From Sorangium aterium (GTDB taxonomy: Bacteria; Myxococcota_A; Polyangia; Polyangiales; Polyangiaceae), in the NCBI RefSeq assembly GCF_028368935.1, contig NZ_JAQNDK010000003.1, forward strand, positions 1,550,001 to 1,614,000: a stretch of 64,000 nucleotides of DNA, given 5' to 3'. Position 1 is the stretch's first letter, and the number at the start of each line of letters is the position of its first letter. Below, piece by piece: positions 1 to 64,000 of this stretch. The position numbers and the translations under genes were made by a program. The notes below the pieces were generated by a model that was given only the letters and a program-made list of their open reading frames with translations, did no database searches and had not been told where the DNA came from.

Positions 1-597
1 GGCGCAGCCGCGCCGAGCCCCTCACCATCACCCGCAGCGCCGGCGGGCTCCGGCGGCTTCAGCGTCTCGACGAGCAGCACGATGGGCTCGATGGGCCCGG
101 CGCAGGCCTCCGGCGGACGCGAGCCGTTCTTCCACTGGTACGCGCGCAAGCCGCTCGCCTGGGCGGGGACCGGCGTCGCCGGGGTCGGCCTGGTCATGGG
201 GATCGTCGGCTCGGCCATCACTGTCGACGCGCGCAGCAGCGCCGACGACATCGGGGGGCAGATCGAGGCGTACGTCGCGGGTCACCAGAGCGCGATCCCC
301 GCGAACCGCAGGTCTCAGCCCTGTGGCGCGCGCGAAGATCCGTCGGGCGACCTGCCCGACTTCAGGAACGCGTGCGGAAAGCTCCGCGAGAAGCTCGACC
401 GCTTTGACGGCGCGGTCCCTTGGGCGATCACCGGGTGGGTCCTCTTCGGCGTCGGGGTCGTCGGCACCGCGACCTACGCCATGATCGATTGGTACCCGCA
501 GAAGCAGCAGACCGCGGCCGACGGGCCGCGAATCACCGCGATCGCGCCGTTCGTGGCGCCAGGTCAGGCCACCCTCAGCGTCGCGGGCGCCTTCTGA
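1..597 (+). CDS. C-terminal part of a membrane protein (5' end beyond the window)
   Basis: The reading frame is open from base 1 to a TGA at 595-597, so the gene begins outside the window and the ATG at 82 is probably internal. The visible 198 residues start with an Ala/Pro/Ser-rich linker, then two hydrophobic segments (near residues 55-75 and 140-160) separated by a polar loop with two cysteines. This tail layout matches that of the TPR/PEGA-like protein at 44560-45549, so this is probably the end of a similar envelope protein. Function is unknown. It converges on the histidine kinase gene, with a short hairpin between them. Confidence 0.6.
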   Translation, partial: GAAAPSPSPSPAAPAGSGGFSVSTSSTMGSMGPAQASGGREPFFHWYARKPLAWAGTGVAGVGLVMGIVGSAITVDARSSADDIGGQIEAYVAGHQSAIPANRRSQPCGAREDPSGDLPDFRNACGKLREKLDRFDGAVPWAITGWVLFGVGVVGTATYAMIDWYPQKQQTAADGPRITAIAPFVAPGQATLSVAGAF

Positions 598-609
598 CTC
601 CACCTCCCA

Positions 610-628
610 GGAGCCCGGCCTGGGCTCC
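610..628. terminator. Hairpin between convergent genes
   Basis: A perfect 7-bp stem (ggagccc/gggctcc) with a 5-base loop lies between the stop at 597 and the convergent stop at 646. It has no T-tract on either side, so it is at best a weak or Rho-assisted bidirectional terminator. The stem and position are seen; the function is inferred. Confidence 0.4.
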
Positions 629-645
629 GAAGAGAGAATCGCGAG

Positions 646-2835
646 CTACGCCGCCTTCGCGGGTTGAGCCGCCGGAAACCACAGCCGGAAGGTCGAGCCC
701 TGGCCCGGCGTGCTCTCCACGGCGATGCTGCCGCCGTGCGCCTCCATCAGCCCCTTGACGATGTAGAGGCCCAGGCCGAGCCCCGTGTTCTTTTCGCGCG
801 CCCGCGGGGCCTGAAAGAAGCGATCGAAGAGCCTGCCCAGATCGGCCGCCGAGATACCCGGGCCGCGATCCTCGACCGTCAGCGCCGCGCCTCCCGCCTC
901 CGGACGGAGGGTCACGCGGATCGGCGAGCCGGCGCCGGAGTATTTGGCGGCGTTGTCGAGCAGGTTCGCAAGGATCTGCGACAGCCGGGCCGGATCGACG
1001 AAGACCTCGGGCACACGCCCCTCCACGTCGAGGGTCACCGGGTGCTGCCCGAGGGTCGGCTCGATCTCCGTGAGCAGCGCGCGCGTCGCCTCCTCCAGCG
1101 ACACGGGCTGGCGCTCGAGCGAGAGCCGCCCGAGCTCGATGCGAGAGACGTCGCGCAGGTCCTGCGTCATGCGCGAGATCCGGCTGCTTATCCGGCGCAA
1201 ACATTGGAGGTGCTGAACCGACACGACGACCGAGCTGTCCTCGCGTTTTGCGAGCAGCGCGTCCAGGAGCAGCGCCATGGCCGCGACGGGGTTGCGGAGA
1301 TCGTGAGCGATGACGGCTGCGAACTCGTTTCGCAGGCGGTCCATCTCGCGATGGGCTTCCTGCGTGCGCTCGACCTGCTGGGCGTAGGCGATGGCCAGCG
1401 CCGACTGCGCGGCGAAGAGCCGGACCATACGCTCGTCCTCCTCCGCGAACTCGGCGCCACCATCCTTGTCGCAAAGGTAAAAATTCCCGAACACCTTCTG
1501 CCCGATGAGCACCGGGACGCCGAGGAAGGACGTCATCGCGGGGTGATGCGCCGGGAAGCCGACCGACCGCGGATCGGCGTGGATATTCGCCACCCGGCTG
1601 GGCCGCGGGTCGCGGATGAGCGCGCCCAGGAGCCCGCGGCCCTGGGGGAAGCTGCCGATGTCGCAGGCGACCTTCTCGTCGACGCCCACGTAGATGAAGT
1701 CGGAGAGCCCGGTGCCCTCGGCGTCGAGCACCCCCAGGGCGCCGTAACGAGCGCGGGTCAGCTCGCAGGCCTGCTCCACCAGGCGGTGCAGCAACGCGCG
1801 CAGGGGCATGGCGGCCTCGATGTCCATGGCCACGTCGCGGAGCAAGCGCAGCCGGTGGGCCTCGCGGCGCTCGGCGTCGCGCAGCCGCGCCTGCCGCAGC
1901 CCGAGCGCACAGGCGCCCGCCACGCCCCGGAGCAAGCGGCGCTCGATCCGGCTGAGCTTCCCCGGCTTCCGCCGCGCGAGCCCCAGCACCCCGACACGCT
2001 CGCCGCCTGCGCTCAGGGGGAACGCCGCCACCGCGTGGAGCCCGAGCTCGAGCAGGCGCAGGGTGCCGCGGAAGGCGCCCTCTGGCAGATCCTCGATGCG
2101 CGCGACCTCCTGGATGTCGCCGGTCTCGATTGCCAGCGCCATGACGCTGGCAGCCAGGTTCAGGTTGTCACCTTGCGCGAATGCCTCGGGAAGGCCGACC
2201 GAGGCGACCAGCCTGAGGCGTTCGCCGCCCTCGGTGGCGACGAGAAACACGGCGTCTGCTCGAACGGCGGCGGCCACCTCGTCGAGCAGCCCATGGGCCA
2301 GGGCCGAGGGCTCATCCGCGCCGGGCAGCGCAGTGCCGATGCTGGCCACGAGGTCGGCGAGCCGGATCGCGAAGGGCTCATCGGCGACGTTTTCGAACAC
2401 GAGCAGCGCCTCGCCGGCCGACGCGCGGCAGCGCACCAGCAACAGCAGGCTGCGGCCGGTCGGTCGATCGTACCAGACCTCCTCGTCGCTGAAGGACTCG
2501 CCGCGGAGGGCGCGCCGCCACGGCAGCTCATGCTCGGCGAGGGCCGCCCGGCTCCCGAGCCGGGATAGTTCGAAGCGCTCCGACAGGCGTTCCGGGGTCG
2601 GCGACTCCATCTCCAGGAGCTCGCCCAAGGACGCGCTTGCCTGGACCTCACCCGTGCTGGTCAGCCTCATCGCTGGCCAGGGGAGCAAGGACTCCACGAT
2701 CATGCAGAAGCTCTTGGTGCGCCCGAGGGCGACCGTCGAGGTCACAACGGCGGCGAGCGCTGGGCGCATCGAGATCGATGACGGGAGGTCGAGCGGCTGC
2801 TCCGCTCGTCGGCTGGAGGAGGTGCTCCGCTGCAT
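646..2835 (-). CDS. Multi-GAF sensor histidine kinase
   Basis: This is a 729-residue sensor kinase with no membrane segment, so probably cytosolic. A PAS-like N-terminus (about 1-150) is followed by two GAF domains (about 170-310 and 330-480), a HisKA domain with the phosphoacceptor in AHDLRNP (His about 511), and an HATPase domain with N box ANLLDNAAKYS, G1 box DRGPG and G2 box GLGLGLYIV. The second GAF, with GFPAHHP followed by FLGVPV, resembles the DevS/DosT redox/oxygen-sensor GAFs; heme binding cannot be decided from sequence. It lies 29 bp behind the sigma-54 activator gene, so the two are probably co-transcribed. That activator has no receiver domain, so the phosphotransfer partner is not obvious. 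No clear ribosome site marks the start; the ATG at 2769 is an alternative. Confidence 0.85.
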   Translation of the reverse strand: MQRSTSSSRRAEQPLDLPSSISMRPALAAVVTSTVALGRTKSFCMIVESLLPWPAMRLTSTGEVQASASLGELLEMESPTPERLSERFELSRLGSRAALAEHELPWRRALRGESFSDEEVWYDRPTGRSLLLLVRCRASAGEALLVFENVADEPFAIRLADLVASIGTALPGADEPSALAHGLLDEVAAAVRADAVFLVATEGGERLRLVASVGLPEAFAQGDNLNLAASVMALAIETGDIQEVARIEDLPEGAFRGTLRLLELGLHAVAAFPLSAGGERVGVLGLARRKPGKLSRIERRLLRGVAGACALGLRQARLRDAERREAHRLRLLRDVAMDIEAAMPLRALLHRLVEQACELTRARYGALGVLDAEGTGLSDFIYVGVDEKVACDIGSFPQGRGLLGALIRDPRPSRVANIHADPRSVGFPAHHPAMTSFLGVPVLIGQKVFGNFYLCDKDGGAEFAEEDERMVRLFAAQSALAIAYAQQVERTQEAHREMDRLRNEFAAVIAHDLRNPVAAMALLLDALLAKREDSSVVVSVQHLQCLRRISSRISRMTQDLRDVSRIELGRLSLERQPVSLEEATRALLTEIEPTLGQHPVTLDVEGRVPEVFVDPARLSQILANLLDNAAKYSGAGSPIRVTLRPEAGGAALTVEDRGPGISAADLGRLFDRFFQAPRAREKNTGLGLGLYIVKGLMEAHGGSIAVESTPGQGSTFRLWFPAAQPAKAA

Positions 2836-2864
2836 CGGGGCGACGTCCGCCGCATCCGCCGCCC

Positions 2865-4316
2865 TCACCTGTCCTTCGCGACGCGAAGCAGATCCCGCAT
2901 CGTCGAGCGCGGGATGTCCGCAAGCCGCGCCGCGGCGCTGACGTTGCCGCCCACCTCCTCGAAGGCGCGGAGCGCATCGGCGGGCGTGATCTTCCGGCGG
3001 ACCGGGGGCTCGCGATCGGCGATGACCGCCGTGATGTGCTCGGGCAACACACGGCCGTGCGCGCGCAGCGCGGCTTGAATCAGCACGTTCCGCAGCTCTC
3101 GGACGTTGCCTTGCCAGCGGTGCGCCCTCAGCGCGGCGAGCGCGCCAGGGGACAGCTGGCGCCGGCCAATCTCGGAGCTCGCCAGGAGGTGCTCGGCCAG
3201 GAGCGGGATGTCGTCGGGCCGATCGCGCAGCGCGGGGAGCTGGATACGGCACACCGCCAGGCGCTCGTAGAGATCCGCGCGGAAGCAACGCTCGGCGACG
3301 AGCGTCTCCAGCGGCTCGCAGGTCGCGACGATGAGCCGCACGTTGATCTGCATCGCCCTCTCTGCCCCCAGCGGGCGGACCATCCCCTCCTCCACGACGC
3401 GCAGCAGCTTCGCCTGGACCTCCAGCGAGAGCGCCGCGATCTCGTCGAGGAAGAGCGTCCCGTGGTTGGCCTCGACGAACGCCCCCTGACGCTCCCGAAC
3501 CGCGCCCGTGAACGCGCCCCGACGATGGCCGAACAGCTCGGATTCCGCGAGCTCGCGCAGGATCGTGGCGGCGTTGAGGACCACGAACGGCCGGTCGGCC
3601 CGGGTGCTCTCCGCGTGGATCGCCCGGGCCACGACGTCCTTGCCCGTACCGGACTCGCCGCGCAGAAGCACGGGGAGCTGGAGCGGCGCGACCCGCCGGG
3701 CCGCCGCGGCGAGCTGCCGCATGGGCCGCGAGCGGCCGATGAGACCGGGGAGCGGCGGCCCATCCTCCTCGATCACCGGCACTTTTCGAGCCGACTCGAC
3801 GCACATCGCCGTGCGACCGATCTCGAAGCAGCCGCCAGGAACGAGCATCGCCTGCCGCACGCGGACGCCGCCGACGCGAACGCCGTTGCGAGAGCCGAGG
3901 TCCGTCACCTCGATCGAGGCGCCGCGGTGCGCGACGCGGCAGTGCCGGGCGCTCACCGCGGCATCGTCGAGCCTCACGTCCGCAGCCGGAGCGCTGCCCA
4001 GGGTGAGCTCGGCCCCCGGCGCGACGGCGATGCGCACCGGAGCGCCTCCGCCGGGGTGCTCGCAGCGGAGCCACACTGTGGTGAGCACGTCGTTGTCGTC
4101 CACGAGATCGATGGTGACGTCCCGGGCCGAGAAGGACTCGCCGCCGCGCACGCCAGGGTCCGCTCGATCGCCGGGCGCTCCGGCGAGCGCTCCCGGCAGC
4201 GCCACGTGGGGCGCGGCCGGCGCCGGCGGCGGCGCGGACGCCGCCCTATCGCGGTGAGCAGAAGTGAGGGGTCTGGAAGGGCTGTCGTGGTCGCTGCCGG
4301 TCGGTGCGTTGTCCAT
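2865..4316 (-). CDS. FHA-domain sigma-54-dependent transcriptional activator
   Basis: This is a 483-residue enhancer-binding protein. After a low-complexity N-terminus it has an FHA domain (about 80-175, with SARHCRV and DLGSRNGV), a sigma-54 AAA+ domain (Walker A GESGTGKD about 220-227, intact sigma-54 contact loop GAFTGA about 267-272, Walker B FLDEIA) and a Fis-type helix-turn-helix at the end (GGNVSAAARLADIPRSTM). An FHA sensor in place of a receiver domain implies control by Ser/Thr phosphorylation, a common arrangement in myxobacteria and consistent with the kinases and phosphatase in this window. The ATG at 4316 was chosen because codons further upstream only read the tandem repeat. 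No strong ribosome site is seen. Confidence 0.88.
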   Translation of the reverse strand: MDNAPTGSDHDSPSRPLTSAHRDRAASAPPPAPAAPHVALPGALAGAPGDRADPGVRGGESFSARDVTIDLVDDNDVLTTVWLRCEHPGGGAPVRIAVAPGAELTLGSAPAADVRLDDAAVSARHCRVAHRGASIEVTDLGSRNGVRVGGVRVRQAMLVPGGCFEIGRTAMCVESARKVPVIEEDGPPLPGLIGRSRPMRQLAAAARRVAPLQLPVLLRGESGTGKDVVARAIHAESTRADRPFVVLNAATILRELAESELFGHRRGAFTGAVRERQGAFVEANHGTLFLDEIAALSLEVQAKLLRVVEEGMVRPLGAERAMQINVRLIVATCEPLETLVAERCFRADLYERLAVCRIQLPALRDRPDDIPLLAEHLLASSEIGRRQLSPGALAALRAHRWQGNVRELRNVLIQAALRAHGRVLPEHITAVIADREPPVRRKITPADALRAFEEVGGNVSAAARLADIPRSTMRDLLRVAKDR

Positions 4317-4350
4317 GTCCAGGAGGTCTGTCGTCGGCACGCGAGGCGCA

Positions 4351-4410
4351 GTTGCGTCGAGTCGCGTCGAGTCGCGTCGAGTCGCGTCGAGTCGCGTCGA
4401 GTCGCGTCGC
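4351..4410. repeat. 10-bp tandem repeat, six copies
   Basis: Six head-to-tail copies of gtcgcgtcga run through here. Copies 2-5 are identical; the first has one change (gttgcgtcga) and the last ends in c. They fill the centre of the divergent intergenic region between the activator start at 4316 and the outer-membrane protein start at 4491. A 10-bp period is close to one helical turn, so any bound protein would see all copies on the same face of the DNA. Confidence 0.95.
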
Positions 4411-4490
4411 CCGCGCCGCCCGGGCGACATTCCTGCTCGTCGGCGCGCGCCCCCTTTGCGCTCTGGACCGCGCTGTTCTAGAGGCCGTTC

Positions 4491-5309
4491 GTGAGATCGC
4501 GCTCGACAAGGTGGACCGCGCCGGCGCTCGGCGTGGCGGCAGCGGGCTGGGTGCTCTCGGCCAACCAGGCCCTCGCCCAGCCCGCAGATCAAACGACGGC
4601 CGCAGCCGAGGTAGCTGAGGAAGAAGAGGCCGGGCCGGAAGCCGGGGTGAAGCGCCCCGCCGGGCCCGACGAGCGGAGCGGACACCTCCTGCTCCAGGGA
4701 CGAGCCGGGTACAGCCAGCCCTTCGGCGGCATGGCCGCCGGTCAACCGGTCACCGACACGGTCTCGGGCGGGTTCGCGTTCGGCGCCAACCTCGGCATCG
4801 GCTTGAGCCGCGTGACCGTCCTGGAAGCAAGCGGCTCCTACACCCTGCTCCCGGCAGCGGCAGGCTGCAGCGACTGCTCCGGCCGAAGCCTCGACCTGGG
4901 TCTGGGGTTCGTCTACCACGTCGCCCAGGGGATCGCGGTCGACCCCTGGATCAGCTACGGCGTGGGGTACCGGCGAACGGTCTTCACATCGCCGGAGGCC
5001 TCGGCGGCCGGCTCGACGGCGACCGATCGTGTGTTCCACGGTCTCGATGTCGCCCGCGTCGCGCTGGGCGCCGACTTCTACCCGGCGCCGATCCTTGGCG
5101 TCGGTGTGTTCGCCGAGCTCGACGCCGGCACCTACCTCTCGCGCCCTGACGAGGGCTCCGACCCCACGGCTTACGGATTCTTCCAGATCGGTGTGCGCCT
5201 CGCGCTGGATCCCCTACCCCGGGGCACGCGACCACCGGCGGCCTCGGCCGGTACGTCACCGAGGATCGCCGCTCAGGCGACCGCCTCCCAGGGAGCAGCC
5301 CGCCGCTAA
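4491..5309 (+). CDS. Predicted outer-membrane beta-barrel protein
   Basis: This 272-residue protein has a signal peptide ending near ANQALAQ (about 30 residues), an acidic linker (VAEEEEAGPEAG), and a body of alternating glycine-rich and hydrophobic segments ending in LYG/FFQIGVRLAL-like strands. That pattern fits a small outer-membrane barrel of the OmpA/OmpW fold class. Two nearby cysteines (GCSDCSG) sit in a probable loop. It is transcribed divergently from the sigma-54 activator across the 10-bp repeat array, so it is a candidate target of that regulator. The family is not identified more closely. Confidence 0.65.
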   Translation: MRSRSTRWTAPALGVAAAGWVLSANQALAQPADQTTAAAEVAEEEEAGPEAGVKRPAGPDERSGHLLLQGRAGYSQPFGGMAAGQPVTDTVSGGFAFGANLGIGLSRVTVLEASGSYTLLPAAAGCSDCSGRSLDLGLGFVYHVAQGIAVDPWISYGVGYRRTVFTSPEASAAGSTATDRVFHGLDVARVALGADFYPAPILGVGVFAELDAGTYLSRPDEGSDPTAYGFFQIGVRLALDPLPRGTRPPAASAGTSPRIAAQATASQGAARR

Positions 5310-5347
5310 AGCAGCCGGAATGTGGGCGGTCGAGAGCGAGGGGCAGG

Positions 5348-5353
5348 TATAAT
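5348..5353 (+). promoter_or_regulatory. Consensus -10 box immediately upstream of the PP2C gene
   Basis: A perfect TATAAT lies nine bases before the ATG at 5363 in otherwise GC-rich DNA. Transcription from it would begin at about 5360, almost on the start codon, and there is no Shine-Dalgarno sequence between. No -35 match is visible 16-18 bp upstream. It could drive a leaderless mRNA. Confidence 0.4.
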
Positions 5354-5362
5354 CTGCCGCGA

Positions 5363-6625
5363 ATGGGCGAGTTCAGGACGAGCAGCCGCACCCGACCCGT
5401 CGCGGCTGCCGTGACCGACGTAGGTCGCCAGCGAAAGCACAACGAGGACAACGTCCTCGTGAAGTCCGAGCTCGGCCTCTTCGTCGTGGCGGACGGCATG
5501 GGCGGGCACAACGCGGGCAACGTCGCCAGCGCGCTCGCGACCAAATCGCTCGACAACTTCTTCGAGGCGACCCGCGCCGGCAGCCTGCCAGGCCCCGTCC
5601 CGGCCGACGAGCAGGAGCTCGATCCGGAAGCGCGGCGCATCGTCGCGGCGATCCGCAAGGCGAACCACGATGTGTTCGTCATCTCGAACACGTACACCCA
5701 GCACCAGGGCATGGGCTCGACGGTGGTCGCCGCCTACGTGTCGTGCGAAACCGAGCAGATCCACGTCGGGCACGTCGGCGATAGCCGCTGCTACCGGATC
5801 CGACACGGCGAGATCGAGCAGCTCACGAAGGACCACTCGCTCATCAACGACGCCCTCGCGCTCAAGCCCGACCTGAGCCAGGACGAGCTGGCGCGGCTCC
5901 CGAAGAACATCATCACGCGCGCGCTCGGCATGAAGGACGCCGTGAAGGTCGACATCCGCTCGGAGCCCACCCAGCCCGGCGACGTCTTCCTGCTCTGCTC
6001 GGACGGGTTGAGCGGGATGATCTCGGAGCAGCAGATGCTCGATGTGGTCGACATCACCCAGGATCCGCACGAGGCCTGCGAGCTCCTCATCGAGATGGCC
6101 AACGAGGCGGGCGGGACCGACAACATCTCGGCGCTGATCGTCCGCATCCAGCTCGACGCGCAGGAGGAGCGGCAACCGAACAGCGCCGAGCTCGACGACA
6201 CCCGGCCCCTCCACGTCGATGAGTTCGGCGACGCGCTTCCGCCCGCGGTGGTCAACGACGCACAGCTCCCGGGCGAGGAGGTCGATCTCGACGCGGCTGC
6301 CTCGTCAGACAGCGAGCGCATCGCGGCGCACCAGATCCACTCCATCGCGGACAACGGCCTGCGGAGCCACGCCCACGGCGCGCCGGGCGCGGTGTCGCGC
6401 ATGGCCGCCGCGCCGCTCACGGATCGGCGCTCGCGGGCCGCCGCTGGCTCCGGCCGCTACGCTGCCGTGACGACGGCGGCGAGGCCTCCCGTGAAGGAAG
6501 CCCCGTCATCGAAGCCCGCGAAGCGCCAGACCGAGGTGCGGGTCGCGCGGTGCGCGCACTGCAAGCACGAGCTCTTCATCGGCAACCGGTTCTGCGTCGA
6601 GTGCGGCGCCCCCATCAAGCCGTGA
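5363..6625 (+). CDS. PP2C-family Ser/Thr protein phosphatase with C-terminal zinc ribbon
   Basis: This metal-dependent phosphatase reverses Hanks-kinase phosphorylation. Residues 1 to about 280 carry the PP2C motifs in order: DVGRQRKHNEDN, VADGMGGHNAGN, GSTVVAA, HVGDSRCYRIR, LCSDGLSGMIS and GGTDNISALIV, with the metal-binding aspartates present. A disordered Ala/Arg-rich stretch of about 100 residues follows, then a zinc ribbon with two CxxC pairs (CAHC and CVEC) in the last 27 residues. The ribbon is an extra to the basic family and probably mediates docking. The start follows a TATAAT box with no ribosome site. Confidence 0.93.
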   Translation: MGEFRTSSRTRPVAAAVTDVGRQRKHNEDNVLVKSELGLFVVADGMGGHNAGNVASALATKSLDNFFEATRAGSLPGPVPADEQELDPEARRIVAAIRKANHDVFVISNTYTQHQGMGSTVVAAYVSCETEQIHVGHVGDSRCYRIRHGEIEQLTKDHSLINDALALKPDLSQDELARLPKNIITRALGMKDAVKVDIRSEPTQPGDVFLLCSDGLSGMISEQQMLDVVDITQDPHEACELLIEMANEAGGTDNISALIVRIQLDAQEERQPNSAELDDTRPLHVDEFGDALPPAVVNDAQLPGEEVDLDAAASSDSERIAAHQIHSIADNGLRSHAHGAPGAVSRMAAAPLTDRRSRAAAGSGRYAAVTTAARPPVKEAPSSKPAKRQTEVRVARCAHCKHELFIGNRFCVECGAPIKP

Positions 6626-6721
6626 GCAGCGCCGCGGGCGCTTCGTCCGCGTCGACCTGCGCACCGCCCCGAGCGCCGGTCGCGCGCAGCGGCCGACGCA
6701 GCGGGGCCGACGCGCAGCAGA

Positions 6722-7054
6722 TCACTTGACCGCGAGCAGCTCGACCTCGAAGACGAGGGTCGAGTTCGGCGGGATCACGGGGGGGAAGCCGCGAGCGCCG
6801 TAGCCGAGCTCCGGCGGGATCGTCAGCTTGCGGAGGCCGCCGATCTTCATGCCGGCGACGCCCTGATCCCATCCCTTGATCACCTGCCCGGCCCCCAGCT
6901 TGAACGAGAAGCCCTGGCCCGGGCGGTCGCGCGAGCTGTCGAACTTGTTGCCGTTGGTCAGCGTGCCGACGTAGTGCACCGTCACGAGCTGGCCGTGCTT
7001 CGCCTCGGCGCCTGTGCCTTCCTTGAGGTCCTCGATCCCGAGCTCTGCTTGCAT
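6722..7054 (-). CDS. FKBP-type peptidyl-prolyl cis-trans isomerase
   Basis: At 110 residues this is a single minimal FKBP domain with no signal peptide, hence a cytosolic prolyl isomerase and folding helper. The family landmarks are intact: VTVHYVGTLTNG, KFDSSRDR, FKLGAGQVIKGWDQGV, MKIGGLRKLTIPPELGYG and the terminal LVFEVELLAV. A good ribosome site (gaaagga) precedes the ATG at 7054. It converges on the PP2C gene and stands alone. Confidence 0.95.
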   Translation of the reverse strand: MQAELGIEDLKEGTGAEAKHGQLVTVHYVGTLTNGNKFDSSRDRPGQGFSFKLGAGQVIKGWDQGVAGMKIGGLRKLTIPPELGYGARGFPPVIPPNSTLVFEVELLAVK

Positions 7055-7170
7055 GGTCGATTCCTTTCGGCGCGATGGGAGGAGCGCTGCGCGGTCGCGT
7101 CAAGCCGAAGCAGCAGACGAGCTCTCCGGACGAGCGTCCGCGAGCGCGAAGACGCTCGGGAAATCGTGGC

Positions 7171-8286
7171 TCAGCCGCCGAAACCGGGGAACGTGAACAC
7201 GGGCGCGCCTCCGGTCATCCGCCAGGTGTTGGCGGTCTGCTGGACGACGGGCTGCCGCAGCAGCGGGTGCGGGTGCGTCTGCTCGAAGGCAAACAGGATC
7301 GAGGCGGGCGTGAGCTGATCGAGCGACGCGAAGAAGCCGAGCGTGAGCATCGCGCCCCCCTCGGTCCAGCGGTACCCCTGCTGCCGCGCGCCAGCGGAGA
7401 GCAGGTTGTTCACGCCCGCCACGTCCGCCGCGATCTCGTTCGGCTGGTTGAAGATGGGGAGCGTGCGCGACAGCATCCGCCCGAGATCCGCGGGCGTGAC
7501 GCCCCGGCTCCCCCCCTGCCCGTTCGCGCAGCCCGTGTGCCCGAGGTGGTGGTGGCCGAGCTCGTGGCCGAGGACGAACGCGAGCTGCTCGTCGTAGAGC
7601 TGGCGCTGCCGCTCGACCTTGCGCGCGTCCGTGTGCTGCACCGGATCGATGAAGCCCGCCGGCGGCCGGACGATCGGCTGCCCAGGCCGCTGTCGCTGCG
7701 CGAGCATCCGCAGGAACTCGTCGAGCTTCCTCGTCCCGAAGACCTCGTCGGTCGCCTTGAACTGCGCGATCTGCGCCTCTACCTCGAGCAGCCCGTCGGT
7801 GATCGCCATGAACGGCATCCGCTGGTCGTCACAGCCGGCGAACGCGTTCACCTCGCCCACCGTCGGATCGGCGATGAACGGGATGCCCCTCACCTTCTGC
7901 TGCGAGGCCGCCGGCAGCGCGCCGATCAACGCGCCCATGACGACGCCGGCCTCGGACTGGAGCCAGCCGATGTTGATGTCGTTGATGGGATCGCCGAGCA
8001 CCGGCAGCCCCGGCATCGTGGGCACGCTGAAGGTAGGCGCCGGCACGGGCCCGGTCTGCGCCGGCGGATACCCGGGCTGCTGCGGATACCCGGGCTGCTG
8101 CGGGTACCCGGGCTGCTGCGGGTACCCGGGCTGCTGTGGGGGAGCCCCCTGCTGGGGCGCGCCGTAGGGAGGATAGGCCTGGCCGTAGGACGGCTGAGAC
8201 GCAGGCCGGCGCGAGCTGCCTCGCTGACAGCCTGCGACCAGTCCGAGAGCCAGAACGAAGGCGCCGATCGGTCGAAGCAGATTCAT
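7171..8286 (-). CDS. M48-family zinc metalloprotease lipoprotein
   Basis: This 371-residue protein has a lipoprotein signal (lipobox LVAGC, lipidated Cys about residue 20), a Gln/Pro/Tyr/Gly-rich linker containing four QQPGYP repeats, and a peptidase domain with the zinc motif HELGHH and a downstream EIAADVAG supplying the third ligand. M48 peptidases of this kind (BepA/YfgC-like) act on misfolded envelope proteins; the lipid anchor and linker would hold it at a membrane in the periplasm. The start at 8286 gives a compact signal; an in-frame ATG four codons upstream is possible. Confidence 0.87.
   Translation of the reverse strand: MNLLRPIGAFVLALGLVAGCQRGSSRRPASQPSYGQAYPPYGAPQQGAPPQQPGYPQQPGYPQQPGYPQQPGYPPAQTGPVPAPTFSVPTMPGLPVLGDPINDINIGWLQSEAGVVMGALIGALPAASQQKVRGIPFIADPTVGEVNAFAGCDDQRMPFMAITDGLLEVEAQIAQFKATDEVFGTRKLDEFLRMLAQRQRPGQPIVRPPAGFIDPVQHTDARKVERQRQLYDEQLAFVLGHELGHHHLGHTGCANGQGGSRGVTPADLGRMLSRTLPIFNQPNEIAADVAGVNNLLSAGARQQGYRWTEGGAMLTLGFFASLDQLTPASILFAFEQTHPHPLLRQPVVQQTANTWRMTGGAPVFTFPGFGG
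8066..8137. repeat. 18-bp tandem repeat inside the M48 protease gene
   Basis: Four consecutive 18-bp units (ggatacccgggctgctgc with single-base variants) encode QQPGYP repeats in the linker between lipid anchor and protease domain. Copy number may vary between strains and set the linker length. Confidence 0.95.
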
Positions 8287-8419
8287 CGCCGCGAGCATAG
8301 CGCACGGCGAGGGGGTCATCCTCGCCGCGCCGCACGCAAGATCTCGGCGCGCAGTCGCGGCGCCGCGGCGCCGCGATGAGCCGAAAGCCGGGCGCCGCGC
8401 GTCAGGCGCAGGAGGACCG

Positions 8420-8995
8420 ATGAACAGACACCGTGCCTGGTCTCCCGCGGCCGCCACCCTGTGGATCAGCGCCGCCGCGCTCTCGGGCTGCGGCGGAGCC
8501 TCCGTCGCCCAAGCCCCCGTGGCGCCGGAGGCCGCCGGTGCGACCTCGATGTCGCCGCACAAGGGAAGCTCGATCGAGACGGCCGATGATGCGCTCGCGG
8601 AGCTCGAGCGCGCGGAGGACGAGCTCGATCAGGCGATCGGCGCGCCCGCGCAGCGCGACGAGGGCCGGGCCGTGGCGGAAGCGGCGCCGCCGGGAGCGCC
8701 GCCGCAGGCGGCGCCTTCGCCGCCGAGCCCGAGCGTACCCGACAGCCGCACCGCGCCGTCACCGCGGGCGACGGCCGCCGGCGGCGAGCCCCCGGCCAAG
8801 AAGCTCGAGGCCGAGCCGACGTCCGCGCCGCCGTGTGAGACAGCGTGCCGCGCGCTCGCGTCCATGAGCCGCGCCGCGCAGCACCTCTGCGGGCTCGCCG
8901 GCGATGCGGACCAGCGGTGCGATGCCGCGCGCGCCCGGGTCAAGAGCGCGACGGACCGGGTCGAGGCGCGGTGCCCGCGCTGCGCCGAGCTCTGA
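8420..8995 (+). CDS. Putative lipoprotein with cysteine-rich C-terminus
   Basis: This 191-residue protein is not recognised as a known family. It has a signal peptide with lipobox ALSGC (Cys about 24), a short acidic helical stretch (DDALAELERAEDELDQAI), a long Ala/Pro disordered middle, and a C-terminal helical segment of about 50 residues with six cysteines (CETACRA, HLCG, RCDA, CPRC), suggesting disulfides in the periplasm. A strong ribosome site (ggagg at 8411) precedes the ATG at 8420. It is divergent from the M48 protease gene. Confidence 0.75.
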   Translation: MNRHRAWSPAAATLWISAAALSGCGGASVAQAPVAPEAAGATSMSPHKGSSIETADDALAELERAEDELDQAIGAPAQRDEGRAVAEAAPPGAPPQAAPSPPSPSVPDSRTAPSPRATAAGGEPPAKKLEAEPTSAPPCETACRALASMSRAAQHLCGLAGDADQRCDAARARVKSATDRVEARCPRCAEL

Positions 8996-9017
8996 GCCTC
9001 GACCAGCGCCGCACCGC

Positions 9018-9051
9018 CGGCAGCGCCCGCTCGATATGAGCGGTGCTGCCG
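9018..9051. terminator. Long hairpin between convergent genes
   Basis: An imperfect inverted repeat (cggcagc ... gctgccg outer stem of 7 bp, then gctc/gagc inner pairs, loop gatat) lies between the stops at 8995 and 9113. It has no T-tract. A bidirectional terminator role is inferred from the placement. Confidence 0.4.
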
Positions 9052-9112
9052 TCGTGCACAGCCGTATCCAGATCGAGACGGGCCGAGCGCGCCTTCCGCT
9101 CGGACGACGGCG

Positions 9113-10168
9113 TCAGGGGCCCGGCGCGAGGAGCTGAAGCAGCCGCACATTTTTGTACATCTCCCCGAGCGAGCCCGCCGCCACATGGCCGGCCTTCGCG
9201 AGCAGCTCGATCTCCTCGGGGCGCACCTCCGCCTGCACCGTCAGCCGGCCGGCGCCCGGCTCCACGGCGAGCGTCGCGCGCTTCGCGATCTCGGCGAGCG
9301 CCGCCCCGGATTCCGGGCCGACGAGCGCCTTCAGCGCATCGACGTTCGCGCGCTTCTCCTCGAGGAGCTTCCGTAGCTCTTCGGCCGCGTCGGCCGACGC
9401 GGCGTCGATCGCGACGGTCACCGAGAGCCCGCCCTTCGTCGAGACGCCGACGGTGACGGCGCGCGGGCCCGTGGAGCCGGTGAGGATCGCGCGGAGGCTC
9501 GGCTTGCTCTCGGAAAGGAGGGCGACGCCCAGGAGGGGACGATCCCACCCGATGTGCGCGAGGCGCGACGTCGCCTCGTCCCGGCTCGCCAGCGACGTCC
9601 CGGCCTCCTCGGCGTCGATGCTCGCGCGGATCTCCGGCTCGGCGCCGTACAGCAGGATCGACCCGTTGCGCACGGCGATCGCGTCCTCGCCGGCGCGGAG
9701 CAGGTACTTCACGCCTTTGTACTCTGCCTGGACGTAGCTGTGCGTCGCCAGCCGCTCCGCGAGCTTCTGCTCGTTGAAGCGCCCGCGCGCGACCACGAGC
9801 GACGGGGCAACGACCAGCTTGTCGACGTCGAACCCGAGATCGATGCCCGTCGCCTTCTTGATGTCGTCTCGGGTGCGCTCGATGTGCAGCCGCACCGCGC
9901 CCCCCTCCGCGCCGAGCGCCTGCAGGTCGATCTGGTGAGGGTCGACGATCACCACGCCGGGGGCGCTGCCTTGGACATATTCGAGCAGCGATTCGTCTCT
10001 CGGGAATGTTGCGGCGCGGAGGTGCGCCACGCCGAAGCCGAGGAGCCCCGTCTGCTGGGCGAGGACGACGATGAGCACGAGGCCGACGAGCACGATGTAC
10101 TTGGCCTTGCCCCGCTTCTTCGTAGCTCCGGCGACCTGGACCGGCTTCGACGCGCTCTCGGTGCTCAT
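9113..10168 (-). CDS. Membrane-anchored protein of unknown function
   Basis: This 351-residue protein is not recognised. A basic cytosolic N-terminus (TKKRGKAK) leads into one transmembrane helix (about 22-45, YIVLVGLVLIVVLAQQ) and a large soluble domain on the far side of the membrane. That domain has mixed alpha/beta character with a repeated short-helix pattern. It has no cysteines and no catalytic motif that I can identify. The start at 10168 was chosen because it places the helix at the N-terminus; upstream codons read arginine-rich non-coding sequence. It is divergent from the kinase gene at 10348. Confidence 0.7.
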   Translation of the reverse strand: MSTESASKPVQVAGATKKRGKAKYIVLVGLVLIVVLAQQTGLLGFGVAHLRAATFPRDESLLEYVQGSAPGVVIVDPHQIDLQALGAEGGAVRLHIERTRDDIKKATGIDLGFDVDKLVVAPSLVVARGRFNEQKLAERLATHSYVQAEYKGVKYLLRAGEDAIAVRNGSILLYGAEPEIRASIDAEEAGTSLASRDEATSRLAHIGWDRPLLGVALLSESKPSLRAILTGSTGPRAVTVGVSTKGGLSVTVAIDAASADAAEELRKLLEEKRANVDALKALVGPESGAALAEIAKRATLAVEPGAGRLTVQAEVRPEEIELLAKAGHVAAGSLGEMYKNVRLLQLLAPGP

Positions 10169-10347
10169 CTGTGCTCGCTGCGCCCTCTCTGGGATGCCGC
10201 ACGCCGCCAGGGCCCTGCGGGGACCGCCTCCGCAGGACCGCGAGCGCCGCTCGTGGACCCGGGGCGCGCTGCGGCAGAGCATAACCGGAAGCGAGACGCC
10301 GGCCAGGCCTTCCGCCGGGGCCTCTGGCCGGTTAGAACCGACGCGAC

Positions 10348-11769
10348 GTGCCTCGATCCTCGTCCTCCGATGGCGGCGGCGCGCTCGCACAGCCGAGCGA
10401 TAGCTCCGTGCTGCCCGCCGCCCTCGGCCGCTACCACGTGCAGCGCCTCCTCGGCGAGGGGGCGATGGGGCGCGTGCTGCTGGCGCACGATCCGCTGCTC
10501 GATCGCGACGTCGCGCTGAAGCACCTGCGCGACGACCTGCGCATCCCGCGCGACGTCCGCGAGCAGCTGATCGTGAGGATGCGCCACGAAGCGCGCGCCG
10601 CCGCCCGGGTGACCCACCCGAACCTCGTCACGCTCCACGACGTCGGCGAGGACCCGGACTTCGGGCTCTACCTCGTCTTCGAGTACGTCGAGGGGCCGAC
10701 GCTGAAGCAGCACCTCCTCGAGCGGCCGCTCTCGGCGGCGCAGGCGGCGCGCCTCGCGCGCGAGCTCGGCGAGGCGCTCACGATCGCGCACCGGGCAGGC
10801 ATCGTCCACCGCGACATCAAGCCGGAGAACATCATCCTCTCGATGAACGGCGGCAAGATCGCCGACTTCGGCATCGCGCGGATCCCGGACTCGACGCTGA
10901 CGCACCAGGGAGGGCTCATGGGGACGCCCGCGTACAGCGCGCCGGAGACGTTCCGCGTCGGGAAGTTCTCGCCCGAGAGCGATCAGTTCTCGCTCGCCGC
11001 CGTCATGTACGAGGCGATCTCCGGGAGCCGCGCGTTCCCGGGCGACGACGCGGTCTCGGTCGCGTCGCGGATCGCGACCGACGAGCCGCCGCCGATCGCG
11101 AGGGAGCTCGGCCTCCCGCCGTCGCTCGATCAGGTGCTCGCGCGCGGGCTGTCGAAGCGACCCGAGGACAGGTACCCGAGCTGCGACGAGTTCGGCGCCG
11201 CGTTCGCGAACAGCCTCGAGTGGGCCGCCTCCAGCCAGATGCCGAGGCGGATGCTGGACAGCGCCGTCACGGCGACGCCGGCGCTGTCCGCCGAGCCAGC
11301 CGCGGTGCGCGCGGATCCGCTCGACATCAACTTCCCTCCCCGCGAGCGGAAGGCGGGGCAGATCGCCGTGGGCGCGGCCGTGGTCGTGGCCACGGCCGCG
11401 CTGCTCCTCCACACCGCGCTGCGATCTGCAGACGCGCCCGCCGAGGAGCCCGCCGTCGGAGCAGCGCCGAGCGCGTCGTCGGCGACGACGGCGCCGCGAC
11501 CGCGCCCCGCGCCGTCGACGCGGCCTGCGCGCCCGAAGCACGACCCCGCCGACACCACGGCGCGCGCGACGGTCAGCGCGGAGCCCAGCGCCGCGGAGCC
11601 CAGCGCGAGCGCGCCGGGCAGCGCCGCGCCCTCGCCCGTGTCGACCCCGCTCCCCGAGGACGAGCAGGCCGCGGACGCCGGAACGCCGGAGACCGACGAC
11701 CTCGACGTGCCAGAGGCCACAGAGCCCGGCGCGCAGGACGCCGGTGGTGCCGATGCTGCTGCGCGTTGA
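10348..11769 (+). CDS. Transmembrane Ser/Thr protein kinase (Hanks type)
   Basis: This is a 473-residue kinase from a GTG start. The catalytic domain (about 26-290) has the glycine loop LGEGAMGRV, the ATP-binding lysine in VALKHL, the catalytic loop HRDIKPEN and the metal-binding DFGIARI, so it should be active. A single transmembrane helix (about 332-352, QIAVGAAVVVATAALLL) is followed by an Ala/Pro/acidic tail of about 120 residues outside the cell or in the periplasm, with no recognisable sensor domain. This is the PknB-like topology common in myxobacteria. A palindrome begins one base after its stop. Confidence 0.92.
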   Translation: MPRSSSSDGGGALAQPSDSSVLPAALGRYHVQRLLGEGAMGRVLLAHDPLLDRDVALKHLRDDLRIPRDVREQLIVRMRHEARAAARVTHPNLVTLHDVGEDPDFGLYLVFEYVEGPTLKQHLLERPLSAAQAARLARELGEALTIAHRAGIVHRDIKPENIILSMNGGKIADFGIARIPDSTLTHQGGLMGTPAYSAPETFRVGKFSPESDQFSLAAVMYEAISGSRAFPGDDAVSVASRIATDEPPPIARELGLPPSLDQVLARGLSKRPEDRYPSCDEFGAAFANSLEWAASSQMPRRMLDSAVTATPALSAEPAAVRADPLDINFPPRERKAGQIAVGAAVVVATAALLLHTALRSADAPAEEPAVGAAPSASSATTAPRPRPAPSTRPARPKHDPADTTARATVSAEPSAAEPSASAPGSAAPSPVSTPLPEDEQAADAGTPETDDLDVPEATEPGAQDAGGADAAAR

Positions 11770-11770
11770 A

Positions 11771-11800
11771 CGCGTGACATCGCGGATGCGTTGTCACGCG
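11771..11800. repeat. 30-bp palindrome after the kinase stop codon
   Basis: The two arms cgcgtgaca and tgtcacgcg pair over 9 bp. After a T/T mismatch a further 3 bp (cgc/gcg) close a ggat tetraloop. It starts one base past the stop at 11769 and is followed by six A residues rather than T, so it is not a classic intrinsic terminator on the plus strand. It may be a hairpin that protects or ends the mRNA, or a protein-binding site upstream of pdhA. Confidence 0.7.
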
Positions 11801-11969
11801 GAAAAAACTCCCGTAAAGGAGCCCGAGTAAGCACCGTCGCTGTCCTGCACGGCCGACGTCAAGCGGCTCGCTGGGTCCATCGCAGGACCCGGAGAGGCGC
11901 CCTGGATTCACGCCGACCTCTGCCCTAGCGACTGTCTGAATTGCTGTTCTGCCCCTTGAGATCTCCGCG

Positions 11970-12947
11970 ATGACTACCCTGACAAACGGCGACGATCTCC
12001 ATCTGTCGCTCTACCGAAAGATGTTTCAGATACGCCGCTTCGAGGAAGAGGCGGCCCGCGCGTACGCGCAGAGCAAGATCGGTGGGTTCCTTCACCTGTA
12101 CATCGGTCAGGAGCCCATCGCCGTCGGTGCCTCCGCGGCGCTCCGCCCCGACGACTACGTGATGACCACCTACCGCGATCACGGGCTCGCGCTCGCCCGC
12201 GGGATGAGCCCGCGCGCCGCGATGGCCGAGCTCTACGGCAAGGTCACCGGGTGCTCGAAGGGGCTCGGCGGCTCGATGCACTTCTTCGACAAAGAGCACA
12301 ACATGCTCGGCGGCTACGGCATCGTCGGCGGGCACATCCCCATCGCCGTCGGGACCGCGTTCGCGTCGAAGTACCGCGGCGAGGACCGGGTCTCGATGGT
12401 GTTCTTCGGCGAGGGCGCGGTGAGCATCGGCGACTTCCACGAAGGGATGTCGCTCGCGGCGCTGTGGAAGCTGCCGATCGTGTTCGTCTGCGAGAACAAC
12501 GAGTACGCGATGGGGACGCCGCTCTCCCGGACGCTCTCGGTCGAGGACGTCTCGCTGAAGGCGCTCGCCTACGGGATGGAGCGCGATCGCTTCAACTCCG
12601 AGCACGTCCTCCAGGTGCGCGATCGCCTCGCCGAGGCCGTCGCGCGGGCGCGCACGAACTCGGAGCCGACGCTGGTCGAGATCAGGACGTACCGCTTCCG
12701 GGGCCACTCGATGAGCGATCCCGGCAAGTACCGGACGAAGGAGGAGCTCGAGGAGCGCAAGAAGAAGGACGTGCTCCTCCGCTCTCGCGTCGAGCTCGAG
12801 GAGAAGGGCCACAAGGCCGCCCTCGAGGCGATCGAGAAAGAGGTGGAAGACGAGATCACCGACGCGATCCGCTTCGCCGAGGAGAGCCCCGAACCCGGGC
12901 CCGAGGTGCTCGAGCCCACAACCTATGCAGGACCTTTTGCGCGATGA
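11970..12947 (+). CDS. pdhA: Pyruvate dehydrogenase E1 component, alpha subunit
   Basis: This thiamine-diphosphate-dependent subunit decarboxylates pyruvate together with the beta subunit encoded next. The 325 residues match the family length. The TPP site reads GEGAVSIGDF with the ENNEYAMGT end about 27 residues on (Glu in place of the commoner Asp). Other signatures are TTYRDHG, GGSMHF and the regulatory-loop region RFRGHSMSD. An oxo-acid dehydrogenase for branched-chain substrates is an alternative, but the adjacent E2 favours pyruvate. Its TGA overlaps the ATG of the beta gene, indicating translational coupling. Confidence 0.93.
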   Translation: MTTLTNGDDLHLSLYRKMFQIRRFEEEAARAYAQSKIGGFLHLYIGQEPIAVGASAALRPDDYVMTTYRDHGLALARGMSPRAAMAELYGKVTGCSKGLGGSMHFFDKEHNMLGGYGIVGGHIPIAVGTAFASKYRGEDRVSMVFFGEGAVSIGDFHEGMSLAALWKLPIVFVCENNEYAMGTPLSRTLSVEDVSLKALAYGMERDRFNSEHVLQVRDRLAEAVARARTNSEPTLVEIRTYRFRGHSMSDPGKYRTKEELEERKKKDVLLRSRVELEEKGHKAALEAIEKEVEDEITDAIRFAEESPEPGPEVLEPTTYAGPFAR

Positions 12948-13927
12948 CCGTCCTAAGATTCCGTGAGGCGGTTCGCGCCGCCATGGTCGAGGAAATGGAG
13001 CGCGACGAGCGGGTGTACCTCGTCGGCGAGGAGGTCGGGCACTACCAGGGCGCCTACAAGGTGACCGAGGGGATGCTCGACAAGTTCGGGAGCAGGCGCG
13101 TGATCGACGCGCCCATCACCGAGAGCGGGTTCACGGGCATCTCGATCGGCGCCGCGATGGTCGGGCTCCGGCCGATCGTCGAGTACATGACGTGGAACTT
13201 CTCCGCCGTGGCGTTCGACCAGATCCTCAACAACGCGGCGAAGCTCCGGCAGATGTCCGGCGGGCAGCTCAGCATCCCGCTCGTGCTGCGGGCGCCGAAC
13301 GGCTCGGCGAAGCAGGTCGGCTCGCAGCACTCGCACGCGATGGAGCACTTCTACGCGCACGTCCCCGGCCTCAAGGTCCTCGCGCCCGCGATGCCGGCGG
13401 ACGCGAAGGGTCTCCTGAAGTCGGCGATCCGGGACGACAACCCGGTGCTCTTCATGGAGAGCGAGACGCTCTACGGCGTGAAGGGCGAGGTGCCCGACGA
13501 TCCCGATTTCATCGTGCCGCTCGGGGTCGCGTCGATCGTGCGCGAGGGGACCGACGTCTCGATCATCGCGTGGAGCCGGATGGTGCACGTCGCGATCGAG
13601 GCGGCCGCGGAGCTGGAGAAGGAGGGCATCAGCGCGGAGATCGTGGACCTGCGATCGCTGCGCCCGCTCGACGAGGAGACGATCGTGAAGAGCGTCACGA
13701 AGACGCACCGCGCGGTCGTGGCGCACGAGGGCTGGCCGTACGGCGGCGTCGGCGCGGAGATCGCCGATCGCATCCAGCGGCTCGCGTTCGACGAGCTGGA
13801 CGCGCCCGTGCTGCGCGCGACGACGCTCGACGTCCCGATGCCCTACAACGCGCGGCTGGAGCAGTACGTGATCCCGCAGGCGTCGCGGATCATCGAAAAT
13901 GTTCACCGCGTTCTCTACAAAAGCTGA
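12944..13927 (+). CDS. pdhB: Pyruvate dehydrogenase E1 component, beta subunit
   Basis: This 327-residue partner of PdhA forms the alpha2-beta2 E1. Family signatures include YLVGEEVGHYQGAYKVT, DAPITESGFTGIS, the cofactor-contact region EYMTWNF, and the C-terminal transketolase domain with VDLRSLRPLD and VAHEGWPYGGVG. The start ATG overlaps the pdhA stop in an ATGA arrangement, fixing the start at 12944. pdhC follows after 39 bp, so all three are one operon. Confidence 0.94.
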   Translation: MTVLRFREAVRAAMVEEMERDERVYLVGEEVGHYQGAYKVTEGMLDKFGSRRVIDAPITESGFTGISIGAAMVGLRPIVEYMTWNFSAVAFDQILNNAAKLRQMSGGQLSIPLVLRAPNGSAKQVGSQHSHAMEHFYAHVPGLKVLAPAMPADAKGLLKSAIRDDNPVLFMESETLYGVKGEVPDDPDFIVPLGVASIVREGTDVSIIAWSRMVHVAIEAAAELEKEGISAEIVDLRSLRPLDEETIVKSVTKTHRAVVAHEGWPYGGVGAEIADRIQRLAFDELDAPVLRATTLDVPMPYNARLEQYVIPQASRIIENVHRVLYKS

Positions 13928-13966
13928 CTGAGCGGACCCACATCCCCGATCAAGGTTGATAGACCC

Positions 13967-15286
13967 ATGGCGAAGGTTCTGGAACTTCCGAAGCTGTCCC
14001 CGACCATGGAGGAGGGGCAGATCAGTGCCTGGCACAAGAAGGAAGGCGACGCGATCGACATCGACGATCTGCTCGCAGAGGTCGAGACCGACAAGGCGAC
14101 CATGGAGTACAAGTCCTTCGATCGAGGGACGTTGCTCAAGATCCTCGTGCCTGCGGGCAGCGTGGTTCAGCTCGGCCAGCCTGTCGCGATCATCGGCGCC
14201 CCGGGCGAGGACGTAAGCGCCCTCGCCGGTGGGAGCGGCGGCGCCGCCGCGGCGAAGCCGAGCGCGGCGGAGGCTCAGCCCAAGGGAGAGCGCGCCGCGC
14301 CGCCGGCCGGCGGCGACGCGCCCGTGACGAGCCCGCCGCCAGCGGCGCGCGGAGAGGCGGTCTCGCCGCCCACGCAGCCGGCCGCGCCGCAGCCGTCGTC
14401 GAACGGGCGCGTGAAGGCGTCGCCCTACGTGCGGAAGCTCGGCCGAGAGCGCGGGCTCGACCTCAGCAGCGTCGCCGGCAGCGGCCCGCGCGGGCGCATC
14501 GTCGCGCGCGACCTCGAGGGGCTGAAGCCGGCGCCGGCCGCCGCGGCGGCCAAGGCGACCGCCCCTGGCGAGCTCGCTGCGCCGGAGGTGCGGCCGCTCA
14601 GCATGATGCGCAAGGCGATCGCCCGGCGCCTCACCGAGTCCAAGCAGACGGTCCCGCACTTCTACCTCTCGATCGACGTCGACGCCGATCCGCTGAACGC
14701 GCTGCGCGAGCAGATCAACGCGGATCTCGCCGCGACCGCCGCCGAGGGGGAGAAGCCGGCCAAGGTCAGCTTCAACGATCTCCTCGTCAAGGCGTGCGCC
14801 ATCGCGCTCGTGCGCGTCCCGGAGTGCAACGCGCAGTTCACCCCGGACGCGATCCTCGTCCACCAGCGCGTCGACATCTCGGTCGCGGTCGCCGTCCCCG
14901 AAGGCCTGGTCACGCCGGTGGTGCGCGACGTCGATCGCAAGCAGGTGCTCGACATCGCGGCCGAGGTACGCGAGCTCGCCGGGCGGGCCAAGGCGAAGAA
15001 GCTGCGGCCCGAGGAGATGGCGAACGGCACGTTCTCGATCTCGAACCTCGGCATGTACGGGATCGACAACTTCGGCGCCGTCATCAACCCGCCCGAGGGC
15101 GCCATCCTCGCCGTGGGCCAGGTCCGCCAGGAGCCCGTCGTGCGCGGCGAGCAGATCGTGCCGGGCCGCCGCCTGAGCATGACGCTCTCCTGCGATCATC
15201 GCGTCGTCGACGGCGCGGTCGGCGCGACCTTCCTCAAGGTCCTGCGCCAGCTCCTGGAGCACCCGACGCAGATCCTGCTCGGCTAG
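13967..15286 (+). CDS. pdhC: Dihydrolipoamide acetyltransferase (E2) of pyruvate dehydrogenase
   Basis: This 439-residue E2 core transfers the acetyl group from lipoamide to CoA. It has one lipoyl domain (about 1-78) with the lipoylated lysine in VETDKATME, an Ala/Pro linker, a peripheral-subunit-binding domain (about 149-184, SPYVRKLGRERGLDL and GSGPRGRI), and the catalytic domain (about 205-439) ending with the active-site motif SCDHRVVDG. One lipoyl domain is the usual number for bacterial operons of this alpha/beta E1 type. The E3 gene is not in the window. A strong hairpin follows the stop. Confidence 0.95.
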   Translation: MAKVLELPKLSPTMEEGQISAWHKKEGDAIDIDDLLAEVETDKATMEYKSFDRGTLLKILVPAGSVVQLGQPVAIIGAPGEDVSALAGGSGGAAAAKPSAAEAQPKGERAAPPAGGDAPVTSPPPAARGEAVSPPTQPAAPQPSSNGRVKASPYVRKLGRERGLDLSSVAGSGPRGRIVARDLEGLKPAPAAAAAKATAPGELAAPEVRPLSMMRKAIARRLTESKQTVPHFYLSIDVDADPLNALREQINADLAATAAEGEKPAKVSFNDLLVKACAIALVRVPECNAQFTPDAILVHQRVDISVAVAVPEGLVTPVVRDVDRKQVLDIAAEVRELAGRAKAKKLRPEEMANGTFSISNLGMYGIDNFGAVINPPEGAILAVGQVRQEPVVRGEQIVPGRRLSMTLSCDHRVVDGAVGATFLKVLRQLLEHPTQILLG

Positions 15287-15327
15287 CTCCGCACACCCAG
15301 GCTCAAGGAATATCCAGGGCGCAGCGA

Positions 15328-15359
15328 ACGCCGGGGCTCGTCGCCCCGGCGTCCTCCTT
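15328..15359 (+). terminator. Intrinsic terminator of the pdh operon
   Basis: A perfect 10-bp stem (acgccggggc/gccccggcgt) with loop tcgtc is followed by a pyrimidine-rich cctcctt. It lies 41 bp after the pdhC stop and just before the convergent stop at 15369. Fit to a Rho-independent terminator is good for such a GC-rich genome. Confidence 0.65.
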
Positions 15360-15368
15360 GCGCGGCGC

Positions 15369-18239
15369 TCATGTGGCCCCGGCGCTGCTCCCGAGGGCGT
15401 CGCCGAGGCGCGCAAGGTTCCGCGAGAAGATCTGCACGGACGGGTGCGACGGCCCGAGCGCCTTCGTGGCGATCGCCACGGCGCGCTCGATCTGCTGCCA
15501 CGCTCCCGACAGATCGCCGAGCGCCTGCAAGACGCGCCCGAGGTTGTTCACGATGCTCGCCACGACCGGATGATCCGGGCCGTACGTGGCTTGCGCGATG
15601 CCGAGCGCGCGCTCCAGCTGCTCGCGCGCTCCGGGCAGCTCACCGAGCGCTTGCAGCACGCTGCCGAGGTTGTTGCAGCCGATCGCCACCGCCGGGTGGT
15701 CCGGGCCGTAGGTCGCCTCGGCGATCTTCAGCACGCGCGCGAAGTTCGCGCGCGCGCCCTCGAGGTCGCCGAGGTCGCGCAGCACGCTGCCGAGGTTGTT
15801 GATGTCCCGCGCCACGTCCGGGTGGTCCGGCCCGTAGGTGTCCTCGACGATCGCGAGCGCGCGCTCGAAGTCGGCGCGCGCGCCGGCCAGGTCGCCGAGA
15901 TCGCGCAGCACGCGCCCGCGGTTGTTCAGCGCGAGCGCGAAGCGCGGGTGGTAGAGGCCGTAGCTGTGCTCGTCGATCTTGAGGGCCTCCTCGAACTGAT
16001 CGCGCGCTCCCTTGAGGTCGCCGAGATCGTGGAGCAGCCGACCGAGGTTCGTGCGCCCGATCGCGACCGTCGGGTGATCCGGACCGTAGGCGCGGATGTC
16101 GATCGCGAGCGCCCGCTCGAGGTGCACGCGCGCGCCCGCGAAGTCGCCGAGGTCGCGGAAGAGCGCGCCCAGGTTGTTGAGCCGTATCGCGACGCTCGGA
16201 TCGTCGGGGCCGTACGTCGCCTCGTCGATGGCGAGGGCGCGCTCCAGGTGCTTGCGGGCGCCCGGCAGATCGCCCTGATCCATGAGCACGCTGCCGAGGT
16301 CGTTCACGTCGCGCGCGACGTCCGGGTGATCGGGGCCGAAGCTCGCGATGTCGATCGCCAGCGCGCGCTCCAGGTGCGCCCGCGCGCCGCCGAGATCGCC
16401 GAGGTCGTGGAGGACGCTGCCGAGGCTGCGCAGCACGGCCGCGACCTTCGGATCGTCGTGGCCGAACACCGCCTCGTGGAGCGCGAGCGCCCGCTCCAGG
16501 TACCCCTTCGACTCCGCGAACGCGGCGCGCCCCTGCAGGTAGACGGCGAACCGGGCGAGGAGCCGCCCGCGCACCTCCCTCGCGACGTCGTGCGCTTCGG
16601 CCTGGCTCGCCGCGGCGAGCGCGTGCGGCAGCCATCGGGCGCAGAAGGGCCACGTCTCCACCTCGTCGCTGCTCTCGGGGAACGCGTGGTCGACGAGCCG
16701 GACCGCCGCCTCGGCCCACACCTTCCGGTCCTCGGGCGAGAGGCGATCGCGGACCACCGCCTGGACGAGGCGGTGCACGGAGAGCGCGCCTTCGTGCACG
16801 TCGATGAACGAGTAGCGGCGGAGCGCGGCGACCGCCTCGTCGAGCATCAGCGGATCGCTCAGCGCCTCCGCCAGCGCCGCCGGCAGGTGCGGCGCGGCGT
16901 CGGCGAGGCCCTCGCGCGGGATGTCATCGGGCGCCAGGTACGCGCACAGGCTCAAGAGGTCGACCGCGACGGGCGAGAAGCGCTGCGCCTCCTGGAACGC
17001 GAGGCCCCAGGTCGTGGCGATCGGCGTCGGGTAGTCCATCGGCATGCCGCGGAGCAGGAGCCCGCGCTGGTGATCGCCGAAGGCGGCGTGGTAGGTCGCG
17101 ATCGACGATCCCGTCTCCTTGATGGTCGCCGCGGCCTGCACCAGCGCGAGGGGGAGATCCCCGAGCGTCTCGGCGAGCTTCTCCGCGGCGCGCGCGTCGC
17201 TCTGCCCTGTCCGATCGAGCAGGAACTTCACCGAGTCGGCGCGGTCGAGCGCCGGAACGGTGAGCGGGGTGGCGATGCCGCGGAAGCTCGGGTTGCGCGA
17301 GGTGATGAGGATGTGCCCGGTGCGCGGGTGCGGCAGGTACGGGGCGACGTCCTGCGGATCGTTCACGTTGTCGAAGATGAGGAGCCACTTGTCGTTGCGC
17401 GACAGCCACGATCGGGCCGCCTCGATCGCGATCCGGTGATCGGCCTCGTTCTGCTCTGGCAGGTCGAGGGCCGCGGCGAGGCGCGCGAAGTCCTCGGCCG
17501 CCATGGCCGGCTCCTCGGCGCGGATCCACCAGACGACGTTGTACTGGCTCGCGTACCGGTGCGCGTACTCGGCGACGAGCTGCGTCTTGCCGACGCCGCC
17601 GAGTCCGCTGATCGACTGCGTGAGCGCCGCGGGCCCCCCCGTCGTGAGCGTGCTCCGCAGCTCGCTCAGGAGCTGGTCGCGCCCGGTGAAGCCCGGGTTG
17701 CGCGGCGGCAGCTTCTTGATGTGCGGCTCCGCGTCGGGCGAGCTCGACGGCCTTCGAGCGGCCGGCCGCTGCGTCGGCGGCTCCGTCTCGCGGACGGCGC
17801 TCCGGATCCCCTTCGCGATCTCCGTGAACGCCTCGCTCTGGTTGGGGTAGCTCGTCACGGGCCGCGCGCGGCTCGGCAGCGGCTGCAGCGCACCGAGCAG
17901 CGTCTTCTCCCAGGCGCAGGGCCGCAGGATCACGGGGATGACCCGGCACTCGCCGGCCTCGTGGCGAGCGATCGCCTCCCGCATCTCCGCAGAGAGCCAC
18001 GCGTCGGTGGAGAGGAAATCCGCGCTCACGAGCAGCAGCACGACCCGGGCCTCGCGCAGCCTCGCCGCGGTCGCCTCTCGCCGCTCCCTCCCTCCGCCGA
18101 GCGCGAAGCCCTGGTAATTCCGGATGACCCCCTGCCGTTTCAGCGCGTCGAGGTGGGTCTCGATCTTGGGCCGCAGGTCCTCGTCCCTCGGAGAGTAGGA
18201 GAAGAACACATCGGCGGGGCTCGTCGCCAAGGCAACCAT
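15369..18239 (-). CDS. TIR - NB-ARC - TPR protein (bacterial NLR-like receptor)
   Basis: This 956-residue protein has three parts. A TIR domain (about 8-150) starts VFFSYSPRDE and keeps the putative catalytic Glu (about 85, in LSAEMREA), but carries YQG where the paralogous TIR at 19490-20989 has WHD. The NB-ARC ATPase (about 175-515) has Walker A GLGGVGKT (Lys about 218), Walker B WLLIFDN, DLPLAL and a winged-helix end (SVHRLVQAVVRD). Nine near-identical 42-residue TPR units (about 559-936) have the consensus LGD..GA...LERALAI and YGPDHP.VA. By family knowledge TPRs sense a trigger, NB-ARC oligomerises, and TIR cleaves NAD. A ribosome site (agagga) supports the start. It lies 147 bp after the NB-ARC gene on the same strand. 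Confidence 0.92.
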   Translation of the reverse strand: MVALATSPADVFFSYSPRDEDLRPKIETHLDALKRQGVIRNYQGFALGGGRERREATAARLREARVVLLLVSADFLSTDAWLSAEMREAIARHEAGECRVIPVILRPCAWEKTLLGALQPLPSRARPVTSYPNQSEAFTEIAKGIRSAVRETEPPTQRPAARRPSSSPDAEPHIKKLPPRNPGFTGRDQLLSELRSTLTTGGPAALTQSISGLGGVGKTQLVAEYAHRYASQYNVVWWIRAEEPAMAAEDFARLAAALDLPEQNEADHRIAIEAARSWLSRNDKWLLIFDNVNDPQDVAPYLPHPRTGHILITSRNPSFRGIATPLTVPALDRADSVKFLLDRTGQSDARAAEKLAETLGDLPLALVQAAATIKETGSSIATYHAAFGDHQRGLLLRGMPMDYPTPIATTWGLAFQEAQRFSPVAVDLLSLCAYLAPDDIPREGLADAAPHLPAALAEALSDPLMLDEAVAALRRYSFIDVHEGALSVHRLVQAVVRDRLSPEDRKVWAEAAVRLVDHAFPESSDEVETWPFCARWLPHALAAASQAEAHDVAREVRGRLLARFAVYLQGRAAFAESKGYLERALALHEAVFGHDDPKVAAVLRSLGSVLHDLGDLGGARAHLERALAIDIASFGPDHPDVARDVNDLGSVLMDQGDLPGARKHLERALAIDEATYGPDDPSVAIRLNNLGALFRDLGDFAGARVHLERALAIDIRAYGPDHPTVAIGRTNLGRLLHDLGDLKGARDQFEEALKIDEHSYGLYHPRFALALNNRGRVLRDLGDLAGARADFERALAIVEDTYGPDHPDVARDINNLGSVLRDLGDLEGARANFARVLKIAEATYGPDHPAVAIGCNNLGSVLQALGELPGAREQLERALGIAQATYGPDHPVVASIVNNLGRVLQALGDLSGAWQQIERAVAIATKALGPSHPSVQIFSRNLARLGDALGSSAGAT
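15432..16565. repeat. 126-bp coding tandem repeat (nine TPR units)
   Basis: Nine in-frame 126-bp units encode the 42-residue TPR repeats of the receptor. The spacing is exact, with no insertions, and neighbouring units are much alike. This suggests recent internal duplication and possible unit gain or loss by recombination. Confidence 0.9.
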
Positions 18240-18386
18240 AGTTCCTCTCGCGGGCCTTAAAGTCTCACGACGGACCTGACGCGCAACGAGAATACGCGGT
18301 CGGAAAAGACCCAGGAAGAGACGGTAGTTGACGCTGTCGGCGGATACATGCGGGTCGAACCTCCATCGTCTCGTGGGGGGCTTGCC

Positions 18387-19463
18387 TTACCCCGACTCCG
18401 GCTCCGTCCTACCTTCGCGCTCCTCTTCCGTGCTCGGGGAGATCCGGCCGGAAGCCTGAACGATGCGGCGCGCCGCTTCCATCCATCGCCGCCGATCGTC
18501 CCGCCGCAGCTGGTTGCGGACGACGATCTTCACGAGGCGGTGAACGCTGAGGGCGTGCGGCCGCACCTCGATCAGCGAGTGCAGCCGCAGCATCGCGATG
18601 GCGTCGTCGAGCGCGAGCGGATCGTACTCGCCGAGCGACCGCCGAGGGATCGCGTCCATCGGCAGGAACGAGCACAAGCTGAGGAGCTCTGCCGCTGCCT
18701 GGTGGCTGAACACGGCCGCGAGCGCGCTCTCCCAGGCGGTCGCGACCGTCACCGGGAAGCTGGCGGGGCGCTCCAGGAGCGCGGCCGGCCGCTGGCGGAA
18801 CAGGGCGAGGTACTCCGCGAGCGGGCGTCCCGTCTCCTCGATGTACGCGCCGGCCTGCGCCAGGGCGAGCGGCAGATCGCCGAGCTCCTCTGCGAGCGCG
18901 TCGGCCGACTCCGCGTCGGTCTCGCCCGTGCGCTGGAGCAGGAAGCGCACCGACTCGGCGCGCTCGATACCGCGGACGTTCACCGTCGTGAGGCCGCGCC
19001 AGATAGGGTTCTGCGACGTCGTGAGCACGCGGCCGCCGTGGGAGACGCTCGGGATATAGGGCTCGACCTCGCTCGGGTCGCGCACGCCATCGAAGAGGAG
19101 GAGCCAGCGCCCGCGACGCCCGAGCTTGGCGCGCACCGCGGCGACGGCGCGCGCGGGATCCAGCTGCTCGTGCTCGGGCAGCCTCATCTCCGCGGCGAGC
19201 GTGACGAAGGAGGCGTCCATCGTCGCCTGGCTCTGGCCGTCGATCAGGAAGACGGTGTCGTAGGCGCCGGCGTTGCGGTACGCATGCTCGATCGCGAGCT
19301 TGGTCTTGCCGGTGCCGCCGAGCCCGCAGAGCGGCGCCACGCCCCGCCTGGCGAGCGCGGCGCCGATCTCGGCGAGCAGATCGTCGCGCGCGGCCAGGTT
19401 CCGGCTGGTCGACGCGGGGACGCCCCAGATCCCGGGCGGCGGTGGCACCTCTGAATGGCTCAC
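18387..19463 (-). CDS. Stand-alone NB-ARC (STAND) ATPase, no effector or sensor domain
   Basis: These 358 residues are essentially one NB-ARC module: Walker A GLGGTGKT (Lys about 53), Walker B WLLLFDG (Asp about 125), sensor-like TTSQNPIWRG, DLPLAL and winged-helix HALSVHRLVKIVVRN. It aligns along its length with residues about 180-515 of the neighbouring TIR-NB-ARC-TPR protein (for example LLQRTGETDAE against LLDRTGQSDAR), so the two are paralogues. This one stops just after the winged helix, where the other continues into TPRs. It starts 26 bp after the SIR2-TIR stop, in a different frame, so the pair is probably co-transcribed. It may act in trans as the switch for the SIR2-TIR protein. 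Confidence 0.88.
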   Translation of the reverse strand: MSHSEVPPPPGIWGVPASTSRNLAARDDLLAEIGAALARRGVAPLCGLGGTGKTKLAIEHAYRNAGAYDTVFLIDGQSQATMDASFVTLAAEMRLPEHEQLDPARAVAAVRAKLGRRGRWLLLFDGVRDPSEVEPYIPSVSHGGRVLTTSQNPIWRGLTTVNVRGIERAESVRFLLQRTGETDAESADALAEELGDLPLALAQAGAYIEETGRPLAEYLALFRQRPAALLERPASFPVTVATAWESALAAVFSHQAAAELLSLCSFLPMDAIPRRSLGEYDPLALDDAIAMLRLHSLIEVRPHALSVHRLVKIVVRNQLRRDDRRRWMEAARRIVQASGRISPSTEEEREGRTEPESG

Positions 19464-19489
19464 CGGCTGGGTGCCGGCGCTCGGTGAGC

Positions 19490-20989
19490 TCAGGAGGGGT
19501 TTTGGGTGAGCTGCTCGACCTGCTTTCGGATGCCCTTTGCGATGTCGGTGAACGCCTCGCTCTGGTTGACCCAGCTCGTCACCGGGCGCCCGCCCCGCGG
19601 CAAGCTGGCCAGCCTGCCGAAGGGCGCGCCCTCCCAGTCGCAGGCGTCGAGGATGACGGGGATGACGCGCGCCTCACCCCGATCGTGGCGCTCGATCGCC
19701 TTCTGCATCTCGACGTCGTAGCAGAAGTCCGACGCGAGGAAGTCCGCGCTGATGAGCAGGAGGATGACCTTCGCGGTCTCGAGGTGCTCGGCGAGCGCCG
19801 CGTCGCGCTCCTCGCCAGCGCCGATCTCGCCGTCGTGCCAGCCGCGGATGACGCCCTTGCGCTTGAGGATGGCGAGGTGCGTCTCGAGCTTGTCGCGCAG
19901 CTCGCGGTTGCTCTCCGAGTACGAGAAGAACACCTCGATCGGGCTCGCCGGGGGCTCGGAGACGCGCTCGCGCCGCGACCCTTCGAGCGCCCCCGTCATC
20001 GTGACCGTGTCGTCGTACGCGGCCGAGTCGGGCGGGAGGTCGTACGGCGCGCCGAGCGGCGACGAGGAGGGCGGGAGCTCGAGATCGGGGATCGGGGGCG
20101 GAAGGATCGAGCGGCCGCGCGACGTGACCGCGCGCGGCCGGGGCGCGCACGTGCGATCGAGGAGCGCGAGCACCCGGTCGTGGCTGCCGTCGGGGGTGTC
20201 GTAAGGCAGGAGCAGGAACCCCATGTCCGCGAGCGTCTTGCGGCGGAGCGGCGTCAGGCTCGCGCCCGGGGCGATGACGAAGCGGGGCGGCGGCGAGGCG
20301 CCCGAGAGCGCGTGGATGTCCGCCAGCATCTCGTCGAAGTTGCCGTCGGCGCGCCCGAAGCCGATGAAGAGCACGGGGCACCTCGAGAGCACGGTCGTGA
20401 GCGACTTGCGCACGTCGGGCGGCGCGATCGACGCGAGGAAGCGCTCGCGCGCGAACACCCAGCTGTGCGGCTCCTTCAGCGTGCCGTGCAGCTTGAGGAT
20501 GAACCGCCGCCGCCACGCGACCTCGTCGGTGACGCGCCACAGGGTGTCCCACTCGAAGCCGAAGGCGCGCTCGAGCAGGTGGTTCAGGTTCGTGGTGAGC
20601 ACGGCGCGCAGCTTGTCTCGCAGCGCGGCGATCGCGATCGCGATCCGCGGCGGCTCGAGCCCCTCGTCGTCGAGCGCATCCTCGACGAACGCGTTGAACT
20701 CCGCTGGGCCGAGCGCTTGCTCCGCCGCGCCCAGCGCCTCGCTGTAGCGCTGCGATCGCGCGAGCGCCGCGACCTCGGCGATCGCGACCTCGTCGCTGGC
20801 CTGCTCGCGCACCCTCTCGACGAGCAGGTCGACGAGCTGACGCCACGTCGGCAGCCCGGCCGCGGCCGAGATGCCTCCCCCCACGAAGAGCACGAGCTCT
20901 CCGCTCTCGAGCGCCTCATGCAGCGCCTCGATCACCGCGGCGTCGACCTCCGCGCTCACCGTGTTCGCGTTGTCCATAAGGGTTGACAT
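19490..20989 (-). CDS. SIR2-TIR fusion protein, candidate NAD-consuming effector
   Basis: This is a 499-residue fusion. The N-terminal SIR2-like domain (about 20-285) has the NAD-binding loop VGGGISAAAGLPTW, the active-site TTN (Asn about 134; followed by LNHLLE, where many relatives have an Asp) and the active-site His of KLHG (about 168). A Pro/Ser linker of about 60 residues leads to a TIR domain (about 351-487) with VFFSYSES, WHD (384-386) and the putative catalytic Glu427 in CYDVEMQKA. In Thoeris, SIR2 (ThsA) and TIR (ThsB) sit in separate proteins that signal by cyclic ADP-ribose; here the two folds share one chain. The start at 20989 has a gagggg ribosome site; an ATG at 20977 is the alternative. 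Confidence 0.9.
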   Translation of the reverse strand: MSTLMDNANTVSAEVDAAVIEALHEALESGELVLFVGGGISAAAGLPTWRQLVDLLVERVREQASDEVAIAEVAALARSQRYSEALGAAEQALGPAEFNAFVEDALDDEGLEPPRIAIAIAALRDKLRAVLTTNLNHLLERAFGFEWDTLWRVTDEVAWRRRFILKLHGTLKEPHSWVFARERFLASIAPPDVRKSLTTVLSRCPVLFIGFGRADGNFDEMLADIHALSGASPPPRFVIAPGASLTPLRRKTLADMGFLLLPYDTPDGSHDRVLALLDRTCAPRPRAVTSRGRSILPPPIPDLELPPSSSPLGAPYDLPPDSAAYDDTVTMTGALEGSRRERVSEPPASPIEVFFSYSESNRELRDKLETHLAILKRKGVIRGWHDGEIGAGEERDAALAEHLETAKVILLLISADFLASDFCYDVEMQKAIERHDRGEARVIPVILDACDWEGAPFGRLASLPRGGRPVTSWVNQSEAFTDIAKGIRKQVEQLTQNPS

Positions 20990-21024
20990 CGAGCCCCTCG
21001 AGTCTATCGCTCCTCGGCGCCCAG

Positions 21025-21095
21025 CGCACTTTTGCGGCGCGTCGCGCGGCGAGCGCCGTGCGTGACGCGCGGCGAAGGTGCGGCGCAAAAGTGCG
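21025..21095. promoter_or_regulatory. 12-bp inverted repeat upstream of the SIR2-TIR gene
   Basis: The arms cgcacttttgcg (21025-21036) and cgcaaaagtgcg (21084-21095) are exact reverse complements 47 bp apart. Between them lies a direct repeat of cgcgcggcga, and just outside is a small palindrome gcgtc-gcgt-gacgc. The element lies 36-106 bp upstream of the SIR2-TIR start and 136 bp from the divergent gene at 21231. Paired operator half-sites for a regulator of the immune-like locus are the simplest reading. Confidence 0.55.
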
Positions 21096-21230
21096 TCGCG
21101 TGACGCAGGGTCGACCGCCCGACCAGGCGGCCCGCTGTGTTCGTGACGTCCCAGACGACCGACCGCCCCCTCGAGCGGAGTCGGAAGAGCTGAAACAGTC
21201 CGCGAGGCTGGAGCATGCTACGTCTCCGAC

Positions 21231-22196
21231 ATGCGCCCGGCGGCCCTCTTCACGCTGGCCACGGTGGCCTCGCTCGTCGCCTTCTCCCTGGCCGGCGCGG
21301 CCGCTCCACCACCCCGCGCGCGGCGCGCCCCGCGCCTCCCGGCGCGCCCGGAGGCCGCGCTCTCGGCGGGCGCCGAGGGCCAGCGCGCGCGCTCGCCCGC
21401 GAGCGTCGTCGCGCTGCGCGCGCCCGGCCCGCCCGCCGTCCTCGTGCGCGCAGGGAGCTTCATGATGGGATCGAGCGAGGTCGAGATCGCGCACGCGGTG
21501 ACGCTCTGCAAGCTCGAGCCGGCCGGTGAGCTGTGCGTCGACGAGACCGAGGCGAGCTTCGCGAATGAGCTCGTGCCCCACGAGGTGTACCTGTCGGATT
21601 TCTGGATCGATCGAACCGAGGTGACCGTCGCGAGCTACCGCCGGTGCGTCTCGGCCGGCGTCTGCGCCGAACCTCCGTACGCCTCCGGCGGGCAGCGGTT
21701 CGATCGGCCCGGGTATCCGGTGGTGCTCGTCTCGTGGAGCGACGCGCAGCGCTACTGCGGCTGGGCCGGCGGTCGCCTGCCGACCGAGGCCGAATGGGAG
21801 CGGGCTGCGCGCGGCGTGGCCGGGCGCCGCTACCCGTGGGGCCATGTCTACAACCCTTTCCACGCGAACCACGGGAGGCTGTCGTTCGACGAGCTCGACG
21901 ACGGCGACGGCTTCCTCGAGCTCGCGCCCGTCGGCTCGCTCGTGGCCGGCCGCACCCCCGACGGCATCGACGACCTCGCCGGCAACGTCGAGGAGTGGGT
22001 CGCTGATTACTACCATCCCGAGTATCCAAGCGGCAGCGCGAAGAACCCGCGTGGGCCCGACATGGGGGAGGAGCGCGTGCTGCGGGGCGGCAGCTACATC
22101 CTGGGCCGGCCCTGGCTGCGCGGCGCCGCGCGGGGGCACGACTCACCGACCAGCCGCCGCGCGTGGCGCGGCTTCCGCTGCGCCCGCGACGCCTGA
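21231..22196 (+). CDS. Exported formylglycine-generating-enzyme (SUMF1)-like protein
   Basis: This 321-residue protein has a signal peptide (about 1-24) and an FGE-sulfatase fold domain: GSFMMGSSE, FWIDRTEVTVASYRRC, PVVLVSWSDAQRYCGW, GGRLPTEAEWERAAR, YPWGHVYNP, DLAGNVEEWVADYY, VLRGGSY and the terminal RGFRCARD. Many bacterial members are not sulfatase-activating enzymes but binding or unknown enzymes, and no sulfatase is nearby, so the substrate is unknown. It is divergent from the SIR2-TIR gene and shares its upstream region; whether it belongs to that locus is uncertain. Confidence 0.88.
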   Translation: MRPAALFTLATVASLVAFSLAGAAAPPPRARRAPRLPARPEAALSAGAEGQRARSPASVVALRAPGPPAVLVRAGSFMMGSSEVEIAHAVTLCKLEPAGELCVDETEASFANELVPHEVYLSDFWIDRTEVTVASYRRCVSAGVCAEPPYASGGQRFDRPGYPVVLVSWSDAQRYCGWAGGRLPTEAEWERAARGVAGRRYPWGHVYNPFHANHGRLSFDELDDGDGFLELAPVGSLVAGRTPDGIDDLAGNVEEWVADYYHPEYPSGSAKNPRGPDMGEERVLRGGSYILGRPWLRGAARGHDSPTSRRAWRGFRCARDA

Positions 22197-22225
22197 GCCC
22201 TGGCGGACGACGCTCGATCCCAGGA

Positions 22226-22279
22226 GCGCGGCGGTGGGCCGCCGCGCGGGCCGAGGCGCGCGGCGGTTGGCCGCTGCGC
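22226..22279. repeat. Two tandem GC hairpins
   Basis: The first hairpin (22226-22247) is a perfect 9-bp stem gcgcggcgg/ccgccgcgc with loop tggg. The second (22258-22279) has the same left arm, loop ttgg and one G-T wobble. They lie 32 bp apart between the SUMF1-like gene and the metallophosphoesterase gene. They may be a double terminator or a pair of REP-like palindromes. Confidence 0.6.
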
Positions 22280-22301
22280 CGGAAGAGCCCATACTGCGCC
22301 C

Positions 22302-23246
22302 GTGAGGATCGCGCACCTCTCCGACCTGCACCTCCTCTCCCTCGAGGGGGCCATCCCGTTCCGGCTCCTGAACAAGCGTCTCACGGGCTACCTCAACCTC
22401 CGCTTCCGGCGCCACGCCATCCACAAGCCGCACGCGGTGCAAGCAGCGGCGCGGGAGATACGGCGGCTCGGCGTGGACCACGTCGTCATCACCGGCGACG
22501 TCTCGAACCTCGCGCTCGAGCGAGAGTTCGTCCTGGTCCGCAACTTCTTGCAGAGCGATCTCGGTCTTCCTCCCGAGCGGGTGAGCATCGTCCCGGGGAA
22601 CCACGACGCGTACACGAAGGGCGCGCACCGCTCGCAGCGCTTCTCTCGGTACTTCGCGCCGTACCTGCGCTCCGACCTCGTCCTCGACGCGCCTGGGAAG
22701 AGCGACGACGGCGGGGCCGGCCGCGATGACGCAGGCTCGGCGTTCCCCTTCGTGCACCTGCGCGGGCCGGTCGCGATCATCGGCCTCTCGACCGCCTGGC
22801 CGCGTCCCCCGCTGGTGGCATCGGGGCGGCTCGGGCCGGTCCAGCTGCGCGCGCTCGAGCGGGTGCTAGCGCACCCGGAGGTGCGACGGCGAACGCCGGT
22901 CGTGCTCCAGCACCACCCCTTCCACAACCCGGCGAGCCGGGCGAAGACCTTGCTGGAAGGCCTGGGTGACGCCGCGGCCGAGGGGCGGTTGCTGCGGCAG
23001 GTTCGCCGCGGCTTGCTGCTGCACGGGCACCTGCACCGGCGCATTCACCGCAAGCTGCACACCGAGCGGGGTCACATCGACGCCGTGGGCGCAACCAGCG
23101 CTTCGCTCCTTCACGACAGCGATGAACGGATGGCCGGGTTCAATGTCTACGAGATCGACGACGCGGGGACGATCGGGGGCATCACGTCGCACCGCTTCGT
23201 CCCGGGTCAAGACGCGTTCCGCGAGGTCCCGGTCCCCGAGCGATGA
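22302..23246 (+). CDS. Calcineurin-like metallophosphoesterase
   Basis: This 314-residue protein starts at a GTG and has no signal peptide. The dinuclear-metal motifs of the family are in order: DLHLLS, ITGDVSN, VPGNHDAY, LQHHPFHNP and LLHGHLHRRIH. That fits a phosphodiesterase or phosphatase of the 3',5'-cyclic-nucleotide phosphodiesterase (CpdA-like) type; the substrate is not evident. It follows the SUMF1-like gene by 105 bp containing two hairpins, so joint transcription is doubtful. Confidence 0.87.
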   Translation: MRIAHLSDLHLLSLEGAIPFRLLNKRLTGYLNLRFRRHAIHKPHAVQAAAREIRRLGVDHVVITGDVSNLALEREFVLVRNFLQSDLGLPPERVSIVPGNHDAYTKGAHRSQRFSRYFAPYLRSDLVLDAPGKSDDGGAGRDDAGSAFPFVHLRGPVAIIGLSTAWPRPPLVASGRLGPVQLRALERVLAHPEVRRRTPVVLQHHPFHNPASRAKTLLEGLGDAAAEGRLLRQVRRGLLLHGHLHRRIHRKLHTERGHIDAVGATSASLLHDSDERMAGFNVYEIDDAGTIGGITSHRFVPGQDAFREVPVPER

Positions 23247-23452
23247 GCCCGCCGCGCGCTCGGCCGTCCGCCGAGCGCTCCCCTTCGAATCGACGCTCCG
23301 CCGAGCGCCCCACCGGAGCCGCGCGCAATCCATCCGCTACACGCAGGACCCTCCAAGCGGGCGCGCGATGTTCGGGGCTCGGCGATGCCGTGACTCGACC
23401 GCAGCGGGGGCGCTGCGCGGGCAATCCGGTGGGGCTCTGGTCAGGAGGAAAG

Positions 23453-23659
23453 TCAGGCGGTGGCGCGGATCACGTTGACCGCCTGCAGACCTTTGGGACC
23501 TTCTTTGATCTCAAATTCAACGGTCTCGTCTTCGAAAAGACGGCGGCGCCCCTCCCCGTTGATCTGCGAATAGTGAACGAAGACGTCGGGGCCAGTCTCT
23601 TGCTTGATGAAGCCCCAACCCTTCTCGTCGTTGAACCACTTAACCTTGCCAACTGCCAT
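23453..23659 (-). CDS. cspA: Cold-shock domain RNA chaperone
   Basis: This 68-residue protein is a single cold-shock domain binding single-stranded RNA/DNA. RNP1 reads KGWGFI and RNP2 reads VFVHY, with the family opening [11 protein letters not shown]. It contains [17 protein letters not shown] in the middle, as is usual for actinobacterial/proteobacterial members. A very good ribosome site (ggagg, six bases before the ATG) fixes the start. The symbol is used in the family sense only. Confidence 0.95.
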
Positions 23660-24642
23660 ATTTCCTCCACTTCAGAGCTCGTCGATACCCGAGGCGCGCA
23701 GGCTGGCAGTCGGGAGGTGACCACGGGTGCGGTCCCTGATTCCGATGCGGGCTTGGCTGCATGCAGCAAACCCCCCTCGTAGACAGATCCAGCTTGCGCA
23801 GGGCGGCTGCCCAGCCGCTGGTTGATGTGCGTGCGCGGCGACTTCGACGATTCTCCCCGGTCCGAGCGGGCGCCAACGTAAACGGCTCGATGCGCCAAGG
23901 TCAAGCAGCGATGATGGTTCGGCCGGTGCTTACGCGAGGCAGTACCGCTTCACCGGCAGTCTCCGGTTGCAGCAGCCTCCGACGAGAATTTCGCGCCGTA
24001 CAGCGGATCCCGACGGCAGTACACGATCACGCGTGGTGACGGCGCGCCGTGGGGTGCGAAGCAGGATTCGCGCAACCGTCAAGATTTGCGCTCTTATCGA
24101 AGAGCCTTGTCCTTCGACCCGCGCAGGGCGTCGCGTGATCCGTGCGGGCCTCGCCATGTCACGCAGCGAGCCTCGCACGTCGGGCGGCGATCTCCTGGCC
24201 TCCGCCGCGATGGGGCGCGACTCGGGGCGCGCTCCTCGTGCAGCGCGCTCGCCGAGCGCGAGCCAGGAGCCCGCCGAGCGCGAGCCAGGCGCTTGCCGAA
24301 CCTTGCAAAGAACATCGATCGAGCGCCTCACCTGAGCAGGCGGCCTGCTCGGAGGGCGCCAGGCGCCGGGCGGCGCAGGCTCAGCCTGTTCGACGAGGTG
24401 GTCCCGACGCACGGCTGGTCCGGAAACTCGGCGGATCGATCCCAGGACCGGCGTCGCACGCTCGACCTGCACCGCGCTGCATGCGCTCAGGGGCGCAGGC
24501 GGCTCAGTCCCGGGCTCGAGCCCGCTCGCCGCCCGGGAGCAGGAATCGAAGGCACCTCGTTGACATGTCTGTTCGAGCTTGCTCGTATGGCGTGGCGAGG
24601 GCATCGGGTCTCACCTCCGCCCTGGCCCCGCGAGGCGACGAG
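23660..24642. other. Gene-free stretch of about 1 kb
   Basis: This lies between the divergent cold-shock gene and the FHA/CpaF-like gene. Open frames here have no recognisable protein features and are less GC-biased at the third position than real genes nearby. I see only the cold-shock leader, a 17-bp direct repeat gccgagcgcgagccagg (24251-24267 and 24273-24289) and a possible promoter at 24560. A small RNA cannot be excluded. Confidence 0.5.
24560..24588 (+). promoter_or_regulatory. Possible sigma-70 promoter of the FHA/CpaF-like gene
   Basis: There is a perfect TTGACA at 24560-24565 and a poor -10 (tcgtat, three of six matches) after 17 bp, about 55 bp before the ATG at 24643. Only the -35 element is convincing. 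Confidence 0.25.
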
Positions 24643-26766
24643 ATGTTCTCGGTGATCATCAGCGAGAAGGGGGGCGCGGAGCGCCGCGAAACCTTCGACC
24701 GGACAGAGATCAACGTCGGCCGCGTGCAGGGCAACGACCTGATGCTGCCGAAGGGCAACGTGTCGAAGCGGCACGCTCGGCTGCTCTTCCGCGACGGGCG
24801 CTTCATCGTCACCGATCTCAAGAGCACGAACGGCACGTACGTCAACGGCCGGAAGATCGCTCAGGCGACGATCGTCCGCGAAGGCGACAAGATCTACATC
24901 GGCGACTTCGTGCTGCGGATCGAGACGGCGGCGGCCGGGACGGCCCCTCCGGACAGCACCGCGCCTCCGCGCGCGCCGGAAGAGATGTCCGGAGAGCCGG
25001 GACCTCTGCCCGATCGCGGGCCGCCGCCGTCCGCCGAGAAGGGGCTGCACCGGTCGGCGCCGCTGCCGCTGATCAACGAGAGGGGCGAGCCGTCGCGCAC
25101 CAGCCAGGGCGTGATCAGCCACTTCCCCCTCGAGAACGATCCGGACGAATCGGTCGATGCGGCCGCGGCCATCCCCGTCCCCGGTCCGCCGCGCATCCCC
25201 TCGCCTCGCCCGCCCCTCTCGCCGAGCGGCGCGTCCGTCCCGCCGCTGCCTGCGCACCCGGCGGCGACCAACGCCCCGCCGGCGCGCGACGGCCGCGCCG
25301 TCAACGCCGCCATCCCGCCCCCACAGGCGCCGCGCCCGTACGCGACAGCGACCCCGCTGCCGGCGCAGAGCGCAACGAGCACCGCCGCGGTGTCGCCGCA
25401 GGGCGCCTCGAACGTCGCCGTCCACCCCAGCGTGGTCCCCATCCCGAGCCGGCGGGCCATCCCGCCCGTCTCGGATCGGGTCGACCGGGGACAGGGGGAC
25501 TCGGCGCAAGCCGTGGCGCACCGCCGGGCGCTCGGGCGCCTCATGGAGCGGCTCGCCGACGTGGTCGACCTCGCGGCGCTCGACAGCGGCGCCCCGCCGG
25601 ACAGCGCGCTCGCCCCGCGCATCACGCAGGCGATCGCCGCGGGCGCGGAGGCGCTGCGCGCGGCGGGCGAGCTCCCCCCCGAGGTCGACGTCGAGGCGCT
25701 CCTGGCCGACGCGCAGCGGGAGCTCTTCACGCTCGGTCCGCTCGATCGCTTGCTCGAAGACGCCGAGGTGAGCGAGATCCAGGTGTTCCGCTACGACCAC
25801 GTGATCGCGATGCACGGGCGCCGGCGCGTCATCGCAGAGGTCGGGTTCAGCAGCGAGCGCGCGGTCGGCCGGGCCATCCGCCGGCTCTGCATGACGGCCG
25901 GCCAGCCGATCGAGGCGGGCGCGAGCTTCATCGAGCGGACCCTGCCGAAGGGGCGCCGGCTGTTCGCCGTGCTGCCGCCGGCCGCGAGCTCCACCCTGGT
26001 GATCCGGAAGCCGCAGCGCCCCGACGTCACGCTGGACGACCTGGTGCGCAACGGGACGATCTCGCGCGCGATGGCCGGGCTGCTCGCCCAGTGCGTGCTC
26101 GGTCGCGGCAACCTCCTCGTCACCGGGACGCGGGACGCCGGGACGGGCTGGCTGCTCGGCGCGCTCGCTGCCGCGGCGCCGCCCGACGACCGGTTCGTGG
26201 TGCTCCAGGAGGAGGACGAGCTGGCCCTCGATCAGCCGAACACGCTGTCCATCGCGCTCGGCGCCACGACGGACGAACGCACCCGGGCCGTGCGGGCGGC
26301 CGTGCGGATCCGGCCGGAGCGGGTCGTCGTGAGCTCGTTCTCGGGCCACGTTGCGGCCGAAATCGTGGACGCCATCGGCGGCGGCATGGACGGCGTGCTC
26401 GCGGCCTCACGGGCGCCGACGCTGCGGCAGGCAGTGACGAGGCTCCCCGCCGACATCGCCGCGACCCGCCCCGGGATCACGCCGGAGACGGCGCGCGAGT
26501 GGCTGGCCTCGTCCTTCGACCTCGCGATCGAGATCGCGCTGCTCCGCGACGGTCGCCACCGCGTGCTCCGCATCGCGGAGCTCGCGGTGGAGGGCGGGCA
26601 GATCGCCATTCGCGACGTCTTCACGTTCGTGGTCGAGCGGACGGCCGCCGGCGGCGCGCTCGAGGGGACGTTTCACCCCTCCGGGCTGGTGCCGGACATC
26701 GTGGAAGATCTTCAGTCCCGCGGGCTCAGCGTCGATACGTCGACCTCGTTCCGACGAAATCGCTAG
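24643..26766 (+). CDS. FHA domain fused to a degenerate CpaF/TadA-type ATPase
   Basis: This is a 707-residue protein. The FHA domain (about 5-95) has GRVQGNDLML, SKRHARL and STNGTYVNGRKI, so it can probably read phosphothreonine. A Pro/Ala-rich linker of nearly 200 residues follows, then a domain resembling the secretion ATPase CpaF/TadA (about 330-690, e.g. LGPLDRLLEDAEVSEIQV and LPPAASSTLVIRKP). The Walker A region reads GTRDAGTGW instead of GGTGSGKTT, with no lysine, and the His-box HAN is replaced by SRAPT. It is therefore likely a non-hydrolysing regulator. No tad/pilus genes are nearby. The start follows a gagg ribosome site. Confidence 0.82.
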   Translation: MFSVIISEKGGAERRETFDRTEINVGRVQGNDLMLPKGNVSKRHARLLFRDGRFIVTDLKSTNGTYVNGRKIAQATIVREGDKIYIGDFVLRIETAAAGTAPPDSTAPPRAPEEMSGEPGPLPDRGPPPSAEKGLHRSAPLPLINERGEPSRTSQGVISHFPLENDPDESVDAAAAIPVPGPPRIPSPRPPLSPSGASVPPLPAHPAATNAPPARDGRAVNAAIPPPQAPRPYATATPLPAQSATSTAAVSPQGASNVAVHPSVVPIPSRRAIPPVSDRVDRGQGDSAQAVAHRRALGRLMERLADVVDLAALDSGAPPDSALAPRITQAIAAGAEALRAAGELPPEVDVEALLADAQRELFTLGPLDRLLEDAEVSEIQVFRYDHVIAMHGRRRVIAEVGFSSERAVGRAIRRLCMTAGQPIEAGASFIERTLPKGRRLFAVLPPAASSTLVIRKPQRPDVTLDDLVRNGTISRAMAGLLAQCVLGRGNLLVTGTRDAGTGWLLGALAAAAPPDDRFVVLQEEDELALDQPNTLSIALGATTDERTRAVRAAVRIRPERVVVSSFSGHVAAEIVDAIGGGMDGVLAASRAPTLRQAVTRLPADIAATRPGITPETAREWLASSFDLAIEIALLRDGRHRVLRIAELAVEGGQIAIRDVFTFVVERTAAGGALEGTFHPSGLVPDIVEDLQSRGLSVDTSTSFRRNR

Positions 26767-26881
26767 CGGCTGGCTGTACAAACGGCGGCCGGCGCGAAGC
26801 ACGCAGAGCACGCGGAACCCGCGAGATGAGAGCGTCTTGACGGGCGCCAGCTAGGAACGGAGGTTATGATGCTCAGTAGCC

Positions 26882-27394
26882 ATGGCCATCCGCACCATCC
26901 TCCACTATCCCGACCCGCGCCTGCGCCAGAAGGCACAGCCGGTCGGGGACATCACGCCCGAAATCACGAAGCTTATCGACGACATGGCCGAGACCATGTA
27001 CGCGGCGCCCGGCGTCGGCCTTGCGGCCACGCAGATCGGGGAGCCACACCGCGTCTTCCTCGTTGACATCGCCGCGGACAACGAGCCGAGCAACCTCCTC
27101 GTGTTCATCAACCCGGAGATCGTGCGCCAAGAGGGGCAGCTGACCGGCCCCGAAGGGTGCCTCTCGTTCCCTGGCATCAGCGAGGACATCAAGCGAGCCG
27201 AGCGCGTCACCGTCCGCGCCCGCGGCCGCGACGGGGCGACGTTCGAGATCGCGGCCGACGGCCTGCTCGCCGTGGCCGTCCAGCATGAGCTCGACCACCT
27301 CGACGGCGTGCTGATGATCGACCGGATGGGCACGCTCAAGAAGCGCATCGTCCAGCGGAAGATGCAGAAGCGCGGCGCAGAAGCCGCGAGCTGA
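26882..27394 (+). CDS. def: Peptide deformylase
   Basis: This 170-residue enzyme removes the formyl group from nascent proteins. All three family motifs are intact: GVGLAATQ, EGCLSFPG (metal Cys) and HELDHLDG (metal His pair with catalytic Glu). The length is typical of type 1 bacterial enzymes. The usual partner fmt does not follow; ribD converges with a 20-bp gap. Confidence 0.96.
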   Translation: MAIRTILHYPDPRLRQKAQPVGDITPEITKLIDDMAETMYAAPGVGLAATQIGEPHRVFLVDIAADNEPSNLLVFINPEIVRQEGQLTGPEGCLSFPGISEDIKRAERVTVRARGRDGATFEIAADGLLAVAVQHELDHLDGVLMIDRMGTLKKRIVQRKMQKRGAEAAS

Positions 27395-27414
27395 CCGGCC
27401 CGGGCGCCCTGCGC

Positions 27415-28560
27415 TCAGCTGCGCGCCGGGAAGGCAAGCGGGCCGTTGACGTACGCGTCGCGGCCGCAGAGCTCCCAGCGAGGATCGACGATCCGGGGTG
27501 CGTCGCCTGGCGTGTCCGGGCCGGCCCAGTCGACAGCGCCCGGTCGGCCGCGGGGGCCGAGCAGGATCGGGGCGACGAAGGCGTGCAGCTCGTCGGGCAG
27601 GCGCGACGCGAGCAGGCTGCCGGCGAGCTCGGCGCCTCCTTCGACCAGGATGGAGACGATCCCCTGCGAGGCGCAGAGGCGCATCGCGGCGGTCACGTCG
27701 ACCCGGCCCTCCGCCGAGGTTGGCGCGCGCAGGACGACGCAGCCAGCGTCGACGAGCACCTGCTCCGCCTCCTCGGGCGCGTCGGCGCCCGTGAGCACCC
27801 AGGTCGGCACCTCCCGCGCCGTCTGGGCGAGGCGCGTGTGGAGCGGCAGCCTGAGCCGCGTATCGAAGACGAGCCGGATGGGGCTCCGCCCCCCGGGCGC
27901 GAGCGCAGGCTCGCGCAGGGTGAGCCGAGGGTCGTCGGCGAGCGCCGTGCCGATCCCGATCGCCACCGCGTCGTGGCGCGAGCGGAGCTCCTGGACCTTG
28001 GCGCGCGCCTCGGGGCCGGTGACCCACTTCGAGGCGCCCGTGCGGGTCGCGATGCGACCGTCCAGCGACAGGGCGAGCTTGAGCGTGATGTGGGGGATGC
28101 CCGTCGTGATGAACTTGGTCCAGGGCGCGATCAGCGCGCGAGCCTCGGCGCCGGCCACGCCCATCTCCACGGCGAGCCCGGCGTCGCTGAGCCGCTGCGC
28201 CCCGCCGCCGACGACCGCAGGGTTCGGATCGGGCGCGCCGACAACGACGCGCTTGATGCCGGCGCTCAGCACCGCATCCACGCAGGGCGGCGTGCGCCCC
28301 TCGTGGTTGCAGGGCTCCAGCGTCACGTAGAGCGTCCCGCCGCGCGCCGCGTCGCCGGCGGCCGCGAGCGCCAGCCCCTCCGCGTGCTCCTCGCCCGCGC
28401 GCGCGTGGTGCGCGACGGCGACGACCTCCCCTGCGGCGTTCAGCACCACCGCGCCGACCGGGGGGTTCGGCGACGGCATCGCCTTGTGCGCCTCCTCGAT
28501 GGCGAGGCGCATCATCGCGACGTCGAGCTCGGGATCGGGGCTGGGGGGCTTCGCAGACAT
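27415..28560 (-). CDS. ribD: Bifunctional riboflavin enzyme (deaminase/reductase)
   Basis: This 381-residue protein does the second and third steps of riboflavin synthesis. The N-terminal cytidine-deaminase-like domain (about 10-150) has the zinc site HAEGLAL and EPCNHEGRTPPC. The C-terminal reductase domain has KLALSLDGRIATRTGASKW, IGIGTALADDPRLT and VEGGAELAGSLL. Other rib genes are absent from the window, so it is unlinked from the rest of the pathway here. It follows nrdR by 16 bp, an arrangement (nrdR-ribD) known from other proteobacteria. Confidence 0.95.
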   Translation of the reverse strand: MSAKPPSPDPELDVAMMRLAIEEAHKAMPSPNPPVGAVVLNAAGEVVAVAHHARAGEEHAEGLALAAAGDAARGGTLYVTLEPCNHEGRTPPCVDAVLSAGIKRVVVGAPDPNPAVVGGGAQRLSDAGLAVEMGVAGAEARALIAPWTKFITTGIPHITLKLALSLDGRIATRTGASKWVTGPEARAKVQELRSRHDAVAIGIGTALADDPRLTLREPALAPGGRSPIRLVFDTRLRLPLHTRLAQTAREVPTWVLTGADAPEEAEQVLVDAGCVVLRAPTSAEGRVDVTAAMRLCASQGIVSILVEGGAELAGSLLASRLPDELHAFVAPILLGPRGRPGAVDWAGPDTPGDAPRIVDPRWELCGRDAYVNGPLAFPARS

Positions 28561-28576
28561 CGAAGTGCCGGATCTA

Positions 28577-29038
28577 CTAGGGCGCCTTGGCCTTCACAAG
28601 CTTGCCAAGCTCGACCATGAACTGGTCAATGTCCCGGAAGGAACGATAAACACTTGCGAACCGGACATAGGCGACCTCATCGAGGGTACGCAGGTGGTTC
28701 ATGACCCGTTCGCCCAGCTCGGTCGACAAGATCTCCCGCCGCTCCGACTCCTGCGCCTCGCGCTCGATCGCGTCGGCGATGGCCTCGATCTGATCGGTGG
28801 ACACGGGCCGCTTGTTGCACGCGATCCGCAGCCCTCGCACGAGCTTCTGCCGGTCGAACGACTCGCGCCGACCGTCCTTCTTGACGACCGTCGGCAGGAT
28901 GTCCTCGACGCGCTCGTACGTCGTGAACCGGCGCTCGCACGAGGCGCACTCGCGCCGACGCCGGATCACCTCACCCGCGCCGCCAGCGCGGGAGTCGATG
29001 ACCCGGTCCTCGAGATGGCCGCAAAATGGGCACTTCAT
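28577..29038 (-). CDS. nrdR: Transcriptional repressor of ribonucleotide reductase
   Basis: This 153-residue protein has a zinc ribbon (MKCPFCGH and [13 protein letters not shown], four cysteines) followed by an ATP-cone ([20 protein letters not shown]). NrdR senses ATP/dATP and represses nrd genes. Length and motifs match the family exactly. It lies 24 bp downstream of fabF. Confidence 0.96.
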
Positions 29039-29062
29039 CGAGTCATCCAGCGCGGCGCGCGA

Positions 29063-30307
29063 TCAGCCGTCGAACTGGGAGAACACGAGCGACACGTTGG
29101 TGCCACCGAACCCGAACGAATTCGACATCACATGCTTCAGGCGGCGCTCGCGAGAGGTGAACGGCACGTAGTCGAGGGTGCACTCGGGGTCGGGATCGTC
29201 CAAGTTGAGCGTCGGCGGCACGGCGCCGTGGCGCAGCGCGAGAGCGCAGACCGCCGCTTCGACCCCACCTGCGCCCCCGAGCAGGTGGCCCATCGCGGAT
29301 TTCGTCGAGCTCACCCAGAGGCGCTTCGACGCCGCGTGATCGCCGAACGTCTTGAGGATCGCCCGGGTCTCCTCGATGTCCCCCTGCGGGGTCGAGGTGC
29401 CGTGAGCGTTGATGTAGTCGATCGCGTCCGGCGCGAGCTTGGCGTCGTCGAGCGCCATCTTCATCGCTCGCTGCGCCCCGGCGCCGTCGGGCGCCGGCTT
29501 CGTGATGTGGTACGCGTCGCACGAGGCGCCGTACCCGACGACCTCTGCGTAGATCTTCGCGCCGCGCTTCTTCGCATGGGAGAGCGACTCGAGCAGCAGC
29601 GACCCGGCGCCCTCGGAGCAGACGAAGCCGTCGCGTCCCTTGTCCCAGGGGCGGCTCGCCCGCTGCGGCTCGTCGTTGCGCCTCGAGAGGGCGAACATCG
29701 CGCAGAAGCCGCCGATGCCAAGGCCCGTGATCGTCGCCTCCGCGCCGCCCGTGAGCATGATGTGCGAGCGACCTCGGCGGATCCACTCGAACGCCTCTCC
29801 GAGCGAGTGCGCGCTCGATGAGCACGCGCTCGTGTTGCAGTAACTCGCGCCCCGCAGGTCGAGCGACAGCGCCACCTGCCCCGCGGCGAGGTTGGCGATG
29901 ACCGTCGGGATGAAGTAGGGGCTGACCTTGTGAGGCCCCTTCTCGTGCAGCGTGATCGAGTGCTGGAACAGGTACTCGAGGCCCCCGAGGCCGACACCGA
30001 TGAACGTGCCGCACTGATCGCGGTCCTCGTCGGTGAGCTCGATCCCCGAGTCCTGCATGCACATCTGCGATGCGGCGACGGAGAGCTGGGCGAAGCGGCC
30101 CATCTCCTTCACCTTCTTCTTGGGGATGTACTCCTCAGGCACGAAGCCCTTCACCTCGCCGGCGAAGCGCGTGGGAAACGTGCTCGCGTCGAAGAGGGTG
30201 ATGGGTGCGATACCCGACTGACCAGCCAGCAAAGATTGCCAGGTGGCCTGCGTCCCGAGGCCGTTGGGCGTAGCGAGCCCGATGCCGGTGATGACAACGC
30301 GTTCCAT
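29063..30307 (-). CDS. fabF: 3-oxoacyl-ACP synthase II
   Basis: This 414-residue condensing enzyme elongates fatty acids. The catalytic Cys is in CNTSACSSSAH, and the two histidines are in NAHGTSTPQGD and KSAMGHLLGGAGG. It opens with RVVITGIGLATPNG and ends with SNSFGFGGTNVSLVF, as in the family. It follows acpP by 127 bp in a fabH-fabD-fabG-acpP-fabF order. Confidence 0.96.
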   Translation of the reverse strand: MERVVITGIGLATPNGLGTQATWQSLLAGQSGIAPITLFDASTFPTRFAGEVKGFVPEEYIPKKKVKEMGRFAQLSVAASQMCMQDSGIELTDEDRDQCGTFIGVGLGGLEYLFQHSITLHEKGPHKVSPYFIPTVIANLAAGQVALSLDLRGASYCNTSACSSSAHSLGEAFEWIRRGRSHIMLTGGAEATITGLGIGGFCAMFALSRRNDEPQRASRPWDKGRDGFVCSEGAGSLLLESLSHAKKRGAKIYAEVVGYGASCDAYHITKPAPDGAGAQRAMKMALDDAKLAPDAIDYINAHGTSTPQGDIEETRAILKTFGDHAASKRLWVSSTKSAMGHLLGGAGGVEAAVCALALRHGAVPPTLNLDDPDPECTLDYVPFTSRERRLKHVMSNSFGFGGTNVSLVFSQFDG

Positions 30308-30434
30308 GGCTCTTCTTGCCCTAGCGCCACCACAGAGGTGAGAGCGCGTGCATCGGCGAAGAGCAGACCCTTCGCTGACTCACGCGCCAACCCACCTCCA
30401 TGGTGACGCCGCGTCCGGTAGGGCGGTGGGGACG

Positions 30435-30689
30435 CTACTTCTTGTCCTTGGCATTCCTTTCGATGTAGTCAATCGCATCCTGGACAGTCCGGATCTTCTC
30501 CGTGTCCTCGTCCGGAATGTCGATCTCGAACGCCTCCTCAAACGCGAGGACAAGCTCCACCAGGCCCAGCGAATCGGCGCCCAGATCGTCGATGAAACTC
30601 GCCTCAGGCTTGATGTCCTTCTCGTCGACGTCGAGCTGTTCCTTGATGATCCGCTTTACTTCGGCCGTGATGTCGCGACCTTCAGCCAT
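30435..30689 (-). CDS. acpP: Acyl carrier protein of fatty-acid synthesis
   Basis: This 84-residue carrier has the phosphopantetheine serine in [17 protein letters not shown] and the usual acidic helix II. It starts after a clear ribosome site (ggagga) and lies between fabG and fabF, as in most bacteria. It is distinct from the second carrier at 39403, which has a different serine motif and lies in an unrelated cluster. Confidence 0.97.
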
Positions 30690-30835
30690 GGTATTCCTCC
30701 CGGGAAAACGGAACCCCTAGTAGCCCATCGCCATCAGCGTTGCACCATCGAATTACCTGCGACCGCTTTTTTCGTGTGCGCCTGGTTTGCCGCTGTGCGT
30801 GACGCCTGGCAGACGGGGTCCTCAAGCCAGCGCTC

Positions 30836-31582
30836 TCACACGTACATTCCGCCGTTGACGCGCAGCGTCTCGCCCGTCACGTAGCTCGCCTCGTCGGAGC
30901 ATAGGAATGCGATCGCCGCGGCGACCTCCTCCGCTCGGCCCGTGCGCCCGAGCGGGACCATCTTCGTCAGCCCCTCTTTCATCTCCGGGGTGATCGTCGT
31001 CGTCATGTCGGTGTCGATGAACCCGGGCGCCACGGCGTTGACCGTGATGCCGCGCCCCGCGTACTCGCGGGCGAGCGACTTCGTCACGCCGAGCAGGGCC
31101 GCCTTCGTCGCCGCATAGGCCGCCTGGCCCACGTTGCCCATCTCCGCCACAACGCTGGAGAGGAACACGATGCGGCCCGTGCGCGCGCGCATCATGACCT
31201 TGGTCGCGGCGCGCGCGGACGCGATCGAGCCCTTCACGTTCACGGCGAAGAGGCGATCGAGGTCTTCCTCCTTGATCCGCAGGAGCAGGCCGTCGATCGC
31301 AATCCCCGCATTCGCGACGAGGATGTCAAGCCGGCCAAGGCGCTTCGCCGCCTCGGCGATGGCGGCCTCGGTCGCCTGCAGGTTCGCGACGTCGAAGCCG
31401 AGCGCCTCGGCCTTGCCGCCGCGCGCGGTGATCGCCTCGACGACCGCGCGCGCCTCGGCTTCTCCGCGCACGTAGTTGACGATGACGTGCGCGCCCTGCG
31501 CCGCGAGGGCCTCCGACGCGGCACGCCCGATTCCTCGCGATCCACCCGTGACGATCGCAACTTTGCCCGTAAGGTCGAACAT
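30836..31582 (-). CDS. fabG: 3-oxoacyl-ACP reductase
   Basis: This 248-residue short-chain dehydrogenase reduces 3-ketoacyl-ACP with NADPH. It has the nucleotide motif GGSRGIGRAA, NAGIAIDGLLLR, the catalytic Ser (SSVVAEMGN) and the YAATK Tyr-Lys pair. It ends with TGETLRVNGGMYV, as in FabG. The gene starts 6 bp after the fabD stop. Confidence 0.96.
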   Translation of the reverse strand: MFDLTGKVAIVTGGSRGIGRAASEALAAQGAHVIVNYVRGEAEARAVVEAITARGGKAEALGFDVANLQATEAAIAEAAKRLGRLDILVANAGIAIDGLLLRIKEEDLDRLFAVNVKGSIASARAATKVMMRARTGRIVFLSSVVAEMGNVGQAAYAATKAALLGVTKSLAREYAGRGITVNAVAPGFIDTDMTTTITPEMKEGLTKMVPLGRTGRAEEVAAAIAFLCSDEASYVTGETLRVNGGMYV

Positions 31583-31588
31583 CGATGC

Positions 31589-32530
31589 CTATGCCTCCGA
31601 AAGGAACGCGTTCACGCGCTCAATCCCCGCCATGTCGCTCACGCTGAGCACCTTGATCTGCTTCGTGATCCGCTTCACCAACCCGGCGAGCACCTTGCCA
31701 GGGCCGATCTCGAGGGCGTGCGTCACGCCGTCCTCCGCCATGCGCTCGATCGTCCGCATCCACTGCACGGTTCCATCGATCTGGCGCAGGAGGAGCGACC
31801 GTACCCGCTCCGGATCGGCGTTCGGCGTGGCGTCGACGTTCGCGATCACGGGGAAGGCGAGCGGCATCAGGTGGGTGCGATCGAGCTCGGGGCGCAGGCG
31901 TTCGGCCGCGGGTCGCATCAGCGCGCAGTGGAAGGGGGCGCTCACTTTGAGCGGGATGGCCTTGCCCCCGCGGGCGACGGCGAGCTCGCCCGCCCGCGCG
32001 ACCGCGCCAGCGTGCCCGGCGATCACGATCTGCCCCGGCCCGTTGTAGTTCGCCGGGGCGACCACCTCGCCTTGCGCCGCCTCGGCGCAGATCGCGAGCA
32101 CCACCTCCTGGTCGAGCGCGATGAGCGCCGCCATTGCCCCCTCGCCCGCCGGCACGGCCTCCTGCATGGCGCTGCCCCGGATCCGACAGAGCCGCACCGC
32201 ATCCTCGATCTCGAGCGCGCCGGCGGCGACCAGCGCGCTGTACTCGCCGAGCGAGTGGCCGGCCGCGTACAGCGGCGGATCGAGGTTGGGCAGGTGCTCG
32301 ATGAGGGCCGCGGCCACGGCGCAGCTCGTCGCGACGATGGCGGGCTGGGTGTTGCTCGTCTGCGTCAGCGCCTCCATCGGCCCCTCGAAGCAGAGCCGCG
32401 AGATCGGCTCGCCGAGCGCTGCGTCCGCTCGCGCGAACGCGCCGCGCGCGGCCGCCGAGGCCTCCGCGAGGGCCTTGCCCATCCCCACCTCTTGCGCCCC
32501 TTGCCCTGGAAACAGCCAAGCGATTTTCAC
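31589..32530 (-). CDS. fabD: Malonyl-CoA:ACP transacylase
   Basis: This 313-residue acyltransferase has active-site GHSLGEY (Ser), the upstream FPGQGAQ and the C-terminal His region SAPFHCALM. The GTG at 32530 gives the usual family start VKIAWLFPGQG and has a gaggg ribosome site eight bases before it. An in-frame ATG 18 codons upstream would add a non-conserved extension. Confidence 0.95.
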   Translation of the reverse strand: MKIAWLFPGQGAQEVGMGKALAEASAAARGAFARADAALGEPISRLCFEGPMEALTQTSNTQPAIVATSCAVAAALIEHLPNLDPPLYAAGHSLGEYSALVAAGALEIEDAVRLCRIRGSAMQEAVPAGEGAMAALIALDQEVVLAICAEAAQGEVVAPANYNGPGQIVIAGHAGAVARAGELAVARGGKAIPLKVSAPFHCALMRPAAERLRPELDRTHLMPLAFPVIANVDATPNADPERVRSLLLRQIDGTVQWMRTIERMAEDGVTHALEIGPGKVLAGLVKRITKQIKVLSVSDMAGIERVNAFLSEA

Positions 32531-32691
32531 GTTTGCCCTCAATTCCAAGCCAGGGAGGCGGACGCCGTCCGTCCCCCGAACCACGTCATGCGGCCGGCGC
32601 GCGCGAGACTACCTCAGGCTGGATCGCCCGGCGAGCTCGACCGCCACGCGTAGACCTCGACCCCGACGCAGGCACACGCGCATGGGCCCGT

Positions 32692-33687
32692 TCACATCCG
32701 GATGACGGACGCGCCCCAGGAGATGCCAGCGCCGAGCGCGCAGAACAGGACGTTTTGCCCCGGCTTGATGCGCCCATCGCGGACCGCCTCGTCGAGCGCG
32801 ATGGGGATCGATGCGCTCGACGTGTTGCCGTACTCCTCGATGTTGAGCACGAACCTCTCCAGCGGGAGGTTGAGCCGCGCGGCGACCTGGCTGATGATCC
32901 GCAGGTTCGCCTGATGGGCGACGACCCAGTCCAGGTCCGCAGCCGCCATGCCCGCCGTGTCGAGCGCGATCAGCGACGCGCTCGACAGGTTCTTCACGGC
33001 GACCTTGAAGATGTCCTGCCCCACCATGTGGACCTTGTTGCGGCTCTGCTCGATGCCCTCGGCCGTCAGCGGCTCGGCCGTGCCGCCGCCCGGGATGACC
33101 AGCGAGTTCGCGAGCATGCCGTCGCTGAAGATCCGGGTCGAGATGATGCCCCTGCCGTCGCCCGACGCAGGCCCGAGCACGACCGCGCCCGCGCCGTCGC
33201 CGAACAGGACGCACGTCGTGCGATCCTTCCAGTTCAGGATGCGCGAGAGCAGCTCGACGCCGATCACGAGGACGTGCCGGGCCACGCCGTTCGCGATGAA
33301 CTGATCGGCGATCGTGAGGCCGTAGACGAAGCCGGCGCAGGCCGCCGAGATGTCGAACGCGGGGATCTCCTGAGCGCCGAGCTTCTGCTGCACGTACACG
33401 GCGCAGGAGGGCATCGGGGTGTCGCCGCTGATCGTCCCGACGATGATCATGTCGAGATCGGCCGCCGAGAGCCCGGCGGCGTCCAGAGCAGAGCGGCCAG
33501 CCGCGGCGGCCATGTCGCTCGTGAGCTCTCCCTCGGCAGCGACATGGCGCCGACGGATCCCCGTTCGCTCGCTGATCCAGCTGTCGGAGGTGTCGACGAT
33601 CTTCTCGAGATCGGTGTTGTGAAGGACTCGGGCGGGCGCGTAGCTGCCCGTCCCGAGGATGCGGCTCCTCGGCCGCGTGGAGCTCAT
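32692..33687 (-). CDS. fabH: 3-oxoacyl-ACP synthase III
   Basis: This 331-residue enzyme starts fatty-acid synthesis by condensing acyl-CoA with malonyl-ACP. It has the catalytic Cys in SAACAGF, His in VVAHQANLRI and Asn in YGNTSSAS, and opens with SRILGTGSYAPARVL. It lies 88 bp after rpmF; the plsX gene normally found between rpmF and fabH is missing from this position. Confidence 0.95.
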   Translation of the reverse strand: MSSTRPRSRILGTGSYAPARVLHNTDLEKIVDTSDSWISERTGIRRRHVAAEGELTSDMAAAAGRSALDAAGLSAADLDMIIVGTISGDTPMPSCAVYVQQKLGAQEIPAFDISAACAGFVYGLTIADQFIANGVARHVLVIGVELLSRILNWKDRTTCVLFGDGAGAVVLGPASGDGRGIISTRIFSDGMLANSLVIPGGGTAEPLTAEGIEQSRNKVHMVGQDIFKVAVKNLSSASLIALDTAGMAAADLDWVVAHQANLRIISQVAARLNLPLERFVLNIEEYGNTSSASIPIALDEAVRDGRIKPGQNVLFCALGAGISWGASVIRM

Positions 33688-33775
33688 GCGACGGCCCCCC
33701 GCGCATCCGCGCGAGCCGGCGCCGCGCCCAGGTGCGCGGGCGCAGCGTTCGCGCGCGCCGGCGCACCCGCGCCCG

Positions 33776-33970
33776 TCATGAGGCCGCGGTCGCCTTGGTC
33801 GCCTTCGCCTTGCGCCCGTTGTAGTGCCCGCAGGCGCCACAGGCGCGGTGCGGGAGCCGGGCTTCCCCGCAGTTCTCGCAAGAGACGAGCTGGACGGGGG
33901 TCACCTTGTCGTGGTTGGCGCGCCGCATGTCGCGCTTGCTGGGGGTGGTTTTCCTCTTGGGGACGGCCAC
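33776..33970 (-). CDS. rpmF: 50S ribosomal protein L32
   Basis: This 64-residue protein begins VAVPKRKTTPSKRDMRRANHD, starting at a GTG with a ggag ribosome site. It contains the zinc-type CENC and CGAC cysteine pairs, so it is the C+ paralogue form. It begins only 4 bp after the yceD stop, the widely conserved yceD-rpmF pair. Confidence 0.94.
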   Translation of the reverse strand: MAVPKRKTTPSKRDMRRANHDKVTPVQLVSCENCGEARLPHRACGACGHYNGRKAKATKATAAS

Positions 33971-33974
33971 GGAA

Positions 33975-34712
33975 CTACTCCTTCTTGGTCTTCTTCTTCG
34001 GTGTCCCGGCCTTGGCCGGGGGGGTCGATGCAGGTTCTGCGCGCCTGTCAGAGCCGCTGGGCTTCTGTCCGAGCTTCTCTCGGAGCGCGCTGAGCGGCGC
34101 GAGCCGCGGGTCGAGGCCTGGAGCGGCCTCATCCTCCTCCGCCACCCCACGGACGAGGGCCGAGGAGCCGCCTTCGCGGTCCTCTCGGGACGCGGCAGGA
34201 CCGATACCCGGGCAAGCCTCCGAGCACAAGGGGAAGTTCGGCATCTCGAGGAGAATGGCCTCGCGGATGAACGGATCGAGCTCGACCGACTCGCCATCGT
34301 ACGTGTCGACGTCGGCCTCGTCCGCTGTGAACTCGTACTCCGGCTCCTTGACCTTGCCGGCCCCCGCCTTCGCCGCGCCGTTGCGGGCGGCGTCGTCCCG
34401 CCGGTGGCCGTGGCCATGCCCGTGGCCGTCCGCCTTCGGGGCAGGACGCAAGAGGAGCGAGAGCTCGGCGTCGATGTCCAGCGCAGCAGGGGCAAGGCAC
34501 CGCGCGCAGGGCGTGGCGACGGGCGCCTTGACGCGGCCGCGCACGACGATCTCGTTCCCCGTCCGCGAGAGGCGGGCCGTGATGTGGCCTGGCGCGCGCC
34601 CGGTGACGTCGGCGTCAGCGAGCGTCGTGTTGATCCAGTCGAGCGGCAGCGGCAGGTCCAGCGAAATACCGGAGATGTCGATGTCGTTGGCGGAGACGGC
34701 AAACTGGGACAT
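33975..34712 (-). CDS. yceD: DUF177/YceD-family protein
   Basis: This 245-residue protein is the conserved partner of rpmF, linked in bacteria and plants to 23S rRNA processing or large-subunit assembly. It has the family's cysteine pairs (CARC and CSEAC) and the acidic motif VELDPFIREAILLEMP. Two features are unusual: a histidine-glycine run (DGHGHGHGHR, about residue 100) inserted between the halves, and a lysine-rich tail ending KKKTKKE. The start at 34712 matches the conserved FAVSANDI opening; longer frames add non-conserved residues. Confidence 0.85.
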   Translation of the reverse strand: MSQFAVSANDIDISGISLDLPLPLDWINTTLADADVTGRAPGHITARLSRTGNEIVVRGRVKAPVATPCARCLAPAALDIDAELSLLLRPAPKADGHGHGHGHRRDDAARNGAAKAGAGKVKEPEYEFTADEADVDTYDGESVELDPFIREAILLEMPNFPLCSEACPGIGPAASREDREGGSSALVRGVAEEDEAAPGLDPRLAPLSALREKLGQKPSGSDRRAEPASTPPAKAGTPKKKTKKE

Positions 34713-34818
34713 GGGTTCCGGTCCAGTGAAAGCGGAGCGTTTAGCGCGGGGTGCGTTGGCTCGCAAGAACGACCCGCAGCCGCCTTCACATCGGGCTGCA
34801 TGGTAGCGTCGCCCGCGC

Positions 34819-36159
34819 ATGGAGCGCAGCGCCACGCCCGAGGCCAGGCCCCCGCCGCCGGGCGCCGCCGATCGGCGGCCGGAACCTTCAGGGGAAGCAC
34901 GGCGAGCAGGCCGCCGCGCAGCGATTGCGATCGCCCTCTATGCGCTCGTGACGCTCGTGTACGCCGCGAGCTCCTCCCGCGAGATCTTCGGCGTCCACAC
35001 GCCCTACAACCACTACGCGCTGCTCGCTGAGGCGTGGCTCCAGGGCCGCCTCGATCTCGGCGGACCGCCGCCGGCGCACGCGGGCGGCAACGACTTCGCC
35101 GTGTTCGGCGACCGCTACTACGTCAGCTTCCCCCCCTTCCCCGCGGTCCTCATCGCGCCGCTCGTGAAGCTCGCCGGCGGCGCCGAGCGCGTGCGCGACG
35201 GGCAGTTCTTCCTGGCGTTCGCCGGCATCGGGCCGGCTGTCCTCTTCCTCGCGCTGGAGAAGCTCTCGGCCTCGCGCCGCAGCCACCGCACGCAGGCCGA
35301 GAACGTCGCGCTCTCGCTGCTCTTCGCGCTCGGGAGCGTCTACTGGTTCAGCGCGGTGCAAGGGACGGTGTGGTTCGCCGCGCACGTCGTCGGCGTCGCG
35401 CTGGCGTGCGTCTACCTCTACTGCGCGCTCGAAGCCGCCCATCCGCTCGCGGCGGGGCTCGCCCTGGGCCTCGGCTTCGCGACCCGCACGCCGCTCGGAT
35501 TCGCCCTGCCGCTGTTCCTGTTCGAGGCGCTCCGCGTGGACCGCTCGGACCCGCGCGCCCTCTTGCGCCGGCTCGCCCTGTTCGCCGCGCCGGCGGCGCT
35601 CGTGCTCTCGGCGCTGCTCTGGCACAACCACGCGCGCTTCGGCGACGCCGTCGAGTTCGGCCACCGGTACCTCCACATCGCGTGGAGCGCGCGGATCGAG
35701 AAGTGGGGGCTCTTCTCGTACCACTACCTGCCGCGCAACCTCGCGGTGGTGCTCACCGGCCTGCCGTACACGCACGTGCAGGGCGCCCCCTTCCAGATCA
35801 ACGCTCACGGGCTCGCGCTCTGGGTGACCACGCCGATCTATGCGTGGGCCCTCTGGCCCCGGCGCACGCCGCCCCCGTTCTGGGCGCTCGCCGCCACGGT
35901 ATCCGCGGTCGCGCTGCCGAGCCTCCTCTACCAGAACACCGGCTGGCTCCAGTTCGGCTACCGCTTCTCCAACGATTTCGCCCCGTTTCTCTTCGCCATG
36001 ATCGCCGTCTCCGGCCGCCGCTTCGGCGTGCCGTTCTACGCCATCGGGGCGGCCGCGATCGCCGTCAACGGGTTCGGCGCGCTCACGTTCCAGCGCGCGG
36101 GCTTCGAGCGGTTCTACTTCGTCGAGCGCACCCAGCGGGTGCTGCACCAGCCCGACTGA
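34819..36159 (+). CDS. Polytopic membrane protein, possibly a GT-C-type glycosyltransferase
   Basis: This 446-residue protein has a disordered cytosolic N-terminus and roughly ten transmembrane helices (first at about 35-52). A conserved-looking first loop, HTPYNHYALLAEAWL, and a later TRTPLGFALPLFLFEALR resemble GT-C/mannosyltransferase-type or DUF2029-like membrane enzymes, but a definite DXD motif is not obvious. It is divergent from yceD with about 106 bp between starts. Substrate and pathway are unknown. Confidence 0.7.
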   Translation: MERSATPEARPPPPGAADRRPEPSGEARRAGRRAAIAIALYALVTLVYAASSSREIFGVHTPYNHYALLAEAWLQGRLDLGGPPPAHAGGNDFAVFGDRYYVSFPPFPAVLIAPLVKLAGGAERVRDGQFFLAFAGIGPAVLFLALEKLSASRRSHRTQAENVALSLLFALGSVYWFSAVQGTVWFAAHVVGVALACVYLYCALEAAHPLAAGLALGLGFATRTPLGFALPLFLFEALRVDRSDPRALLRRLALFAAPAALVLSALLWHNHARFGDAVEFGHRYLHIAWSARIEKWGLFSYHYLPRNLAVVLTGLPYTHVQGAPFQINAHGLALWVTTPIYAWALWPRRTPPPFWALAATVSAVALPSLLYQNTGWLQFGYRFSNDFAPFLFAMIAVSGRRFGVPFYAIGAAAIAVNGFGALTFQRAGFERFYFVERTQRVLHQPD

Positions 36160-36324
36160 GTCGGCCCACGCCTCCGCGCCGCTGCCGCGACGCCGCGCCG
36201 AGGACGCTCCTCCTCCTCGGCACGGCCGGAGGGGGCGCGCTCCCTCGGGCGCGCGGGCGATCCAGCGGGCGGCGCACGCGGCCCTTGGGTGCAGGGCGCT
36301 CGCCGTGCTAGCCCTCGCCGCGCC

Positions 36325-36888
36325 ATGGAAGCTCTGCTCGACCCGGCCGCCATCGGGCGCGGCCTCCGGCGCGTCGCGCTCCAGATCGCCGAGCGCGGCC
36401 GCGGCATAGACGATCTGGCGCTCATCGGGATCCGACGGGGCGGTGAGCCGCTGGCCAAGCGGCTGGCCGCGCTGCTCCTCGAGATCGAGGGGCACGCGCC
36501 GCCTGTCGGCGCCGTCGACATCACGCTCTACCGCGACGACGCCGCGACCGCCCTGCCGAACCCGCGCATCGGCCCAAGCCACATCTCCTTCCCCGTCGAC
36601 GGCCGGCGCATCGTGCTGATCGACGACGTGGTCTACACCGGTCGCACCATCCGCGCGGCGCTCGACGCCGTGCTCGACTATGGGCGACCGCAGCGGATCG
36701 AGCTCGTCGCGCTCGTCGATCGCGGCGGCAGGGAATTGCCGATTCACCCCGACTACGTCGTCCGCGCGGTCGAGCTCGCCCCCGGGCAGCGCGTCGACGT
36801 CGTGGAGCGCGCGGGCGAGCTCTGGGCTCTCGTCACCGCCGCCGGCACAAAGCTCTCGGAGCCCCCCCCGCCACCGGAAGGAACATAA
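36325..36888 (+). CDS. pyrR: Pyrimidine operon regulator / uracil phosphoribosyltransferase homologue
   Basis: This 187-residue protein has the PRPP-binding motif [29 protein letters not shown] and DITLYRDD of PyrR. In Gram-positives PyrR binds attenuator RNA; in myxobacteria it may serve mainly as uracil phosphoribosyltransferase or another regulator. I saw no clear pyr attenuator upstream. It is followed by pyrB after 8 bp, so the two are one operon. Confidence 0.92.
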
Positions 36889-36896
36889 GCCAGCGC

Positions 36897-37862
36897 ATGA
36901 GGAGGATCTACCCGCACCGACACCTGCTCGGCATCGAGGGTCTCTCGCGAACCGAGATCGTGGCCCTCCTGGACGCCGCCGAGTCGCTCTTCGACGTCTC
37001 CCGGCGGAGCGTGCGCAAGGTGCCCACGCTCCGCGGCAAGACGGTCGTGAACCTCTTCTACGAGCCGTCGACGCGCACGCGGACGTCGTTCGAGCTCGCG
37101 GGCAAGCGGCTCAGCGCCGACGTCATCAACATCAGCGTCTCCACGTCGAGCGCGGTCAAGGGGGAATCGCTGCTCGACACGGTGCAGAACCTCCAGGCGA
37201 TGCAGCCGGACGTGCTGGTCATCCGGCACGCCGCGTCGGGCGCGCCGCACCACGTCGCCGCGCACACGCGCGCCGCGGTCGTCAACGCGGGGGACGGCAC
37301 GCACGAGCACCCGACGCAGGCGCTGCTCGACGCGTTCACGATCCGGCGCGCGAAGGGCCGACTCGAAGGGCTGGAGGTCGCCATCTGCGGCGACATCGTC
37401 CACAGCCGCGTGGCCCGCTCGAACGCGCACCTGCTCACGACGATGGGCGCGCGGGTCCGCTTCGCCGGCCCGCGCACGCTGCTTCCGATCGCGGGGGAGT
37501 CGCTCGGCGCGACCGTCTACGACCGGATCGAGCCCGCCCTCGAGGGGGCCGACGTGGTGATGATGCTGCGCGTGCAGCGCGAGCGGCTGAGCGGCAGCTT
37601 CCTGCCCAGCACGCGCGAGTACAGCCGCACGTTCGGGCTGAACCCGGCCCGGCTCGCGCTCGCCAAGCCGGACGCGATCGTGATGCACCCGGGGCCGATG
37701 AACCGCGGCGTCGAGATCGATCCGCGCGTCGCGGACGGCGCACAGAGCGTGATCCTCGACCAGGTCGAGGCCGGCGTCGCGGTCAGGATGGCCGTGCTCT
37801 GGATCCTGGCCGCGGAGGCCAACGAGTTCTCCGCGACCGGCGAGCCACGGCCAGCGCCCTGA
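36897..37862 (+). CDS. pyrB: Aspartate carbamoyltransferase catalytic chain
   Basis: This 321-residue enzyme makes carbamoyl-aspartate in pyrimidine synthesis. Carbamoyl-phosphate site [13 protein letters not shown] and HPGPMNRG are intact, with the family's [14 protein letters not shown] and [12 protein letters not shown]. No pyrI regulatory subunit and no pyrC follow, so this is the class that works as a stand-alone or dihydroorotase-associated chain. A strong hairpin follows the stop. Confidence 0.95.
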
Positions 37863-37868
37863 CGACCG

Positions 37869-37909
37869 CCCCGGCCGCCCGAGCGGGGCGTGGCGGCGCG
37901 GCCGGGGCA
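37869..37909 (+). terminator. Hairpin after pyrB
   Basis: An 11-bp perfect stem (gccccggccgc/gcggccggggc) with a 19-base loop starts 7 bp after the pyrB stop. It has no T-tract, so it is a moderate terminator candidate separating pyrRB from the NadE-like gene. Confidence 0.4.
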
Positions 37910-38069
37910 GACGGACGCCCTGGCGCGTGGAACCCACGGAACCATGGATGGAAGGCGCGGACCCCGCACGCGGCTCCCCGCGGCATATGCCCGCTCGCAG
38001 CGAACAGGGTTCCCTGTTGCGCCCCGTTTTAATAGGCTGGTCCATCTTTTTGAAAGGGTGGAGCCAACC

Positions 38070-39044
38070 ATGTTTTCGCGAGACGTCCTCAGGATCGATG
38101 CCCCGGCAGTAGCGCAAGAGATCGAGCAGGCCATCCGGGATCAGGTGTTCGGTACGCTGCGGCGGCGCGGGGCCGTGGTCGGGATCTCGGGCGGGATCGA
38201 CAGCTCCGTCGTCTCGACGCTGTGCGTCCGCGCGCTCGGCAAGGACAAGGTGCTGGGCATCTTCATGCCCGAGCGCGACACCTCCGATGACGCGCTCCGC
38301 CTCGGCAAGCTGCTCGCCGAGGGGCTCGGCATCGAGGCGGTCATCGAGAACATCAAGCCCGCGCTGACCGGCCTCCGCTGCTACGAGCGGCAGGACGAGG
38401 CGATCCGGATGGTCTACCCAGACTACAACGAGAGCTGGAAGTTCAAGATCACGCTCCCCTCGATCCTCGAGAGCGACAGGCTGAACGTCTCGCAGCTGAC
38501 GGCGCAGCCGCCCGGCGAGGAGCCGCGCGTGAAGCGGATCCCCCTGAACGCGTACCTGCAGCTCGTCGCCGCGACGAACTTCAAGCAGCGCATCCGCAAG
38601 ATGATGGAGTACTACCACGCGGACAGGCTCAATTACGCCGTCGCCGGCACGCCGAACCTGCTGGAGTACGATCAGGGCTTCTTCGTCAAGCAGGGCGACG
38701 GCGCCGCGGACTTCAAGCCGATCGCGCACCTGTACAAGAGCCAGGTCTACGCGCTCGCCGAGTACATCGGCGTCCCTGCCGATATCCGCAGGCGCGCGCC
38801 GACGACGGACACGTTCTCGATGCCGCAGGGGCAGGACGAGTTCTACTTCGCGCTCCCCTACGACAAGATGGACCTCTGCCTGTACGCCTACAACAACAAC
38901 GTCCCGGCCGCGGACGCGGCTGCCGCCGTCGGCATCACGCCGCAGCAGGTCGAGCGCGTGTTCAAGGACATCGAAGCGAAGCGCCGGGTAGCGCAGTACC
39001 TCCACGCGCAGCCGCTGCTCGTCCGCGATCAGGGCCACGCCTGA
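38070..39044 (+). CDS. NadE-like NAD+ synthetase family protein (ammonia-dependent type)
   Basis: This 324-residue protein belongs to the ATP-pyrophosphatase fold of NAD synthetase, with P-loop GISGGIDSSVVST. It lacks the N-terminal glutaminase domain, so it would use free ammonia or an ammonia donor in trans. It is longer than the usual NadE (about 275) because of an insert (about 125-175) and reads TTDTFSMPQGQDEFYFALPY where standard NadE has its conserved PTADL-type motif. It may thus make NAD or amidate another acid. It has a ggtggag ribosome site and lies upstream of the ACP/acyl-ligase/asparagine-synthase genes. I leave the symbol blank for that reason. Confidence 0.82.
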   Translation: MFSRDVLRIDAPAVAQEIEQAIRDQVFGTLRRRGAVVGISGGIDSSVVSTLCVRALGKDKVLGIFMPERDTSDDALRLGKLLAEGLGIEAVIENIKPALTGLRCYERQDEAIRMVYPDYNESWKFKITLPSILESDRLNVSQLTAQPPGEEPRVKRIPLNAYLQLVAATNFKQRIRKMMEYYHADRLNYAVAGTPNLLEYDQGFFVKQGDGAADFKPIAHLYKSQVYALAEYIGVPADIRRRAPTTDTFSMPQGQDEFYFALPYDKMDLCLYAYNNNVPAADAAAAVGITPQQVERVFKDIEAKRRVAQYLHAQPLLVRDQGHA

Positions 39045-39402
39045 TGATCCGCGCCATCGGACCGCGCACGCCGCTGTCAACGGGATTCTCAGCCTGATAC
39101 GCCGTTCCGCGGGCGTGAAACCCGCCGGAAACAGCGCGAAACCACGCTGACATTCACTCACGTTGACGACCATGACGGACGGGCTCGCAGCGAGATCGTC
39201 AGTCGCCAATCTCACCTAAGCGGCGTGCCCTGGCGGCGGCCTTCGGACGCGGACGGCACGACGCCGCACACGAACGAGCGCGGACGCGAGCGTGAGCGAT
39301 GAACCGCAACCGCGTCCTGCCTCGATCCGCGCGTTGGCCGTCGCTCCGCGGAGTGTTCTCGACAGGAAAGCCGGGGGGGTGATAGACGTCGAGACTACCC
39401 CC
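39045..39402 (+). other. Intergenic region before the carrier-protein gene
   Basis: This 358-bp stretch has no supported gene. Upstream codons in frame with the ACP continue to 39292 but are not ACP-like. A TTGACG at 39170-39175 lacks a matching -10. I cannot identify a promoter or terminator here. Confidence 0.4.
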
Positions 39403-39663
39403 ATGAGCACTTCCAGCATCGAATCGACGATTCGCAACTTCCTGGTGACCTCGTTCGGATACCGGGGCGCTACCGCCGATCTCGGGTCCGAGGTCGCTTT
39501 GCTCGATCAAGGGATCCTGGACTCGACGGCCGTCCTCGAGATCGTTCAGTTCCTCGAGCAGGACCTCGGCATCCAGGTCGCCGACGAGGAGATGGTGCCG
39601 GAGAATTTCGGCTCGATCGCCAGGCTCGTCACCTACGTGAGCGGGAAGAAGAACAGCAACTAG
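39403..39663 (+). CDS. Stand-alone acyl carrier protein
   Basis: This 86-residue carrier has the phosphopantetheine serine in LLDQGILDSTAVLEIVQFLE, which follows the D-S pattern of secondary-metabolism/exopolysaccharide carriers more than the fatty-acid type (see 30435). An acidic helix (LEQDLGIQVADEEM) follows. It sits 18 bp upstream of the acyl-AMP ligase, its probable loading enzyme. The start at 39403 gives a typical compact carrier. Confidence 0.88.
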   Translation: MSTSSIESTIRNFLVTSFGYRGATADLGSEVALLDQGILDSTAVLEIVQFLEQDLGIQVADEEMVPENFGSIARLVTYVSGKKNSN

Positions 39664-39681
39664 CCCGAACCCGGGGGGCGC

Positions 39682-41271
39682 ATGAGCACGCAGCACACCG
39701 CTCGTCGCGATCCGCGCTCGGATCGCTTCCTCATCGACTCCGCGCTGCGATCGTTCGCCGCGTCGCGCCCCGACCACGTCGCGCTGGTCTGCGAGGGACG
39801 GCGGCTCACGTACCGGGAGCTCGACGCGCTCGCCGATCGCTGCGCCGCCCTGTTCCGCGAGGCGGGCGTGCAGCGCGGCGATCGCGTCATGGTCGCGCTC
39901 GACAACGGCGTGGACGCGGTCGTCGCGTACTACGGAGCGCTCCGGGCCGACGGCGTGCCGTCGCTGCTCGGCACCGCGATGCGACCGCGGCGCCTCGGTC
40001 AGGTGATGGAGCTCGCCGCCCCCCGCGTGTTTGTGGCGGCGCGCGGCATGCGCGAGGGCCTCGCCGCGGTGGCCGAGCTCCCGCCCGGCGCGAGGCCGGC
40101 GGCGACGTTCCTGAGCGGCGCGGCTCCCCCGGCCGCGCCCGGGCCCCCGCCCGAGGGGCGCGACTTCCAGGAGGCCCTGGCCGGCGCGCCCGGCGAGCCC
40201 CCTGCGCGCCGCGCGATCGAGCTCGATCTGGCGACGCTCTGCTGGACGAGCGGCAGCACGGGCGAGTCGAAGGGGGTCATGCTGACGCACCAGAACCTCC
40301 GCAACAGCACCGCGGCCATCGGCGCGTACCTCGAGCACACGGCGGACGACGTGATCCTCTGCGTGCTGCCCCTGTCGCACACCTACGGGCTCTTCCAGCT
40401 GCTCGTGACGCACGCGTTCGGCGGGACCGTCGTGCTCGAGAAGGGCTTCTCCATGCCGTGGCCCATCGTCCAGCGGATGGCCGAGGAGCGGGCGACCGGC
40501 TTCGCGGGCGTGCCGACGATCTTCGCGTCGATGCTCTCGCTCAAGAACTTCGCGAAGGCCGATCTCTCGGCGCTCCGGTACATGACGAACGCCGCGTACG
40601 GGCTCCCAGCGCCGCAGCTCCTGCGCCTCCGCGAGCTCCTGCCCAACGTCTCCTTCTTCGCGATGTACGGCCAGACCGAGTGCACCCGCGTCTGCTACCT
40701 GCCGCCCTCGCTGGCGCTCGAGCGGCCGTCCTCCGTGGGCATCGCGATGCCGAACGAGGAGCTCTGGATCGAGCGGGAGGACGGCACGCACGCGGAGCCG
40801 GGCGAGGTGGGCGAGCTCGTCGTGCGCGGGCCGAACGTGATGCGCGGCTACTGGAGGAACCCCGAGGCGACCGCCTGCGCGCTCCGGCCGGGGCCGCTCC
40901 CGGGCGAGGTCGTGCTTCACACCGGCGACCTCTTCAAGATGGACGAGGACCGGTACCTCTACTTCGTCGCGCGCAAGGACGACATCATCAAGACCCGCGG
41001 CGAGAAGGTGAGCCCCCTCGAGGTCGAGTCCGTGATCTGCAAGGTCCCGGGCGTCGTCGAGGCGGCGGTCGTCGGCGTGCCGGATCAGGTGCTCGGGGTC
41101 GCGGTGAAGGCCGCCGTGGTGAAGGCCCCTGACGCCGCTGTGACCGCCGACGACGTCCGCAAGAAGGTGCGGTCCGAGCTCGACGAGGTCGCCGTGCCCA
41201 AGTTCGTCGAGTTCATGGATTCGCTCCCCAAGACGGCGAGCGGCAAAGTCAAGAAGAGCGAGCTCATCTGA
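39682..41271 (+). CDS. Acyl-AMP ligase (ANL superfamily)
   Basis: This 529-residue enzyme activates a carboxylic acid with ATP. Core motifs: P-loop CWTSGSTGESKGVMLTHQN (A3), MYGQTECTR (A5), GDLFKMDEDRYLYFVARKDD (A7/A8) and the catalytic lysine in TASGKVKKSEL (A10). Whether it loads CoA or the adjacent carrier cannot be told, but 18-bp spacing to the ACP favours the carrier. It resembles the acyl-CoA/AMP ligases linked to exopolysaccharide and amide clusters. The next gene starts 1 bp past its stop. Confidence 0.9.
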   Translation: MSTQHTARRDPRSDRFLIDSALRSFAASRPDHVALVCEGRRLTYRELDALADRCAALFREAGVQRGDRVMVALDNGVDAVVAYYGALRADGVPSLLGTAMRPRRLGQVMELAAPRVFVAARGMREGLAAVAELPPGARPAATFLSGAAPPAAPGPPPEGRDFQEALAGAPGEPPARRAIELDLATLCWTSGSTGESKGVMLTHQNLRNSTAAIGAYLEHTADDVILCVLPLSHTYGLFQLLVTHAFGGTVVLEKGFSMPWPIVQRMAEERATGFAGVPTIFASMLSLKNFAKADLSALRYMTNAAYGLPAPQLLRLRELLPNVSFFAMYGQTECTRVCYLPPSLALERPSSVGIAMPNEELWIEREDGTHAEPGEVGELVVRGPNVMRGYWRNPEATACALRPGPLPGEVVLHTGDLFKMDEDRYLYFVARKDDIIKTRGEKVSPLEVESVICKVPGVVEAAVVGVPDQVLGVAVKAAVVKAPDAAVTADDVRKKVRSELDEVAVPKFVEFMDSLPKTASGKVKKSELI

Positions 41272-41272
41272 T

Positions 41273-43285
41273 ATGTGCGGTATCGCCGGCCTCATCAACC
41301 TACGCACCGACGCGCCGAACCCCGACCGCGAGCTGGCCCTCAAGATGGCGCGGGCGCTCCGCCACCGCGGCCCCGACGGCTTCGGCATCTACCGCGATCG
41401 CCACGTCGCGCTGGCCCACTCGCGCCTGTCGATCATCGACCTCGACGGCGGCTGGCAGCCGATGGCCAACGCCGACGAGACGCTCTGGGTCTGCTTCAAC
41501 GGCGAGATCTTCAACTACATCGAGCTCCGCGAGGAGCTCACGGCGAAGGGCCACCACTTCCGGACCAAGAGCGACACCGAGGCGCTGATCCACGCCTACG
41601 CCGAGTACGGCGAGGCCATGGTCGATCGGCTGAACGGCCAGTGGGCGTTCGTCATCTGGGACGTCAAGCAGCGGCGCGCGTTCTTCTCGCGTGACCGCGT
41701 CGGCATCAACCCGCTCTTCTGGACGGTCCACCGCGGCGTCCTCCGGTTCGCCAGCGAGGTGAAGTCGCTTTTCCAGGACCCCACCATCCCCCGCGCGATC
41801 TCGCGTGAGGGCCTCGACGAGGCGCTGACGTTCTGGGCGCCGATCGCCCCGCTCACGCCATACGAGGGCATCCAGCAGATCCCGCCGGGCGCGGTGGCGA
41901 CGCTCGACCTCGATCGCGACGTGGCGCCGCGCGTCTCGGTCCGCTTCCGCCCCGAGTTCCCCGCCGGGCGCGCGCCCGGCGGCGACGAGGCGGGGCTCGT
42001 GTCCAGCGTGCGCGAGGCGGTCCGCGGCGGCTCGACGATCCGCCTGCGCGCCGACGTCCCCGTCGGCAGCTACCTGAGCGGCGGGCTCGACTCCACGATC
42101 GTCGCGGCGCTCATCGCGTCGAACCGCGAGGTGCCGCTGCGCACGTTCTCGGTCGAGTTCGCCGAGCGCGAGTTCGACGAGGCCGAGTACCAGCGCGCCG
42201 CCGTCGCGCACCTCGGCACGTCGCACGCGTCGATCCAGTGCCGCGACGCCGACATCGCCGGCGTCTTCCCGGAGGTCGTCTACCACGCCGAGGCCCCGCT
42301 GCTGCGCACCGCCCCGGCCCCGCTGTTCATCCTGGCGCGCCTCGTCCGGCAGAGCGGCTACCGCGTGGTGCTGACGGGCGAGGGCGCCGACGAGTTCTTC
42401 GCCGGCTACGACATCTTCCGCGAGGACCGGGTGCGCCGCTTCTGGGCGCGCCACCCGGACAGCAAGCTCAGGCCGCAGCTCCTCCTCCGGCTCTACCCCT
42501 ACCTCCAGCGGTCGCCGGTCGCGCAGGTCGAGATGGCCAAGGCCTTCTTCGGGCGGAACCTCGCGCAGACGGACGACCCGTTCTACTCCCACCGCCCGCG
42601 GTGGGACGCCACGAGCCGCATCAAGCTGATGCTCGATCCCGCGATGCGCGAGGGCATCGGCGACACCGCCGCGGCCGATCGCCTGAGGGAGCAGCTGCCG
42701 CGCGACTTCATGCGATGGACGCCGCTCGCGCGCGCGCAGTACCTGGAGATCACGACGCTGCTCTCCGGCTACCTGCTCTCCTCCCAGGGCGAGCGCATGA
42801 TGATGGCGAACTCGGTCGAGGGGCGCTTCCCGTTCCTCGATCCCAACGTGATGGACGTGGCGGACGCGCTGCCGGACGCGCTCAAGCTCCGCACCCTCGA
42901 CGAGAAGCACGTGCTGAAGCGCGCGATGGGCGATCTCCTGCCGCCCGGCGTCCTCGAGCGGAAGAAGCAGCCTTACCGCGCGCCCGTGGTGCAGCCTTTC
43001 TTCGGGAGCGGGACGCCGGACTATGTCGAGGCGTGCCTGTCGCCGGACGCCATCAAGGACGCCGGCATCTGGCAGGCGCAGCCCGTCGCGGCGCTCATCG
43101 CGAAGTGCCGCAAGACCGGCGGCAAGTCGATGAGCAACACCGACGACATGGCGTTCTGCGCCATCCTCTCCACGCAGCTCATGGCGCGCGACATCATCCA
43201 GGGTGCGCGCGTCGTCTCGGCCGCCGACGACACGTCCGGCCGGCTGGGCGTCGATGTCGATCGGGTGCGCGACGCCGCGGGCTGA
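41273..43285 (+). CDS. asnB: Asparagine synthase (glutamine-hydrolysing)-type amidotransferase
   Basis: This 670-residue protein has an N-terminal nucleophile glutaminase domain (Cys2 in MCGIAGL, with RHRGPDG and NGEIFNYIELR) and a C-terminal synthetase domain with the ATP motif YLSGGLDSTIVAALIA. It thus takes ammonia from glutamine and amidates a carboxylate. It lies in an operon with an acyl ligase and ACP, so the substrate may be a carrier-bound or secondary-metabolite acid instead of aspartate. The start is fixed by Cys2 and by abutting the ligase stop. The length matches AsnB of the eubacterial class. Confidence 0.9.
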   Translation: MCGIAGLINLRTDAPNPDRELALKMARALRHRGPDGFGIYRDRHVALAHSRLSIIDLDGGWQPMANADETLWVCFNGEIFNYIELREELTAKGHHFRTKSDTEALIHAYAEYGEAMVDRLNGQWAFVIWDVKQRRAFFSRDRVGINPLFWTVHRGVLRFASEVKSLFQDPTIPRAISREGLDEALTFWAPIAPLTPYEGIQQIPPGAVATLDLDRDVAPRVSVRFRPEFPAGRAPGGDEAGLVSSVREAVRGGSTIRLRADVPVGSYLSGGLDSTIVAALIASNREVPLRTFSVEFAEREFDEAEYQRAAVAHLGTSHASIQCRDADIAGVFPEVVYHAEAPLLRTAPAPLFILARLVRQSGYRVVLTGEGADEFFAGYDIFREDRVRRFWARHPDSKLRPQLLLRLYPYLQRSPVAQVEMAKAFFGRNLAQTDDPFYSHRPRWDATSRIKLMLDPAMREGIGDTAAADRLREQLPRDFMRWTPLARAQYLEITTLLSGYLLSSQGERMMMANSVEGRFPFLDPNVMDVADALPDALKLRTLDEKHVLKRAMGDLLPPGVLERKKQPYRAPVVQPFFGSGTPDYVEACLSPDAIKDAGIWQAQPVAALIAKCRKTGGKSMSNTDDMAFCAILSTQLMARDIIQGARVVSAADDTSGRLGVDVDRVRDAAG

Positions 43286-43354
43286 GCGGGCGCGCTCGGC
43301 CCCGCGCTGAGCCGGTGCGCGGCGCCGCGGGGCGCATGGGAGCCGCCCCTCAGC

Positions 43355-44560
43355 TCAGCGGGCCCGCTTGCGTATCGTGCCGCTGCTCTCGTCCGCCCAG
43401 AAGACGAACCCGCCGGCGAGCGCGATACCGCGCGGCGTGCCGCCCTCGTACAGCGGCCGCGTCCTGCCGGTGCCGTCCTTGCGCTTCCGCATCACGCGGG
43501 GCGACCCCTGGTCGGTCCAGTAGACGAACTCATCGGACCCATCCACGGCGATGCAGTCGGGGGACGCATGCGCCACGTCATCATCCTCGATGGCCGTCCA
43601 GACGGCCGCCGCGTTCTCCGAGCCGTCCTTCGGCGCCCTCATCACGGCAGACAGCTCGCCGGCGTGATCCCCGCGCGGGCTGTTGGTCCAGTAGACGTGG
43701 TCGTCGTCCACGGCGATCGCGTACGGAAACGGCTGCTCCCTGGCCAGTCGCTGCGTGTCGCCGGTCGCCCGCTGCGTCCGGTTCACCGAGCCGCGCAGGC
43801 TCCGATCGACCCAGTACACGTGCTCTCGGTCGATCGCGATGAGGTGCGGCGACACGTTGTTGTCCTCGTGGAACTCGTCGTCCACCTCCGCGTCGGGCAT
43901 CGTGATCTTGCCGATGAGGCTCCCCTCGCCCGGCGTGCCGATGCCGGCCGCGCGCTGCGCCCAGAACACCGCGTCCTCGTCCGCGGCCACGCCGAGGGTC
44001 GCGAAGTCCGAGTCGAAGAGCACCTCTGGCGTGCGTGCTCCGTTGCGGTCCACCGTCAAGACGTCCTTGTCGTTGAGGTTGGACCAGAAGACGCCGTGCT
44101 GGTTGACGGCGATCCCGTACGGAGCGTTCTGGCCGACGGCGAGCGTCGTGACGGCTCCGCCGAGGACCGACACTTTTTGCACGCTGCCATCCGTGCCTTC
44201 GCCCGCCGTCCAGTAGACCTCGCCCTGGTAGACGGTGAGCAGGTTCGCGTTCGGCGCCTCGATGGTCGGAAACCCGCGCGCGATCTCCGTGACCCCGCTG
44301 CAGCCGGTCGCGCTGCACCTCCCGCCGTCCAGGCACACCGCGCCGCAAGCGCCGCAGTTCTGCGGGTCGTCGAGCAGGTTCACCTCGCAGTCGTCGGGGT
44401 TGCCGTCGCAGTCCGCCGTGCCGGCCGCGCACCCATCGCCTCCACCGGTCGAGGTCGCGCTGGCTTCGCTCACCGTGAAGTCCCCGAGCACGCTGGTGCA
44501 TGCCGCGGCGGCCATGATGGCAACGCAGAGAATCGAGCCGATTCCGAACGCCTGGCGCAT
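43355..44560 (-). CDS. Lipoprotein with predicted beta-propeller
   Basis: This 401-residue protein has a signal ending in the lipobox-like AAAC (Cys about 20), then a Cys-rich region (GTADCDGNPDDCEVNLLDDP, GACGAVCLDGGRC) of the myxobacterial MYXO-CTERM-like surface type, and a body with repeated VYWTNS / VYWVDR / VYWTDQ blades. These are typical of DUF5050/LDL-receptor-YWTD-like propellers in myxobacteria. The function is unknown and likely surface binding. It overlaps the PEGA-like gene stop by one base (TGATG), so the two are co-translated. A ribosome site ggggag fits. Confidence 0.8.
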   Translation of the reverse strand: MRQAFGIGSILCVAIMAAAACTSVLGDFTVSEASATSTGGGDGCAAGTADCDGNPDDCEVNLLDDPQNCGACGAVCLDGGRCSATGCSGVTEIARGFPTIEAPNANLLTVYQGEVYWTAGEGTDGSVQKVSVLGGAVTTLAVGQNAPYGIAVNQHGVFWSNLNDKDVLTVDRNGARTPEVLFDSDFATLGVAADEDAVFWAQRAAGIGTPGEGSLIGKITMPDAEVDDEFHEDNNVSPHLIAIDREHVYWVDRSLRGSVNRTQRATGDTQRLAREQPFPYAIAVDDDHVYWTNSPRGDHAGELSAVMRAPKDGSENAAAVWTAIEDDDVAHASPDCIAVDGSDEFVYWTDQGSPRVMRKRKDGTGRTRPLYEGGTPRGIALAGGFVFWADESSGTIRKRAR

Positions 44561-45549
44561 CAGAAACTCCCCTTCGCCCCCGCGGAGCCGAGCCCGATCA
44601 CGGGCGTGATCGATATCCCGGCGCGCTGCGGCGATCTCGGCGCTGTGAGCAGCAGGACCGTGCCCGCGCCGACGCCCACCGCGCCGATCGCGAACCCGAT
44701 CGTCGAGAGGGTGCCCATCGCGTGGTAGCTGTCGAGCTCGCCCTTGAGCGACGGGTCGCACCGGCCGCCGGGGCAGCGCTCCGACAGATCGCCGTGCTTC
44801 CCGAGCGCGAGCACGCCGCCGACGGCGCCGGCCGCGAGCCCGGCGCCGCCGAGCCCGAGCGCGGCAACCGCCAGCACCGTGCGGCTGCTGCCGCCGGAAC
44901 CGGAAGCAGAAGCGCCCTGATCGGGCCGCGGCGCCACAGACAGATGCGGCTTGACCGGAGGCGGCGGCGCGGCCGGCTTGAGCTCCAGCGCGACGGTCTC
45001 GCTGGCGCCCTCGGCGAGCGTCACCTTCACCTCGATCGGAGCGAACCCCGCGGCCGACGCCCGGACGACGTGGTCGCCTGGATCGACCGGCCGCCGGACC
45101 CCGAGCGCGGCGCGCGGCACCGGCGCGTCGTCGATCGTGACCGAGGTGGTGTCCGGCCCGCTCACCGAGATGAGCACCTGCGGGATCCGGGGCGCGAGCG
45201 CGTCGAGCTCGCGCTGGGCGGCCGCGATCGCCTCGAAGAACTGCTCGGGCGACTTCTCCGGCGCTCCCTCGCGGAGGATGCGGCTGTACGACTCCTGGGC
45301 CGCGATCCACTGGCCCGCGCCCACCTGGGCGCGGGCGACGCCGAGCAGCAGCGTCGGCGCGTGGATGATGGCGTCGGCGCGGCTGAACCGATCGAGCGCG
45401 GCCGCGAAGTCCTTTCGCTCGAGGGCCTCCTGCCCCTCCACGGCGAGCGAGCGCGCGGTCGCGCGATCGGCGTCCGAGACCTGCGCCAGCGCGGCGGGCG
45501 CGCAGGTCAGGGCGAGCAGCAAGGAAGCGATCCCTAGTCGACGAGCCAT
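44560..45549 (-). CDS. TPR/PEGA-like membrane protein
   Basis: This 329-residue protein has a signal peptide (about 1-22), a helical TPR-like region (about 30-110), an Ig-like PEGA-type segment (VSGPDTTSVTIDDAPVPR, GDHVVRASAAGF) and two hydrophobic helices at the C-terminus separated by a loop with two cysteines (CPGGRC). This is a common myxobacterial envelope architecture. It lies 36 bp downstream of the kinase gene and shares a base with the lipoprotein gene, so it is probably a partner or sensor for that kinase. Confidence 0.75.
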   Translation of the reverse strand: MARRLGIASLLLALTCAPAALAQVSDADRATARSLAVEGQEALERKDFAAALDRFSRADAIIHAPTLLLGVARAQVGAGQWIAAQESYSRILREGAPEKSPEQFFEAIAAAQRELDALAPRIPQVLISVSGPDTTSVTIDDAPVPRAALGVRRPVDPGDHVVRASAAGFAPIEVKVTLAEGASETVALELKPAAPPPPVKPHLSVAPRPDQGASASGSGGSSRTVLAVAALGLGGAGLAAGAVGGVLALGKHGDLSERCPGGRCDPSLKGELDSYHAMGTLSTIGFAIGAVGVGAGTVLLLTAPRSPQRAGISITPVIGLGSAGAKGSF

Positions 45550-45585
45550 ACGAAGGAGGTCCGTGCGAAGTGCTGCGGGTGAACG

Positions 45586-47130
<1,545 letters not shown>

Positions 47131-47271
47131 GCAGCCTCCCAGACCTTCTGGAATAACACAGGTCGTCGTCCAGGGTCACGTTCGCGCCGTGCAAAAGTGA
47201 GCTGGGGCCGACAGCGCGAAATGGCGCAGAAGCGCCGCCATCCCCCGCGCGCGCCCTGCATTCGCGACGCT

Positions 47272-47325
47272 TGCATCAGTTGCATCAGTTGCATCAGTCG
47301 CATCAGCTGCATCAGTTGCACCGCT
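47272..47325. repeat. 9-bp tandem repeat upstream of the kinase operon
   Basis: Six units of tgcatcagt with variants (two in the fourth, two in the last) stand in the 225-bp gap before the kinase start at 47130. They are part of a longer low-complexity run ending near 47334. The AT-richer unit stands out in the GC-rich DNA. Confidence 0.85.
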
Positions 47326-47355
47326 TGCGACGTTTACGACGCTTCGCGGCGGAAG

Positions 47356-48756
47356 CTAGCGAGAACCCGAGCTCGCGGCGGCGGGCTCCTGCAGAGACCG
47401 CCGCGCGCCGGGCCGGCCCGGAAGCGCGGCGCCGTCGGTCGTGTCCGTCTTGTCCGCCTTGTCCGTCTTGCCGAGCGGCGTGCCCGTCGTCTGCGCGAGC
47501 TGGCTGCCCCGCGGATCGTCCGGGAACGCGTCGAGGAACTTGCGGACGTGGTGGCGCGACTCCTCGACGATGCCCGCGCGGAACGTCAGGAGCGCGAGGT
47601 TGTAGCGCGCATCGGCGCTCCTGGGATCGGCCTTCAGGGCGGCGAGGTAGCCCTGACGTGCGCCGTTGTAGTCGCCGCGCTTGTCGGCGATGAGCGCGAG
47701 GTTGTAGAGCGCCTCGGCGTCCGAGGGATCCTGCTCGGCGAGCGGCGTGAGGCGCGCCTTCGCCCCGTCGAGATCCCCGGCCAGGATCGCGAGCGCTCCC
47801 GCGAGGAGCTGCGCCTTCCGGCCAGCGCCGGCGTCGATCGCGCGATCCGCCTCGGCCCTGGCCTCGGCCAGGCGACCCGCGCGCTCGAGCGCGAGCGCGA
47901 GCGCATAGCGGAGCCGCGACGGGTCGCCGCCCTCCTCGAGCGCGGCCCGCGCCTCGGCCTCGGCGCGCTCGGGGCGGCCGGCGACGGCGAGCGCCTCGGC
48001 CAGGACCGCGCGCGTGCCGCTCTGCTCCGGGCACCGCTCGCGCGCGGACTCCGCGTCGCGGAGGGCGGCCCCAGCGTTGCGGGCGTGCAGCCTCGCCTCG
48101 GCGCGCAGCGCGAGGCAGGCACACGTGGCGGGCGCGGCGGGCGCGGCGGAGGCGGGGTGCATCTTCAGGCAGCGCGCCGCGACGCCGTCGAGATCGTCGA
48201 GCTTGCGCCGCTCGCGGAGCGGCCTCGCGAGCTCGTCGATCGCGCGCAGGTGTGCGCCGTCGCGGCGAAGCGCCGCCCACCACATCCGCTCGCGCGACCC
48301 GAGCAGGGGCGCTGCCCCGTTCAGCTGGACGACTCCGAGGCCGATCACGACGATCGCGGCCCCCATGCGCCGGTGCTTGAAGCTCGAACCGAGCCAGCGC
48401 TCCGCGGCGGCAGCGGCGAGCGTCGCGAGCGCCGCCCACAGGGGCAATGCGACGAAAACGACCCCCTGCGCGAGCGGCGCGCGAGGCCCGCGGTAGTAGA
48501 GCGTGGCCGCAAGCGCCGCGGCGATCGCGATCCACAGCAGCGCCGCGCCGTTCCTGGCGAGCCGTGTATCGAGCCGCGCGGCGAACCACGCCGACAGGCC
48601 GAGCGCGGCGGCGAGCGCGGCCGCCGAGAGCGCTCCCGAGAGGGCGAGCGCGCCGGCCGGGAGCGGCTCAGGCGAGAGCCACGTGGGCGCGATCGCCAGG
48701 ACCAGGAGGTGCAGCGCGCGGCAGAGGTGCAGGGCGAGCTCAGCAAGCCAAGACAC
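47356..48756 (-). CDS. Membrane-anchored TPR protein
   Basis: This 466-residue protein has four or five transmembrane helices in the first 150 residues, then a long TPR-rich soluble domain (about 190-430, e.g. SDAEALYNLALIADKRGDYNGAR and SADARYNLALLTFRAG). The C-terminus is disordered (KTDKADKTDTTDG). Probably a scaffold in the envelope. The substrate is unknown. An apparent operon partner is the AgmX/PglI-type gene 100 bp upstream. Confidence 0.72.
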   Translation of the reverse strand: MSWLAELALHLCRALHLLVLAIAPTWLSPEPLPAGALALSGALSAAALAAALGLSAWFAARLDTRLARNGAALLWIAIAAALAATLYYRGPRAPLAQGVVFVALPLWAALATLAAAAAERWLGSSFKHRRMGAAIVVIGLGVVQLNGAAPLLGSRERMWWAALRRDGAHLRAIDELARPLRERRKLDDLDGVAARCLKMHPASAAPAAPATCACLALRAEARLHARNAGAALRDAESARERCPEQSGTRAVLAEALAVAGRPERAEAEARAALEEGGDPSRLRYALALALERAGRLAEARAEADRAIDAGAGRKAQLLAGALAILAGDLDGAKARLTPLAEQDPSDAEALYNLALIADKRGDYNGARQGYLAALKADPRSADARYNLALLTFRAGIVEESRHHVRKFLDAFPDDPRGSQLAQTTGTPLGKTDKADKTDTTDGAALPGRPGARRSLQEPAAASSGSR

Positions 48757-48856
48757 GGCGTGACCTTAGCCCACCGCCCATCGCGGACCAAACGGCGGAG
48801 AGGCATCGCTGCAGCGCGGCCGCCGCGGCGAGGGCGCGCTCACGGCCGCGGCGCGC

Positions 48857-49381
48857 TCATGGCAGGGTCATCTCGACCTCGACGGAGACGCGGTTTCCGG
48901 GCGGCGGCACGACGAGCCCGAGCGGCATCATCCGCAGGCATTGCGCCGCGTCGGGACGATCCATCCCGCGCACCTCGCTGATGCCGCGGGCGATCTCGTT
49001 CCCCGACGCATCGAAGGTCATGTTGAAGATGTACCTGGCGCGGGCTGGAGCCGGGTTCTTCCTGAGCGAAGGCTCCCAGCACTGCTTCACGAAGAGCGAC
49101 CGGCGCGCTTCGAGCTCCTTGGCGGCGTCCCCCTCGACACGCTTGTAGAGCTCGCTCGCCAGAGGCGCGGCCCCTGCCGACGCGGGGTGAGGCGCAGGCA
49201 GCGAAGGAGCGGGCGCGTCCGCGAGCGCTGGCAGCGCGCCCGCGCGCGCCGTCGAGGCCTCCACCCTGGCCGACGGAGGCGCAGGTGGCGGCGGCGGACG
49301 CTGCAGCCCGAGGTAGAGCCCTGCCGCGATGAAGAGGCTGCCGAGCAGGATCGCCGCGGGGGTCATCAGCTCCTTCTGCAT
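48857..49381 (-). CDS. Membrane protein with AgmX/PglI-like C-terminal domain
   Basis: This 174-residue protein has one N-terminal membrane helix (ILLGSLFIAAGLYLGL), a Pro/Ala linker and a C-terminal domain resembling the AgmX/PglI family tail (LFVKQCWEPSLRKNP, IFNMTFDASGNEIARGI and VSVEVEMTLP) that is related to TonB-like C-terminal domains. Myxobacterial members are linked to gliding or envelope complexes. The start at 49381 was chosen to put the helix near the N-terminus. Confidence 0.72.
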   Translation of the reverse strand: MQKELMTPAAILLGSLFIAAGLYLGLQRPPPPPAPPSARVEASTARAGALPALADAPAPSLPAPHPASAGAAPLASELYKRVEGDAAKELEARRSLFVKQCWEPSLRKNPAPARARYIFNMTFDASGNEIARGISEVRGMDRPDAAQCLRMMPLGLVVPPPGNRVSVEVEMTLP

Positions 49382-49446
49382 GGTGGCGATCGGAGGGCAG
49401 ACGCCGCGCACCTCGCGGCGCGCGAGGTTGGCCGCCCGGTCCGACC

Positions 49447-50451
49447 TTACTGCATCGCGACGACAGCGGAGGTGTACGAATAGTCGTTGTTGGTCCAGAA
49501 GGGGCTATCGGACTTCCCGCAGAGGCCGACGTTGTACTGGCCCGGGGGCGGCGACAGCACGGCGCTCAGCCCCATGGGGATGCGGGTGTGCGCCGGGACC
49601 TGGACAGCATAGACGCCCGTCCCTTCTGGGCTGAGCTCCCCGAGAGGCGAGAGCTGCTGAGCGCAGATCCAGAGGTGGAGCTGATCCGCGGGGGTCGACG
49701 CCGCGCCGAGCGCCTTGTTGGAGACGACGACGACGCGCTGCCCCGAGGCCGTCACGCTCACGGTCGCGGGCGCAGCCAGGAACTGCAGCGATTTCTGAGG
49801 GGCTGCGCCCGCGCCGGAGACGTAGGTGCTCGAGATGACGCCAGGGGGTCCCTGCGGCCCCTCCGCCCCCGGCGCACCCGGTGCACCCGGCGGCCCGGCA
49901 GCGCCAGGCGGCCCAGCTGGCCCGCTCGGACCGGCCGGTCCCACCGCGCCGGGCGGGCCCGCCGGCCCCGGCGCGCCCTGCAGGCCGATCGGATCGCCGA
50001 CCCACACGCCGCTGCTGTCGACGACGAGGCGGCCGCCGATGGAGATCGAGTTCGGCGTGATGTCCCCCGCGACGTTGCTGGCCTCGAGCGCATACGGAAC
50101 GCTCGCGATCCTGGCGCGCGGCAGCATCTCGGGGTCGTCCCCCACGGTGATCCCCAGGTAGCGCGCCGTGCCGTCGAAGACCGGCTTGTCGACGGGCGCG
50201 AGCTCGCCGAGGTCGACCGAGAAATAGCCTTGGTCGAACGTGACGGTGTGGAGCTCGCTCCAGACGGGCACGGGCGCGTCGGGCGCGTCGTAGAACGCGA
50301 ACACCACATCGAGCGTGTCGTCGATGGGCTGGCCCACCGAATCGAAGAGGCGCCCCTGGTGGGTGATCGTGACGGGGACCGCCGCGGCAGCGGGCCCGGA
50401 CAGCGCGGTCACCGCCGCAAGGACCGGCGCGTGGATGGTTCGTGCCTTCAT
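49447..50451 (-). CDS. Secreted collagen-like protein
   Basis: This 334-residue protein has a signal peptide (about 1-24), a first domain with [13 protein letters not shown] and [12 protein letters not shown] as found in myxobacterial surface proteins, then 16 Gly-X-Y triplets (about 156-204), and a C-terminal domain of about 130 residues. Gly-X-Y stretches form collagen triple helices, so it is probably a trimeric surface or secreted fibre. The start has a ggggag ribosome site. It follows the broken M16 gene by 332 bp. Confidence 0.82.
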
Positions 50452-50783
50452 CGCGAGCTCCCCTCGTTCGCCCTCGCGAGCCGGCGCAAGGTGCGCCGTG
50501 GCAGACATCGCGCGGCGCGCGCTGAGCAATCGCGCCCGGAGGCGTCGATGATCCTGGAGCGGGCCGCGAGCCCTGCCACGATCTCGCGAAGGAGCAGCGC
50601 CTTGGATGCCAGCGGCCGACGGGCGGTTCCGATCGCGCTCCCGGTCGTCCGACGCCGCTCGTGCAGGCCGCCAGCACCGCGAGCGCCAGGCCTCGCCGCC
50701 TCGGTCGAGGCCGCCCGAGACGGCGCGCGCCCGGGTCTCGCGGCCTGCGCGCCGCGACGTGATCGCCCTCGGCGCGCCGCCGG
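50452..50783 (-). other. Gene-free stretch between M16 remnant and collagen-like gene
   Basis: I find no supported gene, hairpin or repeat in these 332 bp. The frame of the collagen-like gene is open through it but encodes only arginine-rich non-conserved sequence. It may hold the promoter of the collagen-like gene. Confidence 0.4.
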
Positions 50784-52146
50784 CTACTCGAGATCGTACG
50801 GCTCGACCTTCACCTCGGCCAGCTTCGGGACGGCCGCGGCGATCGCCTCGCCGATCTCCTCGTGCGTTCCGACGACGCCGATCACGAGATCGTCCTCGGA
50901 GATCCGGCGCCGCACGGCGGCGTTCGCCTCCTCGAGCGTGACGTCCTCGATCCGCTTCAGGTAGGTCTCGTGGTACCCCTCCGGCAGATCGTACAGGAGC
51001 TCGTCGAGCTTCTGGTGCACGCGCTTCCTCGCGGTGTCGATCTCGAACGCGTGCGAGCGGACGAGGTAGCGCTTCACGAACGTGAGCTCGTCCTCGGTGA
51101 TCCCGTCGCGCCGCAGCGCCTCGAGCAACCCGAGCTGCAGGGAGAGACAGGCGGGCGCGTCCTGCGCCGCGGGCGCGGTCCACATGGTGAACGCGTCGCG
51201 GTGCCGATCGAAGCCCGCGCGCGACGAGGCGCCGTAGGACCAGCCACGCTTCGCGCGCACCTCCTGCATCAGCCGCGACGAGAAGGTGCCTCCGAAGGCG
51301 GTGTTCGCGACCAGGAGCGCCATGTGATCGGGGTCGTGGGCGTCGGTGCCGAGCCCGCCGATGACCATCTGCGTCTGCGTCCGCTGGTTTGTCGACGAAC
51401 ACGAGGCAACGCCCCGGCCTCGCCCCGGGATCCGTCACCGGATCGGGGATCGCCTCGCCCTCGGGCAGGCCGGACAGGAGGCGCTCGGCGACCACGTGCG
51501 CCTCGCCGGGCTCGATGTCCCCCGAGATGGCGACGATCGCGTTGCGCCGGGTGTAGTGCCGCGCGTAGAACGCGGCGACCTCGTCGCGCGTGATCTCCCG
51601 CAGCGTCGGGATGGTGCCCGCGGTGCGGCGGCCGTAGGGGTGCCCGGCGAACAGGGTGCGCCGGAAGGCGCGGCTACAGAGCGAGCGATCGCTGTCGCGC
51701 GCCTCGATGAGCTCGGCCTCGGCCTCGCGCAGGAGCCGCGCGAGCTCCGGCGGCGAGAACGTCGGGCGGGCGAGGAGCGTGGCCCCGAGCTCGACGAACC
51801 GATCGAGCGAGCGCTTGATCACCTCGAAATGCACCGTCGTCGCGCTCGTCGCCACGTCGGTGCCGAACTCCCCGCCGAGCGCGTCGATCGTCTCCTCGAT
51901 CTCGTTCGCGCTGTAGCCCTCCGCGCCGCGGCGGAGCATGCGCGCCGTGATGCGCGCGAGCCCCTCGCGCCCTGCCGGATCGTGCGCCGAGCCGGAGGGG
52001 AACGCGACCACGATGCTGACGATGGGGAGCGCGTGGCTCGTCTCCACGAGCACCGCGCCCTCGCGGGGCGCCACGCGGCCGCCCGTCGCTCCCCTGCCCT
52101 GCCCCTCGGCGCCCCAGGCGAGGCCGCTCTTCACGCTCTGGCTCAC
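50784..52146 (-). pseudogene. M16 peptidase, non-catalytic-type subunit, frameshifted
   Basis: Two halves of one M16 peptidase are in different frames. The upstream half runs from a GTG at 52146 ([36 protein letters not shown]) to about 51385; the downstream half resumes as [20 protein letters not shown] and ends at 50784. Between the codons for DKP and RTQTQ the reading shifts, as if two bases were lost (or one gained) near 51378-51387. It lacks the HxxEH zinc motif, as the second member of M16 pairs often does. A true mutation, programmed frameshift or sequencing error are all possible. GTGA overlap with the upstream M16 gene shows translational coupling. Confidence 0.82.
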
Positions 52147-53585
52147 GATGCCTCCTCGCTCTCCGCGTCGGTCCCGTCCTCGTCGTCCTCGTCGCTCGTC
52201 CCGTCCGGGATCACGTGGATCACCGTCCGCGCCGAGGTCACCAGGTAGCGCCGCGCCACGCGCAGCAGATCGCCGACGGTCGCCCGCCGGTAGGCGGCGA
52301 GCCGCTCGAACAGGGACGCGGGATCGCCGAGCACCGTCTCGTAGAAGCCGATCTGCTCGGCCTTGCCGGCGACGGTCTCGAGCCCTTGCAGGACCGAGAG
52401 CTCGATGCGCGCCTTCGCGCGATCGAGCTCCGCCTCGGTGACCGGCGCGCGGCGCACCGCCTCGAGGAGCGGCTCGAGGGCCGCGAGCAGCGCCTCGCCG
52501 GTGTGCTCGCCGCGGGCCGAGAGGTAGATGTCATAGAGCGAAGGATCGCGGAACGAGCCGACCCAGCCCCGGATCTCGCTCGCGATCTCCTGCTCCTGGA
52601 CGAGCGCGCGGTGCACGCGCGACGACCGCCCGGAGAAGAGGATCTCGTTCAGCAGGGCGAGGGGCGCGTGGTCGAAATCCCCGAGCGCCGGCGCGCGATA
52701 GCCGATCGCGACCTTGTGCGTGGCGGTCGGCTTCACCACCTCGGCGCGGCGCTCCGCGATCTGCGGCGGCTCGGGGCACACCTCTTCGACCGGGATCTTC
52801 GACGGCTCCTGCGCGCCGTAGTGGTCCTGCACCCCGCGCAGCGCCTCGTCGAGCGCGACGTCGCCGACGATGACCAGCGCCGCGTTGTTGGGGGCGTAGT
52901 ACGTCCGGTAGAACTCGACGCAGTCCTCGGTCGTGAAGCCCTTGATGTCCTCCATCCAGCCGATGGTCGGCCACCCGTAGGCGTGCTCGGTGAACGCCTC
53001 CTTGTAGAGCAGCTCGCTCACCGCCCCGTCGACGTCGTCGTCGACCCGCTGCCTCCGCTCGTTGGCGACGACCTCCTTCTCGCTCGACACCTGCGGATCG
53101 CGGAGGACGAGCCGCGCCATGCGCTCCGCCTCGAGGCGGAGGGTGAGCTCGAGCGCGTCCTTCGGCAGGTTCGTGTGGTAGTAGGTCCAGTCGAGGAACG
53201 TCGCCGCGTTCGTCTCGGCGCCGGCCTCCTCGAGCATCCGGTCGAACGCGCCGTGGGCGACGCTCTCCGTCTCGCCGAACATGAGGTGCTCGAAGAGGTG
53301 GGCGATGCCGGTCTTGCCCACGCGCTCATGGCGCGAGCCGACGCCGAACCAGGTCTGCAGACAGACCACGGGCGCCGAGGGGTCGACGAGCACGAGCACC
53401 TTGAGCCCGTTCCCGAGGGCGAAGCGCTCGACGCGCATCGTCGGGCCGAACGCGACGGTGGCGTCGTGGCGCAGCCGGGCGAGCGGCGGGCGTTCGCGGT
53501 TCAGCTCGACGAGCATCTCGGCGAGCGGACCCATTCGAGGGAGCGCGTTGGCGCCGGGGACCGAGTAGGCAAGCGTCTCCTGCAT
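52143..53585 (-). CDS. M16 (insulinase-like) zinc peptidase
   Basis: This 480-residue peptidase carries the inverted zinc motif HLFEH (in [16 protein letters not shown]), the downstream glutamate region [18 protein letters not shown], and the R/Y region typical of M16 (about 380-400). It has no clear signal peptide with this start. It is the catalytic half of a pair with the next gene. It overlaps that gene by four bases (GTGA) and lies 23 bp after a lipoprotein gene. Confidence 0.9.
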
Positions 53586-53608
53586 GGCAGGCGCAGCCCA
53601 TACCACGC

Positions 53609-54256
53609 TCAGCGCCGCGGCGCTGCGTGGCACAAGACGTCGCTCGGATCCCGCGTCGACTGGTGGCACTCCCACCGGTCGTCGTGGCAGGAGACGACGA
53701 GGATCCCGGCGTCGTACGCCTCCTTCAGGGAGGAGCCTGCCCGCTGCGCGAGCAGGTTGGACGGGGTGCGCTCGGTGCACCCCTTGCCCATGTCGACCTC
53801 GATCTTCCTGTTCCCCTTGGCCGCCTTGACGGGGTTCGGCGGCGTCTTGCCCTTGTCGGCGGTGCGCACCGCCACGGCGAGCTTCGGCAGGATGCCCTCG
53901 AGGTAGGGCTTGTCGACGAGCGGGTCGGTCGACCGCGGCGACACCATGGCGAGCGTGTACTGGATCGCCATCATCTGCTGCTCCGGCGGCGCGCTCGGCT
54001 GGATCGGCCCGCTCGACCCGATCGGGATCGGCCGCGGCGGCATATCGCGCTTCGCGGCCTCCGCGGCCGCGGGGGTCGCCGCGGCGCTCGGGGCCGGCGC
54101 CGCGCTGTCCGCGCCCGGCGGCGCGGAGGCCGAGGCGGCCGCTTGAGGCGCCGCGGCGCGCGGATCGTCGCACGCGAGGACGGCGAGGCCGAGGGCGAGG
54201 GCGAAGGCAGGGGTCGCCGCGCGGAGCTCGCGCGGCCGGACGGGGGCGGGCTTCAT
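53609..54256 (-). CDS. Putative lipoprotein upstream of the M16 pair
   Basis: This 215-residue protein is not recognised. It has a signal with lipobox VLAC (Cys about 29), an Ala/Pro/Ser linker, and a compact C-terminal domain (about 90-215) with three cysteines (KGCTERTP, VSCHDDRWECHQST) and an HDDRWECH segment that could bind metal. It is the first gene of the probable M16 operon. Confidence 0.7.
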   Translation of the reverse strand: MKPAPVRPRELRAATPAFALALGLAVLACDDPRAAAPQAAASASAPPGADSAAPAPSAAATPAAAEAAKRDMPPRPIPIGSSGPIQPSAPPEQQMMAIQYTLAMVSPRSTDPLVDKPYLEGILPKLAVAVRTADKGKTPPNPVKAAKGNRKIEVDMGKGCTERTPSNLLAQRAGSSLKEAYDAGILVVSCHDDRWECHQSTRDPSDVLCHAAPRR

Positions 54257-54349
54257 GGGCGGCTTATACGAGCGAGCGCCGCGCGCCGCCACGCTCGCGT
54301 GGCCGCGCGGCGCTCGCGGGCGGCGCGCCGCGACCAGCGCCCCCGCGCT

Positions 54350-56152
<1,803 letters not shown>

Positions 56153-56416
56153 AGCGAGCTTCAGGGCGCGGCGACCTGACCAGCGTTGGCGGCCGCAGCG
56201 CGCGGCCTCGACCGAGATGGGAAGGAGCGGACTGGAACGTCCGCGCCCCTCCGGGGAGCGAGCCGCTGCGCGCGGCTCTACGAGCGCCGAGGGAAATGGT
56301 GGACCGCGGCGTGCCTGCTCCTAGCGCGACCCGCGCCGCGAAGCTATCCACCCCGAGCGACCGGCGCCCAGGCGTCCTGCCTCCCAGGCCCAGAGCCTCG
56401 CGGCCCCCGGCGCCGG

Positions 56417-56626
56417 TCATTTCTTCGGGATCGGCGGCGCGGCGACCGGCGGGCTCTCCAGGGACATCTGCCCCGGCAGCACGTGCTCGTAGTGCTTGAG
56501 GACCATATCTATCCCTTCGCGGATGTAGACGGCGATCGGGACCTTGGTGCGTTCGTGCAGGATCTTCAGCCGCTCGGCCTGCTCGGGCGTGATGTAGATG
56601 GTCGTCGAGACTTTCTTCCGCGACAT
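56417..56626 (-). CDS. Ribbon-helix-helix DNA-binding protein
   Basis: This 69-residue protein has the RHH strand (KKVSTTIYITPEQAERLKIL) and two helices (KVPIAVYIREGIDMVLKHY) of the MetJ/Arc/CopG class. It is probably a dimeric transcriptional repressor. No toxin gene is adjacent, so it does not look like a toxin-antitoxin antitoxin. A Pro-rich tail (PPVAAPPIPKK) follows. No ribosome site is evident. Confidence 0.78.
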   Translation of the reverse strand: MSRKKVSTTIYITPEQAERLKILHERTKVPIAVYIREGIDMVLKHYEHVLPGQMSLESPPVAAPPIPKK

Positions 56627-56939
56627 GTCACGCCCGGGAGGGTAACCCGCCAGTCTCGAAGGGGACGACTGACAAGACGTTACCCTAGATGCCGGTACGT
56701 ATGATGTCAATCGGAATGGCGCCACCGCGCTCGCCGGGGTTCGGGGATCGGCTCGGGCTTGGGTTGTGGGTCGCGTCCGTCGCGTCCGTCGCGTCCGTCG
56801 CGTCGCGCCGGGCGGGCTTCTTGATGTGCGCGCGGGCCGCGGTCTAGACTGCGGCCGAAGCTGGTCCGCGTCGGGACGGCTCGCCCGGCGCGTCGAGCTT
56901 CTGTCCCGAGGGTTCCGGGCTGGCCGGAGGAATCTCTTG
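56627..56939 (+). promoter_or_regulatory. Divergent intergenic region with a 9-bp tandem repeat
   Basis: This lies between the RHH gene start and the lipoprotein start at 56940. It includes three exact copies plus a fourth near-copy of tcgcgtccg at 56771-56806. The core tcgcgt is also the core of the 10-bp repeat at 4351. A promoter for the two lipoprotein genes should lie downstream of it, and a ggagg ribosome site at 56927 precedes the ATG. An RHH-bound operator is possible. Confidence 0.5.
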
Positions 56940-57788
56940 ATGACGCGATTCCCGCTCACCTGGCCGTCGCCCAGGTGCTCGCTCGTGGCCCTGATGACCA
57001 TCTCCGTCGCTGCCTGCGCGTCCTCGACGCCGGAGCCCTCGAGCGCGAAGGGCTCCACCAGCGAACGGGACACGGCGGTCGTCCACGAGCCCTGCGACAA
57101 GGACTCCGCCTCTGCGGAGAAGGTCGATGTGAACGGCGACCGGATACCCGACATCATCCACGTGAAGAAGGACGGTCGGGAGGTCTGTCGGGTCGTCGAC
57201 CTGAACCTGGACGGCTCGATCGACGCCTTCATCTACTACGACGGCAACGGGGTGGAACGGCGGCGCGAGTCGGACTTCGACCGCGACGGGCGGGCCGACG
57301 AGATCGCGCACTACGAGCGCGGCGCCGTCGTGTTGAAGGAGCGCGAGACCAACTTCGACAACAAGCTCGACACCTGGGACTACTACGAGGGTCCGCGCCT
57401 CGTGCGCCGCGAACGCGACTCCGACGGCGATGGGATCATCGACCAGTGGTGGCAGTTCAACAACCCGAACGACGCGAAGTGCGCGGTCGTGGCGAGCGAT
57501 CAGAACGCCGACGGCAAGGCCGATCCCGGAAGCGTGGTCGATCTCTGCGCCGAGTCGTACGGCGCGCCGAAAGCGCCCATGACCCCTCCAGGCGGCGCCG
57601 CGCCCCCGGAGGGAGGGGCGGGAGCAGGGCAGCCCGCGACCGCCGGGGCGCCGGGCGCCGCGCCCACAGCGACCCCCGCGGCGGGCGCGCCTGCATCGGC
57701 GACCCCCGCGCCCACATCGGCCCCGGCTGCGGGCGCCGCGCCCGCGGGCTCCGCGCCCGGCCAGCCGGCCGCCAAGAAGGGACCGTGA
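56940..57788 (+). CDS. Lipoprotein with calcium-loop repeats
   Basis: This 282-residue protein has a lipoprotein signal (VAACAS, Cys about 26), then four DxNxDGxxD-type acidic loops (DVNGDRIPD, DLNLDGSID, DFDRDGRAD, DSDGDGIID) as in thrombospondin type-3/EF-hand-like calcium-binding repeats, and a Pro/Ala-rich C-terminus. It is a predicted surface or periplasmic calcium-binding protein. It lies directly upstream of a paralogous lipoprotein gene, one base apart (stop then ATG), so one operon. Confidence 0.82.
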   Translation: MTRFPLTWPSPRCSLVALMTISVAACASSTPEPSSAKGSTSERDTAVVHEPCDKDSASAEKVDVNGDRIPDIIHVKKDGREVCRVVDLNLDGSIDAFIYYDGNGVERRRESDFDRDGRADEIAHYERGAVVLKERETNFDNKLDTWDYYEGPRLVRRERDSDGDGIIDQWWQFNNPNDAKCAVVASDQNADGKADPGSVVDLCAESYGAPKAPMTPPGGAAPPEGGAGAGQPATAGAPGAAPTATPAAGAPASATPAPTSAPAAGAAPAGSAPGQPAAKKGP

Positions 57789-57789
57789 C

Positions 57790-58569
57790 ATGAGGACACA
57801 AGCGCTCATCGCGCTGGCCACGCTCAGCCTGCTCGGCGCGGCGTGCAGCTCGGATCCAGGGTTCGAGGGCGCGAAGGCGCCGAAGGTCGAGACGGCTCGC
57901 AACGCCGACGGCAGCATCGACGATCGCTCGATGTGCGACTGGAAGGGCAAAGAAGATCGCGAGACGAGCGAGACCGCCGGGCCAGGCGCGATCCAGCCCA
58001 ACGTGAGGCGCGTCTGGCAGATCGTGGGCACGGGCGAAGACCGTCACAGGGCGCTCGTCTGCCGCGAGATCGACACCAACTTCGACGGGGTGAAGGACGT
58101 CGTCCGCAAGTACAACGACAAGGGCGAGAGCCTTCACGAGGAGTCCGACTCGAACTACGACGGCCGTATCGACACATGGCTCACGTTCGCCGGCGGAAGG
58201 CTGGCCGAGGTGAGGGTCGACTCCGATCACGACGGCAACCCCGACGAGTGGAAGTACTACAGCGGCGGCAAGCTCGCGCGCATCAAGCGCGACACGAACC
58301 GCGACGGCAAGCCGGACGTCTGGGAGATCTACCGCATGGGCCGGCTCGAGCGCATGGGCGTGGACATCGACGCCGACGAGCGGGTCGATCGGTGGGATCA
58401 CGACAACGAGCTGAAGCGCCGCCTCGAGGACGACGAGCGCAAGAAAGAGGACGAGGCCGCCGCTGCAGCCGCGAAGAAGGCTGCAGAAGATCAGGCCGCC
58501 GCGGACAAGGCGAACGAGGCCGTGGACGACAGCGGGAGCGCGGCGCCCTCCGGCGACAAGAAGAAATAG
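57790..58569 (+). CDS. Lipoprotein with calcium-loop repeats (paralogue)
   Basis: This 259-residue protein is related to its upstream neighbour: lipobox GAAC (Cys about 19), followed by DTNFDGVKD, DSNYDGRID, DSDHDGNPD and DTNRDGKPD loops with interspersed DTWLTFAGG and EWKYYSGG. It then ends in a lysine/aspartate/alanine-rich helix (KKEDEAAAAAAKKAAEDQAA) of coiled-coil character. Its start codon is one base past the previous stop. Confidence 0.82.
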   Translation: MRTQALIALATLSLLGAACSSDPGFEGAKAPKVETARNADGSIDDRSMCDWKGKEDRETSETAGPGAIQPNVRRVWQIVGTGEDRHRALVCREIDTNFDGVKDVVRKYNDKGESLHEESDSNYDGRIDTWLTFAGGRLAEVRVDSDHDGNPDEWKYYSGGKLARIKRDTNRDGKPDVWEIYRMGRLERMGVDIDADERVDRWDHDNELKRRLEDDERKKEDEAAAAAAKKAAEDQAAADKANEAVDDSGSAAPSGDKKK

Positions 58570-58805
58570 AGCGCGCCTCCTTCGAGCCGAGCGGAGGTCG
58601 ATTTCGCCCCCTGCCCTGACGGCGCGAGCGCGCCCAGGTGCTCTTGCCACAGCCGGCGCTCGCCGGGGCAGGCGTGCAGGCGCACCGGCGTCGGCCTCGG
58701 ATCCCAGCAGCGCACCGCCCAGGTCGGTCGACGCGGCGCGAGGGGCGTGCTTATCAGTGCCGTCTGCCGACACCACCGCGTCGGCGTAGGTCCCGAGCAC
58801 ACACC

Positions 58806-60005
58806 ATGGAAGAACGTCTGCAGAAGATCATCGCGCGCGCCGGCGTCGCCTCGCGCCGCGCATCCGAGGAGCTCATCCTCGCCGGACGGGTGCGCGTGAA
58901 CGGGCGCGTCGTGACCGAGCTCGGCTTGAAGGCCGACCGGCAGAAGGACCGCATCGAGGTGGACGGCAAGCGCCTCGTCTCCGAGGCGCCGGTCTATGTC
59001 GCGCTGCACAAGCCACGGAACGTCGTCTCGACAATGCGCGATCCCGAGGGGCGGCCGACGGTCGCCGACCACGTGCGCGGCACGGGCGCGCGGCTCTACC
59101 CCGTGGGTCGGCTCGACTTCGCGACGAGCGGCATCCTCCTCATGACGAACGACGGCGACTTCGCCAACGCGCTGCTCCATCCGCGCGGCGGCGTGCCGAA
59201 GACCTACGTGCTGAAGGTGCAGGGCGTCATGAGCGACGACGACCTCACGCCGTGGCGCGAGGGGATCCGCCTCGAGGACGGCGTCACGCTGCCGGCCGAG
59301 GCGCGGCTGCTCCGCCACGAGGGCGACAAGACGTGGCTCGAGGTGACCCTCCGCGAGGGCCGCAACCAGCAGATCCGGCGCATGGGCGAGGCGACCGGCT
59401 GGCCCGTGATGCGCCTGGCGCGCACGACGTTCGCCGGCGTGAGCTCGGAAGGCCTCCGGCCGGGAGAGTGGCGCGCCTTGACGGTGGATGAGCTCCTCCA
59501 CATCCGTGAGGCGTTCGGCGTGCCCAAGCGGATCCGAGGCGCGATGATGGGCGCGTCGTCAGGTCCGGTCGACTACCGCCGCAAGGCCAGCTCGGCCCGG
59601 TCGGACGCGAAGGCGTCACCTCGGCCTGCGCCGGAGGCCGCTGGTGCAGCCGCCCGCAGCCGAGGACCGGCGCAGCCGAGGGTTCGCTCAAGAGCGAACG
59701 CCGACGTCCCGAGCGCACCTGGGCAGAGCGCGACCGGGCGGATGGCTCGCTCCAGGACCGACGCCGCCACGAGCACGCCCGCCCGGACCCCGGCTGGGCG
59801 TACGGCTCGCTCCAGGACCGACGCCGCCCCGGGCACGCCCGCCCGGACCCCGGCTGGGCGTACGGCCCGCTCCAGGACAGACGTCGCCGCGCCGGCCGCG
59901 CCCGGACCGGGCGCCGCTAGATCTGCGCGAAGCGCCCGCTCCGAAACGAAGCCTCGAGCAGCTGAGACACGCGCGCCTCGAGCTCGCGGGCGCGAGCGTC
60001 GTTGA
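58806..60005 (+). CDS. 23S rRNA pseudouridine synthase of the RluB/RsuA type
   Basis: This 399-residue protein has an S4 RNA-binding domain (about 1-60; LQKIIARAGVASRRASEELI) and a RsuA/RluB catalytic domain with the active-site Asp in PVGRLDFATSGILLMTNDG and GRNQQIRRMGEA. Residues beyond about 260 are a basic, Ala/Arg/Pro tail with 20-residue repeats, longer than in the standard enzyme (about 290 residues total). It would modify 23S rRNA, with RluB the best guess. The last 89 bp overlap the convergent MoxR gene. Confidence 0.87.
   Translation: MEERLQKIIARAGVASRRASEELILAGRVRVNGRVVTELGLKADRQKDRIEVDGKRLVSEAPVYVALHKPRNVVSTMRDPEGRPTVADHVRGTGARLYPVGRLDFATSGILLMTNDGDFANALLHPRGGVPKTYVLKVQGVMSDDDLTPWREGIRLEDGVTLPAEARLLRHEGDKTWLEVTLREGRNQQIRRMGEATGWPVMRLARTTFAGVSSEGLRPGEWRALTVDELLHIREAFGVPKRIRGAMMGASSGPVDYRRKASSARSDAKASPRPAPEAAGAAARSRGPAQPRVRSRANADVPSAPGQSATGRMARSRTDAATSTPARTPAGRTARSRTDAAPGTPARTPAGRTARSRTDVAAPAAPGPGAARSARSARSETKPRAAETRAPRARGRERR
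59741..59890. repeat. 60-bp tandem repeat in the pseudouridine synthase tail
   Basis: Two nearly identical 60-bp units (59761-59820 and 59821-59880) with partial copies on each side encode RTARSRTDAA..TPARTPAG repeats of 20 residues. The exact 60-bp period is multiple of three and preserves the frame. Confidence 0.9.
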
Positions 60006-61080
60006 TGCCGGCGAGCGCCTGTTTGATCTCGCCGAGCGCCTTCAGCTGACTGAACAGCTGGACGTCACCCAGCGAGGCGCCGCCCGTGAGGATCTGCCGG
60101 ATCCGATCGATCTCCGCGGCGAGCGCCTCCACGCCGACGCCGAGCGCGCCGACGCGGCGGCGATCCGGGTGCTCACGAAAGAAGGCCTCGAGCACCGGCT
60201 GCACGATGCCCTCGAGGATCGCCGCCTGATCCTGGTTGTTCCAGATGTGCTTGAGCACGAAGAAGTCGCTCGCGTCGGTCGTCTGGCGGCCATCGAGGTA
60301 CGCGCTCGCCGCGAAGAGCTTGAGCATCTTCACGACACGGCGATCCGAGAGCGATATCCCTTCGGCGCGGATCTGGAACACCAGCCCCTTGTAGGCCGAT
60401 AGGAATGCATCTCCGAAGTTCATCCGCGCGCCGAACCCTCGGCCGAGCTCGGCGAGCTCGCGCGCCGCGACGAGCGGGCGGAGCGGCTCGCCGGCCATGT
60501 GCCGGATCTCCTGCTGGATGCCGCGCTGGAGCAGCTCGCTGAAGTGGTAGGCGTCGAGGTTGTCGGACTGCACCCGCAGGAGGAAGCGGTCGAAGATCGC
60601 GGTCAGCGTCTCGTCGCCGGGCACCTCGTTCGAGGCCGCGAAGACGCTGATGAGCGGGCAGCGGAGCACCTGGCCGCCGCTCGCGAACTTGCGCTCGTTC
60701 AGCAGCGTGAGCAGCGCGTTCAGGATGGCGCTGTTCGACTTGAAGACCTCGTCGAGGAACACGACCTCCGCCTCGGGGAGCATCCCCGAGGTGTTCCGGC
60801 GGTAGACGCCCTCGCGAAAAGCACCGATATCGACCGGGCCGAAGATCTCGTTCGGCTCGGTGAAACGCGTGAGGAGGTACTCGAAGTACCGGGCCTGCAT
60901 CAGCTCGGCGAGCGTGCGGATGAGCGCGCTCTTCGCGGTCCCCGGCGGGCCGAGGAGCACGCAGTGCTCGCCCGCGACGACCGCGATCATGAGCAGGCGG
61001 ATGATCTCGTCCTTGCCTAGGAACTGCCGCTCGAGGCTATGGGCAAGCAGGCGCAGGCGCTCGTGGAGCGGAGCGGACAT
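59917..61080 (-). CDS. MoxR/RavA-type AAA+ ATPase
   Basis: This 387-residue AAA+ ATPase has Walker A GPPGTAKSAL, Walker B EVVFLDEVFK and an intact arginine-finger region (TAIFDRFLLRVQS). It is closest to the RavA subfamily of MoxR chaperone ATPases, which work with a VWA-domain partner; no VWA gene is found in the window. The start at 61080 matches the family's N-terminus HERLRLLAHSLERQFLGKDE; longer frames add cysteine/arginine-rich unlike sequence. Its 3' end overlaps the convergent synthase gene. Confidence 0.9.
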   Translation of the reverse strand: MSAPLHERLRLLAHSLERQFLGKDEIIRLLMIAVVAGEHCVLLGPPGTAKSALIRTLAELMQARYFEYLLTRFTEPNEIFGPVDIGAFREGVYRRNTSGMLPEAEVVFLDEVFKSNSAILNALLTLLNERKFASGGQVLRCPLISVFAASNEVPGDETLTAIFDRFLLRVQSDNLDAYHFSELLQRGIQQEIRHMAGEPLRPLVAARELAELGRGFGARMNFGDAFLSAYKGLVFQIRAEGISLSDRRVVKMLKLFAASAYLDGRQTTDASDFFVLKHIWNNQDQAAILEGIVQPVLEAFFREHPDRRRVGALGVGVEALAAEIDRIRQILTGGASLGDVQLFSQLKALGEIKQALAGINDARARELEARVSQLLEASFRSGRFAQI

Positions 61081-61169
61081 GAGGCGAATCCTCGTATCAC
61101 AGGCCCGCCGCCTGGCGTACCGATCGGCGCATCGCCCCGTGCGTTCCCAGGACGCCGCCGCGCCGAGCG

Positions 61170-61205
61170 GTTGAGCGAAACGTTGAGCGAAACGTTGAAC
61201 AAAAC
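61170..61205. repeat. 12-bp tandem repeat, three copies
   Basis: Two exact copies of gttgagcgaaac and a third with two changes (gttgaacaaaac) lie between the MoxR gene start and the tRNA. The last unit contributes the T-rich tail of the tRNA terminator on the minus strand. Confidence 0.9.
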
Positions 61206-61233
61206 ACAGAGGCCGGTGGGTCACACCGGCCTC
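61198..61233 (-). terminator. Intrinsic terminator of tRNA-Gly
   Basis: On the minus strand a perfect 10-bp stem (gaggccggtg/caccggcctc) with a 5-base loop is followed by TGTGTTTTGTT. It lies 35 bp after the tRNA 3' end. Stem and U-tract make this the best-supported terminator in the window. Confidence 0.8.
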
Positions 61234-61267
61234 GCAGGGTCTGCTCGCTGTCGCAGAGCCTATGTCG

Positions 61268-61342
<75 letters not shown>

Positions 61343-61730
61343 AGATGTCAATCACTTAATTCAGGAAACCACATCTCAAGGCGTTTGTCAGAAAAATCCT
61401 GATTCGCGCCGGGTCATCACCGGAGGTTCGCTCCGTCGATGCGTGGCGGATGAGTACCAATCGGCGTGGTGAGAGTCAAGCTCTCAACAACAAAACCTCA
61501 AAACTTCCGTCGCCGGCAGGTTGCACGGCCGCTCTGGTCGAGTATTGTGTGGCCATTGCGAGCGAGGGGGCTCGCCAAGCAGCACCGCGCACGGTGCCGC
61601 TCACAAAAGCCTTCGCGTTCGCGACAGCGGCACCGTGTGGGGGGCTCTTACATCATAAGGGTGCCCGCCACTCGGCGCGCTCTTGGTTGGCCTGGGTCGA
61701 CCAGGCAGGTCCTTTGGACTTGGGGGGAGC
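61343..61730. other. Intergenic region between tRNA-Gly and the FHA-AAA gene
   Basis: This 388-bp stretch is less GC-rich near the tRNA (e.g. 61343-61400) and contains no supported gene. The upstream frame of the FHA-AAA gene is open but uninformative. It presumably holds the divergent promoters of the tRNA and the FHA-AAA gene; no convincing -35/-10 pair could be fixed. Confidence 0.4.
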
Positions 61731-62984
61731 ATGAACGAACAGACTGCTTTGCGAGTGGACGTTGCGGAGACAACGGCGCCGGTCCTTCAGAAAGAGTACC
61801 GGTCCGGAGTCCACGCCAAGCGACAGGATGACGACGGCGGGTGGGGGCTCGTCCTGATCGGGCTCGACGCTCCGCCGCGGATCGTGAGCCTCATGGACGG
61901 CGCCGTGATCGGCAGCGCCGCGCGCGACGGCCGCATCGAGGGCCAGGGGATCGCGCCGGAGCACGCGAAGATCAGCGTCCGCTCCGACGGTTGTTACATC
62001 GAGGACATGGACACCCACGACGGCACGTGGGTTAACGGCGTCCGCGCCCGGCGCATCGGCGTGATGCACGGCGACGTGGTGCGCCTCGGGCATCAGCTCG
62101 CGGTCTTCGTCGAGCGGCACCTCGCGCTCTACGACGGCGCGCCGTCGCGGCTGGGGCCGCTGGTGTTCGGCTCGAAGCAGCGCAAGGACTGGATCGATCC
62201 GGTGATGAAGCTGGTTCAGTCGGGCTCCAGCGTCTGCATCGAGGGCGCGCCCGGGGTCGGGAAGCGGACGCTGGCTCGCCTCGCGGCTGCGGTGCGCGAG
62301 GGCCTGGGTGAGACGCTGGTCGTCGACGGCAGCGCCGAGACGAAGCCGGTCATTCCGCCGGGCGCGCGACCGATGACATGGCTCGTCCTCGATGCCGATC
62401 GCCTGCCGCGCCCGCAGCAGCTGGAGATCGCGCACTCGGTCGGCCGCTCGAACGGCGTCAGCATCATCGCGACGACCGGACAGCCGCTCGACCGGGCCGC
62501 CGGCGACGGGCGCGTGGCGCCGTGGTTCGCTTCGCTCTTCTCCGGCAAGCGGATCACGATCCCGACGCTCGAGATGCGGCGCGAGGACGTTCCGCTCATC
62601 GTGCGCGACATCGCGGAGCGCAACGCGATCGGACTCGATCGCTTCACCCCGCAGCTCCTGGAGGCGCTCGTCCGCGCCGGCTGGCCGGGCGGCGTGCCGC
62701 AGCTCGAGTCCGCCATCGTGACCGCAGCCCAGGCTTCGCCGGACGGTCCGCTCTCCGTCACGCCGATCGCGGGATCGCTCGCACGCGGCCCGCGCATCAA
62801 GCCGAACCTCCCGCCCGCGACGGATCCGTCGCTCGCGCGCGCCCGCCTCGAGGACGCCCTCGCCCGGGCCAACGGCTCCGTCGCGTCGGCTGCGCGTGCC
62901 CTGGGCATGTCGCGGCAGGCGATCTACCGCGAGGCCGACCGGCTCGGCCTCGACATCGCGCGCCGCAGGGTCCCGCGCGGCTGA
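61731..62984 (+). CDS. FHA - AAA-like - Fis-HTH protein, degenerate sigma-54 activator
   Basis: This 417-residue protein has an FHA domain (about 40-135; EHAKISVR, THDGTWVNGVRARR), a sigma-54 activator-like ATPase (about 150-340; Walker A GAPGVGKR, with TIPTLEMRREDVPLIVRDIA resembling the sensor-1 end) and a Fis-type helix-turn-helix at the C-terminus (SVASAARALGMSRQAIYREA). The GAFTGA sigma-54 contact loop is absent and the Asp-Glu Walker B is weak (LVLDADRL). It may therefore act without sigma-54, as a phospho-regulated repressor or co-regulator. The ATG at 61731 has a ggggggag ribosome site. Confidence 0.85.
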   Translation: MNEQTALRVDVAETTAPVLQKEYRSGVHAKRQDDDGGWGLVLIGLDAPPRIVSLMDGAVIGSAARDGRIEGQGIAPEHAKISVRSDGCYIEDMDTHDGTWVNGVRARRIGVMHGDVVRLGHQLAVFVERHLALYDGAPSRLGPLVFGSKQRKDWIDPVMKLVQSGSSVCIEGAPGVGKRTLARLAAAVREGLGETLVVDGSAETKPVIPPGARPMTWLVLDADRLPRPQQLEIAHSVGRSNGVSIIATTGQPLDRAAGDGRVAPWFASLFSGKRITIPTLEMRREDVPLIVRDIAERNAIGLDRFTPQLLEALVRAGWPGGVPQLESAIVTAAQASPDGPLSVTPIAGSLARGPRIKPNLPPATDPSLARARLEDALARANGSVASAARALGMSRQAIYREADRLGLDIARRRVPRG

Positions 62985-63100
62985 GCTGACGCCCATCACA
63001 CGGCCCGTGAGCCTCGCGTGGCGTCATCGCCAAGGGGGCTCTCGGCGCGCTTCGTGATGAAACGCCAGCGCGCGCCAGGCGGACGCCCAGGCGCGGATCT

Positions 63101-64000
63101 TCAACCGTAAAATCCGAGAGACGTATGGCTGACGATCGATCCCTCCTCGGGGTCGACGCACTGCTCGTAGTGCAGCATCTCGCCGCGCGATGACGGCGGG
63201 AGCGCGCGGAGCAACGTGTAGATGGGGCCGAGGCCGCAGACGCGACGGCTGGCGAGGTCCCGAGCCACGTCGACGAAGAAGCCCGGCGCATCGATCGACG
63301 TCGCGCGCTCGATCGAGGCGAGGTCGCGGTCGCGCAGCGCCGTCCGCTGGCGCTCGTCGAGGGGCGCAGGATCACCGAAGCGCGGGCCGACGTGGGCGAG
63401 GTCCGCTCCTGCGATGACGAGGACGCGACCGGGACGCTTCGCCAGGGCGTCGCCGAGCGCCCTCAGGAACGACTCGGCCCCATCATCTTGCGCGGGGTCG
63501 CGACGCCGCGCCTGACACTCCGAGAGGCCGCAGAGGATCGGCACGATCGACGCCGCGCGGCCGCCGAGGAGGTGCCGCACGAACACGGCCTGAAACTCGA
63601 TCGAGTGCTCGTTCTTGTGGAGGTACTGGTCCTCGCGCACGTCGAAGCGGCTCGCCGCCGCGAGCTCCGCGATCATCTCTCGATCTGGCTCGAGAGGACC
63701 GAGCGGCGTCGCGAACGTCTTCTCGCAAACGGCGTACGGACGGCGCATCGCGGCGTGCGACGTCCCGAGCAGAACGAACGTATCGACGTTCTCGAGCCCT
63801 GGGCCTGCCAGCGCCTGCTCCAGCGCTGCGTAGGCGTGCCCGTAGCCCGTCGCGGCCCGCCAGAGATCCATGTGCGGCGCGCAGAGCCCGACCATGCGCG
63901 TCGGCGCGCTTTGCGATGCTACGGCGCGCGTCGCTCCGCCCTGCGGCCGCGCGACCTGGAGGCACTTTCGCTCGATGAAGTCGGCGAGCTTCCGCCGATC
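63101..64000 (-). CDS. Memo-family protein (AmmeMemoRadiSam system protein B-like), 5' end beyond the window
   Basis: The frame is open to the right edge of the window (continuing as KLADFIERKCLQ upstream of the first ATG at 63895), so the start lies outside. The visible 299 residues include GLCAPHMDLW, LLGTSHAAMRRPYAVC, FATPLGPLEPD, KNEHSIEFQAVF, VIAGADLAHVGPRFGDP and CGLGPIYTLLRAL, which match Memo. The His/Asp/Glu pattern is typical of the ring-cleaving-dioxygenase-like fold of this family. Partners of the AmmeMemoRadiSam system are not in the window. Confidence 0.88.
   Translation of the reverse strand, partial: DRRKLADFIERKCLQVARPQGGATRAVASQSAPTRMVGLCAPHMDLWRAATGYGHAYAALEQALAGPGLENVDTFVLLGTSHAAMRRPYAVCEKTFATPLGPLEPDREMIAELAAASRFDVREDQYLHKNEHSIEFQAVFVRHLLGGRAASIVPILCGLSECQARRRDPAQDDGAESFLRALGDALAKRPGRVLVIAGADLAHVGPRFGDPAPLDERQRTALRDRDLASIERATSIDAPGFFVDVARDLASRRVCGLGPIYTLLRALPPSSRGEMLHYEQCVDPEEGSIVSHTSLGFYG

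Follow-up and report, generated by a model that had tools for sequence, protein, structure and literature searches.

A recurrent gene set of a NadE-like protein, a stand-alone carrier, a VinN-like ligase and an AsnB-like amidotransferase in Sorangium aterium: a candidate module for amide formation on a carrier protein

The window analysed here is a 64,000-nucleotide stretch of the Sorangium aterium genome (contig NZ_JAQNDK010000003.1, positions 1,550,001-1,614,000 of the forward strand), and all coordinates below are positions within it. Four reading frames follow one another on the plus strand, just as the original prediction had described, and are assigned here as follows: a NadE-like ATP-pyrophosphatase-type amide synthetase of the NF002048/PRK00876 subfamily (38070-39044, 324 aa), a stand-alone carrier protein (39403-39663, 86 aa), a VinN-like adenylating ligase (39682-41271, 529 aa) and an AsnB-like glutamine-dependent amidotransferase (41273-43285, 670 aa). 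Third-position GC lies between 0.82 and 0.97 across the four frames. The NadE-like gene ends 358 bp before the carrier gene, and the gaps from carrier to ligase and from ligase to AsnB-like gene are 18 bp and 1 bp; the last three genes were therefore correctly called tightly coupled. A scan for sigma-70-type promoters, which says little here, returned none between 37700 and 43700. The neighbours scanned with Pfam were pyrR, pyrB, a membrane protein without a match, a Vgb_lyase-like protein, a kinase, a TPR protein and a fatty acid synthesis cluster, with no sugar-transfer gene among them. The pyrR/pyrB pair and the upstream membrane protein were considered as parts of the system and rejected, being linked in 3 of the best 80 of at least 559 confirmed candidate loci, all from Sorangium; in L058, a related locus, pyrR/pyrB are encoded on the other strand.

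The NadE-like protein scored 524.6 bits against NF002048/PRK00876 (curated cut-off 313) and thus belongs to that subfamily. Its predicted model (pLDDT 92.8) had the NadE structure 2e18 as top fold match, with TM-scores of 0.85 (normalised to the length of the target) and 0.68 (normalised to that of the query), and the protein combines this fold with the SGGxDS ATP motif, of which S40, G41, G42, D44 and S45 are unchanged in all 35 family sequences aligned. The family was compared with 12 canonical-type NadE sequences (L001 was left out as too divergent and L077 was dropped for stop codons in the coordinates used). As the original prediction had held, the protein departs from standard NadE: at 18 positions the two groups differ while each is at least 90% conserved within itself, and a segment at about residues 103-164 (38376-38561) spans 62 aa against 14 in the canonical-type L043, some 48 residues longer, with family-conserved residues facing gaps in canonical NadE. 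The canonical substrate-loop residues GNKSE and PSAEL/PTADL are absent; TPNxLE and PTTDT, each with a conservation of 90% or more across the family, stand in their place.

Database records name this gene 'NAD(+) synthase', for example in relatives, and one explanation of the locus is that it encodes an ordinary second NAD synthetase lying beside the other three genes by chance. Scores of 171.6 bits against Pfam NAD_synthase and 156.3 bits against TIGR00552 (nadE; cut-off 63.65, exceeded), together with an intact ATP motif and the preservation of many core residues of NadE, speak for it, and because the core motifs are intact NAD synthesis may be compatible with the sequence. However, a further NAD synthetase is present in at least 38 of the 41 genomes that carry the NadE-like gene (the three with none listed, G044, G121 and G008, are each 86-88% complete). 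Sorangium is among the 38: its second NAD synthetase-type gene, the absence of which would have told against the original prediction, encodes L001, a protein of 658 aa that scores 85.9 bits against TIGR00552 (cut-off 63.65) and lies under both full-length equivalog cut-offs. Because of this second gene, the 18 differing positions and the longer segment, the NadE-like protein is, as judged from sequence, very probably not the housekeeping enzyme. Its patchy spread (above the cut-off in 34/144 genomes of the order and in 17/188 of a phylum sample that overlaps with the order sample) also argues against the explanation by chance, which, with the linkage described below, we regard as highly improbable. 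The proposed role in an amidation other than NAD synthesis is to that extent strengthened, although either of the two amide synthetases may be the one that makes the amide.

The carrier protein scored 19.9 bits against Pfam PP-binding, slightly below the cut-off of 20.8. Its family profile matches the peptidyl carrier protein 2my5, PigG and PltL, and the D40-S41-T42 motif, in which Ser41 (39523-39525) is the phosphopantetheine serine, is unchanged in 28 of 28 aligned sequences. A VinN-type ligase requires a stand-alone partner carrier, and such a gene lies directly upstream of the ligase here.

The ligase (279.1 bits against Pfam AMP-binding) is the sole match at E ≤ 1e-120 among 150 candidates scored in the Sorangium genome. 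Over the substrate segment, VinN is the closest solved structure both for the window ligase and for a typical relative. In the accessible text of the reports on vicenistatin starter-unit biosynthesis, VinN loads a dicarboxylate of the aspartate/methylaspartate type onto the stand-alone carrier VinL (PMC11284099, PMC11253843), and a review of these enzymes, in the part accessible, names K330 and R331 as key loop residues. VinN D230, F231, S299, K330 and R331 correspond to T234, Y235, A304, T335 and R336 in Sorangium. In the alignment of 95 family ligases (L071 dropped for stop codons in the coordinates used), the Arg331 equivalent and an aromatic residue at the Phe231 position are kept in all 95, the amine-binding Asp230 in 46 and the full code of Asp, aromatic, Lys and Arg in 43; the Sorangium ligase, with T, Y, T and R, departs from this code. 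Among lower-scoring AMP ligases of the same loci the arginine was found in 0 of 28, these being the ones below 400 bits out of 29 further AMP ligases and including many copies from related genomes. We infer that this arginine holds the distal carboxylate, a role beyond the published one of key loop residue. By its sequence, then, the protein first described as an acyl-AMP ligase is an adenylating ligase indeed, but of the VinN-like, dicarboxylate type and not a fatty acyl-AMP ligase. Since the Sorangium enzyme lacks the aspartate, its predicted substrate is a dicarboxylate without the VinN-type amine, perhaps succinate.

The AsnB-like protein scored 480.3 bits against TIGR01536 (cut-off 267.1), and its Cys2 and ATP motif (S269-G-G-L-D-S274) are intact, with C2, S269, G270, G271, D273 and S274 unchanged in 21 of 21 aligned sequences. 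A role as sole asparagine synthetase was rejected, as four genes of the Sorangium genome, this one included, pass the TIGR01536 cut-off. TIGR03104, the N-acetylglutaminylglutamine amidotransferase, is likewise AsnB-like and has a small molecule as the target of amidation; however, the window protein reaches 321.3 bits against its cut-off of 570.1 and, to our knowledge, the N-acetylglutaminylglutamine pathway has no carrier.

Among the best named matches of the ligase and the AsnB-like protein were TIGR03098 (378.6 bits) and TIGR03108 (391.7 bits), which raises the question of whether the set is the ligase, carrier and amidotransferase set of exosortase-A (XrtA/PEP-CTERM) exopolysaccharide loci under different names. 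The ligase, amidotransferase and decarboxylase of those loci (TIGR03098, TIGR03108, TIGR03099) belong to the same protein superfamilies, and in Manganitrophus (L125) an exosortase gene adjoins the module. Yet both scores fall far under the curated cut-offs of 592.35 and 816.9, a NadE-like protein takes the place of the decarboxylase, the XrtA decarboxylase is above cut-off in 0 of 10 carrier genomes, and a profile built from the L125 exosortase matches in only 2 of 109 loci. We consider this identity extremely unlikely.

Recurrence of the set was assessed in 110 loci, selected by the NadE-like family (NF002048) and not independent, several being from Mesorhizobium and Rhizobium. They derive from 119 loci (L055-L093 and L095-L174) after removal of nine judged to duplicate contigs already included (L095, L104, L105, L109, L122, L131, L138, L151 and L153); L094, at 27% identity, was left out as lying outside the family, and the counts for clustering, for the methyltransferase (F5) and for F10 also omit L093, leaving 109 loci. 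Clustering families F3, F9, F13 and F16, mostly on the strand opposite conserved genes, were taken as shadow frames and dropped. Carrier, ligase and AsnB are all present in 72 of the 110 loci, and in 61 the complete set shares a strand and spans no more than 8 kb, with nine different gene orders. The linkage in relatives on which the original prediction depended is thus found, with membership conserved and order variable. Eleven long loci, eight of them Rhizobium-type (e.g. L145), have NadE, ligase and carrier with AsnB not adjacent, and three loci (L069, L166, L172) have the NadE-like gene with none of its partners. For comparison, 20 control windows, each 18 kb long, were taken from 13 of the carrier genomes; NadE, carrier and AsnB matches numbered 0/20 in them, and a ligase match occurred in two, both at 26% identity. 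Overlaps of 4 bp join ligase and NadE in Sinorhizobium meliloti and Shinella, and NadE and a GNAT gene in Azospirillum. The AsnB subfamily (E ≤ 1e-150) occurs in 34 of the 144 genomes of the order and coincides with the NadE-like gene in 32 (Fisher 2.8e-27); in several (e.g. G138, G032, G048) AsnB lies on a different contig, a co-occurrence without linkage. Because the set recurs in relatives, a chance grouping of the four genes is very unlikely, and this recurrence in nine orders, together with the phylogenetic co-occurrence, counts against an ordinary NAD synthetase as well. Comparative sequence evidence supports functional coupling of the four genes. The module is present in at least the myxobacteria, rhizobia, Azospirillum, Nitrosomonadales, Acidobacteria, Planctomycetes and Ignavibacteria; in S. 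meliloti it lies on pSymB.

We propose, at roughly even odds of being right, that the four genes form one module in which a dicarboxylate is loaded onto the carrier and its free carboxylate is amidated. The substrate would be a small dicarboxylic acid resembling aspartate. The ligase would adenylate it at one carboxylate and transfer it to the carrier's pantetheine arm, so that its second carboxylate stays free. This second carboxylate would become a carboxamide through the AsnB-like protein, taking ammonia from glutamine, and the NadE-like protein, which would adenylate the carboxylate and accept ammonia, possibly that freed by AsnB. In Sorangium an amine-free dicarboxylate such as succinate would give a succinamyl-type carrier thioester. 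In the VinN/VinL/VinO system, as far as those reports describe it, ligase and carrier likewise stand alone, the substrate segment of the ligase is similar, and one carboxylate stays available to the following enzyme; the differences are that VinO, a PLP decarboxylase, decarboxylates at this point, whereas no decarboxylase was found in the Sorangium module, which has the NadE-like and AsnB-like proteins, and that the Sorangium ligase lacks the amine-binding aspartate. With canonical ammonia-dependent NadE (PF02540) the NadE-like protein shares fold and ATP-pyrophosphatase motif; besides the segment and loop differences, it is set apart by being found regularly with a ligase, a carrier and AsnB. 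In favour of the model, the carrier genome G140 has a ligase of the VinN-like type at a distance of about 9 kb from a PLP decarboxylase gene and a carrier gene, in a sugar cluster. A point against the model is that one amidation needs fewer than two amide synthetases.

The order of steps may also be reversed, the AsnB-like protein, the NadE-like protein or both amidating the free acid to an asparagine- or glutamine-like product that the ligase then loads. Relatives of both enzymes mostly work on free small molecules, which fits such an order. On the other hand, the VinN-type arginine, kept in all 95 ligases, would in our view accommodate a free carboxylate more readily than an amide, and the analogous decarboxylase VinO acts on the carrier-bound acid, according to the accessible text (PMC11284099). 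Amidation before loading therefore appears unlikely, if still a serious competitor to amidation on the carrier. A carrier-tethered amide, as first suggested, is now the best-supported class of product.

Genes near the module suggest later steps. A PrmC/HemK-type methyltransferase gene occurs in 26 of 109 loci, with the NPPY motif in 25 of the 26 proteins, a motif also found in N6-adenine methyltransferases; in some lineages it may N-methylate the amide. The Asp ligase code was found in 26/26 loci with the methyltransferase and 20/69 without, and, after removal of 16 Mesorhizobium-type loci, in 11/11 and 19/68. In some alphaproteobacteria an acyltransferase of GNAT or double-GNAT fold could move the group to an acceptor, in the clearest clusters a polysaccharide amine: Azospirillum has an ACP-ligase-AsnB-NadE-GNAT run downstream of glycosyltransferases and a polysaccharide deacetylase, and Shinella has the order GNAT-fold family protein-AsnB-ACP-ligase-NadE. 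A search of Sorangium for the double-GNAT family, run without a positive control, found none.

The polysaccharide genes beside the module in Azospirillum, Shinella, Manganitrophus (L125) and one acidobacterial locus (L155) would equally suit a system in which ligase and carrier supply an acyl donor and the amide synthetases act separately on the acceptor, for example a uronic acid or amino sugar of a surface polysaccharide, and AsnB-like enzymes are known from sugar clusters. Myxococcota neighbourhoods lack such enrichment, however, and the neighbours scanned in the window are of other kinds, so that this arrangement seems to us distinctly unlikely. Polysaccharide context as a general rule was rejected for Myxococcota, glycosyltransferases being no commoner than in controls: Pfam counts, case against control, were 3 and 2 for Glyco_transf_4, 2 and 2 for Glycos_transf_1 and 2 and 3 for Glyco_trans_1_4, among the 25 families shown for a random 110 of 170 frames (22 case loci) and a random 110 of 210 frames (20 control windows).

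Full-text searches, with most subscription journals outside their scope, found no literature on the gene set. A more far-reaching version of the proposal, which we put forward tentatively and would not expect to hold in full, is that a protein of the NAD-synthetase fold has taken on a new role, as an amide synthetase that depends on a carrier protein and works in near-obligate tandem with AsnB, the two making two nitrogen insertions on a carrier-bound dicarboxylate half-thioester (e.g. an amide, then a second amidation or an amidine) within a widespread, undescribed pathway of loading, amidation, optional N-methylation and transfer, S. meliloti included. If the main proposal is right, the 'NAD(+) synthase' label masks a pathway spread over several bacterial phyla, one that lets bacteria assemble, on a carrier, short acyl groups that bear an amide and are sometimes N-methylated. 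Four genes with wrong or insufficient annotation could then have their function tested in the model organism S. meliloti.

Gene calls, codon-position GC and profile scans bore out the original prediction of four consecutive plus-strand genes, namely a NadE-like gene (38070-39044), a carrier protein gene (39403-39663), an adenylating ligase gene (39682-41271) and an AsnB-like gene (41273-43285), separated in that order by 358, 18 and 1 bp. The four-gene finding is genuine and of greater interest than its annotation suggests. The nearest relatives of the NadE-like gene among the matches listed are from Sorangium (95-96% identity). The genome around the window is 13.5 Mb. On the 5' side, also on the plus strand, lie pyrR and pyrB, both above the NCBIfam cut-offs, and a membrane-protein-like frame (34819-36159) without a Pfam or NCBIfam match, which is tied to the module only in Sorangium and one other locus (L058). 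The 3' genes are on the strand opposite to the module and comprise a weak Vgb_lyase match, a frame with no match, a protein kinase and a TPR protein. A fatty acid synthesis cluster (29063-33450, minus strand) lies a few kb from the module, with Pfam matches to ketoacyl synthase, short-chain reductase, acyl transferase and ketoacyl synthase III and with an ordinary acyl carrier protein of its own (30435-30689, minus strand).

Recurrence of the set was assessed in 119 loci picked by the NadE-like gene, reduced to 110 by removing nine duplicates; their sources include the best 80 of at least 559 confirmed candidates. Partners detected by tblastn with the window proteins were the ligase in 95 loci, the carrier in 91 and AsnB in 82, with all three in 72. 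All four genes lie on the same strand within 8 kb in 61 of the 110 loci (median span 4.9 kb), in nine gene orders, the commonest being NadE-AsnB-ligase-carrier (28) and AsnB-carrier-ligase-NadE (18). Among the 73 loci having at least 6.5 kb on either side, 51 hold the complete set; the other 22 consist of 11 with NadE, ligase and carrier without AsnB (8 of them Rhizobium-type), 8 in which one or two of the other partners are missing, and 3 with the NadE-like gene alone (L069, L166 and L172). Control windows (20 of 18 kb from 13 genomes carrying the NadE-like family) gave zero NadE, carrier or AsnB matches and two ligase matches, both at 26% identity. Outside Sorangium the genes can be translationally coupled, with 4-bp overlaps of ligase and NadE in S. 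meliloti and Shinella and of NadE and GNAT in Azospirillum. We consider it almost certain that the four genes form one conserved module; a literature search, with most subscription journals outside its coverage, found no description of this gene set.

Co-occurrence was also examined among 144 genomes of the order, taking E <= 1e-150 as the threshold for presence of the AsnB subfamily. The NadE-like family and the AsnB subfamily each occur in 34 genomes and both in 32 (Fisher p 2.8e-27), and as the two genes are on separate contigs in several genomes (e.g. G138, G032, G005 and G048), the pairing is more than a by-product of linkage. NadE-like occurs without AsnB in G069, where the ligase is split across two contig ends, and in G070, which is 64% complete. 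AsnB-subfamily genes in genomes without NadE-like above the cut-off are G058:C723:3947-5935 (1002.3 bits) and G135:C1:4181952-4183850 (662.8 bits), and the latter, with its far lower score, may represent a different branch. At L066 and L069, from the related genomes G069 and G032, the NadE-like gene has no adjoining ligase, carrier or AsnB, and its neighbour, as tested in L066, is a protein of the hybrid histidine kinase-cyclase type; G032 has AsnB on another contig and G069 has ligase fragments on two others.

The NadE-like protein belongs to the NF002048/PRK00876 subfamily (524.6 bits against a cut-off of 313), which exceeds its cut-off in 34 of the 144 genomes of the order and in 17 of 188 in an overlapping phylum-wide sample. 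Another NAD_synthase gene is present in at least 38 of 41 carrier genomes among the matches listed, and the three without one among those matches are 86-88% complete. The second gene in Sorangium (L001, 658 aa) clears the TIGR00552 nadE domain-model cut-off and falls short of those of both full-length NAD synthase models matched. When 35 family members were compared with 12 canonical-type sequences, 29 positions, including the ATP motif, were conserved (90% or more) in both groups and 18 were conserved within each group yet different between them; segment 103-164 has 62 residues, against 14 in the canonical L043. The AlphaFold model (pLDDT 92.8) has NadE structures as its best fold match (2e18, 27% identity; TM 0.85 by target length and 0.68 by query length). 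The position comparison and this match show that the NadE fold and ATP chemistry are retained and other conserved parts altered. The protein is probably not the housekeeping NadE; NAD synthesis by it, still compatible with the sequence alone, is unlikely judging from context.

Over its full length the window ligase best matches, among solved structures, a multi-domain gramicidin synthetase, and over the substrate segment the vicenistatin-pathway ligase VinN (101.3 bits; 114.9 for a typical relative). According to a review (PMC11253843), D230 of VinN binds the beta-amino group of (methyl)aspartate, F231 is important in binding, and K330 and R331 are key residues of a shortened loop giving room for the C1-C2 bond. 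Equivalents were placed by alignment, taking the offset between chain and paper numbering as 16. All 95 family ligases have the R331 equivalent and an aromatic residue at F231, 46 have the Asp equivalent and 43 read D-Y-T-K-R; the R331-type Arg is absent from all 28 lower-scoring AMP ligases of the same loci. The window ligase has T234, Y235, A304, T335 and R336 as the equivalents of D230, F231, S299, K330 and R331. We infer that the second carboxylate would be the constant part of the family substrate and the amine the variable part, from which it would follow that the Sorangium ligase loads a dicarboxylate without the VinN-type amine. All 28 aligned carrier sequences show D40-S41-T42, and the carrier's family profile best matches small stand-alone peptidyl carrier proteins.

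VinO of vicenistatin biosynthesis decarboxylates (methyl)aspartate while it is bound to the carrier (PMC11284099), whereas the module has NadE-like, the gene used to select the loci, and usually AsnB. In the carrier genome G140 a second copy of the Asp-type ligase (with the D230 equivalent) lies about 9 kb from a same-strand PLP decarboxylase and carrier gene, in a region that also encodes three glycosyltransferases and a UDP-sugar dehydrogenase; in ten carrier genomes the XrtA decarboxylase model had no match within 200 kb of the module on its contig. The glutaminase Cys2 and ATP-motif residues of AsnB are invariant in 21 of 21 sequences. A fifth gene, a HemK-family methyltransferase, occurs in 26 of 109 loci. 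In most loci outside Mesorhizobium it separates the ligase from the carrier, and in Mesorhizobium it lies directly past the carrier on the opposite strand. The one member tested (L061) scores 148.7 bits with TIGR00536 (cut-off 115.5) and 170.6 with PrmC TIGR03534, below 199.1; NPPY is present in 25 of the 26, the last being a fragment. Named HemK/PrmC family members methylate glutamine amides, and the gene thus fits a carboxamide product. The ligase is Asp-type in 26 of 26 loci with the methyltransferase and 20 of 69 others (11 of 11 and 19 of 68 without the 16 Mesorhizobium-type loci). That the module loads a dicarboxylate and then amidates it on the carrier is our best reading, which we hold with about even confidence.

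As for the acceptor, Azospirillum ramasamyi has an ACP-ligase-AsnB-NadE-GNAT run 3' of glycosyltransferases, an O-antigen ligase and a polysaccharide deacetylase, and Shinella has an F10-AsnB-ACP-ligase-NadE run near a flippase and glycosyltransferases. F10, a family found in 15 of 109 loci, has no match in Pfam or NCBIfam and a predicted double-GNAT/N-myristoyltransferase-like fold. These sugar genes, together with GNAT or the F10 fold, suggest sugar N-acylation in these species. As a rule for Myxococcota this context was rejected, since glycosyltransferases were no commoner among module-neighbour frames than in control frames, and a search of seven genomes of the order, Sorangium among them, gave no F10 match, though it had no positive control.

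The complete AsnB-ACP-ligase-NadE run on S. meliloti pSymB (L175 10169-14975; L197 16170-20975) offers a genetic model for the set. It precedes minCDE by about 2.5 kb, and the NadE-like gene is found in 76 Sinorhizobium plasmid records. A similar NPPY methyltransferase lies about 11.5 kb from the S. meliloti module, adjoining genes for an F10-family protein and a polysaccharide transporter. The Rhizobium-type loci (L145, L154, L158, L159, L163, L164, L167 and L174) have no AsnB adjoining the module, and their ligases carry Gly where the amine would be bound. Next come a DUF900 hydrolase and another AMP ligase, as tested in L145, and in most of these loci phosphoglucose isomerase, as tested in L167. 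Directly 5' of NadE-like in 15 loci, nearly all from Mesorhizobium, is a frame of about 900 aa (e.g. L134 7236-9989, an adenylation-thioesterase protein), and L113, L130 and L134 carry another copy about 6 kb farther upstream.
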